From contig JAGXSS010000095.1 of NCBI GenBank assembly GCA_018334055.1, positions 1 through 47,529 on the forward strand: a DNA stretch of 47,529 nucleotides, written 5' to 3'. Position numbers and translations under genes: made by a program. This document shows, piece after piece, positions 1 through 47,529 of this stretch. This DNA is from Peptococcaceae bacterium. GTDB lineage: Bacteria > Bacillota > UBA994. Numbering within the stretch: the stretch's first letter is position 1; each line of letters begins with the position of its first letter. Below the pieces are notes generated by a model. The model was not told where the DNA came from. It ran no database searches and saw only the letters and a program-made list of their open reading frames with translations.

Positions 1-128
1 AGGGTTAGGAACTTGCCGTCTAACATGACCCGTATGCCAGAGGCGTCGGCCACTTGCATGCGCGGCACTATAAACCCGGCTGCCAATAAGGCGATGACGG
101 CAATGACAATTGCAATTTTCTTCAACAC
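1..128 (-). CDS. Secreted protein, N-terminus only (copper amine oxidase N-domain-like)
   Basis: Only the first 42 or so codons lie in the window; the rest runs off the left edge. A GGAGGAGGG ribosome binding site at 132-140 precedes adjacent GTG (126-128) and TTG codons. The product begins with a Lys-Lys pair, a hydrophobic stretch of about 17 residues and a polar region, which is a classic signal peptide. Just after it comes a segment reading IRVMLDGKFL, which resembles the start of the copper-amine-oxidase-N repeat used as a wall or extracellular domain in Bacillota. That family assignment rests on about ten residues and is tentative; the export signal is clear. Confidence 0.55.
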   Translation of the reverse strand, partial: MLKKIAIVIAVIALLAAGFIVPRMQVADASGIRVMLDGKFLT

Positions 129-411
129 TTTCCCTCCTCCAATTAATATCTTGACTTACAACGCCAAGCCATTTCCAAGAGCACCTAGGAGATACCATCC
201 CCCTGCGGATTCTCCCCAGTGTCCGAAAATACACTCCTGCGCCATAATTGATTTAATTCGAAATCGCTTAGCTTATTCCTTCTTTCGGGCGAAAAGAATG
301 CAAATCTTTTTGTTTGCTCGAATGTTGAAATGCCAAGTTGCCCGAGGGAAACTTCTAGTCCCCGGGCGCAATGTGGGCTATAATAATACCAAACAACGGG
401 GAGGGATAACT

Positions 412-687
412 GTGAATATCAGCCATGATGCAACGCCTAAGATGAACATCGTCGCTATCAAAATTGCTAACCGCAGCGCCGGTGCCACTAAGGTGCAGCA
501 GCTTCTGACTCAGTACGGATGCTACATCAAGACACGCATTGGCTTCCACCATACGGCCGAAGACCACTGCGCGGAGGATGGCCTCATCATCTTGCAAATG
601 GTTGGCGGGTGCGAGGTTGCGGATGAGTTAATTGACAAACTCAACGTCCTCGAGCAGGTACAGGCCAAGTACGTAGCCTTTCCCTAG
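412..687 (+). CDS. TM1266-like small regulator (iron-only hydrogenase system regulator family)
   Basis: The reading frame is open from far upstream, but a GGGGAGGG ribosome binding site at 398-404 points to the GTG at 412, giving 91 residues. A TATAAT box at 379-384 could drive it, although no good -35 is visible. The product has the layout of the ACT-like TM1266 family: a beta strand (NIVAIKIANR), a helix (TKVQQLLTQYG), then IKTRIGFHH and a C-terminal strand-helix with KLNVLEQVQAKYV. Members often sit beside [FeFe]-hydrogenase maturation genes and are thought to be regulatory. No hydrogenase gene is visible here, so the role is inferred from family only. Its stop codon overlaps that of the opposing MFS remnant. 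Confidence 0.55.
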   Translation: MNISHDATPKMNIVAIKIANRSAGATKVQQLLTQYGCYIKTRIGFHHTAEDHCAEDGLIILQMVGGCEVADELIDKLNVLEQVQAKYVAFP

Positions 688-850
688 ATTGCTGCTTGCT
701 CATCGGCAGGCTCTGAGGCAGCGACCGATGCCTCGAGAGGCGCACTAATCCCAAAGGCCAATGTCCAAGTCATGCTGATGAGGCCGCTCATGGTGGCCCG
801 CCCATGACCGCTACGGTAGTGACTATGGGCATGGTTGCGTTGCTACGGGG
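684..850 (-). pseudogene. MFS transporter remnant (C-terminal part, frameshifted)
   Basis: Read on the minus strand, one frame gives RSNATMPIVTTVAVMG. A shift of frame then gives GRATMSGLISMTWTLAFGIS, followed by about 19 residues and a TAG at 684-686. The intact MFS transporter at 44912-46150 contains the matching stretch NASMPLVSKFNMEV followed by ERATLSSLVGMTWTVGWALG, so both pieces align in the same order. The fragment lacks everything upstream, changes frame between the two pieces and ends early, so it is a decayed gene. A run of nine G on the plus strand near 848-856 may mark another indel. From about 851 to 981 no gene or clear signal is seen. Confidence 0.5.
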
Positions 851-981
851 GGGGGCGTTATCTCGTAGCGACGGTGTTGGTGCCGTCGTCCTCGCCGCAG
901 GACTCCACGCACTAAGAATAGTAAAAGGCAGAACTTACTTATTGCAGTGGAATCAATGCGAAACTATGCCCTCCCCAGTAC

Positions 982-1746
982 TTAGTAGGAGGCCACATGC
1001 TCCCGCAACCTTTGCTCTGCTCCTTGGCTGAACCCAAATGTTGGCAGTTCCAGCTCTAGCTCCGCGGGCGTCCCAAAACCGCCGACATAACCGTTGAGTC
1101 GGGCCACCGCTGTGCTTCGGAGAAGTTGAGATAGGGTCTTAAACTTGGCCTCGACTTCTTGGAAAACCAGCAAGGGATTATAATCGATCTGCACCACCTC
1201 GACATGATCACCGAGGCGGTGATACTTCGGCTCTGGGGTGGTGCCCCCGGCATAACCCACACTCGTGCGCACCACGCCATCTACCAGCCCAAACTGGGCA
1301 TCCGGACCCCAGAATCACCCCATGCCAAAAGTTATCGTCGATAATGCCTTGAAAACGAGAGCGGCAGAGTTAGTGCAATATCTGTGCCCGGTGGGCACAG
1401 GACCATCCAAAAAGAGGTGCCCGATATGTCCGCCGCAATTGGCGCAGTGTATTTCCCGCCGGCTCATGCCAAAGCGGGTGTCGATATCTTCCCCGAGTGC
1501 CCCGACGGACACAGCCTGCCAAAAGCTGGGCCACCCGGAGCCCGAGTCGTACTTATGGTCTGAACTGAACAATGGTACCCCGCAACCACCGCAAAGGTAC
1601 AGACCGGGCTCCGCGTGGTGGCAGTAAATATTTACGAAGGGCCGCTCGGTTCCCCGCTCGCGGAGCACCCGGTAAGCCTCACTACTGAGGTCCCTTCTCC
1701 ATTCATCCTCACTCTTGACCACCTGAAATGGCAAGACATTACGCAT
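982..1746 (-). CDS. msrBA: MsrB-MsrA fusion with in-frame TGA: probable selenoprotein methionine sulfoxide reductase
   Basis: Two domains are joined in one frame, interrupted only by a TGA at 1315-1317. Residues 1-143 are a complete MsrB (methionine-R-sulfoxide reductase) with two zinc-type Cys pairs (CGGC and CANC), the GSGWPSF motif and the catalytic Cys in RYCTNSAAL. The frame then reads TFGMG-(TGA)-FWGPDAQFG, so TGA sits exactly where MsrA enzymes have the catalytic Cys of GCFWG. It continues through VGYAGG, DHVEVVQIDYNP and NGYVGG to a TAA-type end at 982. Read-through gives 254 residues with selenocysteine at position 144. The MsrA half has no other Cys, as expected for a type with no resolving Cys. 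It starts one base after the cupin stop, with no ribosome binding site of its own, so translation is probably coupled. A nonsense mutation is the alternative. Confidence 0.85.
1287..1317 (-). promoter_or_regulatory. Candidate bacterial SECIS element after the TGA codon
   Basis: Fifteen bases after the TGA the mRNA can form a perfect 5-bp stem, GCCCA (1299-1295) with TGGGC (1291-1287), closing a GUU loop at 1294-1292. A U lies directly 5' of the stem, and two more C-G pairs can form below an internal loop. Bacterial SECIS hairpins bind SelB through a G and U at the start of a small apical loop and often a bulged U at the stem base, placed roughly 11-25 bases after UGA. Position and loop match that description. 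The structure was drawn by eye only. Confidence 0.6.
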
Positions 1747-1747
1747 G

Positions 1748-2083
1748 CTAGGCCCGGATCATGATTAGTAGCATTTTAAACTGACCTACAGCCTGCAGAG
1801 CATGGGGCTCATTCGCCGGCATAATAATCAGTTCACCCGCTTTGACCCGCTGGGCATTGCCAGAAATAATAATGTCGGCTTCGCCTTCTAAAATCTGCAC
1901 GAGGGCATCATAGGGAGCCGTATGTTCGCTCAATCCCTGCCCCTCGGCAAAAGCGAAAAACGTCACCGTACCCACTTTTTTGTTTATTATCGTCCGACTG
2001 ACTACCGAGCCCTCTTGGTACTCCCCAAGAGCGGCGACGCCCACCACTTGGCCGAGCAACTTTCCTTTCGGCGCACCTGCCAT
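1748..2083 (-). CDS. Cupin-domain protein
   Basis: A single cupin barrel of 111 residues. The first half carries the EHTAPYDALVQILEGEADI motif-1 region (one His, one Glu) and the second the PANEPHALQA motif-2 region, so a metal site is plausible. The start at 2083 was chosen because AAAAGGGG precedes it at good spacing; an in-frame ATG at 2116 would add 11 Lys/Arg-rich residues. Small cupins of this kind are usually of unknown function. It is the first gene of a two-gene operon with the MsrB-MsrA fusion, one base apart, which suggests a role linked to oxidative damage, but nothing in the sequence gives a substrate. Confidence 0.8.
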   Translation of the reverse strand: MAGAPKGKLLGQVVGVAALGEYQEGSVVSRTIINKKVGTVTFFAFAEGQGLSEHTAPYDALVQILEGEADIIISGNAQRVKAGELIIMPANEPHALQAVGQFKMLLIMIRA

Positions 2084-2163
2084 TATGACCGCCCCTTTTC
2101 CCCTCTTCTTAAGCATATACTACCACAAACGCAGGCCAACCCCTAGCAAAGGAGGAAGACAGA

Positions 2164-2715
2164 ATGAGCGAAATGGCAATTTTCGCCGGAGGATGCTTTT
2201 GGTGCATGGTTTCACCCTTTTATGCCCTAGAGGGCGTAATCAGCATTGACTCGGGCTACATAGGCGGCCATCTGAAGAACCCCACCTACGAAGATGTCAA
2301 AAAACAAAAGTCCGGGCACTACGAGGCGGTCAGGATTATCTACGACCCTTGCCTCACCGGCTATGATGAGCTACTCGCCGCTTTCTGGGTGCAAATAGAC
2401 CCGACCGACCCGGGCGGACAGTTTCACGACCGCGGCCCGTCCTACCGCACGGCAATCTTCTACCAGAACGAAAATCAGCGCCGCGAAGCGCTCGCCTCCA
2501 AGGCAGAACTAGAAAATTCCAGGCGCTTTGCCGCCCCCATCGTTACCGAAATACTGCCCGCCAGCCAATTCTACCCTGCGGAGGAGTACCATCAAGACTT
2601 TTATCAGAAAAACCCCGTCGCCTACCAGGCAGACAGGGTTGTTTCGGGGAGGGATGAATTTATCAAGAAGCATTGGGGGGAAGATTATTGGAATCTGTTG
2701 GTGAAGAAGAAATGA
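2164..2715 (+). CDS. msrA: Peptide methionine sulfoxide reductase MsrA (cysteine type)
   Basis: A full-length MsrA of 183 residues that reduces methionine-S-sulfoxide in proteins. The catalytic motif GGCFWC is at residues 9-14, followed by SGYIGGH, the conserved QIDPTDPGGQFHDRG segment and YHQDFY near the C-terminus. The second Cys of GCFWC may act as a resolving residue. AAAGGAGG precedes the ATG. It is divergent from the cupin/MsrB-MsrA operon across a gap of about 80 bases, so the locus carries both a cysteine and a probable selenocysteine MsrA. The acetyltransferase gene follows 13 bases downstream and is likely co-transcribed. Confidence 0.95.
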   Translation: MSEMAIFAGGCFWCMVSPFYALEGVISIDSGYIGGHLKNPTYEDVKKQKSGHYEAVRIIYDPCLTGYDELLAAFWVQIDPTDPGGQFHDRGPSYRTAIFYQNENQRREALASKAELENSRRFAAPIVTEILPASQFYPAEEYHQDFYQKNPVAYQADRVVSGRDEFIKKHWGEDYWNLLVKKK

Positions 2716-2728
2716 AGGTGGTCATCTC

Positions 2729-3367
2729 GTGAGTGCAGCTATACCGCAGCCTCTAGGCCCGGGTGAAAGGACACAAATTGTCCAGTGCCTCGCTGATGCC
2801 TTTCGGCAAGACCCTGCCTTTCTCAGGCTGTTTCGGAGCACGGCGCCGGGACGCGATCTCCATTACCGCCGCTTCATGGCTCTCTGGGTGGACAATTCCC
2901 TTAGGGAGCAACACAAATTGCTCGGGTGGCTCGAAGATGGCCGGGTCGCCGCGGTGGTGGGAGTAGCCGGGCTCGGTAGCGTAAGCCGGGTCTCTTGGTC
3001 CATTCGCTCTACCTTGCCCGCCATGCTCGGCGTACTGCCCGGCATGTATATCGGCGTCGGTCTGTCCATGTTGCGCGCCACCGCCCACCCCAAAAACATC
3101 CCCTTAGAAGCCTGCGAACTCAGCATGCTGGCTGTTCCCCCTGAGTTCCGGCGCCGCGGGCTGGCCCGCGACTTGCTCGGGGCCGTACAAAACCTGCTGG
3201 CGGAACATCCCGCGGTTGCCGGCATCTACCTCTACACCACAGCCGCGGGCAGCCTGCAGTTCTACCAACACCTCGGCTTCACACTGGTGGCCTCGGCATC
3301 GGCCATGGGGGTGCCGGTGTACCATCTTTACCGCCACCGCGACCTCAGCAAGAGTGAACTAGACTAG
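2729..3367 (+). CDS. GNAT family N-acetyltransferase
   Basis: A 212-residue GNAT fold. The acetyl-CoA binding motif A is seen as ELSMLAVPPEFRRRGLARDL, where the R-R-x-G-L-A pattern holds the pyrophosphate. The C-terminal QFYQHLGFTLV motif B is also present. The start is GTG at 2729 behind AGGTGG. The acceptor substrate cannot be read from the sequence. Its end overlaps the convergent SDR gene by nine bases. It follows msrA closely and is probably in the same transcript. Confidence 0.85.
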   Translation: MSAAIPQPLGPGERTQIVQCLADAFRQDPAFLRLFRSTAPGRDLHYRRFMALWVDNSLREQHKLLGWLEDGRVAAVVGVAGLGSVSRVSWSIRSTLPAMLGVLPGMYIGVGLSMLRATAHPKNIPLEACELSMLAVPPEFRRRGLARDLLGAVQNLLAEHPAVAGIYLYTTAAGSLQFYQHLGFTLVASASAMGVPVYHLYRHRDLSKSELD

Positions 3368-4120
3368 AGCTCCGCCGTCAATGCTGACGATGCTGCCGTT
3401 CATAAAGGCGGCCTCGTCACAACAGGCGAAAAGTACCGCCTGGGCGATTTCCTCTTCTTTGCCGAGTCGACCCATGGGTTGCCTGCTGATAAACTCGGCC
3501 CGCATCGCGGCCGGGTCTTGATGAGCCTGCATCCTCTCTTCTAAGGATGGGGTGTAGGTAGTGCCCGGGCAGACACAGTTAACCCGAATATTATCTTTCA
3601 TGTAATCGGCGGCCATGGCTCGCGTGAGCGAGACGAGGGCGCCTTTTGATGCGCAGTAAGCGCTCCGGTCGGTAACACCCTTCAAAGCGGCGACGGAGGC
3701 GATATTGACGATGACCCCGCCGCCTGTTTTCTTCATCTCTAAAATCGCGTACTTGGCCACTAAGAAGGCCCCTTTGACATTAACCCGCATCGTCTTGTCA
3801 AAATCTTCTTCGGACATATTATCCACACGCCCCGGCAAGACAATTCCCGCGTTATTGACGAGGATGTCAATGCGGCCGAAGGCCGCGATAGTTTCCTTGA
3901 CCATTTTCGCCGCATCTGCTGCCTGCGACACATCTCCGGCCGCCAATATCCCCTTCGCCCCTAATTCCTGCACTAGGCGCAAGGTCTCCACCCCGCCCTT
4001 AGATAGGGCCAAATCATTGATGGCCACCCGTGCCCCGCGCTCGGCGAACATCAAGCTCGATTTGCGGCCTATGCCGGCGCCCGCTCCCGTTACCAAAACC
4101 ACCTTGTTACGAAAGTCCAC
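3359..4120 (-). CDS. SDR family oxidoreductase (FabG-like)
   Basis: A classical short-chain dehydrogenase of 253 residues. It has the TGAGAGIG nucleotide-binding loop near residue 11, the NNAG motif near 90, and the Ser / YCASK catalytic set near 141-158. The start is GTG behind GGGGGAT. It is the last gene of the aldonate/TRAP operon, 21 bases after dctM, so it most likely oxidises or reduces a sugar acid imported by that transporter rather than acting in fatty acid synthesis. The acidic residue after the second strand (NDLAL) suggests preference for NAD over NADP. The exact substrate is unknown. Confidence 0.85.
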   Translation of the reverse strand: MDFRNKVVLVTGAGAGIGRKSSLMFAERGARVAINDLALSKGGVETLRLVQELGAKGILAAGDVSQAADAAKMVKETIAAFGRIDILVNNAGIVLPGRVDNMSEEDFDKTMRVNVKGAFLVAKYAILEMKKTGGGVIVNIASVAALKGVTDRSAYCASKGALVSLTRAMAADYMKDNIRVNCVCPGTTYTPSLEERMQAHQDPAAMRAEFISRQPMGRLGKEEEIAQAVLFACCDEAAFMNGSIVSIDGGALV

Positions 4121-4141
4121 CCAACATCCCCCTTTTTATCT

Positions 4142-5425
4142 TTAAGTGCCAAAAAATAGATTGGGCAAAAATAGTACCAGCCCCGGAAAGAAGATGACCA
4201 ACAGCACCACCAGCACCACGAGCGCCATAAAAATCCATGACTCCTTGACAAACTCTATGACGGAGCACTCAAATATGGAGCAGACGACAAACATGACTAC
4301 CCCGAGAGGTGGAGTGAGCAGCCCCACCGTGAGCGTCAGCACCATCACTATGCCAAAGTGCACCAAATCAATGCCCAAGGTCCCCGCCACCGGAACGAAT
4401 ATTGAGGTGAGCAGCAAAATAAGCACGGTGGAGTCCATGAACATGCCCGCCACGAGTAAAAACAAGACAATAATGAGCATGATTACCCAAGGCACGGAGG
4501 ATAGGCCCAGGAGCGCGTAGGCCAAGGTTTCTGGCAGTCTTTCCCAAGTGATGCCGTAGCTAAATATGGCCGACATGTTAATGACCAGCATAATCATGCC
4601 GATGTCGACGGCCGTAGACTCCAGAGTTTTTAAAAACTTTTTCCAGGTAAGTTCTTTATAGACCAAAATGCCGATGACTAAAGCGTAGACGACCGCAAAG
4701 GCACCCGCTTCCGATGGAGTAAAAATACCCATTCTTAGCCCCACCATGAGAATTATGGGGAAGAAGAAGGCCCAAATGCATTCAAGAAAAGTGGACGCCA
4801 TCTCCTTTAGGGGAGCCCTGGTCTGCCGCTCCGGCTGATATCCCTTCCGCCGGGCTACATAGGCAACACCGGCAAAGAGCATTGCGGTGAGGAGCAGGCC
4901 AGGCACAATGCCGGCGGCAAAAAGTCGCCCGATTGATACCTCGCCAATGCTGCCGTATAGAACAAGCCCGATGCTAGGCGGGATCATAGTCACAATGAGG
5001 GAGCTAGTCCCAATGATGCCGGCCGAAAACCCTCTGGAATAGCCGCGCGCCAGCATGCCGTCACGCAAAATGCGTCCCTGCATAGAAGCGTCAGCAATGG
5101 CCGAGCCGCTAATTCCACCCATCATGGCCGACAGAACCACGGTAACCTGGGCCAACCCCGCTCGGTAGTGCCCTACCAAGATGGAGGAGAGTTTGAGCAA
5201 GCGGTTGGTAATCCCCGTTTCGTTAAGCAGGTTGCCGGCAAAGACAAACAGCGGTATGGCCAGCAAGACAAAGTTTTGTGACTGCGTCAAAAAAAGCTGC
5301 ACTGGGATGGTCATGGGCAAGGTTCCTAACTGCACAAAAAAGACAGCTCCCGAAATACCGATGGCAAAGGCAACGGGCATGCCCATCATCATAAAGAGCA
5401 AGAACAAAACAAACACCAGAGCCAC
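4142..5425 (-). CDS. dctM: TRAP transporter large permease DctM
   Basis: A 427-residue membrane protein with about a dozen hydrophobic segments, beginning LVFVLFLLFMMMGMPVAFAIG as DctM proteins do. It includes the conserved TSSLIVTMIPPSIGLVLYG and LTVGLLTPPLGVVMF segments. It forms the ion-driven channel part of a tripartite ATP-independent periplasmic transporter, working with the DctQ and DctP genes just upstream on the same strand. The family imports carboxylates and sugar acids using a sodium or proton gradient. The neighbours point to an aldonate or uronate as cargo. Confidence 0.93.
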   Translation of the reverse strand: MALVFVLFLLFMMMGMPVAFAIGISGAVFFVQLGTLPMTIPVQLFLTQSQNFVLLAIPLFVFAGNLLNETGITNRLLKLSSILVGHYRAGLAQVTVVLSAMMGGISGSAIADASMQGRILRDGMLARGYSRGFSAGIIGTSSLIVTMIPPSIGLVLYGSIGEVSIGRLFAAGIVPGLLLTAMLFAGVAYVARRKGYQPERQTRAPLKEMASTFLECIWAFFFPIILMVGLRMGIFTPSEAGAFAVVYALVIGILVYKELTWKKFLKTLESTAVDIGMIMLVINMSAIFSYGITWERLPETLAYALLGLSSVPWVIMLIIVLFLLVAGMFMDSTVLILLLTSIFVPVAGTLGIDLVHFGIVMVLTLTVGLLTPPLGVVMFVVCSIFECSVIEFVKESWIFMALVVLVVLLVIFFPGLVLFLPNLFFGT

Positions 5426-5457
5426 TTAATTAGCCCCCCGCCTATCCTTCAACTTTG

Positions 5458-5943
5458 TTAGCATCCCTTTATATAATGCTCGCGCATTTTTAGCACAGTA
5501 GTGATGAGCAGTAATGTCGCTCCAATCGGCATGCTGATTACCACCCATGTATAGCTAAACCAGCTAATTCCCTGAAAGCGAACAAACCGGCTGGTATAGG
5601 CCAGCGGTATGCTGTAGCGGATGAGAAAGAGCAGGAACACTACGATTAGCGTGTTATTTACAAACTGCAGGTAGTAACGAGCCCGTTTTGGCAAGTGCAT
5701 GGTCACGATATCGACGGTAACCAGCTTGCCCTGCCGCATGGCGATATCCGCGCAAAAAAACACACACCATACAAACAAAAAGATGGCAATATCAACCGCC
5801 CAACCGACGGGACGCCCCAAAGTCCGTGCCACCGCCGAAACAAACACCAACCCAGTGAGGATGGCAATGCCCCCTTTGACCAAAGTCATTTCGGCGCGAC
5901 AAATCAAGTCGTAGATCCTGGCGAGCGCCTTCATTACTTTCAC
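5458..5943 (-). CDS. dctQ: TRAP transporter small permease DctQ
   Basis: A 161-residue protein with four predicted membrane spans and the typical DctQ signature of a Trp-rich second span followed by FFCADIAMRQGKLVTVDI. It joins DctM in the membrane part of the TRAP transporter. It lies 32 bases upstream of dctM and is separated from dctP by a long hairpin, which may allow the binding protein to be made in excess of the permeases. Confidence 0.92.
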   Translation of the reverse strand: MKVMKALARIYDLICRAEMTLVKGGIAILTGLVFVSAVARTLGRPVGWAVDIAIFLFVWCVFFCADIAMRQGKLVTVDIVTMHLPKRARYYLQFVNNTLIVVFLLFLIRYSIPLAYTSRFVRFQGISWFSYTWVVISMPIGATLLLITTVLKMREHYIKGC

Positions 5944-5970
5944 CGTCCTTGTAAAATGCCTTTGTACTAT

Positions 5971-6010
5971 GGGTTATCCGGCCCCGCCCACCGGCAGGGC
6001 CGGATAACCC
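5971..6010 (-). repeat. Intercistronic stem-loop between dctP and dctQ
   Basis: A perfect 14-bp inverted repeat, GGGTTATCCGGCCC at 5971-5984 and its complement at 5997-6010, closes a 12-base loop. It lies between the dctP stop and the dctQ start inside one operon. No T-run follows, so it is not an ordinary intrinsic terminator. Such elements often protect the 3' end of the upstream message and raise the level of the binding protein over the permeases. Confidence 0.75.
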
Positions 6011-6033
6011 CGGGACCTACTATTTAGCGATTG

Positions 6034-7056
6034 TTAAGGAGTTGGGCGGCCGAGCTCTTTGTAGATTTGGTCACGCGCCGCGGTAAGGTTGAGCACGGTG
6101 TAAGCGGCATTGCCGGCTGCGCGGAAGGCAGCCCTGTCGACGTCAGTGACAATGGTCATGCCATTGGCAATGAGCAGTTCCCTGGCGGCGGCGATATCGG
6201 CCTCCATGCCGCGCGAGGTGGCGAGACCTGCCTTCATATTTTCTTCGATGAGGATGGTCTGCAATTCCTCGGGCAAGCTGTCGAACCAGGCCCGGCCCAC
6301 AATAGAAAAGTTAATGAGTAAGATATGCCCGGTCTCGCTGAAGTAGTCGGCAGTCTCCCACAATTTTGCACCGATGACATTGCGATAGACGAGCTCGGCT
6401 CCATCGATGGCATCAGTTTGCAGGGCAGTGTATATCTCACCAAAGGGCAGTGCTACCGGCGTTGCGCCGATGGCCCGCACCGATTCCTGCCAGATAGGTG
6501 CGCCGGGGGTTCTGATGCGTAGTCCCGCGAGGTCACGGGGGTGCCTGATGGGCACGTTCGTGACCATGTGTCTCAGCCCTTGCACCCACTGGAAGGAGAG
6601 CACCTTAATGCCAAACTTCAGTTCCAGTTCTTTCAGCCATTGTTGCACGGTGGGGAGTTCTTTTAACTTCACCACATCGTCAATAGTCTCGATGAAGAAC
6701 GGCGCGTTCATAACAGCGATTGCCGGCACATACATCCCTAGGCGTGCCGAATCGGTGTTTTGGCCGATATTGGCGCCCATGCGCAATTGCTCGATAATGT
6801 CCTCCTCGCGACCGAGGGCCGCACTGTGTGAGACCTCGATGGTCAGGCGGCCATTACTTCTCACTCTGACCTGCTCCGCCCAGTTAAGAAACCCTTGATG
6901 ATACGGCTCGGTGGGGGCTAGGACATGGTTGAAGCGCAGGACAAACTTCTCTGCATCTGCTTGCGGCTGACACCCGGTGATAAGTAAAACCGTCGTCGCT
7001 AAGGCCGCCAGCAAAATGGCCGCTAAGATTTTCTTCCCGTGTTTTAGTTGTTGCAC
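6034..7056 (-). CDS. dctP: TRAP transporter substrate-binding lipoprotein DctP
   Basis: A 340-residue extracytoplasmic solute receptor. The first 28 residues are a lipoprotein signal with lipobox LITGC and Cys29 as the lipidated residue. The mature part shows DctP features: RFNHVLAPTEPYHQG, the middle LAGLRIRTPGAPIW segment whose Arg binds the substrate carboxylate, and TALQTDAIDGAE. The start is GTG behind GGGAGGG. It delivers the ligand to DctQM encoded downstream. The surrounding catabolic genes suggest a sugar acid. The gene is preceded by a 137-base gap after the aldolase gene in which no clear promoter was found. Confidence 0.93.
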   Translation of the reverse strand: MQQLKHGKKILAAILLAALATTVLLITGCQPQADAEKFVLRFNHVLAPTEPYHQGFLNWAEQVRVRSNGRLTIEVSHSAALGREEDIIEQLRMGANIGQNTDSARLGMYVPAIAVMNAPFFIETIDDVVKLKELPTVQQWLKELELKFGIKVLSFQWVQGLRHMVTNVPIRHPRDLAGLRIRTPGAPIWQESVRAIGATPVALPFGEIYTALQTDAIDGAELVYRNVIGAKLWETADYFSETGHILLINFSIVGRAWFDSLPEELQTILIEENMKAGLATSRGMEADIAAARELLIANGMTIVTDVDRAAFRAAGNAAYTVLNLTAARDQIYKELGRPTP

Positions 7057-7193
7057 GAATTTCCCTCCCTAATTTTTTTTGAGACAGACCTGGTAGGCAA
7101 TGATTTTTACGAAGCCTCCGTTTCCCCTCCCTTCATGCATCTAAGCATTTGGCACTTGGCTATGAAATGGCGCAGAGTGAATTCTCGCCAAGG

Positions 7194-7847
7194 TCACCCA
7201 TCAGTCCTTTTGCTCCTTGCCGCCTGAATCTTAGCGATCATTTTTCTTGCATAGTCTGTTATAGCTGCATAATTGCCAGTCTTGGCTCCGGCGGTTAGCT
7301 GACCGCCCACCCCAACCGCCACTGCTCCTGCCGCTATCCATTGCTCCACATTTTCGAGCGAAACACCGCCGGTGGGCAGCATATTGGCCTGGGGCAAGGG
7401 GCCCTTAATGGCCTTGATTATCTGCGGGCCAAACAGTTCTCCCGGAAAGACCTTGAGGATGTCAACCCCGGCCTCTAAGGCTTCAACCGCCTCGCGGATG
7501 GTCATTATTCCCGCCATGTAAGGCACTTGGTAGCGATTGCAGAGGCGTGCGGTTTCCAGACTAAAGCTAGGGCTTACTACATACTGCGCCCCGGCTAAAA
7601 TGCTTAGGCGCGCCGTCTCTGGGTCGAGCACGGTCCCCGCCCCCAGCACGATATTCGAACCATAGGAGCGGCTCAAAGTGCCTATTATTTCGGTGGCCCC
7701 GGGTACTGTATAAGTGATTTCTATAGCCGACAACCCTCCGTCGAGACAGGCAGACGCGATGCGTTGCGCACCTTCCCCGCTATCGGCTCGCACCACCGCG
7801 ACGAGACCCACGCTGACGATTTTGTTAAGAATCTCCCACTTTTTCAT
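7194..7847 (-). CDS. eda: KDPG/KHG aldolase (Eda type)
   Basis: A 217-residue class I aldolase that splits 2-keto-3-deoxy-6-phosphogluconate, or a related 2-keto-3-deoxy acid, to pyruvate and an aldehyde. The catalytic Glu is in AIEITYT and the Schiff-base Lys in ILKVFPG; the GAGTVLDPE and MLPTGGVS segments complete the phosphate-binding barrel. No phosphogluconate dehydratase (Edd) gene is seen in the window, so the dehydration step must be encoded elsewhere or be done by another enzyme. The position inside the sugar-acid operon fits an Entner-Doudoroff style end step. Confidence 0.9.
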   Translation of the reverse strand: MKKWEILNKIVSVGLVAVVRADSGEGAQRIASACLDGGLSAIEITYTVPGATEIIGTLSRSYGSNIVLGAGTVLDPETARLSILAGAQYVVSPSFSLETARLCNRYQVPYMAGIMTIREAVEALEAGVDILKVFPGELFGPQIIKAIKGPLPQANMLPTGGVSLENVEQWIAAGAVAVGVGGQLTAGAKTGNYAAITDYARKMIAKIQAARSKRTDG

Positions 7848-7869
7848 CTTTTACCTCCTACTACGCCAT

Positions 7870-8805
7870 CTATCTTTTAAGCATGGTGATGATGTTCTGC
7901 GTTGAATAGAGAGCCATGCGCTCATTGGCCTCCCTCGTGTAGGCCCCCGTGTGGGGAGTCAGAAGAAAATTACTGAGATTAAGCAGTTTTTCCCCCGGTG
8001 TTGGTGGCTCCGCCGAAAAAACGTCGCTGGCGGCGTAAGCGATTCCGCCTGTGGTTAAAGCCTCGTAGAGCGCATCTTCATCCACCAGTTCGCCACGCGA
8101 GGTGTTTATTAAGACCGCGCTCTTCTTCATGAGCCGCAAAGCTACGCGGTTGATGAGGTGCTTGGTGCTGGGGGTGAGGGGCAGGTGCAGGGAGATAACA
8201 TCGGCCCGCGCCAAGAGTGCCTCTAAGTTGTCCACAAGCCCTGCTTGATGTTTTTCTAAGAAGGCCACGTCGTCAAAGTAGGGGTCAAAAATGTGTACCT
8301 TCATGAGCAAGCCCCGCGCGCGCTTGGCCACCTCGCGACCTATCTGGCCGGCACCGATTAGCCCCATGGTCTTTCCCGTAAGTTCCATACCCATGATTCT
8401 CTCCCAGCGCCCTGCCTTGACCGTAGCACCCTGTGCCCCCACATGACGGGCGGCCTCAAACATGAGGGCTATGGTCAGCTCGGCCACTGAGATATTGTTG
8501 CTGCCTAGCGCATTCTTCACCTGGATATTGCGCTTGGCCGCGGCCACGAGGTCGATGTTGTCTAACCCCACCCCGTATTTGGAGATGGCCCTTAAGTCGC
8601 GACAATCTGCTATTACCCGCTCCGACAGGGGGTCGAGGCCGACAATGATGCCGGCAACACCCTCACCCGCGAGACTAATCAGCTCCTCCTCGGACAAGGT
8701 GCGCCCGGTGTTGTTTTCGATCGCCTGAAGCCCCGCGCTGGCGAGCAAAGGGTAGGCCAGTTCCCGATAGTTCTTAAATGACTTGGGGGTGATTAACACT
8801 TTCAC
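7870..8805 (-). CDS. D-2-hydroxyacid dehydrogenase (phosphoglycerate dehydrogenase-like)
   Basis: A 311-residue NAD-dependent dehydrogenase with the usual two-domain form. The nucleotide loop is GLIGAGQIGREVAKRA near residue 150. The catalytic Arg is in INTSRGELVDE, the Glu in DVFSAEPP and the His in LTPHTGAYT. There is no C-terminal ACT domain, so this is not the regulated serine-pathway enzyme. In a sugar-acid operon it more likely interconverts a 2-keto acid and its 2-hydroxy acid (for example 2-keto-gluconate reduction), but the substrate is inferred only from neighbours. Confidence 0.85.
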   Translation of the reverse strand: MKVLITPKSFKNYRELAYPLLASAGLQAIENNTGRTLSEEELISLAGEGVAGIIVGLDPLSERVIADCRDLRAISKYGVGLDNIDLVAAAKRNIQVKNALGSNNISVAELTIALMFEAARHVGAQGATVKAGRWERIMGMELTGKTMGLIGAGQIGREVAKRARGLLMKVHIFDPYFDDVAFLEKHQAGLVDNLEALLARADVISLHLPLTPSTKHLINRVALRLMKKSAVLINTSRGELVDEDALYEALTTGGIAYAASDVFSAEPPTPGEKLLNLSNFLLTPHTGAYTREANERMALYSTQNIITMLKR

Positions 8806-8843
8806 CTAGCATCATCCTCCTACTGCCGCCCGCGACCGCAAAT

Positions 8844-10286
8844 TTACTGATTATAGTGCTTCAGATATCTCTGAAAGCGCTGCGTGTAGAAATCTTTCAG
8901 GGCATAGTCCGGCTCATAACTCATTTCTATTTGCGGCGGTATCTTTTTCACTGTGTCCAGGACGCCCGCGCCTTTGAGCCCCATGTAGGCAGTGCCAAGG
9001 AGAGAAGCGTGCATCTGCCCATTGGTGTGCACCGGCAAGCCAAAAATAGAAGCGGCCATGGAGAGCCAGAGCTGCGACTCCTCTATACCCCCCGATATAC
9101 TGATAAACTTTGGCGTCCGGCCAACGATGGGGATGGTAATTTCATAACACTGGCGGAGGTTAAAGAGCACCCCCTCGAGGACAGAGTAATAGAGAGCGTA
9201 AACATCATGATTTAGGCGCAAGTCGCAAAACATTGCGCTCTTGGTATCGTCCCAACCCGGGCATCTCTCCCCGACCAAAAAAGGCAGGAATATCGGTGCA
9301 TCACCTTGCCGGAGAAAGTTGCGCGCCCCCTCCTCGAGCTCCTTGAGCGAGAGGCCGTTGCTCGTGCCGAGTATCTTCTTGCCAATCCACGCCACACAGT
9401 TGCCGGCGCCGGCGGTGGCACTGCCCGCCACCCACATATTTTCGACCCCCACATAACACCATGTGGCGGGATAATTTGCCAGTATGGGGCTATCGGTGGC
9501 TATACGCATAGCCGCACTCGTCCCAATGGAAAGAGTCATGAGGTCTTCGCCAAAACCCCCCGCGGCCACATGGTTCATGCAGCCATCGGCCCCGGTTATG
9601 AGCACCGGCGTGCCTGCCGGAATGCCCAGTACGGCGGCGGCCTCCGGTGTTAAAGGTGCTGTATATTCTGAGTTCACTAACCTAGGAAGCATTTGTTCAC
9701 TGACACCTGCCAGATGAAGCACTTCGTTGTCCCAGGAGAGGGAGTGCAAATTGAGAAAGCCGCTGGCGGAAGCCGTACTATAGGAGACAGCCAACTCGGC
9801 CGTCAATGTGTAGAATAGATAGTCCGGCATGGAGGCGATGTAGGCGACACCTGCCGTGTTGCCCGTTTCTCGCTCGTGAATGTACTTCCAGAGAGTGTAG
9901 GTAATATGGATAGGACAACCGGTTCGCTGATATAAGAAGTTGTAGAGAATCTGGTCGCGGCGGTACTTTTCGGTTGTCGGCGAGGCCTTGGTATCTGCCC
10001 AGGTGCTCAGCCTTCCCACCGCTTGTTTTTTGTGGTCAAGCATCAAGAGCGAATGACTCCAGATGCTGCAGGTGGCGACCATATCGACCTCGGTAATCCC
10101 CTTTTGCTCTAGTAGCTCCCGCCCCACCTGCAGCGTTTCCCACATCAACTGGTCGGCATCGTAGGTTATGGTATCGCCGGCGTCACTAGAGTAATTCTTG
10201 GGCAAAATGCCGATGATACCGGCGGCGTCATCGTACAACAAGGCCTTGGCAGATGCGGTGGAGGCTTCTAAAACTAACAACAGCAT
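8844..10286 (-). CDS. FGGY family carbohydrate kinase (gluconokinase/xylulokinase-like)
   Basis: A 480-residue two-domain sugar kinase of the FGGY group. It has an N-terminal beta-rich phosphate-1 region (LVLEASTASAKALLYD), the GADGCMNH segment, the SIGTSAAMR phosphate-2 loop, and the SISGGIEESQLW adenosine-binding motif near residue 393. The usual Asp-Gly-Thr of the first loop is replaced by Glu-Ala-Ser-Thr, which is common in gluconokinase-like members. With the aldolase downstream it probably phosphorylates a sugar acid such as gluconate, which is an inference from context. Confidence 0.85.
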   Translation of the reverse strand: MLLLVLEASTASAKALLYDDAAGIIGILPKNYSSDAGDTITYDADQLMWETLQVGRELLEQKGITEVDMVATCSIWSHSLLMLDHKKQAVGRLSTWADTKASPTTEKYRRDQILYNFLYQRTGCPIHITYTLWKYIHERETGNTAGVAYIASMPDYLFYTLTAELAVSYSTASASGFLNLHSLSWDNEVLHLAGVSEQMLPRLVNSEYTAPLTPEAAAVLGIPAGTPVLITGADGCMNHVAAGGFGEDLMTLSIGTSAAMRIATDSPILANYPATWCYVGVENMWVAGSATAGAGNCVAWIGKKILGTSNGLSLKELEEGARNFLRQGDAPIFLPFLVGERCPGWDDTKSAMFCDLRLNHDVYALYYSVLEGVLFNLRQCYEITIPIVGRTPKFISISGGIEESQLWLSMAASIFGLPVHTNGQMHASLLGTAYMGLKGAGVLDTVKKIPPQIEMSYEPDYALKDFYTQRFQRYLKHYNQ

Positions 10287-10304
10287 CTCTCAATCCCCTT
10301 TACC

Positions 10305-11582
10305 CTAATTGTTAAACTTAGACCTAGTGGCCCAGAGACCAATGGCGGGGTTACTGATGTAGAAGATTTCCTCTCCATTCACCAAGTTCAGGCCTTCGCG
10401 CAAGTTACTCCAGTCATACTTCTTTAGCGCTATGTCCATAGGCAAATAGTCGTACTTTAGCGACCTGACCATGTCCGGAGACATTCTTCCCGGCGCATAG
10501 GTAATCTTAAAGCGGCCCTCACTCGAACCATGGATGAGGTGAGCGGCGACGGAAAGATTATTCGCTAGTTCAGCATCTTCGCTCACTGCCGCTAGCACAT
10601 TTTGCTGCGCCAAGTAGCCAAACTTCTTAATCAGGCGGTCATTCTCTTGGTCCTCACCGCAGCCGGCGAGGGCTGGGGCGATGACAATCAGTTCTCCGCC
10701 ATCGGCGATCGCCATCCGGGTGCGATACACGGCCTTATTGCCTACCCAAGTGGTCTTAAATTTATCAGGGTCAAGATAGACCACCACCTTCGGCAGAGGT
10801 TCATCCAAAAAGGTGATGTTCTGCGCGGCACTTACCTTGGCCATCTCGGCAAAGAGCTCGTCGCCTGTACCTATGGCCAGCGCCTGAACATTGAGCCCGG
10901 CTTCGTCCACCGTCGTCACGGTCAAAACATAGATAATAGGCGCATTAGGCAAGAATTGGTTGGCAGCATAATTGTAGAGTCTCCGCACCGGGTTATCGGC
11001 TCGGCCCATTATTCGCTCCATTCCGTACAGAGCCCCCAAGTAGTGGCTTTGATTGATCATGCTGCTGCCGCCACAGCCCACCACGATGTTCTTCGTGTAG
11101 TTGGCAAACCCGGCCACCTCATGTGGCACCACCTGCCCAACCGAGATCACTAAGTCATATCTCGGGTCAATCACCCTCTTGTTGACGTCAACGGCAATGC
11201 TATTTTGCATCAAGCCGCCGGAGAGGCTCGCGACGTAGCTTGCGGCGACTTCCCCAACATTGACCGCATCCTGTCGCCAGTCATGCACTAAGAACCTATC
11301 TAAGGGGAGGTCGCCGTACATCTTCTTGATTTCGGCGGCCGTCATGGGCGTATGTGTTCCTAAGGCGGGCATGATGTCTACCTCGGCCTTGGGAAACTGC
11401 CGCCACAGCATATTGACAATGGGACCGGCATAGGAACTCGAGCGGGAAATATCCGGCGGCACGATGAGCACTCGGCCGGGCCTATCAAAAGCCTTAAAAT
11501 ATTCTAGTAGTGCGGCCTCGATGGCGGCAGTTGACAAACCCCCGCTTGTGGTCGCCGGCAAATGAATGTTGTTCGGAAACAC
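10305..11582 (-). CDS. LarA-family nickel-dependent racemase/epimerase homologue
   Basis: A 425-residue member of the lactate racemase (LarA, DUF2088) family, which uses a nickel-pincer nucleotide covalently held by a Lys. The sequence keeps DISRSS near residue 44, ALGTHTPMTAAEI (His77), PHEVAGFANYTKN (His154, Lys164) and a His at 180, matching the positions of the metal-binding His residues and the cofactor Lys. LarA homologues isomerise the hydroxyl at C2 of 2-hydroxyacids, and not all act on lactate. Between a mannonate oxidoreductase-type SDR and a sugar kinase this copy is likely a C2 epimerase of an aldonate. No larB, larC or larE cofactor genes are in the window. Confidence 0.85.
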   Translation of the reverse strand: MFPNNIHLPATTSGGLSTAAIEAALLEYFKAFDRPGRVLIVPPDISRSSSYAGPIVNMLWRQFPKAEVDIMPALGTHTPMTAAEIKKMYGDLPLDRFLVHDWRQDAVNVGEVAASYVASLSGGLMQNSIAVDVNKRVIDPRYDLVISVGQVVPHEVAGFANYTKNIVVGCGGSSMINQSHYLGALYGMERIMGRADNPVRRLYNYAANQFLPNAPIIYVLTVTTVDEAGLNVQALAIGTGDELFAEMAKVSAAQNITFLDEPLPKVVVYLDPDKFKTTWVGNKAVYRTRMAIADGGELIVIAPALAGCGEDQENDRLIKKFGYLAQQNVLAAVSEDAELANNLSVAAHLIHGSSEGRFKITYAPGRMSPDMVRSLKYDYLPMDIALKKYDWSNLREGLNLVNGEEIFYISNPAIGLWATRSKFNN

Positions 11583-11588
11583 CGCTCC

Positions 11589-12419
11589 CTACACCCCCGA
11601 GTAGGCCGCAAAGGCCCCGTCGATGGGAATAACCGCGCCATTGACGAAGGAGGCCGCATCGGAGCAGAGAAAGAGCACCGCACCCAAGAGATCGTCCACG
11701 GCCCCATACCTGCCCATGGGGGTAGCCGCCAGCACCTGCTGCCCGCGCGGGGTAGGCTCGCCCGTGTTTATGTCGGTCAAAAGATACCTGTTCTGCTCGG
11801 TGAGCAAAAACCCCGGGGCAATGGCATTGACCCTAATCTCTTTGGAATATTCTTGGTTAAAGTGCACCGCCAGCCAGGCGGTAAGGTTAGAAACGGCAGC
11901 CTTGGCCGCGCTATACGCGATGGTGCGGGTGAGCGGGGTGTAGGCCGCCATGGACGAAATATTAATGATTACTCCTTTTTGTTTCTCCACCATGGCTTTG
12001 CCAAAAACTTGACTGGGAAGGACCGTCCCTAAAAAATTCAAGTCCATCACCATGCGGATATCTTCGGCCGTTAAATCAAAGAAGGTCCGCTCCGCACCGG
12101 TGGTCGCGCGGGGCATATTTCCGCCCGCTCCATTGATGAGGATGTCGACAGTGCCAAATTCATGCAGGATGTGGGAACGAGCCGCCTCTAAAGAGGGCTT
12201 CGCGAGCACATCCACCCCGAGCCCCAGGGCCGAACCGCCCTTCCGCCGGATTTCGGCGGCTACGCCTTCCGCCGCGTCCGCCCTGAGGTCGAGAACTGCT
12301 ACCTTGGCTCCGTTGTCCGCTAGAGATAATGACATCCCGGCACATAGCACTCCCGCTCCACCGGTTACCACCGCTACCTTGCCGCGTAAATCTACTTTGA
12401 GGTCCACCCTAGTTTCCAC
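11589..12419 (-). CDS. uxuB: SDR-type D-mannonate oxidoreductase (fructuronate reductase)
   Basis: A 276-residue short-chain dehydrogenase with TGGAGVLCAG at residues 16-25 and YSAAKAA as the catalytic Tyr/Lys site. It shares distinctive motifs with Bacillus YjmF/UxuB enzymes: LINGAGGN, the FFDL insert, AIAPGFLLTEQNR and the C-terminal AAYSGV. Those enzymes interconvert D-fructuronate and D-mannonate with NAD(H). It is six bases from the LarA homologue, so the two are certainly co-translated. The motif match is strong, although the exact hexonate could differ. Confidence 0.8.
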   Translation of the reverse strand: METRVDLKVDLRGKVAVVTGGAGVLCAGMSLSLADNGAKVAVLDLRADAAEGVAAEIRRKGGSALGLGVDVLAKPSLEAARSHILHEFGTVDILINGAGGNMPRATTGAERTFFDLTAEDIRMVMDLNFLGTVLPSQVFGKAMVEKQKGVIINISSMAAYTPLTRTIAYSAAKAAVSNLTAWLAVHFNQEYSKEIRVNAIAPGFLLTEQNRYLLTDINTGEPTPRGQQVLAATPMGRYGAVDDLLGAVLFLCSDAASFVNGAVIPIDGAFAAYSGV

Positions 12420-12428
12420 CTCTCTCCG

Positions 12429-13106
12429 TCACGCCCGCGCTAAGACGCTTTTGATTTTGACCCGGGCATTTTCTAAGTGCATTTCCACACATTGCCGTAA
12501 CCTTAGTTCGTCCTGGTTGACCATGGCCCCATATATTTCTTCATGCTCCTTGACCCCGGCAATGGTTTCTTCTTTATCTTGGCGACCATAGATATAGTAG
12601 GCATAAGCATGGGTGCCGAGATTGTCGTAAACCTGCGCGGCGCGCTTGTTGCCGGAGCAACCGAGAAACATGCGATGGAATTCGTAGTCAAGGGAGTACA
12701 CTTGAAAATAATCGTTAATATCAAGCCCATGCTGAACCAGCAATTTATGCTCATCGAGATTCTCCACGAATTGGCGCTGCACAATGGGGTCCTGCTTAAA
12801 ATTATGCAAAATATTTCTGGTATAGTATGTCTCGATCATTTTTCGCATGTCTAGCAATTCATCTATGTCGGCGAAATTGATGCTTTTTACATTGACGCCC
12901 CGCCGTGGGGTGCTCTCAATGAGCCCTTCGGTAATCAACCTGTTTAACGCCAGCTTAATGGGGGTATCGCTGATGCCATAACGCTCATGCAATTCTCTCG
13001 TGATGAGCTTCTGCCCCGGCAAAAAGGCTCTTTCGGTAATATCGCGCTTTAGTGCCTTGTAGGCAACATCGACTAAGGTATGGTTTTGGTAGTGTTTCGT
13101 GTCCAT
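12429..13106 (-). CDS. GntR family transcriptional regulator (FCD type)
   Basis: A 225-residue repressor-type regulator. The N-terminal winged helix (AYKALKRDITERAFLPGQ, then ELHERYGISDTPIKLALNRL) is the GntR signature. The C-terminal all-helical FCD domain has the metal-binding pattern of Asp, His (YEFHRMF), His (KEHEEI) and His (EMHLENAR). FCD regulators of this kind control sugar-acid operons and are released by the substrate or an intermediate. It is the first gene of the operon, nine bases before the uxuB-like gene, and probably controls its own promoter, which holds an 18-bp palindrome. Confidence 0.9.
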   Translation of the reverse strand: MDTKHYQNHTLVDVAYKALKRDITERAFLPGQKLITRELHERYGISDTPIKLALNRLITEGLIESTPRRGVNVKSINFADIDELLDMRKMIETYYTRNILHNFKQDPIVQRQFVENLDEHKLLVQHGLDINDYFQVYSLDYEFHRMFLGCSGNKRAAQVYDNLGTHAYAYYIYGRQDKEETIAGVKEHEEIYGAMVNQDELRLRQCVEMHLENARVKIKSVLARA

Positions 13107-13139
13107 AAGAACTGCATCCCCTGTCTTGTACTTATTTTG

Positions 13140-13157
13140 GATTTTAAATTTAAAATC
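13140..13157. promoter_or_regulatory. 18-bp AT-rich palindrome upstream of the gntR-led operon
   Basis: GATTTTAAATTTAAAATC is perfectly self-complementary with no spacer and lies 34 bases upstream of the regulator start. Its place suggests the operator of the FCD regulator encoded next to it, or an AT-rich promoter element. It is not the TNGTNNNACNA core seen in many GntR/FCD sites, so the link to this regulator is inference. Confidence 0.45.
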
Positions 13158-13226
13158 TTTTAAGTATGTTTTCTTTGTTCTTTACACAACTCCTGCTTTT
13201 CGTAAAAATATTTTTTGGCAGCAAAA

Positions 13227-13253
13227 GGCCCCCTCCGCTCGGCAGAGGGGGCC
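13227..13253 (-). terminator. Intrinsic terminator of the RND pump operon
   Basis: A 9-bp GC-rich perfect stem, GGCCCCCTC with GAGGGGGCC, closes a 9-base loop. On the minus strand it is followed by TTTTG. It lies 22 bases after the stop of the RND gene and just before the promoter region of the next operon. Confidence 0.75.
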
Positions 13254-13275
13254 TCCGAATTTTAGTTCACTCCGC

Positions 13276-16200
13276 TCAGTTCACTCCCGCAGATTCTTCG
13301 CTATCACCCCGCAGCGGCTCGCGTCGCCGCAAGGTCACCAGGTCATAGGCAATGGGGATGATGTAGAGGGTCAACAGGGTCGACACCGCCAGACCACCGA
13401 TAACCGCTATCGCCATCGGACGCTGCATTTCAGCCCCGGAGCCAGAGGACACGGCCATGGGAACAAGTGCCAAAATGGTGGTGAGTGCGGTCATGAGGAT
13501 GGGTCGCAGCCTAGTTCCCGCTGCCTCGATGAGGGCCTCGTGGACGCTCTGCCCGCGCGCCCGCACCTGATTAACGTAGTCCACCAACACAATGGCGTTG
13601 TTGACCACTATGCCCGCCAGGATAATTATACCCATAATGGAAGGCACGCTGAAAGTCTGACCGGTGAAGAACAAGGCATAGAGCACGCCGATGACCGCGA
13701 GCGGCATGCTGAACATGATGATAAAAGGATAGAGCAAGGACTCAAACTGAGCCGCCATGACCATGTAGACGAGGAGAATGGCGAGTATTAAGGCCATAGT
13801 CAGGCCGGAGAAGGCCTCTTCCATCTCAATCAAGTTGCCGGCCATCGCGACGCTGTAATCGGCAGGCAAGACAAAGTTGTCGAGCTCGGCTTGGATGTCC
13901 TCACTGACACTTTGCAAATCCCGTCCGGCAACAGTGCCCGTAATCGCGACATAGCGCTGATTAGAGCGGCGCGTTATAGCGGCCGGACCAACCGCCTGCT
14001 CTATTGTCGCCACTTGGCCAAGCCTGACCACCTGTCCCCGCGGTGCGGCCACCATGAGGTTCTCGAGGTCGGCCACGCTTTGGCGAGCCGTCGCGGCCAG
14101 ACGTACCTGCACGTCTATCTCGCGGCCATCCCTAGAAATGCGCGAGACTGTTTCGCCTTGGAAGGCGGTGCGCACCACTGAGGCAATGCTCGCGGTCGAC
14201 AGCCCCAGGCGGGCGGCCTCTTCGCGGTCAACCCGCACCAAAAGCTCGTTGGCACCACCTTGCATATTGTCGGTGACGTCGCTGACACCTTCAATGGTAG
14301 CCATGAGTTCCTTCAGTTGCTCGCTGTACTTTTGCAGTCCCTCCAGGCTTCGCCCCGCCAGATGTAGTTCGACCGAATCGCCGCCCATGCCCATAGCGCC
14401 CCCGCCCATGCCGCCGGCACTAGATGCCAAGATTGTGGCACCGACAAAGTCTTGGTACTTGGCATTTAACTCCGCCGCCAAATCAGCGCCGCCATGCCCG
14501 GGCCTTAAGACCACGGTGAAGACCGCGCGATTGGCTGCTCCCATAGGGCCGCCCATGACTACGCCGCGACCACCTCCGGTTCTGCCTATTGCCACCGAAA
14601 CAGCTTCTATCTCCGACCGGGTGAGTAAATATTCCTCCACCTGAACGGCCACAGCGTCGGTTTCCGCAAGCGCGCTACCCTCAGGCAAAGTAGCTGTCAG
14701 GCTAAGTTCGCCCTGGTTCATGGTGGGTATAAACTCGCCCCCGATACTCCCAAAGGTCAGCAAGCTCCCCGCGAGCAAGGCCACGGTAACCCCCAATACC
14801 ACCAGCTTTTTGTTTAGCGCCCAGGCAAGAGTGCGCTGGTAAAGGGTTTGTTGTTTGCTAGACGCCTTGACCACGCGCCGCTTGTTCTTCAAAATGGTGG
14901 CCGACAACATGGGCACCACGATGAGCGCGACGGCCAAACTGGCCAAGAGCGAAAAACTGACTGTCAGCGCCAGCTCCCTAAACATCATCCCAGCCAGGCC
15001 ACCCACGAAGGCAATGGGCAAAAACACCGCAACCGTGGTGAGGGTGGAGGCGGTGATGGCCATGGCCACTTCCTCTGTGCCGAGACGTGCGGCGGTAAGG
15101 CGGTCGGCACCCTCCTCCTGGTGACGAAAAATGTTCTCCAAGACCACGATGGAATTGTCCACCAACATGCCTATGCCCAAAGCCAGGCCCATGAGGGTCA
15201 TCATGTTCAAGGTGAGTCCGCCGAAATACACCAAGGCAAAGGTGGCGACCACGGAAATAGGCACCGACAGGGCGATGACAATGGTGGTGGTAAGGCTCTT
15301 CAAGAACACCAACAAGACCAGCACCGCCAAAAAGCCTCCGTAGATGGCACTGCGGCCCACCGCACCGATGGCCTGCTCGATGAAGCGGCTCTGGTCTTGG
15401 GTGGCGACAATCTGGAGGTCGGGGAAGTCCGCCCTAATGGCGTCAAGCTCGGCCTTGACCAGATTGGCAACGAGGACTGTGTTGGCGTCAGACTGCTTTT
15501 GCAGGCGAAGCGACACGCTGGGCAGTTTGTTTAGGCGCGAAAGAGATTGGGAGAGTGTGTTAACCTCCTCCACCTGACCGACATCCCTAAGCAATACCGG
15601 CTCGCTTATGGGAACAATGGGCAATTGAGGCATGGCCCCGAGGCGTGTTGGGGTCGTCGGCAAAGCCGTCGGCAAAATACGCATGCCCACAACTAAATTT
15701 TCGATTTCGCTGACGGAGGTGAGCTGCCCGACGCTGCGGATGAGGTATTCCTCCCCATCCACCATGAGCGTACCCCCCGGCAGGTTAAGGCTGGCGGTAC
15801 GCAGGGTGCCCGTGACCTGGGGCAAAGCGATGCCATATTCCTCTAGTTTCGTCGGGTCGAGACTGACAGAAATGGCCAGCTGATGCCCACCGCTGACATT
15901 AATCGAGGCAACACCCTCGATGCGCTCGAGCCTCGAGGCTAGGGTGAAGTCCACGAGATCGCGCAGTTGTGCTGACGAAAGGGTGCCTGAGCCGATGTCT
16001 AGTGCCATGACCGGCATGAGCGAAGGGTCGAACTTAATGACCGTGGGTGCGCCGACTTCGGCCGGCAGCATCCGCCTAACCATGTCTATTTTTTCGCGCA
16101 TCTCTAAGGCGGCAAAGTCCATATTCGTGCCCCAGTTGAAGGCCAACAAAATGACGGTCTGGCCTTCCGAGGAGGTAGAGGATACTTCGCGGATATTGCT

Positions 16201-16422
16201 CACCGTGGCAAGAGTGGCTTCTAAGGGCCTTGTCACCAAGGTCTCGATCTCTTGCGGGGCGGCCCCGGGCAACGAGGCTATCACCGCCGCCATGGGGAAT
16301 TGCATATTCGGCAGCAGATCCACCGGTGTACGGGTGTAGGACATCCCCCCGATGACCAAGGTCACCAAGACGAGCATAAGAACGGTTATTCTTTTAGTTG
16401 TAGCAAAACGAGCGATTGACAA
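13276..16422 (-). CDS. RND family efflux pump permease (SwrC/AcrB-like)
   Basis: A 1048-residue inner membrane pump with the two-half RND plan. One N-terminal span (residues 12-30) is followed by a large extracellular loop with the PxxTPVDLLP-like start, a block of spans carrying GLALGIGMLVDNSIVVLEN, then a second loop and a second block with GIIILAGIVVNNAIVLVDY. The charged residues of the proton relay are present (Asp in MLVDNS). The second loop has a glycine-rich patch. The start is TTG behind AAGGAGG. No membrane-fusion or outer-membrane partner gene is present, as expected in Gram-positive bacteria. It follows the two-component genes, which likely induce it. Confidence 0.93.
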   Translation of the reverse strand: MSIARFATTKRITVLMLVLVTLVIGGMSYTRTPVDLLPNMQFPMAAVIASLPGAAPQEIETLVTRPLEATLATVSNIREVSSTSSEGQTVILLAFNWGTNMDFAALEMREKIDMVRRMLPAEVGAPTVIKFDPSLMPVMALDIGSGTLSSAQLRDLVDFTLASRLERIEGVASINVSGGHQLAISVSLDPTKLEEYGIALPQVTGTLRTASLNLPGGTLMVDGEEYLIRSVGQLTSVSEIENLVVGMRILPTALPTTPTRLGAMPQLPIVPISEPVLLRDVGQVEEVNTLSQSLSRLNKLPSVSLRLQKQSDANTVLVANLVKAELDAIRADFPDLQIVATQDQSRFIEQAIGAVGRSAIYGGFLAVLVLLVFLKSLTTTIVIALSVPISVVATFALVYFGGLTLNMMTLMGLALGIGMLVDNSIVVLENIFRHQEEGADRLTAARLGTEEVAMAITASTLTTVAVFLPIAFVGGLAGMMFRELALTVSFSLLASLAVALIVVPMLSATILKNKRRVVKASSKQQTLYQRTLAWALNKKLVVLGVTVALLAGSLLTFGSIGGEFIPTMNQGELSLTATLPEGSALAETDAVAVQVEEYLLTRSEIEAVSVAIGRTGGGRGVVMGGPMGAANRAVFTVVLRPGHGGADLAAELNAKYQDFVGATILASSAGGMGGGAMGMGGDSVELHLAGRSLEGLQKYSEQLKELMATIEGVSDVTDNMQGGANELLVRVDREEAARLGLSTASIASVVRTAFQGETVSRISRDGREIDVQVRLAATARQSVADLENLMVAAPRGQVVRLGQVATIEQAVGPAAITRRSNQRYVAITGTVAGRDLQSVSEDIQAELDNFVLPADYSVAMAGNLIEMEEAFSGLTMALILAILLVYMVMAAQFESLLYPFIIMFSMPLAVIGVLYALFFTGQTFSVPSIMGIIILAGIVVNNAIVLVDYVNQVRARGQSVHEALIEAAGTRLRPILMTALTTILALVPMAVSSGSGAEMQRPMAIAVIGGLAVSTLLTLYIIPIAYDLVTLRRREPLRGDSEESAGVN

Positions 16423-16458
16423 TTGATTTCCTCCTTACATATGACCAAAAATGCTATT

Positions 16459-17790
16459 TTAGCGGAGAACAACTTCGACGCTGGTGCCCTGGCCAAGCAT
16501 GCCCGACAATGTCACCTCGCCATGGTGCATCTCAATAATGCGTTTGACAATGGCCAGCCCCAGGCCATTGCCCGCTGTTCCCCGAGATTTATCGGCCTGA
16601 TAAAATTTTTCGAAGACGCGATTTTGGTTTTCCGGCGCAAGGCCGACCCCGTAGTCGCGAATGGTGCAGATGGTTATTCCCTGGTCTTGGGTGAGGGCAA
16701 TTTCGAGCCTCCCGCGGGCATGGGAGAACTTTATGGCGTTGTCGAGAACATTTATCCACACTTGGTAGAGCAATTGCTCATTGCCGAAGTATATTACCTC
16801 AGCCAAGTCGACTTCCATCTCGAGTTCCTTCGCGACCCACTGCCCCTCTAGGAGCAAAACCGCCTTCCGCAATTGTTCATCAAGGCGAAATGTTTGTCGC
16901 TCGAGCGCTTCTGTTTCGTTCTCCAAACGGTTAATGAGCAAGATATTGCTCGCCAAGTGCGCCAGCCGCTCCGCCTCCTCGGCAATAAATGCTGCACATT
17001 CTTTTCGTTCCGTCTCATCCTCACTCTCGCCGAGAAGTTGAGCGTAGCCCTTAATGGCCGAGAGCGGAGTCTTAAATTCATGCGAGATGGCGGTGATGAA
17101 GTCGCTCCTAAGCATCTCGATCTTTTGCAGTTCCTTGGCCATAAAGTTAAAACCGGCGATGAGTTTGCCCATTTCGTCCCGGCGCACTTCATTGATGGCC
17201 ACATTGAAGTTGCCCTTAGAGATCTCTTTGGTGGCGAGACTCAGTTTCTTGATGGGGTTGACGAGGTAGTTGGCGGCAAAGAGAATCATCACTGAGCCGA
17301 TCACCAAGGAGGTCATATTGACCGCGGCGATGATGCTCCGAAAATTGAACATCAGCTTGCTTAAATCCGGGGCAACAAAAAGATACTGCGCAGTCCCATT
17401 TTTACTCAGGCGCACTATCGCGGCCGGCATAATAAAGTGTCCGCGGCGCAAAGTGCGGCTTTGGATTTCATCGACCTCGCGCAGGAGGGCAAAATCTGCG
17501 GCGGTGAAATATTTATACACCAGGCGATTCTCGCGCAGTTCGCCGATGTTCGCGTAGATGGTAGCCCGAAAGTAGCCGGTGCGGAGCAAAGCCGGCAGCT
17601 GATTGGCGGATAAGGCCCCCTCGGCATGCAAGCTCTTTAGGTGACTCACGACGCTGACTAGGGTCTCATCGGCCTCGGTCAGCACCCCCCGCTCCGTAGT
17701 GAGCACGAACACCGCGAAAACTATGAGGTTGCTGACAAAGAGGATGGTGATGAGCATGCCGACCAGTCTTAGATAAAACGACCCTCTCAT
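16459..17790 (-). CDS. Sensor histidine kinase
   Basis: A 443-residue membrane kinase. Two spans (about residues 8-32 and 153-175) enclose a sensor loop of about 120 residues. A HAMP linker (176-228), a HisKA dimer domain with phospho-acceptor His237 in SHEFKTP, and a HATPase domain with N, G1 (DYGVGL) and G2 (GNGLGLAIV) boxes follow. Its start overlaps the stop of the response regulator by four bases, so they form one pair. The ligand sensed is not known; the RND pump downstream suggests an envelope stress or toxic compound. Confidence 0.93.
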   Translation of the reverse strand: MRGSFYLRLVGMLITILFVSNLIVFAVFVLTTERGVLTEADETLVSVVSHLKSLHAEGALSANQLPALLRTGYFRATIYANIGELRENRLVYKYFTAADFALLREVDEIQSRTLRRGHFIMPAAIVRLSKNGTAQYLFVAPDLSKLMFNFRSIIAAVNMTSLVIGSVMILFAANYLVNPIKKLSLATKEISKGNFNVAINEVRRDEMGKLIAGFNFMAKELQKIEMLRSDFITAISHEFKTPLSAIKGYAQLLGESEDETERKECAAFIAEEAERLAHLASNILLINRLENETEALERQTFRLDEQLRKAVLLLEGQWVAKELEMEVDLAEVIYFGNEQLLYQVWINVLDNAIKFSHARGRLEIALTQDQGITICTIRDYGVGLAPENQNRVFEKFYQADKSRGTAGNGLGLAIVKRIIEMHHGEVTLSGMLGQGTSVEVVLR

Positions 17791-18461
17791 ACTTTTCTCT
17801 CCGCCTTGTAGCCCAACCCGCGCACCGTAATGATTTCGAATTCCAGACGATGCGCGAACTTCTCGCGCAGGCGCTTGATGTGCACGTCCACCGTGCGCTC
17901 ATCCACCTCGCTGTCGAGGCCCCAAATTTCATCTAAAAGGTCACGCCGGGTGAAGATTTTTTTGGGTGAGGCGAGTAGTTTATACAGCAGGTAGAACTCC
18001 TTCTTCGGCAATAGTTGTCCCACCACCCCTTCGCGCACCACGAGAGTTTCGTAGTCAAGCTCTATCTCGCCTATGACAATCTTCTTCTCGGCATGAATCT
18101 TGGCCCGCCGCAGGAGGGCCTTGACCCTGAGGACCAACTCCCCCATTTCCACGGGCTTAACCATGTAGTCATCAATGCCCGTATCAAAGCCCCTTTTTTT
18201 GTCTAGATAGCCTTCTTTGGCGGTGACCATCAATATGGGCATGGTAAGACCGGCCTTCCGCATAGTCTCCACCAACTCGTACCCGTCCATGCTGGGCATC
18301 ATGATGTCCAGCACCAATAAGTCCATGTGCTGATGCTCCAAAACCTCTAGCGCTTCTTTGCCGTCCTGGGCATGGTGCACCACGAAACCCTCGCGCCGCA
18401 GATAGATCTCCATCAGGCGGCGAATTTTTTCATGGTCATCCACAAGCAGTATATTTACCAT
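17787..18461 (-). CDS. OmpR-family response regulator
   Basis: A 224-residue regulator with a receiver domain (acid pair Asp8-Asp9, phospho-acceptor Asp52, Thr and Lys in VTAKEG and VKPVEM) and a C-terminal winged helix (RRDLLDEIWG, then DERTVDVHIKRLREK). The start at 18461 was chosen because AGGGGGATAGG precedes it and the protein then begins MVNILLVDDHE. An in-frame ATG at 18503 would add 14 residues not typical of the family. It probably activates its own operon, including the RND pump, through the direct repeat found upstream. Confidence 0.93.
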   Translation of the reverse strand: MVNILLVDDHEKIRRLMEIYLRREGFVVHHAQDGKEALEVLEHQHMDLLVLDIMMPSMDGYELVETMRKAGLTMPILMVTAKEGYLDKKRGFDTGIDDYMVKPVEMGELVLRVKALLRRAKIHAEKKIVIGEIELDYETLVVREGVVGQLLPKKEFYLLYKLLASPKKIFTRRDLLDEIWGLDSEVDERTVDVHIKRLREKFAHRLEFEIITVRGLGYKAERKV

Positions 18462-18528
18462 CCTATCCCCCTGCCTTTGGCCGTAGCCCCAATGGTTCGC
18501 CACCTGCCACCTCCATCCTAACAGCGGT

Positions 18529-18547
18529 TTATGAACTCATTATGAAC
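18529..18547 (-). promoter_or_regulatory. Tandem direct repeat, likely OmpR-type regulator binding site
   Basis: On the minus strand GTTCATAA occurs twice, 11 bases from start to start (18547-18540 and 18536-18529), about 70 bases upstream of the response regulator start. Two half-sites one helical turn apart on the same face are the usual binding arrangement of OmpR/PhoB regulators, so autoregulation is likely. Confidence 0.5.
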
Positions 18548-18583
18548 TTTTTTGCCCTGACCTGCCAGCGCATATAGAAAAAG

Positions 18584-18607
18584 CTCGCCTTGTCGCAACA
18601 AGACGAG
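18584..18607 (-). terminator. Intrinsic terminator of the hybrid kinase / HD-GYP operon
   Basis: On the minus strand CTCGTCTTGT pairs with ACAAGGCGAG (one G-U pair) around a TGCG tetraloop and is followed by CTTTTTC. It lies 30 bases after the HD-GYP stop codon and upstream of the response regulator promoter. Confidence 0.75.
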
Positions 18608-18636
18608 ATAGGCAAGACATATTGCCTGCAAAGGCT

Positions 18637-19722
18637 CTATGAGGAAAGCAATTCAATTTGATCACACTGTGCGCTGATGGCCAAAAAGGCCTCCACCACT
18701 ATCGGGTCAAATTGCCGGCCTGCCCCATCAAGTATAATCTGGCAACTCACCTCATGTGCAAGACTTTCCTTGTAGGGGCGCTTAGAGCGCAGGGCATCAT
18801 AGACATCGGCCAAGGCCATGATGCGGCCGCTCAGAGGAATCTCCTCCCCCACCAAACCTAGAGGATACCCCGTGCCATCCCAACGCTCATGGTGAGTGCC
18901 GGCAACATCGACTCCCATACTGATAAAAGCATTTTTCGGGTATCTGATCCAGACCTCCCGCAGGGTGTTCCTCCCGATGGTGGTGTGGGTCTTCATGACC
19001 TGCCACTCCAAAGCATCAAGCTTCCCCGGCTTGAGCAATATATTGTCAGAAATGCCCACCTTACCAATATCATGCAAGGATGAAGCGTAAAAAATGTTGC
19101 TAATAAAATTCTCGTCAATGAAACGGGAATAGTAATCGTCTTCTTGTAGCTTTTGCGCTAGCAATCTGCAAATGCGGCGGGCACGCTCGACATGAAGCCC
19201 TGTTTCATCGTCGCGGTGCTCGGCTAACTTGGACAAAGCCAGGATGGTGGACAGCTGCGAATCCGAAATATCTTTCACCTGATCTTTGACCAAAGTCCCC
19301 AGGTAGAGATTGTGCTGCTCTAACTGCTGCCCCGCCCGACGAAGGCTCAGATGGGTCTTCACCCTGGCCAAGACCTCCACTCCCATAAAGGGTTTAGTCA
19401 CATAGTCCACTCCACCGGCGGCAAAGCCCTGAACCTTGTGTCCGGGGTCGTCCAGAGCACTGATAAACAGTACCGGAATATCCTTGAGCGCGGGAATGTC
19501 CTTCATGGCGCGGCACACCGTAAAGCCGTCCATGCCGGGCATCAATATATCGAGCAAGACTAAGTCTGGGGGGGTTTTTATTGCCGAACGCAGCGCCAGC
19601 TCCCCACGGGGAAACTCCACCACCCGGTAGCCCACGCCACCTAAAATCTCGCTCAGAAGACGAAGATTGGCCGGGGTGTCATCTACCACCATAACCACAG
19701 CATCTTCCTTTCCGCTATGCAC
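18637..19722 (-). CDS. REC-HD-GYP protein (probable cyclic-di-GMP phosphodiesterase)
   Basis: 361 residues. The receiver domain (Asp14-Asp15 pair, phospho-acceptor Asp58, Lys110) is followed by a short coiled linker and an HD-GYP domain. That domain carries the HD pair at about 217-218 (SSLHDIGK), HTTIG, AGTHHERWDGTGYP with the GYP triad at about 285-287, and IMALADVYDALRSKRPYK. HD-GYP enzymes hydrolyse cyclic dinucleotides. The start overlaps the end of the hybrid kinase by eight bases, so the kinase most likely phosphorylates this receiver. The start codon is GTG behind GGAGAGG. Confidence 0.92.
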   Translation of the reverse strand: MHSGKEDAVVMVVDDTPANLRLLSEILGGVGYRVVEFPRGELALRSAIKTPPDLVLLDILMPGMDGFTVCRAMKDIPALKDIPVLFISALDDPGHKVQGFAAGGVDYVTKPFMGVEVLARVKTHLSLRRAGQQLEQHNLYLGTLVKDQVKDISDSQLSTILALSKLAEHRDDETGLHVERARRICRLLAQKLQEDDYYSRFIDENFISNIFYASSLHDIGKVGISDNILLKPGKLDALEWQVMKTHTTIGRNTLREVWIRYPKNAFISMGVDVAGTHHERWDGTGYPLGLVGEEIPLSGRIMALADVYDALRSKRPYKESLAHEVSCQIILDGAGRQFDPIVVEAFLAISAQCDQIELLSS

Positions 19723-22576
19723 TCGCCTCTCCTCCTTGATCTTCTAACAGTAAGCTGAGCGTTTCGTAATCGTAGCGATCGGCCAGCTCCCGCAAGCCGC
19801 GCGCCACTTGCGCGTCTTGCGCTTCGACCTGCGTGATCAAGCTCAGGAGCCGTCCCATATCGCCCTGCTCAACCGCTTGCTGCATAGCATGGCGCAGCCC
19901 CTCCTTTAGTGACAACAACCCTTTACGTTGAAGTTTTTCGGGCTCTTCGCTGGTCGGCTCACTGTCTTCCGCATAGCGGTAGCGTACGCCTAGACCCCGC
20001 TCTAAGGCTGCAAACAGCTCCTCCGCCCTAAAGGGCTTGCGCACAAACAGGTCTGCCCCGGCCGACTGCACTTTTTTTTCATCCTCGATAAACGCACTGG
20101 CCGTTACCGCAATTACCAATGTCTCGCCGCCGTTTTTACTGGCCTTTATTTGGCGAGTAGCCTCATAACCGTCCATGAAGGGCATGCGCATATCCATGAG
20201 CACTGCATGCGGCGACCACTGCGCGAACATTTGCAAAGCCTCGATGCCGTCATGCGCTTCTCTAATGTGAAAGCCTACGGGCTCGAGTGTAGTGCGAATG
20301 AGATCACGGTTATCTTTTTGGTCGTCTACCACCAATATGCACCATGGCCCGCTCCCTGGCTCCAAGCCGATAACCCGCTTGGTCTTCTTGCCCTCCTCCG
20401 TTACGGCCGACCTTTCCACCTCAATTATCGGCACTGCAAAACGAAAACACGAACCCTCGCCCACCACGCTGCGGACAGTGAGCGTGCCTTGCATCAATTC
20501 GACTAGGCGCCGGCTCACTGCCAGCCCTAGGCCGGTGCCACCTTTGTCACCCTTTGACTTGTCCTGCCAAAAGGCTTCAAAAATGCGCCCTAAGTCCTCC
20601 CCCTTAATCCCCACTCCGGTATCCTCCACCTCTACTACGAGCATGAAGTTGCGGCTATCGCTCTGGAGGCTGCCTTCTACATGGTCCGCCCGCACCCGCA
20701 CGGCCACGCCGCCGACACCGTCGGTGAACCGAATGGCATTGCTGATGAGGTTTATAATGACCTGCCCGATCTTACCTTGGTCGGCTAGTGCAAAGCGCGG
20801 CACTTCTTCCGCCCATTCGAAGAGCAGATGGAGCCCCTTAGCTTCGGCTCGCGGCCGAAACATGCGCTCTAGATCTCCGAGCAGGTCATGTAAGCAAAAA
20901 TTGACAGGGTAAAGTTCCAGACGCCCCGATTCAATCTTGGACATGTCGAGAATGTCGTTAATTAAGCCGAGCAAGTGCCTCCCGCTGCGAGTAATGGTCC
21001 GCGCCATATCCGCTTGCTTAGGTGAGAGAGCAGGAACATGCTCGAGCAGTTCACCAAAACCGAGTATGGCATTAAGGGGAGAGCGAATTTCATGGCTCAT
21101 ATTGGAGACAAACTCACTTTTCGCACGGCTAGCCTGCTCTGAAGCCAGGCGTTCGACCCGATCGCTTTCGCTCTGCCTCTTTACGGTGACATCCTCAATG
21201 GTTTCATGCACATGCCTCACCTCTCCCGCGGGGCCTACCAAGGGCATGGCACTAATAAACATGGTGCGCACCCCCTCGGAGGTAGAAACCAAGACTTCCG
21301 CATGATGGCTTTGGCCGTCCACAAAAGCCTGGGTGGTCGGGCAAATCGCGCTTACCCCTCCATCTTGATGCCATCGGGAATCACCCTCGGGGAACCATCT
21401 GCGCATGGTGGCATTAGCTGCGATGCTCTCCATGTTAGGGCCGATAATAGAGATACCGAGCGGTAAATTGTCCACCAGCAACCTGTAATCCTCCTCCTTG
21501 GTGCGGAGCGAGGCAGTCAATTCCCAAGCCAGCACCTTGGCATGTTCTACGGTCCTCGCTTGCCCCCTTAGGAATAGAAAAGACAGGATACTGACCATGG
21601 CCCCCCCAACCAGAATCAGCCAGTGTACCCAGAACACTTCCTTCAGTTCAAAAAAGGGCGTGGAGCTAAAGCTAATTGTCCACTGACGCCCGTAGACCTC
21701 CAAAGTCTGCTGCCGGAAGAAACGGGGGTTATGAGTTAATGCTCCATCGCTCGCAGGCGTGCTGGCGAAAAGCTCCTTTTCTGGCGATGCCGTAGGACTG
21801 TCATAGATGACAAAACTAATTTCTTGCGGCAGGTGAGAAAGTGCGTCCAACACCAGGTCCTCCACCCGAAAACCGCTATGCACATAGCCGAGCAGAGCCG
21901 CCTTGCGGGTTTCCGAAGTGTCGTGGGGCAGTTCCCGCGCGAAAATGGGAATGTAGATGAGCACTCCCGGCGCCGCGTCGACCTCGACTTCTTGCACCAA
22001 CCGCACCTTTCCCGTAAGGGAGGCCAAGCCGGTGTCGCGCGCGCGCGACATGGCTGCCCTCCGCACTTCGTCAGCATACATATCAAAGCCGATGGCTCGT
22101 ACGTTGTGCCCTTCAAAGGGCTCGATAAATACCACGGCGGTGTAGGAATCACGCTTTCCCGGCGGCCAGACCCGGTAATCGGCGAAGCCCTCCGCCTGCA
22201 TCAATCGTTCATGCTCAAGCAAGTCCCCCGGTGCTATGACTTTAGAGAAACCCATTGCCAACAAGCCTCCGGCAAGGTAACGAAACTGCCGATACTCGAC
22301 ATAGCTTTGCCATTCGTAACGACTTACCTCGCCGGAAGCGGCGAATAAACCTGCTCCGCCTTGAAGAATCATCTTGTAGGCTGTAAGACGATTTTCGATG
22401 TTCGAGGATATGGCCAATGAGAACTCGTCAAAACTCGCTTGCGACTTGGCCGTCTCTACCCTCAGAGCATAATGCCACACCCACAAGGTTATCGCCATGA
22501 AAACTAGGACCGCTAAATGCGGCAACATGCGCCTAGCGACCGATGCTTCCACCACGGCATACTTCTCAGCCTTCAT
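19715..22576 (-). CDS. CHASE-domain hybrid sensor histidine kinase
   Basis: A 953-residue membrane kinase. After a first span (about residues 17-35) there is an extracellular CHASE domain of about 260 residues, including FEGHNVRAIGFDMYAD. A second span near 318-335, a PAS domain (about 365-470), HisKA with SHEIRSPLNAILGFGELL, and HATPase with GVGIKGEDLGRIFE and GGTGLGLAVSRRL follow. A receiver with phospho-acceptor Asp in VLMDMRMPFMDGYEA comes next. The last 110 residues are helical and might be an Hpt-like tail, though no clear HxxKG motif is seen. It is co-expressed with the REC-HD-GYP protein and probably senses an external small molecule. Confidence 0.92.
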   Translation of the reverse strand: MKAEKYAVVEASVARRMLPHLAVLVFMAITLWVWHYALRVETAKSQASFDEFSLAISSNIENRLTAYKMILQGGAGLFAASGEVSRYEWQSYVEYRQFRYLAGGLLAMGFSKVIAPGDLLEHERLMQAEGFADYRVWPPGKRDSYTAVVFIEPFEGHNVRAIGFDMYADEVRRAAMSRARDTGLASLTGKVRLVQEVEVDAAPGVLIYIPIFARELPHDTSETRKAALLGYVHSGFRVEDLVLDALSHLPQEISFVIYDSPTASPEKELFASTPASDGALTHNPRFFRQQTLEVYGRQWTISFSSTPFFELKEVFWVHWLILVGGAMVSILSFLFLRGQARTVEHAKVLAWELTASLRTKEEDYRLLVDNLPLGISIIGPNMESIAANATMRRWFPEGDSRWHQDGGVSAICPTTQAFVDGQSHHAEVLVSTSEGVRTMFISAMPLVGPAGEVRHVHETIEDVTVKRQSESDRVERLASEQASRAKSEFVSNMSHEIRSPLNAILGFGELLEHVPALSPKQADMARTITRSGRHLLGLINDILDMSKIESGRLELYPVNFCLHDLLGDLERMFRPRAEAKGLHLLFEWAEEVPRFALADQGKIGQVIINLISNAIRFTDGVGGVAVRVRADHVEGSLQSDSRNFMLVVEVEDTGVGIKGEDLGRIFEAFWQDKSKGDKGGTGLGLAVSRRLVELMQGTLTVRSVVGEGSCFRFAVPIIEVERSAVTEEGKKTKRVIGLEPGSGPWCILVVDDQKDNRDLIRTTLEPVGFHIREAHDGIEALQMFAQWSPHAVLMDMRMPFMDGYEATRQIKASKNGGETLVIAVTASAFIEDEKKVQSAGADLFVRKPFRAEELFAALERGLGVRYRYAEDSEPTSEEPEKLQRKGLLSLKEGLRHAMQQAVEQGDMGRLLSLITQVEAQDAQVARGLRELADRYDYETLSLLLEDQGGEASA

Positions 22577-22702
22577 CCTGCAACCTCCTCACCTTGACGT
22601 GCAAAATATCTACGGCGCTTGTATCCCTCCTTCATAGCTCATGGACGGCGAGAGAATCTGAACCAAGGTGCCGAACTGTAAATTGTCTGAGTAGTCTTCT
22701 TA

Positions 22703-22731
22703 ATAATAGCAATTTGTCGTCCACAATTCAA
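22703..22731 (-). promoter_or_regulatory. Sigma-A type promoter for the hybrid kinase operon
   Basis: On the minus strand TTGAAT (22731-22726) and TATTAT (22708-22703) are separated by exactly 17 bases. They lie about 130 bases upstream of the kinase start, leaving a long leader from about 22577 to 22700 in which no known riboswitch could be recognised. Confidence 0.5.
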
Positions 22732-22798
22732 CCAAATCTTACCTAGTTCATAACATAGTACATACGGTTAAGCACTGGCTACAGGTCGAAAAAACAAA

Positions 22799-22822
22799 AC
22801 CGGACCGCTGTTGCGGTCCGGT
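22799..22822 (-). terminator. Intrinsic terminator of the mur operon
   Basis: A perfect 10-bp stem, ACCGGACCGC with GCGGTCCGGT, around a 4-base loop. On the minus strand it is followed by TTTTGTTTTTT. It stands a few bases after the stop of the GntR/UTRA regulator gene, closing the murP-mupG-murQ-gntR transcript. Confidence 0.85.
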
Positions 22823-22827
22823 AACCC

Positions 22828-23583
22828 TCACTGCCCCACCTCGACCATAAATTTATACCTATCCGAACGATACAGCGACCTAACATATTCAACCGGAGTA
22901 CCGTTTTGGTCAAAGGTCACTCTCTCGCGCAAAAGCACCGGCATGCCACTGGGTATTTCTAGCAGTGCCGCCTCCCGCGCCGAGGCAACCTTTGCCTCCA
23001 ACGTTTCAGCCGCGGCGCATAAGGTGACATTGTACCTGTCGCGCACGATATCATAGAGGGAGCCCTGAGATACCTCAGTCCTTAAGGTGAGGAACGCGGG
23101 GAAGCGCCCTGCCGGCAAATGAGATGCTTCAAGGGCCATTGGTTCCTCGTCTGCCAACCGCAGCCTTTCGATGACAATGACTGCTTCCCCGAGGCCAATC
23201 CTTAAGGATTGAGCCATTTTCTTGTCCGCGCCCTGCACTTCGAGTGCTATGAGCCTCGCTGCCGGCCTGAACCCTCGCTTCCTCATGTCTTCAGTAAAGC
23301 TGGTCAGCTTGCTCAACCCTTGCTCCAACTTGGGGCGAGCGACAAATGTTCCCAGCCCCCTTTTGCGGGTCAAGAGCCCCTCATTGACCAGCTCACTCAT
23401 GGCCTGCCGCACCGTGTTCCTGTTGACGGCGAGTTTCGCTGCCAGTTCGCGCTCGCTTGGCAGCCTGTTCCCCGGCATGAGCGTCCCATTGTCAATGGCC
23501 CTCATCAGGCAGGACTGAATTTGAAAATAGAGCGGGACGGGGCTATCTCCGTCTAGCGCCATTGCTGTATAAACGTCGATCAT
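22828..23583 (-). CDS. nagR: GntR/UTRA (HutC subfamily) regulator, NagR/DasR-like
   Basis: A 251-residue regulator. The winged-helix part has PLYFQIQSCLMRAIDNGTL and LPSERELAAKLAVNRNTVRQ. The UTRA ligand domain shows the GLLTRKRGLGTFVA hinge, ALEASHLPAGRFP and the closing VTFDQNGTPVEYVRSLYRSDRYKF. NagR/DasR members of this subfamily sense phosphorylated amino sugars. The start at 23583 was chosen by spacing from AGGAGG; upstream in-frame codons lie too close to that site. It is the last gene of the mur operon, and the operator-like sequence between murP and nagA matches the DasR/NagR consensus, so control of both arms is likely. Confidence 0.85.
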   Translation of the reverse strand: MIDVYTAMALDGDSPVPLYFQIQSCLMRAIDNGTLMPGNRLPSERELAAKLAVNRNTVRQAMSELVNEGLLTRKRGLGTFVARPKLEQGLSKLTSFTEDMRKRGFRPAARLIALEVQGADKKMAQSLRIGLGEAVIVIERLRLADEEPMALEASHLPAGRFPAFLTLRTEVSQGSLYDIVRDRYNVTLCAAAETLEAKVASAREAALLEIPSGMPVLLRERVTFDQNGTPVEYVRSLYRSDRYKFMVEVGQ

Positions 23584-23628
23584 CCTGGACATGCCTCCTA
23601 CCAATATTTCTAGGATGCAGAGCGCAGA

Positions 23629-24549
23629 TCACCGATCGTCTGTCCGAAAGTTGCCTTCCTGAATAGCCATCCTGATAAATCCGACCCCGACACTAAGTCT
23701 GTCTTCCGCTTCTACCTTAGAGCAATTGCACTTAATCATAACGATGGCCGTCTTTACTTTGAAGTTAGCCTCCCTCAATGCTTGGCTCGCAGTGTCATAA
23801 TCGCACTCGCCAACTTGCATAATAATCTTTTTGGCGCGTTCAATCAGTTTTAGATTTGAAGGATGTAGATCAACCATCAAATTACCATAGACCTTGCCTA
23901 TTCCGACCATGGCGGTTGTAGACAACATATTGAGAATCATCTTTTGAGCCGAACCGGCCTTTAATCTAGTCGACCCAGCCAGCACTTCCGGCCCTGTCTC
24001 GACATCTATTGCCACATCAGCCAGCTTCCCGATTTCGGAATCAGCATTACAGGCAACTGAGATTGTCTTGGCCCCAACTTCACGGGCATAGTACAATCCA
24101 CCGATGACATACGGCGTACGTCCACTGGCCGAAATCCCAATGGCGACATCGGTTGCGCCAAGTTGTAAGGCTTTTAGGTCTTTAACCGCAAGGCTTGGAG
24201 TGTCCTCCGCACCTTCAACGGCAGTGCGCAACGCCCCATCCCCACCCGCAATGATTCCAATAAATTCGTTGACTGTTGAGAAAGTTGGCGGACATTCGGA
24301 AGCATCGATGACACCCAACCTGCCGCTAGTTCCCGCACCGAAATATATTGACCGGCCTCCCTTTCTTAGCTGCTCGGTAATCAAGACCACCGCTCTAGCG
24401 ATTTCCTCCAATTTCTGTTGCACGGCAACAACTGCCTTGGCATCTTCTTGATTCATCCTAGTCACAACCTCAAGGGGGGTCAACTCATCCAGATTCATGG
24501 TACTAGGGTTGCGCTGTTCTGTTGCCAAATGATCGATTTTGACTGTCAT
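23629..24549 (-). CDS. murQ: N-acetylmuramic acid 6-phosphate etherase MurQ
   Basis: A 306-residue SIS-domain lyase that removes the D-lactyl ether from MurNAc-6-phosphate to give GlcNAc-6-phosphate. Family hallmarks are LATEQRNPST at the N-terminus, GAGTSGRLGVIDASECPPTF in the sugar-phosphate site, ALRTAVEGAEDT, and AGSTRLKAGSAQKMILNML. The start overlaps the mupG stop as ATGA. Together with MurP, MupG and NagA/NagB it completes the route from imported wall fragments to fructose-6-phosphate. Confidence 0.97.
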   Translation of the reverse strand: MTVKIDHLATEQRNPSTMNLDELTPLEVVTRMNQEDAKAVVAVQQKLEEIARAVVLITEQLRKGGRSIYFGAGTSGRLGVIDASECPPTFSTVNEFIGIIAGGDGALRTAVEGAEDTPSLAVKDLKALQLGATDVAIGISASGRTPYVIGGLYYAREVGAKTISVACNADSEIGKLADVAIDVETGPEVLAGSTRLKAGSAQKMILNMLSTTAMVGIGKVYGNLMVDLHPSNLKLIERAKKIIMQVGECDYDTASQALREANFKVKTAIVMIKCNCSKVEAEDRLSVGVGFIRMAIQEGNFRTDDR

Positions 24550-25616
24550 ATAGGTGCTACCTCCGCTGTTGCCTCCAAAATAAACCCCATGCCATCCCTA
24601 ATGTACTGAAGATAAGCTACATCGCGTTCATCAATATAGCCGATTACGTTCACCCTTTCTTCCCACCCTATGTCACACCTTGCAATTTCAATTTCACCCG
24701 AATAGCGCAGGTACAGTTTGTTGCTCAAGAGGATGTCTCCTCGGCAGATCTTTTGTGGCAAAGCTGGTTCGATAATGCGACCGGGCGTCGCATACCCCCT
24801 CGACTCAACCGAACGAATTACATATTCACTGCTATCCAGACGGTCATGATGAGCGCTATTGGCGAGGTCCTCATAGGACTTCATCAGCCGACATCGCAGC
24901 CGAACGAAGCCCGAAGATAAATCTTGAAGTTTTTGCCAGGTGCCATCTGTAACATCCACATCTCCAACATAGACAATGTCCGTCATTGTTTGCGTAAGCA
25001 TTTGCAGGGCGGCTATCAACACCGGTGCATTGCGATGTTCCTCAACCGTGGGCAAACCTTGATGTAACGGTCCCCGCAATTCCTTATCGCCCGGTATAAA
25101 CGCCATATTGGTGAGACCCAGATACGATAAGCGCTCATTAATCACTTTAACTCGCTCTAACGAAAGGCCGGTCCTAGGTTTTGGATAGAAATTGTGGCAG
25201 GTGGCAAACCTCGAGAAATCAGCACCCAGAAGCTTCAGCCGATGGAAGGATGCAAGAGACGAGGTCGAGGAATTAAGAACTACCAGAAACTGATGCGAAA
25301 GGGGTACCACTTCCTCAAAAGCGAAGCCATAGTCCAACCGTAAATGGGTGATAGGACTCCCTCTCAAGTCTTCGATTTGTGTTAACCCCATTTTTTGGAC
25401 TGTGCGCGGACCGATATCTGCCATGACTGCTATGTCAGCTTCATGGCAAGCATCTAACACTTCCCTCGCTGTCCTAACAAAGTCAGCAGACCCTTCCTCA
25501 GGGATGTGCAGGGAGGTAAAAGCATGTTTCAGGCCCGCTTTCTTTGCTTTAGCGATGACCTCGAGACACTTGTCCCTCCCCGAACTCATATAGACCGAAA
25601 ACCCCAAATGAAACAC
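24546..25616 (-). CDS. mupG: MupG-family 6-phospho-N-acetylmuramidase (DUF871)
   Basis: A TIM-barrel hydrolase family that cleaves MurNAc-6P-GlcNAc disaccharide inside the cell. The start used is GTG at 25616, behind AAGAGGG at good spacing, giving 356 residues beginning MFHLGFSVYMS, the usual N-terminus of the family. An in-frame GTG at 25730 would add 38 residues that the family lacks and has no ribosome binding site. Later features include AVMADIGPRTVQ, THLRLDYGF, FYPKPRTGL and the small C-terminal beta domain. It is translationally coupled to murQ and lies 151 bases (by the short start) after murP. Confidence 0.88.
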   Translation of the reverse strand: MFHLGFSVYMSSGRDKCLEVIAKAKKAGLKHAFTSLHIPEEGSADFVRTAREVLDACHEADIAVMADIGPRTVQKMGLTQIEDLRGSPITHLRLDYGFAFEEVVPLSHQFLVVLNSSTSSLASFHRLKLLGADFSRFATCHNFYPKPRTGLSLERVKVINERLSYLGLTNMAFIPGDKELRGPLHQGLPTVEEHRNAPVLIAALQMLTQTMTDIVYVGDVDVTDGTWQKLQDLSSGFVRLRCRLMKSYEDLANSAHHDRLDSSEYVIRSVESRGYATPGRIIEPALPQKICRGDILLSNKLYLRYSGEIEIARCDIGWEERVNVIGYIDERDVAYLQYIRDGMGFILEATAEVAPI

Positions 25617-25767
25617 ATCTCTCACCCTCTTTGGCCTTAAGGCGGCCTCTAATTGAGGCAGCAACTTTCCCCCCTCATCCCCGAGACGCGGCATTCTGAT
25701 CTGGGCAATTGCACTTGTCATTTTCCTCACAGGAAGAATTACCCGACCTTACATGATCAAGTGAAAG

Positions 25768-27186
25768 TTAAGCCCCATAGACTTCGTCAATACGTTTTTC
25801 ATCATATCCGAAGAAATACGTCACCACGAAACCACCGGCATAGGCCCCTAACATGGCAACAAGGAACATCATTTGCGTCCCTGGTTGAACGATGAGCAAA
25901 CCAAACAACCCGGAAACACCAACTGTAATTGCGCCCAAATTGAGTGTAGTCGCTAGTATTCCGCCAACACCAGCGCCCAAACACGCCGTTATGAATGGTC
26001 TGCCTAATGGTAATGTGACCGCATACATCAATGGTTCACCTATCCCAAGGATACCAATAGGCAACGCGTCTCGAGTCATCTGCCTTAATCTGGCGTTTTT
26101 CGTGCGTACATACAATGCAAACCCAGCACCCACCTGCCCACCCCCAGCCATCATCAGAATTGGCAACAGGTAATTAACACCTTGTGTCGGGCCATCCGGA
26201 TTGTTCAACATGACATGGATGGGCGTAAGCGCGTGATGCAGCCCAACGGCTACCAGTGGCAGAAATCCTGCCGACAGCAAATAGCCGCCTACAAATCCCA
26301 TTTGATTATAGGCGAAATCAAGTGCGCCGAAAATTGCTGTAGTCACTACGGACCCAAAGGGCTGGATGAGCAATACCGCCACAAACCCACCAGCGATGAC
26401 CGTCGCGAGCGGCGTGAAGAATGTAGTGACCACGTCTGGCATTACCTTTTTGACAGACCGCTCGATGTAAGCAAAGAGCATACCTGCAAATAGCGCTGCC
26501 ATTAAGCCCCCGACTGCCGGATTGTATGCGACATTAGTGAAAGGCATTAAGATGGGTTGCCCGCTTATTCGCATCAACAAAGGCATGCCCGCATGCGTTA
26601 CCGATAATGCTCCCGCAATTGCTCCAAGGATGGGAGTCCCGCCAAATTCCTTCGCGGAGTTCATGCCAACGTAGATCGGCAAAAATGTAAATACGGCAAA
26701 GCCCAAGGTCCGTATAAGTTGATACCACCAAAACGCATTATACGCACCCCCGGTAGAAACATTTATTACATTGGTCAGGCCGTTAATTAGGCCTGCGGCA
26801 ATAATCCCAGGAAGGAGAGGAATAAAAATATTGGCGATTTTGTTCAATAAATGGTGTATCCAGTGCTGCTGCTTGGCCTTCAATGCTCCCTTGTACTCCT
26901 TAGCGACTTCTTCTACCTCAGCTTCTTCAAAGCCTAACTTGAGCCCCGTCAATCCGGCCAATTCTTCCCCTACCTTTGTAACTTTGCCTGGGCCGAAAAT
27001 GATTTGGACGGTTATACCTTCCACAACACCCAATACACCATCCACCTTTTTGATATCCTGATAGTTTGCCATGCCCTCATCTTTGAGGGTAATCCGCAAA
27101 CGCGTCATACACGCCGCATGGGCCTGTATATTCTCCTTGCCTCCACAAAGTTTAAGCAGTCTGGTAGCGATTTGCGAGTAATTCAT
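25768..27186 (-). CDS. murP: PTS transporter EIIBC, N-acetylmuramate type
   Basis: A 472-residue phosphotransferase permease. Residues 1-85 are an EIIB domain with phospho-Cys26 in AACMTRLR. From about 105 to 470 there is an EIIC domain of about ten spans, including GGTPILGAIAGAL, VGLHHALTPIH and ILGIGEPLMYAVTLPL. No EIIA domain is attached, so phosphate comes from a general EIIA (glucose type) encoded elsewhere, as is known for MurP. Substrate assignment rests on the mupG and murQ genes downstream. The start is behind AAAGGAGATC. MurNAc or MurNAc-GlcNAc would be imported and phosphorylated at C6. Confidence 0.88.
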   Translation of the reverse strand: MNYSQIATRLLKLCGGKENIQAHAACMTRLRITLKDEGMANYQDIKKVDGVLGVVEGITVQIIFGPGKVTKVGEELAGLTGLKLGFEEAEVEEVAKEYKGALKAKQQHWIHHLLNKIANIFIPLLPGIIAAGLINGLTNVINVSTGGAYNAFWWYQLIRTLGFAVFTFLPIYVGMNSAKEFGGTPILGAIAGALSVTHAGMPLLMRISGQPILMPFTNVAYNPAVGGLMAALFAGMLFAYIERSVKKVMPDVVTTFFTPLATVIAGGFVAVLLIQPFGSVVTTAIFGALDFAYNQMGFVGGYLLSAGFLPLVAVGLHHALTPIHVMLNNPDGPTQGVNYLLPILMMAGGGQVGAGFALYVRTKNARLRQMTRDALPIGILGIGEPLMYAVTLPLGRPFITACLGAGVGGILATTLNLGAITVGVSGLFGLLIVQPGTQMMFLVAMLGAYAGGFVVTYFFGYDEKRIDEVYGA

Positions 27187-27376
27187 ACTGATCTCCTTTC
27201 ATTTTCAGACTTTTCTAACCATTGACGCCCACTCTGTCAATCATCTGCCCAGCAACCGATTACCCCCCCCCTTTTTGCTCCCCAATGTCCGTATATTGAG
27301 CCGCTCCCGTGGGCGATTTTACGCGGCTGACTCAGCCCGCACTTTGTCCGTAATATTTGCCTTGCCCCCTGGCGCT

Positions 27377-27406
27377 TTGCTATACTGGTATAGACCACTA
27401 TACCAA
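27377..27406. promoter_or_regulatory. Face-to-face promoters for nagAB (plus) and the mur operon (minus)
   Basis: On the plus strand TTGCTA (27377-27382) and TATACC (27399-27404) are 16 bases apart. On the minus strand TTGGTA (27406-27401) and TATAGC (27384-27379) are also 16 bases apart. Both pairs span the same DNA, and the operator fills the spacer, so one bound repressor would block both. The hexamers are imperfect. Between this site and murP (27187-27376) there is only a C-run and weak inverted repeats. Confidence 0.45.
27384..27405. promoter_or_regulatory. DasR/NagR-type operator between murP and nagA
   Basis: The sequence ACTGGTATAGACCACT at 27384-27399 matches the dre operator (A/T-C/G-TGGTCTAGACCA-C/G-A/T) of the NagR/DasR regulators at nearly all positions. 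A second half site makes a longer perfect inverted repeat, TGGTATAG with CTATACCA four bases apart, at 27386-27405. It lies in the divergent region of two amino-sugar transcripts whose own regulator is of this subfamily. Confidence 0.7.
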
Positions 27407-27526
27407 TGTAGCAGTAATTCTCCTTTTTCCTGCACATTCCTGCTCGATAAAAAATATATTTCAGTTAATTTACGCCTTTGCCCTACAAAGCCGTACAATT
27501 CTTATCAGAGGGGAGGGGATATCATT

Positions 27527-28684
27527 ATGCCAGCTATCATCAATGCCCAAATCATCGTCGGCGACAAAATACTGCCCAACCACTGCTTGGTCTTTAATGA
27601 GCAAATTGTGGCCGTCGCCACCTGCAACGCCTTACCGACCCATCAGCTAGCGGGGGCGTTAGACGCTAGGGGCCACTATGTGTCCGCGGGCTTCATCGAC
27701 ATTCACCTACATGGCCTGGCCGGCCTGGATACCATGCATGAAAACCCCACGAGCTTGCTTACAATGAGTCGTCTTCTTCCGTCGGTGGGGGTCACCGCTT
27801 TCTTGCCAACCACGATGACTATGCCCATGAGCCGAATTGAGTCGGCCTTACACAACATCAGACGAGCGATGCATGAAGCTGCCGGGGCCGCGGTTCTAGG
27901 TGCCCACCTCGAGGGGCCGTTTATCAGCCCGCTCGCCGCAGGTGCCCACAACATCTCCTATATTAGCAACCTGCAATTCGCAAAAATCGCCCCCTTCCGG
28001 GAAGTCATCAAGATTGTGACTTTTGCCCCCGAAGCCCTGACCGCCACCGACTTTATCAAAGAGTGTCGCCGTAACAACATCGTTGCCTCCATTGGCCACA
28101 CCAAAGCCTCCTACGATGAGGCTCGGGTCGCGATCGAAGACGGGGCCAATCTATTTACACATCTCTTTAACGCCATGCCTCCCCTCCACCACAGGACCCC
28201 CGGTGCGGTGGGCGCGGCTCTTGACAGTGACGCCTACTGCGAGCTCATCGCCGACAACATCCATATTCACCCCGCCATGCAGCGACTGGTGGTTAAGGCC
28301 AAGGGTACGCCACGGATTATCCTCGTCAGTGACTCTACCATGGCCTGCCTGCCGGATGGCGTATACTCCTTAGGCGGGCAAGATGTACTGGTAGAGAACA
28401 ATGTCGCTAGGCTCCGGAGCGGTGCCTTAGCAGGGAGCACCCTGACCTTGAATCAAGCTATCAAGAACACTATGCTCAACACCGGATTTTCTTTGCCCGA
28501 GGTTGTCCTCCTCGCCACCGCTAATCCAGCCAGACTTCTCGGCATCGAAAACATCAAGGGGCACTTAGCCCCCGGGTTGGATGCTGATTTTACGATATTT
28601 GACGCCGACATGAACATTCAAGCGACCTATACAATGGGCCGGCAAGTTTATCGGAGGACAAGCCATGCGCATCTTTGTGGCTAA
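27527..28684 (+). CDS. nagA: N-acetylglucosamine-6-phosphate deacetylase NagA
   Basis: A 385-residue amidohydrolase that turns GlcNAc-6P into glucosamine-6P. The start at 27527 follows GAGGGGAGGGG. Motifs are FIDIHLHGLAG (here with His-Leu-His), AHLEGPFISPLAAGAHN with the metal Glu, SIGHTKASYDEA (His), THLFNAMPPLHHRTPG (His and substrate loop) and ILVSDSTMA with the catalytic Asp. It overlaps nagB by 20 bases. It supplies the step after MurQ, and its divergent arrangement with the mur genes suggests joint control. Confidence 0.96.
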   Translation: MPAIINAQIIVGDKILPNHCLVFNEQIVAVATCNALPTHQLAGALDARGHYVSAGFIDIHLHGLAGLDTMHENPTSLLTMSRLLPSVGVTAFLPTTMTMPMSRIESALHNIRRAMHEAAGAAVLGAHLEGPFISPLAAGAHNISYISNLQFAKIAPFREVIKIVTFAPEALTATDFIKECRRNNIVASIGHTKASYDEARVAIEDGANLFTHLFNAMPPLHHRTPGAVGAALDSDAYCELIADNIHIHPAMQRLVVKAKGTPRIILVSDSTMACLPDGVYSLGGQDVLVENNVARLRSGALAGSTLTLNQAIKNTMLNTGFSLPEVVLLATANPARLLGIENIKGHLAPGLDADFTIFDADMNIQATYTMGRQVYRRTSHAHLCG

Positions 28685-29399
28685 AGACTACCACGATTTG
28701 AGTCTGGAGGCGGCGAAAGTTGTTGCGGACGAGATCGTGCAAAAGCCCGGCATCGTGCTCGGCCTGGCTACGGGGGCGACCCCCTTGGCCATGTACCGGG
28801 AACTCATCCGTATGCACCGCGAGGAGGGGCTGGATTTTTCGCAAGTGATAACTTTTAACCTCGACGAATACATCGGTCTACCCCCCGCAAACATCAACAG
28901 CTATCGTTACTACATGTTCCATAACTTTTTCCGCCACATCAACATTAAATTGAAAAACACCCACCTGCCCAATGCCATGGCGGTGGATGTCGATGAAGCA
29001 TGTCAGGAATACGAACAACAAATAGCAGGCGTGGGCGGCATTGACCTGCAAGTGCTCGGCATTGGACAAAACGGCCACATCGGCTTTAATGAGCCGGGAG
29101 TGGATTTTGCGCTGGGCACGCATCGGGCGCAGCTAGACGAGGCTACCATAGCCGACAACGCCCGCTTCTTTGCCTCGCGCAGCGACGTGCCGCGTTATGC
29201 CATCAGCCTCGGGATAAAGAGCATTATGCAAGCCAAAAAAATACTGCTCCTTGCTAGCGGGAACAGTAAAGCCCGGGCCATTTATGAATTAGTGCACGGT
29301 GCGGTGTCAAACGCCACTCCCGCCACATTCCTCAAGCTCCATCACGATGTGCAGCTAATCTTAGATGAACCGGCGGCCATGCATATTAGTCGAGCGTGA
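28665..29399 (+). CDS. nagB: Glucosamine-6-phosphate deaminase NagB
   Basis: A 244-residue isomerase-deaminase that makes fructose-6-phosphate and ammonia. It carries LGLATGATPLAMYREL, the catalytic FNLDEYIGL, the GIGQNGHIGFNEPG phosphate loop and ISLGIKSIMQAKKILLLASG. At 244 residues it is the short Gram-positive form without the allosteric C-terminal extension. The ribosome binding site GGAGG lies inside the end of nagA. Its stop overlaps the convergent acetyltransferase gene by 14 bases, so no separate terminator is visible. Confidence 0.97.
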   Translation: MRIFVAKDYHDLSLEAAKVVADEIVQKPGIVLGLATGATPLAMYRELIRMHREEGLDFSQVITFNLDEYIGLPPANINSYRYYMFHNFFRHINIKLKNTHLPNAMAVDVDEACQEYEQQIAGVGGIDLQVLGIGQNGHIGFNEPGVDFALGTHRAQLDEATIADNARFFASRSDVPRYAISLGIKSIMQAKKILLLASGNSKARAIYELVHGAVSNATPATFLKLHHDVQLILDEPAAMHISRA

Positions 29400-30279
29400 G
29401 ACCTAGGTAGGGGTAGGCCGCCCCCTGTAGGCTTAGTAACCCCTCGTCAGTCAGGGCCTTAAGCATGCCTTGGGTTCTAACTTCCCCCTGCCCGGCCCAG
29501 AGCTCGCCAAAGGCTGGGAGACGCAAATAATAGCTTACGGCAGGCATTTGGCGAACTATTTCGCGAGCCAAGGGGCCAAGCAGCGCAGGCGTGGCTACGA
29601 CCTCGACCAACTCCACCTCACCATTTCCCCTGTTAATCCCCATGGCGTAAGCCGACCCCCCCGGCTCTGTTAGGCTGATAAATTTTCCGCCGTAGAGTTC
29701 ATACAAAGCGGCCGCGTAAGCCAGGTGCTGCTCGCCCCAGATAACACTGCCAGGGTAAGTAGCCAACAATTCCCTGCGCTCTGCCGCCAGCTCGACCATG
29801 GTGGGCGCGGCCATTGCCGTGTTGCTTTCTTTGGCGTAACTTTGCATTTCTTCACGGGTCAGGTTTACATAGCGCGTCTGAAAAAACGGCTGATACTGAT
29901 GCTTCGCATAGTAAAGATATAGGGCCGGGTTCATGGGTAAGAGGAGCGAATATTTCTCTCCCCGCCACTGGCCACAAGCCGCTGCGGCCGCCAGCAAGGC
30001 CCCCATATGGCCTACCCCACGGTGGACAGGCCAAGTTGCCGCCCCATAAATATACTGCGCAGGCTCTAACTGCTCGCCGACGACCAGCTCTACCGGCAAC
30101 ATATGGAGCATGGAAGACACTTTGCCGTCCACTAAGTAGACCAAAGAATTCTCGGGTTGAAAACGATAGTTAAAAAAATGCTGCGTGGCCTCTTCGCTGT
30201 CCTGAAAGGCCACCCGCCACAGCTCGGCCATTTCGTCCCTCATCACCCAGCGTCCCAGGCTAATCTCTCTAGTCACCAA
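29386..30279 (-). CDS. GNAT family acetyltransferase (Eis-like)
   Basis: A 297-residue protein with an N-terminal GNAT half: EMAELWRVAFQDSEEATQHFF, YIYGAATWPVHRGVGHMGAL (acetyl-CoA loop) and LLPMNPALYLYYAKHQYQPF. A C-terminal region resembles the sterol-carrier-like tail of Eis proteins. The start is GTG and overlaps the end of the DUF2156 gene, so the two are coupled. DUF2156 proteins are themselves related to GNAT-fold aminoacyl transferases. The substrate is unknown. Confidence 0.75.
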   Translation of the reverse strand: MVTREISLGRWVMRDEMAELWRVAFQDSEEATQHFFNYRFQPENSLVYLVDGKVSSMLHMLPVELVVGEQLEPAQYIYGAATWPVHRGVGHMGALLAAAAACGQWRGEKYSLLLPMNPALYLYYAKHQYQPFFQTRYVNLTREEMQSYAKESNTAMAAPTMVELAAERRELLATYPGSVIWGEQHLAYAAALYELYGGKFISLTEPGGSAYAMGINRGNGEVELVEVVATPALLGPLAREIVRQMPAVSYYLRLPAFGELWAGQGEVRTQGMLKALTDEGLLSLQGAAYPYLGLTLD

Positions 30280-31168
30280 AAGTCTCCCCTTTGAGCGAAG
30301 CTACGTATTTCTCCAAGATAAAGGCCGGGTTGTAAGACATCTTGGCCTTGCGCAGACCCTCAATGCCGAGGTCCTCTTCTCTATTGATATAGCGATACTT
30401 CCCGAGGTGCCGACTGGCAAACTCGTGATTGATGGCGGCGTAAAGGCCCCCAAATTCGCTCTGCGCTTTTTCAAAATGCACTAAGTAGACCTCGCTGTTT
30501 ATTTCTTCGCCCAATGTAAAGGCAACCACGGCTCCCTCAATCCTGATGAGCCCCCCGCTAAAACCTAGCTCAATGAACTGCGCGAGCGAGGTATCCAAAG
30601 CACAGCCTTCCCTCTTGAGGTCTTCGTCACCCTTGCCATGGTTCGCGCGCCGCCATTCATCCGCCATTACGGCTATCTCCGGCAGGTTGGCGGCAGTGAT
30701 GTCCTCGTACTCATAGCTGTAAGTACGGCGAAAACGATTGACATGGTTGCGCTTATCATGGAATTTGCGCCCGGCCAAGGTGGCGAGGTCAGCGGCATGA
30801 TAGATATAGTCAGAACCATCACGGTTGAGGCGGTACTTAAAAGTATCGGGCATCACGCGCTCCACCTCGGCCATCTGCTCGCGCGTTAGCCCCCACAACC
30901 TAAAGCGATGCCCCTTAGCGCGGGCATCAGCCATAAGTACCCCGAGAGCCCAAGGCAAATCGCCGCCAACCGGCACGCCATAAATGTTCGACTCACCGCC
31001 ATAGAGGGAAAACAATGTTCCCTCGTGCAGACAGGCGGAATGATGATAAACATCGGACCAAATATAAAGCGTGCCAAAAGCGGCGTCATTGCCCATCGAT
31101 CCATTCTTAACAAGCAGGGGCTGCACCCATGCTCTATCCTGAATTGTCAAGACCTTAAATTCCAACAT
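30269..31168 (-). CDS. DUF2156 (phosphatidylglycerol lysyltransferase-like) protein
   Basis: A 299-residue protein with the double GNAT-like fold of DUF2156: FGTLYIWSDVYHH near the N-terminus, KFHDKRNHVNRFRRTY in the centre, the acceptor-side GGLIRIEGAVVAFTLGE, and YINREEDLGIEGLRKAKMSYNP near the C-terminus. The ATG at 31168 begins MLEFKVLTIQD as is usual. The GGGGAGG site upstream is rather far away (13 bases). The open frame extends further up but is rich in residues unlike the family. Soluble members are of unknown function; membrane MprF proteins share the fold. Confidence 0.85.
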   Translation of the reverse strand: MLEFKVLTIQDRAWVQPLLVKNGSMGNDAAFGTLYIWSDVYHHSACLHEGTLFSLYGGESNIYGVPVGGDLPWALGVLMADARAKGHRFRLWGLTREQMAEVERVMPDTFKYRLNRDGSDYIYHAADLATLAGRKFHDKRNHVNRFRRTYSYEYEDITAANLPEIAVMADEWRRANHGKGDEDLKREGCALDTSLAQFIELGFSGGLIRIEGAVVAFTLGEEINSEVYLVHFEKAQSEFGGLYAAINHEFASRHLGKYRYINREEDLGIEGLRKAKMSYNPAFILEKYVASLKGETFGD

Positions 31169-31476
31169 GCAGAAAAATTGTCCTCCCCTGCAAACACTGG
31201 GGACGTGTCTTTTTGTTTGTACGCCCGCCCCATGCTTGCTCTTTCTAATGCTGCTCTCGCTAACGCCAAAAAAAGAGCGAACTAACTTCACTCCTGATGT
31301 CTTGCCGAAGCAATGCCATCCCACATTGGGTATTCCACGTCAGGCATTGGCATGTTCCACTATTAATACGATAGCACAAATTTCTCGCATAGTCGACTAA
31401 TCTGCTGCCTTGGGCAGGGGGACTCTCGGTGTACCGACCTATTTGTAGCCTATGTGCCGGCGCTACATGGGAACGG

Positions 31477-32139
31477 TTACACCGCCAGAAACTTAGCCAG
31501 CTGTTTTTCGCTAACATCCGGACTTAAATCCCTCGCCTTGGCAATTATCTCAGTCCGGGCTAGAAACGGGTCGAGTCCCGCAGCCTTGTCCATGACGGTC
31601 TCACCCACCCACTCTTCAACCTTCATCAGGCACACCGAAGGCCAGCCGTACGGCTCGCCCCGTGCATTGGTCTTCTGCGCTACGCCGGACATAGTCAAGA
31701 ACATCCCCATCTGGAGCTCGGTCAAGGCGCTGTCAAACTCAGTTTTGCCCATGTCGCGACCAAGTAATGGCTTAATGTCGTGGGCTGGAATCTCCTTCGG
31801 GCCTTTAAATAACTCATAAAGACATTTGGCTGCATGGCTAAGTTTACCCCTAGCGTACAGCTCCTCTACGCTAGTCAGGCCTCTCCTAGTAGCCAGAAAA
31901 TAGGGGAACCACTCCATAGTTATAAATGAAGGCTTTTTGTCAAAGAACTTACCGTAGGCCGCAAGCTTCTCCTCAGCGACTAGCCGTCTCCAAATCCACG
32001 GGTCGTTGACTTCGCCGGTGTGCCATGCTTCTTCCATCGTCAGGCTAGCAAGCGAAGGGAACCCTACTTTGTTATGTGACAAAGGCATGAACCCTACATT
32101 TTGTAGGTGTTTCTTAAAATCCTCATATGTATTTAACAC
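31477..32139 (-). CDS. AlkZ-related protein
   Basis: A 220-residue protein with FMPLSHNKVGFPSL near the N-terminus, EEAWHTGEVNDPWIWR and EWFPYFLATRRG, a pattern I associate with AlkZ-related proteins of clostridia, which are distantly linked to winged-helix DNA glycosylases. The assignment is from memory of the family. No enzyme site can be named. It stands alone, divergent from the sigma factor operon. The stretch 31325-31476 upstream of the next gene shows no gene. Confidence 0.6.
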   Translation of the reverse strand: MLNTYEDFKKHLQNVGFMPLSHNKVGFPSLASLTMEEAWHTGEVNDPWIWRRLVAEEKLAAYGKFFDKKPSFITMEWFPYFLATRRGLTSVEELYARGKLSHAAKCLYELFKGPKEIPAHDIKPLLGRDMGKTEFDSALTELQMGMFLTMSGVAQKTNARGEPYGWPSVCLMKVEEWVGETVMDKAAGLDPFLARTEIIAKARDLSPDVSEKQLAKFLAV

Positions 32140-32255
32140 AATCTCACCTCTATTTTTTCTTCTGGGAGCACAGGTGCAAGCACGTGCCGGGCTCAGTTCT
32201 TAGGGTAATTCTATCATATCGAAGCAGTCCTCCCTCCCCGCGAATATGGTCCGGC

Positions 32256-32281
32256 AAAACCATTTGTCGGTTTCAGCTGTC
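32256..32281 (+). promoter_or_regulatory. Candidate ECF-type promoter of the sigma/anti-sigma operon
   Basis: AAAACC at 32256-32261 and TGTC at 32278-32281 are 16 bases apart, about 45 bases upstream of the sigma factor start. An AAC-containing -35 and a GTC-containing -10 at this spacing are the general pattern of ECF promoters, so autoregulation is plausible. The match is short. Confidence 0.35.
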
Positions 32282-32327
32282 TAATATGCATGAAAGCTTT
32301 CCCCCCTACTTGAATGGAGGTCAAGAC

Positions 32328-32843
32328 GTGAATATAGAACAGAAGGTTCTGATGGCCAAGCGAGGTGACCAAGCGGCATTTACGGAACTGATTTTAGAAA
32401 AAAAGTCCTCCCTCTACCGAATTGCCTACAGCTACACCAGAAACCGCGAAGATGCTTTCGATGTGGTCAGCGATGCGGTGTACAAGGCCTATATTTCGCT
32501 CCACAAGCTCAATGAGCCTGCGCAATTTTATACTTGGCTAATCAGAATTTTAATAAACTGCGCGCTCAATCTTCGCAAGGCCAATGGGCGCTTGGTTCTG
32601 ACTGACAAACCCTTGTCGCAAGAGACGGATGCAAGAGAAGACCAAGACGCGCTGATTGACCTCTATCAAGCCATAGATGCCCTTGGCGAACCAGAGAAGA
32701 CCATCATCATTTTAAAGTATCTAGAGGACATGACTATTGAGCAGGTTGCCGCAGTGATGAATTCCCCGGTTGGGACGATCAAGACCCGCTTGAACCGAGC
32801 ATTGAAAGAACTACGACTTGAATTGAAGGAGGCCATAATATGA
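32328..32843 (+). CDS. ECF RNA polymerase sigma factor
   Basis: A 171-residue sigma-70 family factor of the extracytoplasmic type. Region 2 includes LYRIAYSYTRNREDAFDVVSDA and FYTWLIRILINCALNLRK. Region 4 includes LKYLEDMTIEQVAAVMN and SPVGTIKTRLNRALKEL, the DNA-binding helix. The GTG at 32328 behind TGGAGG was chosen; earlier in-frame codons add unrelated residues. The stop overlaps the next gene as ATGA, the common layout of sigma factor and anti-sigma factor. Confidence 0.95.
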   Translation: MNIEQKVLMAKRGDQAAFTELILEKKSSLYRIAYSYTRNREDAFDVVSDAVYKAYISLHKLNEPAQFYTWLIRILINCALNLRKANGRLVLTDKPLSQETDAREDQDALIDLYQAIDALGEPEKTIIILKYLEDMTIEQVAAVMNSPVGTIKTRLNRALKELRLELKEAII

Positions 32844-33754
32844 AGGAACATCAATCAACCGGTGCGCAGAACGCCTACAATGCCCTAAAGTGTCCGGCGG
32901 AGATGGACATGGTTGTTCGCCGAGCGGTGGACAGGGCCCACAAGGCCAAGAAGCAGTCGCTGCTATCCAAACGCACCTTGCTCCCGGTAGCCGCTGCCCT
33001 GCTCGCCTCCGTCTTAACGCTCAACGCCATGCCAGAATTTGGCCGCGCCATGGAACAGCTGCCGGGCATAGGCTGGGTGGTGCGCGCGGTACGCCTCGAG
33101 AACTATCTTCTGGGCGGGGCCATTACCGATGGCCAAGAAGTAGGCCCCATCACCATTAGCCGGAACACTATTGAGATCACCTTTACCCAGGGCCAGAGCG
33201 CCACCCAGACTGCCCCTTGGTTCAAAACCACTAAGCAAGACTATCCGCACGGCCTATTGCTCGAGCTTCAAGGTGTACGCTCACTGTTTGCCGGAGGAGT
33301 CATGCCAGAAATCACTAGTAGCCCTCTTATCCGGAACACCTACAGAATCATCACCTTAGATGACTCGGCCCAGCGCATTATGTTCACTTTCAACGGACCT
33401 GTAGAGGTGACCGTGACCGAGGTAGCTTCGCCGGCTGGGATTAGAATCAAAGTGGCACCGGGTCAGACCGCCGCTACCGCCCGCCGCTACGCTGTGCGCA
33501 CCAGCTCGCATGACGTTGGTGAGCAGATCGGTATTAAGGAAGGAGTCTTAAATGCTGCGCTCGGCTGGCCCGAGAGCGGTGTGCGTATGCTGCAGGACAA
33601 TCAGGGCAAGCACTTTGTCGAGGCCGGATTGTTCGCCACTAGGGAGTTAGCCGAAGCTTTTATTGCTAAGATCCGGTCCACCGGACAGGTAGACTTTGCA
33701 CTGCAAATTGAGCAGCGCGGACCAAGCGACATCCCCGTCTTTATCGCCCCATAA
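32840..33754 (+). CDS. Membrane anti-sigma factor with SPOR-like C-terminus
   Basis: A 304-residue protein coupled to the sigma gene. Residues 1-44 are cytoplasmic and should bind the sigma factor. One span at about 45-63 is followed by EFGRAMEQLPGIGWVVRAV, resembling DUF4179-type anti-sigma proteins. The outer part is beta-rich. Residues 258-293 (HFVEAGLFATRELAEAFIAK and following) have the look of a SPOR domain, which binds denuded peptidoglycan in known cases. This suggests a sensor of wall state. The SPOR match is by eye and weak in the first strand. Confidence 0.75.
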   Translation: MKEHQSTGAQNAYNALKCPAEMDMVVRRAVDRAHKAKKQSLLSKRTLLPVAAALLASVLTLNAMPEFGRAMEQLPGIGWVVRAVRLENYLLGGAITDGQEVGPITISRNTIEITFTQGQSATQTAPWFKTTKQDYPHGLLLELQGVRSLFAGGVMPEITSSPLIRNTYRIITLDDSAQRIMFTFNGPVEVTVTEVASPAGIRIKVAPGQTAATARRYAVRTSSHDVGEQIGIKEGVLNAALGWPESGVRMLQDNQGKHFVEAGLFATRELAEAFIAKIRSTGQVDFALQIEQRGPSDIPVFIAP

Positions 33755-33899
33755 CCAAGAATGACGGGGACTGTCCTGTGGCAACAACACCCCTAGGTTT
33801 TTCGCTTTGGTTTCGAGGAAGGCAGGGTTGCCTTGAATAGCTGGCAGACGGCTATTGCAATTGATTAGAGCTTATATAGCGGTCAATAAACTGAAAAAA

Positions 33900-33929
33900 G
33901 AGAGCCTAGGGCCGCAGCCCTAGGCTCTC
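33900..33929 (-). terminator. Intrinsic terminator of the second TRAP operon
   Basis: A perfect 13-bp stem, GAGAGCCTAGGGC with its complement, around a 4-base loop. On the minus strand it is followed by six T. It is just after the dctP stop at 33942 and could also slow plus-strand transcripts from the anti-sigma gene. From 33755 to 33899 no gene is present. Confidence 0.88.
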
Positions 33930-33941
33930 TCCTGCAATCGG

Positions 33942-35024
33942 CTATTCCCAAGGCCACATGGTTGCGGCAAGCTCTCGGTAGCTGGTGCGAAACTCCTTCA
34001 GCGAGTTCCAGATCGCCCCAAAGCGCGGGTCTTTTGCGCCTTCTTCATCGTTGAGCTGATCCCAGGTGCTGCGGAAAAGATTGTTGAGCTCTGGTGACAC
34101 CTCGACGATAGTAACGCCCTTCTCGCGTGCTAGCACAAGCCCTTGCTTTTCGAGCAGTCGATGATGCCCATCATTAAACATAAAGTGGGCCAGGGTTACG
34201 TTAGTGACAATCGCCTGCATGTCGGCAGGAAGTTTGTCCCATGCGGTCTTGTTGAACTCAAGGCCTACCGTCATGGCCGTAGCGCGACTGCCGACGTTTA
34301 CGTACCGGGCGGCTTCGTGAAAGCCTAGCGCGATATCGCCATAGAGCTGAGTAAACTCGGCGGCATCAATAACCCCTTGCATCAGTGAGGGTACGATTTC
34401 GCCGCCGGGCATAAAGAAGGCTTCCTGTCCTAACCGTCTGAAGACGTCTAGCGCCAGACCGGCAGCGCGCACCTTTACGCCTTGCAGGTCAGCAGGAACG
34501 CGGATGGGTTTTTTAGACCAGAGAAACATTTCAGCTGGAAAGTCTACGCCCGGGAGCCAATGGATATTGTAGGCAGCGTAGAGTTCTTGAATCTTCGCCA
34601 GGCCGCCGTGGTTAATCAGCCAGAACTGCATTTCTTCGGATGAAAGTCCGGACGCCTGTGCATCAGAGAGGGCAAAAGCGCGGTTTGTGCCTATCCACCA
34701 CGCGCCATGGCCAAGCGAAACCTGTAATGTTCCCCCCGAAACGGCGGTGAATTGCTCGGCCTGCGGCATCAACGCAGTCACTGGATGCAGGGTAATGACG
34801 AGGCGGCCGTTGGTGGCCCGCTGAACCTCCTCGACCCATGCCTGGAGCCGGACAAAGGTTGGATGCCCCGCCGCATAGCCGGATTGCATTGTCCAATTGG
34901 TCACTGCGCCGGGGCCTTCACCCGGACCTGCGGCAGGTGTGACCATGGGGCGGACAGCATAACCGACCAAGAATGACCCTAAGACGGCAACGATGAGTAG
35001 GATTGTGAGACCTTTGTTTTTCAC
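33942..35024 (-). CDS. dctP: TRAP transporter substrate-binding protein (second system)
   Basis: A 360-residue DctP-type receptor. A single N-terminal hydrophobic segment (residues 6-25) acts as a signal or anchor; no lipobox Cys is present. The mature protein shows RLVITLHPVTALMPQ, RVPADLQGVKVRAAGLALDV with the carboxylate-binding Arg, and MQGVIDAAEFTQLYGDI, which in this subfamily bind alpha-keto or aromatic acids. The pairing with a DctM of the larger type fits that subfamily. It is the last gene of a Q-M-P operon ending at the strong terminator. Confidence 0.9.
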   Translation of the reverse strand: MKNKGLTILLIVAVLGSFLVGYAVRPMVTPAAGPGEGPGAVTNWTMQSGYAAGHPTFVRLQAWVEEVQRATNGRLVITLHPVTALMPQAEQFTAVSGGTLQVSLGHGAWWIGTNRAFALSDAQASGLSSEEMQFWLINHGGLAKIQELYAAYNIHWLPGVDFPAEMFLWSKKPIRVPADLQGVKVRAAGLALDVFRRLGQEAFFMPGGEIVPSLMQGVIDAAEFTQLYGDIALGFHEAARYVNVGSRATAMTVGLEFNKTAWDKLPADMQAIVTNVTLAHFMFNDGHHRLLEKQGLVLAREKGVTIVEVSPELNNLFRSTWDQLNDEEGAKDPRFGAIWNSLKEFRTSYRELAATMWPWE

Positions 35025-35080
35025 TCATTGACCCTCCTTTTATTTAGCGCTGCCCTTTAAGCTAGCGCGCGACACCCGTG

Positions 35081-36406
35081 CTACCTAAGCAATAGCCTTG
35101 GTAACCATAAGGCGAGTTCGGGAAACAGGGCGATAAGCAGCAACCCTACTACCTGCAAACCGATGAATGGCCACACTCCGCGGTAGAGGTCTTGTAGCTG
35201 CAATTCCGGGGGAGCAACCTGTTTTAGGTAAAAAATGGCATAAGCAAAGGGCGGCGACAGGAACGAAATTTGCAAATTAACGCAGACCAACATGCCGAAC
35301 CAGATGGGGTCCCAGCCCATGGTGATGGCAATCGGCGTAAAAATAGGGACGGTGATGAGTAAAATTCCGGTCCAGCAGACAATTTGACCAAGCAAGAATA
35401 TGGAAACCATCATTATAAACAGCACAATTGTCGGATTTCCGCCTGCAATAGCTAAAATCCAGTCCTTGATAACTTCGCCTCCGCCCATGCCCAAGAAGAC
35501 CGAGGTGAACATCTGGGCACAGACCATAAGCCAGAGAATTGTGGAGGACACTTGTGCGGCCTGTTTCGCGGCATCGCGCAGCGCAATCCAAGTAAACTTG
35601 CGCATAGCGACGCACAAAAGGACGGTAGCTAAGGCGCCGAGGCCTGCAGCCTCGGTGGGCGTGGCAATGCCAAGCAGGATTGCTCCGAGCACGCCTAAGA
35701 TCAAGGCGAGCGGGGGGACAAGGGAGATTACTAGTTCCGATGCAAAAGTGGCGGGGTTGATAAGTGCCCGCTCCTCTTCGCAGCATGGGGGGCCAAGCTC
35801 GGGGCGAAGGTAACATACGATAGCGATGTAGAGCATGTACAAAACAGCTAGCATCAACCCGGGCACAAGGGCGGCGGCAAATAAGGAAACAATGGATACG
35901 CCTGCCGACAAGCCGTAGAGGATCAGCATAATGCTAGGTGGTATAAGGATTCCTAACGTCCCTCCCGCGCAGACGATTCCTGCTGCCAAGGGCTTGCTGT
36001 ACTTGGTTTCTAACATTTTAGGGAGAGCTAAAACTCCCATCATAATCACCGCTGTCCCCACTATACCTGTAGTTGCGGCAAGGATAGTCGAAATTAAAAT
36101 CGTTACTATTCCTAGTCCGCCGCGCAACGAGCCTAGTGCCAAGCGCAGATTATGAAAAAGACGGTCCGCGATACCCGAGGATTGCAGCATACAGCCCATG
36201 AATACAAAGAGCGGCAAGGCGACCAGTGTATCATTCGCCATTACCGCAAAAACGCCGCGAACCATTAGGTCGAGGCTAAGTGGGCCGAGGGCAGCGAAGC
36301 CTATGATGACGCCGATGCTCATTAGCACGGTTGATACTGGCATGCCGATGAGAATGCCTGCAATGAGTCCCACGAAGGACAGTATGGTCATGACTTGGGG
36401 GCTCAT
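35081..36406 (-). CDS. dctM: TRAP transporter large permease DctM (second system)
   Basis: A 441-residue polytopic membrane protein with the DctM pattern: LIAGILIGMPVSTVLMSIGV near the start, AGGTLGILIPPSIMLILYG in the middle and VCVNLQISFLSPPFAYAIFY near the end, which contains the ligand-side helix hairpin. Its start overlaps the dctQ stop by four bases. It is only loosely similar to the DctM at 4142-5425, so the two TRAP systems are distinct, not a recent duplication. Confidence 0.93.
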   Translation of the reverse strand: MSPQVMTILSFVGLIAGILIGMPVSTVLMSIGVIIGFAALGPLSLDLMVRGVFAVMANDTLVALPLFVFMGCMLQSSGIADRLFHNLRLALGSLRGGLGIVTILISTILAATTGIVGTAVIMMGVLALPKMLETKYSKPLAAGIVCAGGTLGILIPPSIMLILYGLSAGVSIVSLFAAALVPGLMLAVLYMLYIAIVCYLRPELGPPCCEEERALINPATFASELVISLVPPLALILGVLGAILLGIATPTEAAGLGALATVLLCVAMRKFTWIALRDAAKQAAQVSSTILWLMVCAQMFTSVFLGMGGGEVIKDWILAIAGGNPTIVLFIMMVSIFLLGQIVCWTGILLITVPIFTPIAITMGWDPIWFGMLVCVNLQISFLSPPFAYAIFYLKQVAPPELQLQDLYRGVWPFIGLQVVGLLLIALFPELALWLPRLLLR

Positions 36407-36924
36407 CGTTGTTCATCCTCCTTCAATAATGCCTGTGCTGACCTAACGACCCCGATCAAAGCTTGCAGGCTGACTAAGGTAAAGGTGATCGGGATGAGAA
36501 TAAAGAAAGGCCACAGCGGCGGGCGCCAAAGGGTCAAAATGGATGTTTCACCAATGCGCAACGAAACCATAAGGCGTGACAGAGCAGGGTTGACGAGCAG
36601 GGCCGCTACGACCAAAAGCACTGCGTTGTTGATGAGACTCAAGGTGGCTTTTTGCGTTGCGCTCAAATTGAAGCTCTGCACGAGGTCGCTCGCGGAAATG
36701 TGTGCGCCGCGGGAGTAGTAGTAAGCCACAGGCAGAAGTAGCATAGTAGAATAAAACCAAAGCATCGAGTCGCGTGCCCAGATGAGGGGTGCGCCAAAGA
36801 CAGAGCGGACAAAAACCTCTAGAGTCACAATGACCACCAAAGCATAGACTGAGTACTGTAGCAAGGACTCGACCTTCGCGTTGAGAGATTCGAACCCCGC
36901 CGCCATTTTTTCGAACAGGGGCAT
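36403..36924 (-). CDS. dctQ: TRAP transporter small permease DctQ (second system)
   Basis: A 173-residue four-span protein with VIVTLEVFVRSVFGAPLIWA and YYYSRGAHISASDLVQ, the DctQ hallmarks. It is the first gene of the operon. A promoter with a TGTGA-N6-TCACA box lies 76-91 bases upstream. No catabolic enzyme is in this operon, so its substrate cannot be guessed beyond organic acids. Confidence 0.9.
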   Translation of the reverse strand: MPLFEKMAAGFESLNAKVESLLQYSVYALVVIVTLEVFVRSVFGAPLIWARDSMLWFYSTMLLLPVAYYYSRGAHISASDLVQSFNLSATQKATLSLINNAVLLVVAALLVNPALSRLMVSLRIGETSILTLWRPPLWPFFILIPITFTLVSLQALIGVVRSAQALLKEDEQR

Positions 36925-36976
36925 TGCTTCACCGCCTTCCTATGTTGAGACCAAAGCATGATGTTGCCTGGACTTG

Positions 36977-37015
36977 TTTATGACGTCGCTAGTAAAGAAT
37001 GTGAAATTTCTCACA
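36977..37015 (-). promoter_or_regulatory. Promoter with Crp/Fnr-type box for the second TRAP operon
   Basis: On the minus strand TTCACA (37005-37000) and CATAAA (36982-36977) are 17 bases apart. TGTGA-N6-TCACA at 37000-37015 is a perfect 5-bp-arm palindrome of the kind bound by Crp/Fnr regulators, and it overlaps the -35. That position would normally mean repression. The regulator gene is not in the window. Confidence 0.5.
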
Positions 37016-37384
37016 AATTGCATACGAAATGCCGCCGCCTCCAGAAAATCTCCCCGAGTGGTTGACTACTTTGATTCTCCGGATTCATGGGGAATTAGCA
37101 GACTTGTTGCGTCGACATCTGCTGTTCTTGAAAATGCCGGGGCGATAGGCATGAAAAAAAGTAGAAGGCCTTGCTCTGAGCGACCGCTGCCCTCTTGAGC
37201 TCTGTCGCAAGTTGTCTAAATGCATTTAATGCCGAATTCAGGCTGTAATGGCCATAAGGTTTTTGCGACAAGCGTCGTTAATTCATTCTCCTCGCTTGAT
37301 TCGGATTTCTAAAAAGTTCTGCCCTGTAACTCACTCTTTCTGTTTTCCAAAAGCCCCCTTTTCATTTCCAGCTATGAAGTGCAC
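37016..37384. other. Gene-free stretch between TRAP operon and cupin gene
   Basis: About 370 bases with no supported gene. A 74-codon open frame crosses part of it on the plus strand, but it has no ribosome binding site and resembles no family. A possible remnant cannot be excluded. No clear terminator follows the cupin stop. Confidence 0.5.
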
Positions 37385-37744
37385 TTAAACAGTTTGCTTA
37401 TCATAGAGGATCAAAGCGATGTACTCTAAATCCACTTCACTGGCGTTGGCAATCGAGTGAGAGGACCCGTTAGGTGTGTAAATCGAGTCGCCCGCCTCTA
37501 GGATTGTTTCAATGCCATTGTCACTGACTAGTGCTTTGCCGGAGAGAATGTAGTAGACCTCAAAATCACCTTTGTGGGTGTGGTAGCCGATAGAGCTGCC
37601 GGGCGATAATTTGCTTTTGACAAAGAGCCTACCTACTCCGGCTGCCTCCTCTTTGTTCAGAAAATGCGTGTTGACCAAAGTCCCTTTGCCACCCAAAAAC
37701 TCGCTGTGTACATCTACCTTCATGTCCGCTGCCTTTTTAATCAT
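37385..37744 (-). CDS. Small cupin-domain protein
   Basis: 119 residues in one cupin barrel. The metal-binding motif is GYHTHKGDFEVYYILSGKA (His, His, Glu) and motif 2 is TPNGSSHSIANA (His). The ATG at 37744 follows AGGAGG at seven bases and begins MIKKAADMKV, a usual start for the family. The frame is open a further 42 codons upstream but without a ribosome binding site. The function of these single cupins is not known. It is divergent from the flavin reductase-like gene. Confidence 0.85.
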   Translation of the reverse strand: MIKKAADMKVDVHSEFLGGKGTLVNTHFLNKEEAAGVGRLFVKSKLSPGSSIGYHTHKGDFEVYYILSGKALVSDNGIETILEAGDSIYTPNGSSHSIANASEVDLEYIALILYDKQTV

Positions 37745-37929
37745 CCAGAATCCTCCTCGTGGTTTTTCTATGGCACCCGTAATGTTATTCGGTATTAATT
37801 TTGACGCCACATCGTGAAATCCTTCACCATAAAAAATTTCTTTTGCCGTGCGTAAATTCCTAGTAGCCAATGCTTTGGCACTAGCGATAAAATGAAATAG
37901 GGAACGAAAAATACAAGGAGGTAATTGAT

Positions 37930-38640
37930 TTGGGCTTTCTTCAGGACATAGCGCCGGTGTTGCAAAAACACAAACTAACCTTTCTTGAAAAAAGGCACGA
38001 GACGGGTAATATTACGTCTTTTTTCTTTCAATCGGAGGATTCTATCACCTGGAAGGCGGGGCAGCATGGCATTCTGTCTTTCTCTAGAAAACTGAAAGGC
38101 GGCTCATGGCGGGGATTCAGCATCGCTTCACACCCCGACGAAGCGGTGGTGCACATCTCCACCCGTATCACTGAGAAGCCTAGCGCATACAAACAGGCAC
38201 TTTCGGAATTAACGCCGGGGGACCAGATCAGCATGCGCGGCCCATTCGGCCCCTTTTATCTGGATGGCTCGCAAAAACCCGTCGTACTCATCGCCGGAGG
38301 AATTGGCATTACGCCGTACCGGTCGATGATAATGCACGCCGCACTGCACAAAGACCAAGCTCCGTCCGCCATGCAGCTGCTGTATGCTGACAATGCGGAG
38401 CAATATGCCTACCGGCAGGAGTTCGAAGAAGTTGTGTCACAAAACGATTTCATCAAGGCGGATTATCTGACGAGCCTTACGTTGGCTTCCAATCTTTCGG
38501 CATGTGTTCGGGATTGGGGCAACAACGCCGGCTACTATATTTCAGGCTCTGGCAAAATGATTGGGTCCGTAAAAAAGAGCTTAATAGAACAAAGAATCGC
38601 CAAGAGGAACATTAAACACGATCTGTTTCTCGGTTTGTAG
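37930..38640 (+). CDS. Ferredoxin-NADP reductase-like FAD/NAD(P)H oxidoreductase
   Basis: A 236-residue flavoprotein with the FNR fold. The FAD domain has GQHGILSF and RGFSIASHPDE (RxYS-like flavin motif with Phe for Tyr). The nucleotide domain has VLIAGGIGITPYRSM and YYISGSGKMIGSVKKSL. No iron-sulfur Cys cluster or membrane span is present, so it probably works with a separate electron carrier. The TTG start follows AAGGAGG. It lies just upstream of the convergent ars operon, with no visible link to it. Confidence 0.88.
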   Translation: MGFLQDIAPVLQKHKLTFLEKRHETGNITSFFFQSEDSITWKAGQHGILSFSRKLKGGSWRGFSIASHPDEAVVHISTRITEKPSAYKQALSELTPGDQISMRGPFGPFYLDGSQKPVVLIAGGIGITPYRSMIMHAALHKDQAPSAMQLLYADNAEQYAYRQEFEEVVSQNDFIKADYLTSLTLASNLSACVRDWGNNAGYYISGSGKMIGSVKKSLIEQRIAKRNIKHDLFLGL

Positions 38641-38771
38641 TTTCCCAATTGGCAAGCTATACGCCAACGTGGCCTTACCCCCCAACGCAGTGCACCCAGT
38701 TACCGGTCCATCGGGCTCCCTGCGCAAGGAAGGATCAAATATGATCGCTGAATAAATATTCTTTCCATTCC

Positions 38772-39194
38772 TTATGTTGGTGGATTAACCTTCCCATGAA
38801 ACCTGATTCTTTCCGCTAGTTCTTTGATCTTAGCTTCAATCTCGGCGATTAAAGCCACATACGTCTCATCGCTTTTTCCTGTCGGGTCGGTTAGCCCCCA
38901 GTCCTCCCTGTGTCGGCAGGAAAGGTACGGGCACGCGACATTACAGCCCATAGTCACGACGATATCAACCGGCGGAATATCAGAAAGCTGCTTGGGATAT
39001 TGTGCTTTCTCCATGTCAATCCCATGAAGCTTTTTCATCAATCGGACGGCATCCTGATTGATGTACTGTACTGCCTCCGTTCCTGCCGAATAGCTTTGAA
39101 AAACGTCACCGGCAAGGCATTTGCCCAACGCTTCGGCAATCTGCGAACGGCAGGAGTTATGAACACAAATGAAGGCGACTTTAGGTTTGTCCAT
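38772..39194 (-). CDS. arsC: Thioredoxin-type arsenate reductase ArsC
   Basis: A 140-residue LMW-phosphatase-like arsenate reductase. The P-loop CVHNSCRS (Cys10, Arg16) binds the oxyanion, and the cysteine relay is in MGCNVACPYLSC. DWGLTDPTG carries the general acid Asp. It reduces arsenate to arsenite, which the Acr3 protein exports. The start overlaps the end of acr3 by 14 bases. It is the last gene of the arsR-acr3-arsC operon. Confidence 0.95.
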   Translation of the reverse strand: MDKPKVAFICVHNSCRSQIAEALGKCLAGDVFQSYSAGTEAVQYINQDAVRLMKKLHGIDMEKAQYPKQLSDIPPVDIVVTMGCNVACPYLSCRHREDWGLTDPTGKSDETYVALIAEIEAKIKELAERIRFHGKVNPPT

Positions 39195-40296
39195 GTTGCT
39201 TTCCCTCCTTGAACCAATGACGGGTTCTGTTGGCGATACGCACCAGCGTCAACATAACAGGCACTTCCACAAGCACCCCGACAATGGTCGCCAGTGCCAC
39301 CGGCGAAGCCGCGCCAAACAGGGAAACCGCCACCGCTACGGCTAGCTCAAAGAAGTTGGACGCACCAATCATGCCGGCCGGAGCCGCTATGTCATGCGGC
39401 AGTTTAAGCAGCTTGCAGGCGGCATAGGCTATAAAAAAGATTAGAAAGGTTTGCAATGTGAGCGGTATGGCAATTAGCAGGATGTGCAGGGGGTTGCTCA
39501 ATATCGCTTCCCCCTGAAAAGAGAAAATGATAACCAGCGTGAGCAATAAACCGATAATTGTAATGTTATTAAACTTGGGAATAAACCTTTGCTCGAAGTA
39601 TTCCGCACCTTTGTGCTTAATCATCCAAGCCCTTGTCGCCATGCCTGCGGATAGCGGTATGACCACGAACAAGACCACCGACAGAATAAGCGTATCCCAC
39701 GGAACAGAGACGCCGCCCACGCCAAGCAAAAAAGCAACGATTGGCGTAAAGGCTACGAGAATAATGAGGTCGTTTGTTGCAACCTGTATCACGGTGTAAG
39801 CCGGCCTGCCCTTGGTCAGGTGACTCCATACAAAAACCATTGCCGTGCAGGGTGCGGCACCAAGCAAGATAGCGCCGGCCAAGTAATCCTTGGCAAGTTC
39901 GGCTGGAATAAACCCTTTGAAGACCACATAGAAGAAAAACCAGGCGATGCCGAACATCGTAAAGGGCTTAATCAGCCAGTTCGTCACCCAAGTGACATAC
40001 AGGCCTTGCGGGTTATTGCCCACGTTCTTAATGCTGGCGAAGTCCACCTTCATCATCATGGGATAAATCATCAACCATATTAAAACAGCGATGGGAACTG
40101 AAACCTGTGCATACTCAAATTTGCCTAAAAAATTAGGTATGACAGGAAGAAACTTTCCAACCAAAATACCGGCAACCATACACAGAGCCACCCATAGGGT
40201 CAGGTATTTCTCAAAAAAGCCGATCCCCGTATTTCTTTCTCCGCCCTCAGCATTACAAGCATTGACCGGGCCACCGCAGGAGTTTTCTTTATTCAT
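39181..40296 (-). CDS. acr3: Arsenite efflux transporter Acr3
   Basis: A 371-residue BASS-type transporter with ten spans, among them ILLGAAPCTAMVFVWSHL with the conserved Cys and GASNFFELAVAVAVSLFG. It extrudes arsenite driven by the proton gradient. The ATG at 40296 follows AAGGATG and overlaps the end of arsR; an in-frame GTG at 40314 would add six residues. The N-terminus has an extra Cys-rich tail (SCGGPVNACNAEGG) before the first span. Confidence 0.95.
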   Translation of the reverse strand: MNKENSCGGPVNACNAEGGERNTGIGFFEKYLTLWVALCMVAGILVGKFLPVIPNFLGKFEYAQVSVPIAVLIWLMIYPMMMKVDFASIKNVGNNPQGLYVTWVTNWLIKPFTMFGIAWFFFYVVFKGFIPAELAKDYLAGAILLGAAPCTAMVFVWSHLTKGRPAYTVIQVATNDLIILVAFTPIVAFLLGVGGVSVPWDTLILSVVLFVVIPLSAGMATRAWMIKHKGAEYFEQRFIPKFNNITIIGLLLTLVIIFSFQGEAILSNPLHILLIAIPLTLQTFLIFFIAYAACKLLKLPHDIAAPAGMIGASNFFELAVAVAVSLFGAASPVALATIVGVLVEVPVMLTLVRIANRTRHWFKEGKQHGQT

Positions 40297-40633
40297 TTTG
40301 ATCACATCCTTCACGGCCTACACCGCCGTCCGCCTCTTCCTGGCAGATGCAGTTTTCCTTAGCAGAAGTGAGGACGTGGAAAAACTGTGCTGTTTCCCTG
40401 ATTGTTTCCGCATCCAGCGAGTAGTACGTCCATTTGCCCTCATTTCTGACCTTAACAAGCCTGCATTCGCGCAGGAGTTTCATGTGGTGGGACAATGTGG
40501 ATTGGGAGATGTTGAATTTCTCTAAAATCATGCAGGCGCATAACTCCCCGCAGGAAAGCATCTCTACAATCATGGCTCGCTTGGGCTCGCTTAATGCTTT
40601 GAACACTTTTGCATGCTGTGTGTAGTCTGTCAT
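40289..40633 (-). CDS. arsR: ArsR/SmtB family arsenic-responsive repressor
   Basis: A 114-residue winged-helix repressor. The metal-binding motif ELCACMI is in the alpha-3 position; the DNA helix is ISQSTLSHHMKLLRECRLV, with RNEGKWTYYSL as the wing. The start at 40633 follows GAGGTGG. Cys residues near the C-terminus (ENCIC, EGC) could add to arsenite binding. It controls its own promoter just upstream. Confidence 0.95.
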   Translation of the reverse strand: MTDYTQHAKVFKALSEPKRAMIVEMLSCGELCACMILEKFNISQSTLSHHMKLLRECRLVKVRNEGKWTYYSLDAETIRETAQFFHVLTSAKENCICQEEADGGVGREGCDQNE

Positions 40634-40669
40634 ACCCGCCACCTCACATCTAAAGAATTCGATATGACC

Positions 40670-40698
40670 ATTATAATTGCCAAATCGAAGACTGTCAA
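40670..40698 (-). promoter_or_regulatory. Consensus sigma-A promoter of the ars operon
   Basis: On the minus strand a perfect TTGACA (40698-40693) and a perfect TATAAT (40675-40670) are separated by 17 bases, 37 bases before the arsR start. Such a full-strength promoter fits a system held off by a repressor. An imperfect inverted region around CATATCGAATTC just downstream is a candidate ArsR operator. Confidence 0.85.
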
Positions 40699-40888
40699 TG
40701 AAGTGAAAGTGAAACGAACGGACCCACATTGGCCTGACGGCCGTGTTCGCGGAGAACACGTCACTTTCGAGAGGTATATTGAGTTGTTTGTAGATGGGTA
40801 CCCGGAGGGCTTGAAGCCTACCGTGCAGAGCGGAGTAGAAGCGCACCGGCAGCCCTTTTTTCACGCCCACCACAGAGGCGCAACTCCG

Positions 40889-41893
40889 CTAGTTACAGAT
40901 GATTTGACCCGCACGGATGTCTGCTATGTATTGCTCCACGCGGCAAGAGAGCTTGCGGTAGAGGTTAATGAGCCAATCGGGCAAGTCGCGGTTGTTTATG
41001 TCAATGTCGAGGCAGAGCCTTAATCTGGCGATAAAGAACAGGCGGTGGAAGCGAACGTAGAGAGGCATGCGCATGAGCTCGGAGTCGTCTAGGGTGCGCT
41101 CGGAGCGGTAACCTTCAATAAAGAGCTGAAAGCGCGAGTCCCGCACATCTATTGTCTGACCCTTGAAGAAATCCCGGACTGCGAAAACGATGTCGGCGGC
41201 GTACCACATTCGGGCAGAGTCATCAAAATCGAGGACGGAAATTCTGCCGTCTTCCCACACTAAGTTGTCTGACTCAAAGTCGAAGTGGATTAGGCCATAG
41301 TTCTGTGTGTTCTGGGGAAGATTGGCTAGGTCTTCTCTCACAGCTTGTAATTCTGCCTTAATCTCTTCCTCTAGGGCGAACGGAGCTGCAAAATCCAGTA
41401 AATCGACCCAGGAAGGACGCTGTTCCACAAAAACACTGGGAAGCTTCCCCGAGACATTGTGCAACTTGGCCAGCTCTGCCCCCCACGCCCTTAGCTGTTC
41501 CGGGGCCATGTCACTTGAGTCAATGTGCTTTCCGGTAAGGCGGGTGAAAGCGACGGCTACGTAGGCTCCCCACTCCGTCGCGACAACCTCGACATACCTG
41601 CCGGACACGGATTTGACCGGGGCGTTAACACTCAAACCTAGTTTAGCTAAAGTACTTAGAACCTCTACCTCAGCCTCTACAAGTTGAGGGGTCCTTTCAG
41701 TGATGCTATTAAAGCGCAGAAAGACACGTTGGTCCCCTACGGCGGTGATGCAAGCAAAGTTGGCACTCGCCCGCCAGAAATAGACTTTGTCCGGGTCACA
41801 CCCCCAAGGAGCACCGACCGCCGACAATATTGGTGAGCGATAATCCTTGTCTATGGTCGCGACCACTTTGTGCATCAGGCTTAGTTTCATCAT
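40889..41893 (-). CDS. Aminoglycoside phosphotransferase (APH)-like kinase
   Basis: A 334-residue small-molecule kinase of the APH/choline kinase fold. The catalytic loop is GLIHFDFESDNLVWE and the metal Asp is in ISVLDFDDSARMWYAAD. The N-terminal lobe has FLRFNSITERTPQLVEAEVEVL. Related Bacillota proteins include spore coat CotS kinases and homoserine kinase-like enzymes. The ATG at 41893 follows AAGGAG. The ligand is unknown, and there is no sign that it is a true resistance gene. Confidence 0.85.
   Translation of the reverse strand: MMKLSLMHKVVATIDKDYRSPILSAVGAPWGCDPDKVYFWRASANFACITAVGDQRVFLRFNSITERTPQLVEAEVEVLSTLAKLGLSVNAPVKSVSGRYVEVVATEWGAYVAVAFTRLTGKHIDSSDMAPEQLRAWGAELAKLHNVSGKLPSVFVEQRPSWVDLLDFAAPFALEEEIKAELQAVREDLANLPQNTQNYGLIHFDFESDNLVWEDGRISVLDFDDSARMWYAADIVFAVRDFFKGQTIDVRDSRFQLFIEGYRSERTLDDSELMRMPLYVRFHRLFFIARLRLCLDIDINNRDLPDWLINLYRKLSCRVEQYIADIRAGQIICN
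41795..41826. repeat. First copy of a ~31-bp imperfect repeat
   Basis: GTCACACCCCCAAGGAGCAC followed by CGACCGCCGACA, lying within the APH-like gene near its N-terminal part. The same sequence returns at 42216-42246 with one base deleted and one substitution. Confidence 0.7.
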
Positions 41894-41975
41894 GTGCGTA
41901 CCAACTCCTTCAGTGCGGAACAAAGGAAGTATCCCGCATCGTCAATACTTCGACTATTGTACATGGGGTGATTGA

Positions 41976-42305
41976 ATGTACCTAGGAAAAGATGGACATG
42001 TAAATACCCACCACCGGGTTTTCGATGCAGTTCCCAGCGTCGACCATCCCGCCCTCTGGGAAGCACGACGCACTTTTCGTCTGCGAAGCATCCTCTGGAA
42101 CAACCCGGCATTGTTTGGGTCCTACATCAGCGCTACTGATAGTGAACTCACTGCGGATGAAAAAGCCCTCTTGTTAGAATGGAGTCGCCGCAAGCGCGAA
42201 GACTACGTTGTCTGCGTCACACCCCAAGGAGCGCCGACCGCCGACATGCGACCCCCTCTGGCGGTTAAGGATTCAAACCTGAGCCCCTTTTTGAGCTCCG
42301 CGTAG
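41976..42305 (+). CDS. Unrecognised small protein, probably chimeric or truncated at its C-terminus
   Basis: A 109-residue frame starting behind a weak GGGGTG site. Residues 30-76 (RRTFRLRSILWNNPAL, then TADEKALLLEWSRRKREDY) resemble helical segments I have seen in SEC-C-like hypothetical proteins with a WxxNP-like and a SW/RR core, but I cannot name the family. From residue 80 the coding DNA is the second copy of the 31-bp repeat also found in the APH gene, and after that it overlaps the opposing repeat protein. The last 30 residues are therefore probably not native, suggesting truncation by recombination. Confidence 0.45.
   Translation: MYLGKDGHVNTHHRVFDAVPSVDHPALWEARRTFRLRSILWNNPALFGSYISATDSELTADEKALLLEWSRRKREDYVVCVTPQGAPTADMRPPLAVKDSNLSPFLSSA
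42216..42246. repeat. Second copy of the ~31-bp imperfect repeat
   Basis: Matches 41795-41826 with one C missing from the C-run and one A-to-G change. Flanking bases show no further similarity, so only a short segment has been shared. Confidence 0.7.
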
Positions 42306-42768
42306 AAAGGTAGTAATTATATGTTAAGGCAGCAATTAGCGCAGCTACAACCAGCGGACAGTCTGAGACTACAAGGTTGACATCGTGCCCGCTAAACTCT
42401 CCCCCCAACCGACCACGCAGTTCCCCGCCATTAGGGTTGTATATAAGCCTACAACTAAACCCTATAACATCCCCACCTACTCTGCCACCGACCTCGTAGC
42501 CTGAAACTTTGAGAGCGACATCCGCACCTACGATATCCCCTCCCACCCGGCCGCTAATCTCTTCCTCGGTAAACCTTAGGCGCACGTCCTGCCCAAGTAT
42601 TCCACCACCCATACGCCCTGTAATAAGGCCATGCTGACTGATTACAAACTTAACATCTGCACCCCGGGACAATCCGCCGATACGCCCTTCAACGCTCCCC
42701 GATGATACATAACAGTCAACATCAAGCCCTCCGATGATCCCGCCCACTCTACCCGTAACTTTACCCAT
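42265..42768 (-). CDS. Six-repeat GR-x-GG protein with C-terminal membrane helix (unrecognised)
   Basis: 167 residues. The start at 42768 follows AGGTGAG and begins MGKVTGRVGG; an in-frame GTG at 42801 would add 11. Six tandem units of 22-24 residues follow the pattern [VIL]-x-GR-[VIML]-GG-x-[ILVF]-x-G-x-DV-x-L-x-V: starts at VTGRVGG, VEGRIGG, ITGRMGG, ISGRVGG, VGGRVGG, LRGRLGG. Strand-turn-strand units of this size are expected to stack into a beta-solenoid. After the sixth unit comes a hydrophobic segment (LVVAALIAALTYNYYL) and a basic tail, so the solenoid may be tail-anchored. The family is not one I recognise, and bactofilin-like polymers are only an analogy. Confidence 0.75.
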   Translation of the reverse strand: MGKVTGRVGGIIGGLDVDCYVSSGSVEGRIGGLSRGADVKFVISQHGLITGRMGGGILGQDVRLRFTEEEISGRVGGDIVGADVALKVSGYEVGGRVGGDVIGFSCRLIYNPNGGELRGRLGGEFSGHDVNLVVSDCPLVVAALIAALTYNYYLSTRSSKRGSGLNP

Positions 42769-42804
42769 GCTTCTCACCTTCCATATGTTCAGTTCCGGCA
42801 CTTC

Positions 42805-43044
42805 TCACCATAGACTTTTTCTCGCTTCACCCAGTACAGCAGACAGGCTTTCATGCCAGTTCATCCCCAACCTAGACTTCATGTGCGTCAATTCGCCCCG
42901 CTCCTCTGCTTCCCAGAGCGCAAAGAAGGCGTCCGTCCGGGCAATACGGGCCTCGAGTTCGCGGCGGCTGAGGGGAAAGTTTAGCTCCACGCCATGATCT
43001 TTTCTATATCCATACTTGCCTCCTCGCTGGTCGTCGCTCGTCAA
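42805..43044 (-). CDS. Small unrecognised protein, start uncertain (possible frameshift)
   Basis: A frame of 79 codons from a TTG at 43044, with helix-rich ELEARIARTDAFFALWEAEE and GMNWHESLSAVLGEARKSLW. The TTG has no ribosome binding site and lies in a heptamer repeat. A good GAGGAGG precedes an ATG at 43013 in another frame, which reads MDIEKIMAWS and then stops. Inserting one base there would join it to LNFPLSRREL in the main frame. The gene is either started at GTG 42990 (61 residues) or is broken by a one-base deletion. It lies just upstream of the six-repeat gene and may share its transcript. Confidence 0.5.
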   Translation of the reverse strand: MTSDDQRGGKYGYRKDHGVELNFPLSRRELEARIARTDAFFALWEAEERGELTHMKSRLGMNWHESLSAVLGEARKSLW

Positions 43045-43064
43045 CCGTCAACCGTCAACCGTCA
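43039..43064. repeat. Tandem heptamer repeat (CGTCAAC)
   Basis: Three full copies and a five-base part of CGTCAAC in a row. The repeat contains the stop codon of the ABC-F gene and the possible TTG start of the next one. Probably a slipped-strand expansion. Confidence 0.85.
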
Positions 43065-44896
43065 CTTTCGCGCTCCCATTGCGCATACAGCTCTTTGAGG
43101 CGCGAGCAAACCCACATATAGCGCGCGATAGCGTCGCGGCCGCCGTCTTTTTGCTTGAGAAATTCCGCTTTCGCCATCAAATCCTCTTGGGCGACCTTCT
43201 CCTGCTCTAACCGCGTTATTTCGTTCTCTAGAGCATCGATGTTCGAAGACTTGCGCTTGGCATCCTGACTTTTGGGTGTAGCTATAACGCTGCGCCCTTT
43301 GGGCACCGGCAAGCTTTGTCGCCAGTCGCTATAGTTTTGTCGGTGGTCGATAATCTTTTTGTCGGCAAACTGCCAGACACGGGTAGCTACATTGCTAAGA
43401 AAGTACCGGTCATGCGAAACAAACAAAATGACACCCGTGTACCCTAGAAGCGCACGTTCTAACACTTCCCTGCTTTCGATGTCTAAGTGGTTCGTGGGTT
43501 CGTCAAGCACCAACACATTCGCCGGCGATAGCAGAAGTTTAGCTAGACTCAGGCGGTTGCGCTCCCCTCCCGACAATGTGCCCACGCTCTGAAACACCAT
43601 GTCGCCCCTAAAAAGAAAGCCCGCGAGACAGTCTCTCGCTTCCCGTTCAGTTAGGTGGGGAAAGTTCAGCGAAATCTCTTCGAGCACCGAGTGGGCAGTG
43701 CCGCTAAGCCGCAATTCTTGATCAAAATACCCCACGCTCACCCCTGCGCCCCAACGCAGCTTGCCGCGATGAGGAATCTCGCCTACTAGGGCACGGAGCA
43801 GCGAGGTTTTGCCGCTGCCGTTTGGCCCGAGCAGAGCGATTCGCTCGCCGCGGCGCACCTGTGCCGAGAAGGGCGCGAACAGCATTCTTTCATCGTAGCC
43901 AACTTGAACATCACTCACTTCTAAGACGTCCCGACCGCTGCGCTTGTGCTCTCCAATGTGCAGCTTTAGGCTCGTTTTGCCCTGTGTTTTGACTACGGCG
44001 CGATGGCTCATGCGCTCCAGTCTTTTTTCCCAGCTCTTGGCGGTAGTCGAGCGCGTACCGGCACGAAAGCGGTTGATCAATTGCTTCATGCGCTGCATTT
44101 CCGCTTGTTCCCGCTCGTAGACTGCACCAATGAGCGAAAGGCGTTCCGCTTTAAGAGCGCGGTATTTACTGAAATTGCCGGGGTAGTCGGCAATGTGGTG
44201 ATGTTCTAACTCTAGGCAGCGCGTCACCACCCGGTCCAAGAAATGACGGTCGTGGCTAACAACTACTACCGCTCCCCGGTATGAGGGCAAAAAGCCCTCT
44301 AGCCATTCCACTGCGCTTAAATCAAGGTGGTTCGTCGGCTCGTCAAGCAGCAATACTTCGGGCTCCTCGAGTAAAGCCTTGGCTAAGGCCGCCCGCACCT
44401 TTTGTCCTCCGCTGAGCTGCTCGGTGGAGAGGGCAAGGTCTTTTTCTGTAAAGCCCAGCCCAAACAAGACCGAGCGAACTTTGAAACCAAGCTCGTATCC
44501 CCCCGCCGCTTCGAACTGCTGCGTCAGCTCTCCATAGCGGCGCAAGAGCTTGTCGAGCTGTCCCGTGTTGCTCATCTGTGCTTCTAGCGCGCGCACTTCC
44601 CCCTCGAGCTGCTTGATGCCCGCAAACACGCCTGTTACCGCTTCTTCAAGACTTTTCCCCACCGGCAAATCAGGGTCCTGCGCGAGATAGTGCGTTTTTG
44701 CGCCGCCGTGCAACGTAATTGCGCCCTCGTCAGGCTTCAGTTTTCCGCTGATGACTTTCAAGAGCGTCGTTTTGCCACAGCCGTTGCTCCCTAACAGAGC
44801 TACCTTCTCTTTGGCACTAATCGCGAAATTTACACGGTCCAGCACCAGCTTGTCGAAATAGTAGGTCGTAATATCTTTAACCACCAGAACGGACAC
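43055..44896 (-). CDS. ABC-F family ATPase
   Basis: 613 residues with two ATP-binding cassettes and no membrane spans. The first has LGSNGCGKTTLLK, signature LSGGQKVRAALAKALLEEP and LLLDEPTNHLDL. The second has LGPNGSGKTSLLR, LSGGERNRLSLAKLL and LVLDEPTNHLDIES. Between them is a basic linker (EREQAEMQRMKQLINRFR), and the C-terminus is a coiled coil of about 60 residues. ABC-F proteins act on ribosomes, in translation or antibiotic protection; those with a coiled-coil tail are often of the Uup/YdiF type. The MFS gene upstream is 15 bases away and probably in the same operon. Confidence 0.93.
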   Translation of the reverse strand: MSVLVVKDITTYYFDKLVLDRVNFAISAKEKVALLGSNGCGKTTLLKVISGKLKPDEGAITLHGGAKTHYLAQDPDLPVGKSLEEAVTGVFAGIKQLEGEVRALEAQMSNTGQLDKLLRRYGELTQQFEAAGGYELGFKVRSVLFGLGFTEKDLALSTEQLSGGQKVRAALAKALLEEPEVLLLDEPTNHLDLSAVEWLEGFLPSYRGAVVVVSHDRHFLDRVVTRCLELEHHHIADYPGNFSKYRALKAERLSLIGAVYEREQAEMQRMKQLINRFRAGTRSTTAKSWEKRLERMSHRAVVKTQGKTSLKLHIGEHKRSGRDVLEVSDVQVGYDERMLFAPFSAQVRRGERIALLGPNGSGKTSLLRALVGEIPHRGKLRWGAGVSVGYFDQELRLSGTAHSVLEEISLNFPHLTEREARDCLAGFLFRGDMVFQSVGTLSGGERNRLSLAKLLLSPANVLVLDEPTNHLDIESREVLERALLGYTGVILFVSHDRYFLSNVATRVWQFADKKIIDHRQNYSDWRQSLPVPKGRSVIATPKSQDAKRKSSNIDALENEITRLEQEKVAQEDLMAKAEFLKQKDGGRDAIARYMWVCSRLKELYAQWERESDG

Positions 44897-44911
44897 TGTA
44901 CCACCTCGCTT

Positions 44912-46150
44912 TTACCCTTTGCTCTGCAACTTCTCCTCTAGGGGCAAACAGAAATAGTAAAAAACAAAAGCACTAATCACATATAACGCCGCCGTGAAAA
45001 AATAGGGAAAGTTGTAGCCGTGGGTCTCCATCCATCGTCCACCTAGGCGTGCGCCCAGCGCCCACCCCACAGTCCACGTCATGCCGACCAGACTACTGAG
45101 CGTAGCACGTTCGCCGGGGCCTGCCACCTCCATATTGAATTTGCTCACTAGCGGCATACTCGCGTTCATCAGAGCGGAACGAAACCACGCCGCCACTGCG
45201 CCAATCCACAAGGTATTGGTCAGGGCAATGGTCAAAAGCAAGGGTACCGATAGGATACGCGTGTAGACGGCAGCTTTAACCGTGCCGTACTTTCCCTCGA
45301 GCAAGGGGGCACAAAGCAAAGCAACAGTCGTCACAAGCGACATCACCGAAAAGATGCTGCCTATCTGCGCTGCCGACGCTCCGAGCTGACGGGCAAAATA
45401 GACATTGAGAAAAGGAATAATCATGCCCGCCCCGAACCCAAGTATGATTTCAGGCACAAGCAGCCTTACCATTAACTCACGCGAGGGCAGCACAAGTCGC
45501 ATTTTTTCGCGATGTGTCGCTCGCTTTGGTTCGCGCCTTTCCTCTAGAGCATAATATGGGACAACAGCAACAGCAAGTAAGATTAGTGCCGTAAATAGAG
45601 TTAGGCGATAGGCGATTAACGAGTCTGGGGCACTCTCCATTATGCGGGCCCACATTAGCGGTAGAGCTCCCCCGAGAAAGCTGCCGATAACACCACTTAC
45701 GGTCCAGGTAGCGGCGTTTACGCTAAAAAGATGCGCCCGCTCTTCCGCAGTGCTGTTCTCCGCCAGAAAGGGTGATGTCGAAACCATCAAGACCGCTCCG
45801 CCCGCGCCGGCGATTAATGCCGAGAGAAGGGCAAGGCTTGGGGTAGGCCAGAGAACTAAAATAAGCTGCCCCGCGATAGCTAGAAAAGCCCCTGAAATCA
45901 CGACGCGCTTACGTCCAAAACGATCACTGAGCATGCCCGCAGGCAAGGCGAAAACCGCATTGCTCACCGAGGAAACTGCTATCATCAGGCCGAGAAAATC
46001 GGCGTTTAAGCCCGCTTCGAGCAAAAACAAATTGCCCAGCACGCCGTACACCTGCTGATACAGTGCCCCAAGTAGCCCCGCCAAAAGAAAGAGCCTGGCG
46101 TTACGGCTGAAAGCCTTGATGCGTGCGCCGTATTCGAACAATGCTCCCAC
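44912..46150 (-). CDS. MFS transporter
   Basis: A 412-residue twelve-span major facilitator. It has the loop 2-3 motif GMLSDRFGRKRVVISGAF and a second-half SALMNASMPLVSKFNMEV / ERATLSSLVGMTWTVGW region shared with the remnant at 684-850. The start is GTG behind GAGGGG. It is likely an exporter of unknown drug or metabolite. The adjacent ABC-F gene makes a joint role in antibiotic protection possible, although that is only inference. Between 46151 and 46441 no gene is seen. Confidence 0.92.
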   Translation of the reverse strand: MGALFEYGARIKAFSRNARLFLLAGLLGALYQQVYGVLGNLFLLEAGLNADFLGLMIAVSSVSNAVFALPAGMLSDRFGRKRVVISGAFLAIAGQLILVLWPTPSLALLSALIAGAGGAVLMVSTSPFLAENSTAEERAHLFSVNAATWTVSGVIGSFLGGALPLMWARIMESAPDSLIAYRLTLFTALILLAVAVVPYYALEERREPKRATHREKMRLVLPSRELMVRLLVPEIILGFGAGMIIPFLNVYFARQLGASAAQIGSIFSVMSLVTTVALLCAPLLEGKYGTVKAAVYTRILSVPLLLTIALTNTLWIGAVAAWFRSALMNASMPLVSKFNMEVAGPGERATLSSLVGMTWTVGWALGARLGGRWMETHGYNFPYFFTAALYVISAFVFYYFCLPLEEKLQSKG

Positions 46151-46441
46151 AAGAGCCCCTCCTCGCTAACCTCTTTAGTATATCGAAATTCCCTCAGGGT
46201 GCCTAGCAAAACGCGCGCTTCCGCTACAAAGGCGACCGTTGCTCGGATTTGCGTCGTTAGGGAGTGCACGACGAACACACTAACGCGCTGATTCGAGCAA
46301 TAGCGCATCCGGCTGCGGGGAGTACCAGTGAACTGCTATAAGTTGGCGCGTACTAAGCATAGATGCTGTTTTCTTTGGTGCTGTAGACTACTCCGATATG
46401 ATTGTTTCGGCGAACCAAAGGACTCTCCCCTCTCTCCCAGC

Positions 46442-46462
46442 GTGCGAAGAGGTAATTCGCAC
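46442..46462. promoter_or_regulatory. Inverted repeat abutting the -35 of the right-end operon
   Basis: GTGCGAA and TTCGCAC, a perfect 7-bp inverted repeat with a 7-base spacer, end one base before the -35 hexamer. The size and place fit an activator or repressor site. The regulator is unknown. Confidence 0.4.
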
Positions 46463-46491
46463 TTACATTTCCAGCATAATCTTGCTATACT
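46463..46491 (+). promoter_or_regulatory. Sigma-A type promoter of the right-end operon
   Basis: TTACAT (46463-46468) and TATACT (46486-46491) are 17 bases apart, about 33 bases before the first start codon. AGGAGG at 46508-46513 follows. Confidence 0.6.
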
Positions 46492-46523
46492 TTAGCTAGA
46501 AACATAGAGGAGGCGCTTTATGG

Positions 46524-46921
46524 ATGATGATCCATATGGTGCACGCCTCACGCTTTCACTGGGGAGAAATTGGCACGCCGCTCCACTTTCTGAGAGGAGA
46601 ATGGCAGATAGCGCGCGTCTACGCGTTAGCGGGAATGGGCGAAAGCGCACTCTATCACGCCCGACACTGCTTGAACATGTGCGTGGCTGAAAACATCGGT
46701 GATTTTGACTTAGCTTTCGCTCATGAGGCGTTAGCGAGGGCGTACGCGGTGTGCGGCGAAGCAACTCAAAAGCAAGTGCATCTCAAAGAGGCACTTGCGG
46801 TAGCCGAAACCATAGCGAAAAAAGAGAACAAAGATTACTGCTCTCTGAGTACGATAAGTTGAAGGCTGTCGAAATCAAAAGAGTTGGTAGCTATGAACTG
46901 CACCTCGGCATATTGCACTAA
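46524..46921 (+). pseudogene. Helical-repeat (TPR-like) hypothetical protein gene with a likely frameshift
   Basis: The main frame (46524-46862, 112 residues) reads HASRFHWGEIGTPLHFLRGE, then ARVYALAGMGESALYHARHC and GDFDLAFAHEALARAYAVCG, a widespread helical-hairpin family of unknown function in Bacillota. It ends early after DYCSLSTIS. The frame one base earlier continues LLLSEYDKLKAVEIKRVG to a TAA at 46919-46921 that overlaps the next ATG (TAATG), a typical coupled junction. A run of six A at 46818-46823 is the likely site of a one-base loss or of slippage. The AGGAGG at 46508-46513 suits either ATG 46520, which is in the other frame, or ATG 46524. Confidence 0.6.
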
Positions 46922-46938
46922 TGTTCAAGAGGAAGGTG

Positions 46939-47484
46939 ATGACAATGGCAAAGCAAGGCTTGGTCTTACCAGTGCCATTAGCTAAGCAAGAAAATCCCCG
47001 AAGCCATCTGAAATTACTTCAGCGCGTGGTAGTGCTGGGTATAATAATCGGAGTGCTCGTTGTCCTCGAGTGGGTAATGATGGGGCGTCCACGTGGTTTG
47101 CGCGGAATCGTGGATGTTCCTCTTTTCGTACTTGTCGCAAGCGCGATATACCTTTATTTGCCGGGGTATCTATCCTATGAGCTTCGAGAAAATGGCATCT
47201 TCCTGCGTTCAGCTTTGCGGAGACGACATATTGCCTACGACGAAATCAGTTGTGCAGCCGTGTTTACGGACCTTTCGTCTCTAGGCTTCGGATGGTGGGC
47301 AATCGGCACACCAGACTACGAGGTAGGGCTTTACTCGCATGAGTTGTATGGCTGGGTAGACGTAGTTGCCAGTCATCTCCATGACCCAGCCGTGATATTG
47401 CTACTCAAGAATAAACGCCCCGTAATATTTACGCCAGAAGACCCGGAACGGGTTGTGGAGATGATTGAATCAATTGTTCACTGA
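46939..47484 (+). CDS. Bacterial PH-domain membrane protein
   Basis: 181 residues from ATG 46939, behind AAGAGGAAGG; ATG 46921 (187 residues) and ATG 46945 are also possible. Two spans (about residues 28-47 and 60-78 from 46939) are followed by YELRENGIFLRSALRRRHIA and a beta-rich domain with YDEISCAAVF, like the bPH family that ends in a helix (DPERVVEMIESIV). Such domains occur in membrane proteins of unknown role. It follows the helical-repeat gene directly. The last 45 bases of the window hold nothing recognisable. Confidence 0.75.
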   Translation: MTMAKQGLVLPVPLAKQENPRSHLKLLQRVVVLGIIIGVLVVLEWVMMGRPRGLRGIVDVPLFVLVASAIYLYLPGYLSYELRENGIFLRSALRRRHIAYDEISCAAVFTDLSSLGFGWWAIGTPDYEVGLYSHELYGWVDVVASHLHDPAVILLLKNKRPVIFTPEDPERVVEMIESIVH

Positions 47485-47529
47485 CCCCCTGGCTCATTTG
47501 GCGGCAGCCCTTTGCCCACTACTCCGATC

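Follow-up and report, generated by a model that had tools for sequence, protein, structure and literature searches.

Within a 47,529-nucleotide stretch of DNA from a Peptococcaceae bacterium (contig JAGXSS010000095.1; “the window” denotes this whole stretch), one gene poses a simple question: what is a small protein made of six similar glycine-rich units and a hydrophobic C-terminal segment, and is it, as a preliminary description of this DNA proposed, a beta-solenoid fixed to the membrane by a “tail anchor”?

The gene and its features are listed in Table 1. An alternative, longer GTG start at 42801 is common to the closest relatives only; in nearly all other members of the family the protein starts 4-5 residues ahead of the first GR, which points to the ATG at 42768 as the probable start. 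Nor is the 167-residue frame a chance one, since a profile search found the encoded protein conserved in 43 of the 398 sampled genomes of the host phylum, mostly in one copy each; the genome holding the window carries it once. The six GRxGG units of 22-24 residues reported in the preliminary description are borne out: GR[VIML]GG occurs six times in the window protein, with its Arg at residues 7, 29, 52, 74, 96, and 120 (spacings of 22, 23, 22, 22, and 24 residues), while 20,000 residue shuffles of the same protein gave a mean of 0.036 such motifs and a maximum of 3. The longer pattern GR[VIML]GG...G.DV, which had been called “strict,” stands in its first part, found in all six units, and is relaxed in its second, with G.DV present in five of the six and unit 5 reading GFSC instead. 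The hydrophobic C-terminal stretch is present as described.

Table 1. Positions of the gene, its predicted protein elements, and the transferred block within the window.
Feature	Position	Strand	Remarks
Protein-coding gene, 167 aa, ATG start	42265..42768	-	Stop codon 42265-42267; start and length conserved family-wide
Shine-Dalgarno-like GGAAGGTGAG	42773..42782	-	Upstream of the ATG; read in the sequence
Repeat 1, residues 2-23	42700..42765	-	Strands 2-8 and 15-21
Repeat 2, residues 24-46	42631..42699	-	Strands 25-30 and 37-43
Repeat 3, residues 47-68	42565..42630	-	Strands 48-53 and 60-66
Repeat 4, residues 69-90	42499..42564	-	Strands 70-76 and 81-89
Repeat 5, residues 91-113	42430..42498	-	Strands 92-98 and 103-111; conserved GF, inward Cys or Val
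Repeat 6, residues 114-136	42361..42429	-	Strands 116-122 and 127-135
C-terminal helix, residues 139-161	42286..42354	-	First half is the proposed barrel core, its inside position putative
Block shared at 90% nucleotide identity with another genus	42263..42854	-	Comprises the gene and 86 bp before its ATG; flanks unrelated

The earlier statement that the protein belongs to no named family still holds. Nothing usable came from Pfam, NCBIfam, or PADLOC for the 38 family members or from PDB sequences for the family, and no Pfam family matched the window protein up to E = 1. Matches to bactofilin, DUF4097, or a named repeat, which the preliminary description had singled out as the ones that would speak against it, were searched for and none was obtained: the Pfam model of DUF4097 matched neither the window protein nor any of the 38 members, bactofilin was absent even among the weak Pfam matches of the 38, and the window protein had no bactofilin match. 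At the level of structure, Foldseek searches of the PDB and of viral structures returned nothing at E 0.001 or better, and the literature on the motif, on helix-filled barrels, and on DUF7662 yielded nothing relevant. The window protein is a member of an undescribed and unnamed family. Two candidate relationships were rejected. Eight members match PHROG 1277 (“DNA methyltransferase”) weakly (best E 2.6e-4; window protein 0.0086), a match that spans some two of the window protein's repeats and was discounted as a likely product of glycine richness. A phage or viral origin was likewise discarded, as phage records and viral contigs held no relatives, only minor tail protein matches at chance level (E 3-10).

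Family members are also encoded on four Deinococcus megaplasmids, where they are annotated as hypothetical proteins; the sole source of these was a plasmid collection and not a whole-genome scan. Deinococcus deserti has one such homologue, WP_012695020. A scan of genome contigs with the window protein as query recovered two close relatives only. The repeat count is exactly six in the members, degenerate and broken copies aside. One genome (G350) has two full tandem copies of the gene and another (G103) a second copy that is degenerate, while decay is evident as in-frame stops in two genomes (G159 and G233) and as a truncated copy in a third (G209). Within classes the distribution is patchy, the gene being found in 10 of 15, 6 of 12, and 15 of 26 genomes. 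In Deinococcus taeanensis (L085, 7605-8474) the six-repeat domain is fused to DUF7662 (PF24698), itself uncharacterised; on two Deinococcus plasmids (L086, 7929-8414, and L087, 7929-8429) the family gene shares four bases with the end of a gene for a cyclase-family protein of the tryptophan-to-kynurenine pathway, and kynU (kynureninase) is nearby.

Comparison of gene neighborhoods between genera found no conserved neighbours or operon partner of the family gene, and its orientation to the adjacent genes is random (same strand in 20 of 33 and 16 of 33 cases). The window gene is 96% and 91% identical in nucleotides to those of two other genera of the same taxonomic family, for which rpoB identity is 68% and 67%; in one of these two genera the DNA on either side of the shared block (42263 to 42854) is unrelated. 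A different species from the same genus as the window, on the other hand, has a copy only 44% identical in protein, at an rpoB identity of 84%. More generally, protein identity is 44-55% between relatives whose rpoB genes are 78-91% identical. The window copy has thus passed recently between genera, as a single-gene unit, at least once. In the gene tree, members from a given taxonomic family otherwise mostly cluster and, given these identity contrasts, the gene seems to have been passed on chiefly by vertical descent and lost in places, with one or more recent transfers across genera in addition. Between the window gene and one of the closest copies (L002), dN is 0.037 and dS 0.036, a dN/dS near 1 derived from changes too few to interpret.

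Several other features of the window were recorded. Some 43 nt are directly repeated 420 bp apart (41784-41826 and 42205-42246), with one copy within an APH-like kinase ORF and the other adjoining the transferred block at its 3' edge; the genome contains the core 24-mer of this repeat at just these two places, and the repeat is possibly a recombination scar. A short tandem repeat of GTCAACC lies between genes at 43034-43060, and at 43055-44896 (minus strand) there is an ABC-F family protein (459 bits against an NCBIfam cut-off of 380 for ribosomal-protection-like ABC-F) with an adjoining MFS transporter. Arsenic resistance genes occupy 38772-40873: an ArsR-family regulator, recognized by Pfam/NCBIfam search, and an arsenate reductase-like protein and an ACR3-like transporter, both recognized by reading of the translations only.

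The AlphaFold2 model of the full-length window protein (pLDDT 87, pTM 0.86), built from an alignment whose rows came partly from loci recovered by genome search, contains 12 strands (two in each repeat) followed by a single helix at the C-terminus; a model of this kind had been suggested as a check in the preliminary description, and we read the result against a solenoid. Judging from the strand ends in the model, the GRxGG Arg lies opposite the G.DV Asp in every hairpin (R74/D83 in repeat 4). Strand residues alternate between an inward mean hydropathy of +2.18 and an outward mean of -2.00 (p=3e-13, 38 members), where the faces were assigned by the parity of Arg and Asp and these two residues themselves count among the outward columns. 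Charge covariation was then compared, as an indirect test of strand pairing, at outward positions of 34 non-redundant members, taking only the hairpin register from the model coordinates. The 22 neighbour pairs predicted for an antiparallel meander have a mean charge covariance of -0.063 (p=0.0003, by a permutation that ignores kinship), whereas pairs expected from solenoid stacking have 0.0008 (p=0.52); shifting the partner to another repeat, with kinship kept, abolished the signal. This pattern fits six hairpins paired in sequence into an antiparallel meander of 12 strands. For the closure of a barrel, the pair concerned (A1-B6), taken alone, has no significant covariance (p=0.18). A model lacking the helix, based on an alignment of three nearly identical sequences and too shallow to be informative, reached a pLDDT of 40.

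As for the C-terminal segment, crossing a membrane takes about 18-22 apolar residues, and the window protein has 14 in its longest apolar run. Among the 37 complete members this run measures 10-17 residues in 33, with only 10 for three of the four from Deinococcus, which is too short to span a membrane; it reaches 18-20 in the other four. The best 19-residue hydropathy is 2.16 in the window protein; a value of 1.6 is reached in 12 of the 37 members. Residues 141-150 of the helix are uncharged in nearly all of the 38, and K/R/H follows the helix in most Firmicutes members, contrary under the positive-inside rule to the topology of a tail anchor. Three residues separate the last strand from the helix in the model, whose confidence is highest in the first half of the helix (96) and falls to 75 at its outer end and 38 in the tail. 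By the standard barrel formula (our own calculation), a closed 12-stranded barrel would have a radius of about 10.6 Å, which is the usual distance between a sheet and a helix; with no helix on its axis such a barrel would be hollow. Because the run is short and uncharged, the model confident, and the radius fit for an axial helix, we read the helix as a barrel core and not as a tail anchor: the 12 strands would close into a barrel around the protein's own C-terminal helix, which would lie in the lumen. The family protein presumably resides in the cytoplasm.

How do other readings fare against these data? The one first put forward, a parallel six-rung beta-solenoid that is tail-anchored in the membrane and self-associates as a bactofilin-like scaffold, squares at first sight with units of 22-24 residues that each hold two strands and with a hydrophobic helix at the C-terminus, and the four members with the longest apolar runs would suit an anchor; we nevertheless consider it very unlikely. 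Stacking covariation is absent where antiparallel pairing is significant, the repeat number is fixed at six, and no solenoid appears among the 50 best Foldseek matches in the PDB, the best of which, although weak, are meander barrels. Bactofilin (PF04519) and other beta-solenoids do resemble the window protein in their short glycine-rich beta-strand repeats, but they form parallel rungs and polymers, whereas the window protein lacks a Pfam match and its covariation speaks against parallel stacking. It is probably not a beta-solenoid. Nor is it, probably, tail-anchored, given the short apolar run (only 10 residues in three Deinococcus members), a best 19-residue hydropathy below 1.6 in 25 of the 37, the K/R/H beyond the helix, and a helix modelled with confidence right after the last strand; some chance is left that the helix dips into the membrane. 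The best meander-barrel matches themselves are retinoic-acid and fatty-acid binding proteins (FABP/CRABP; E 0.06, TM 0.34, rmsd 8.6 Å), and they raise the idea of a carrier for hydrophobic ligands in which the helix would act as a plug that can move. FABP/CRABP and the window protein have the antiparallel up-and-down meander in common, with its sequential antiparallel order, but the fold match is not significant; FABP/CRABP have ten strands, a hollow ligand cavity, an N-terminal helix-turn-helix lid, and no internal repeats. In the proposed barrel, moreover, the lumen would already be occupied by the helix, and no inward charge for a ligand head group is broadly conserved, save K/R/Q/N beside the turn of repeat 3, which makes a ligand carrier just as improbable as the anchored solenoid. 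Twelve antiparallel strands, as in the modelled window protein, are also found in autotransporters (which carry a helix in the barrel lumen) and in other 12-stranded outer-membrane barrels; the window protein is not a membrane barrel, since its outward face is polar and its strands are 6-9 residues long. Its chain, moreover, opens straight away with strand 1 and so has no space for a signal peptide.

A role in sporulation, for instance as a spore coat or forespore protein, was proposed because almost every carrier in the host phylum forms spores: SpoIVA was detected in 41 of the 43 carriers and in 295 of the 355 non-carriers (Fisher p=0.04, uncorrected and ignoring kinship), and one of the two carriers without SpoIVA has Spo0A. 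However, most of the sampled phylum sporulates anyway, one carrier (G006) lacks both SpoIVA and Spo0A and yet has an intact gene, members exist in Deinococcus (which is not known to sporulate), and promoters resembling those of sigma E, F, G, or K, sought by simple patterns, were not enriched in 32 upstream regions, so that we regard this role as unlikely. The same can be said of an accessory defence, immunity, or antitoxin-like protein, encoded by a patchy, fast-changing lone gene that moves horizontally. Such a function would accord with the recent cross-genus transfer, with the low protein identity between relatives of much higher rpoB identity, and with the decayed copies in some genomes, but PADLOC gave no match above noise, the gene has no conserved defence-gene neighbours, and it has no phage or viral relative.

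The best explanation, to which we assign a probability of roughly 0.6, is a small, probably soluble cytoplasmic beta-repeat family whose members would form a meander barrel around their own helix and may bind a partner. Its structural part, a soluble stand-alone module built as a meander barrel, we hold with equal confidence, while the binding or adaptor role is, taken by itself, doubtful. In the proposed barrel, the sheet, with one hydrophobic and one polar face, would close with its hydrophobic side inward, round the C-terminal helix; the GRxGG Arg and the G.DV Asp, facing across each hairpin, would probably clamp it, and the glycines would form the tight turn and give the helix space. The partner might be bound via the polar outer wall or the loops, by a protein that stands alone or serves as an adaptor fused with DUF7662. 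The gene itself is mostly a lone one, frequently gained and lost. The architecture would be of the same kind as the GFP-like beta-can, an 11-stranded barrel around a central helix, a likeness of design and not a search match, GFP being absent from the 50 best Foldseek matches; GFP has longer strands, no six-fold repeat, and an internal helix with a chromophore.

The fold of this six-repeat family is possibly new to science. The full proposition, a new soluble fold in which a six-fold repeated 12-stranded antiparallel barrel holds its own helix in the lumen, shared by spore-forming Bacillota and Deinococcus and mobile as a single gene, is a tentative one, short of even odds. A protein of many genera that is nameless in Pfam and NCBIfam, and whose fold class is possibly absent from the PDB, now has a family model that can be tested. 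The recent transfer of the gene as a single unit suggests a useful accessory function and, if the model is true, a barrel of six-fold repeats that encloses a helix would be of interest for the evolution and design of repeat proteins.
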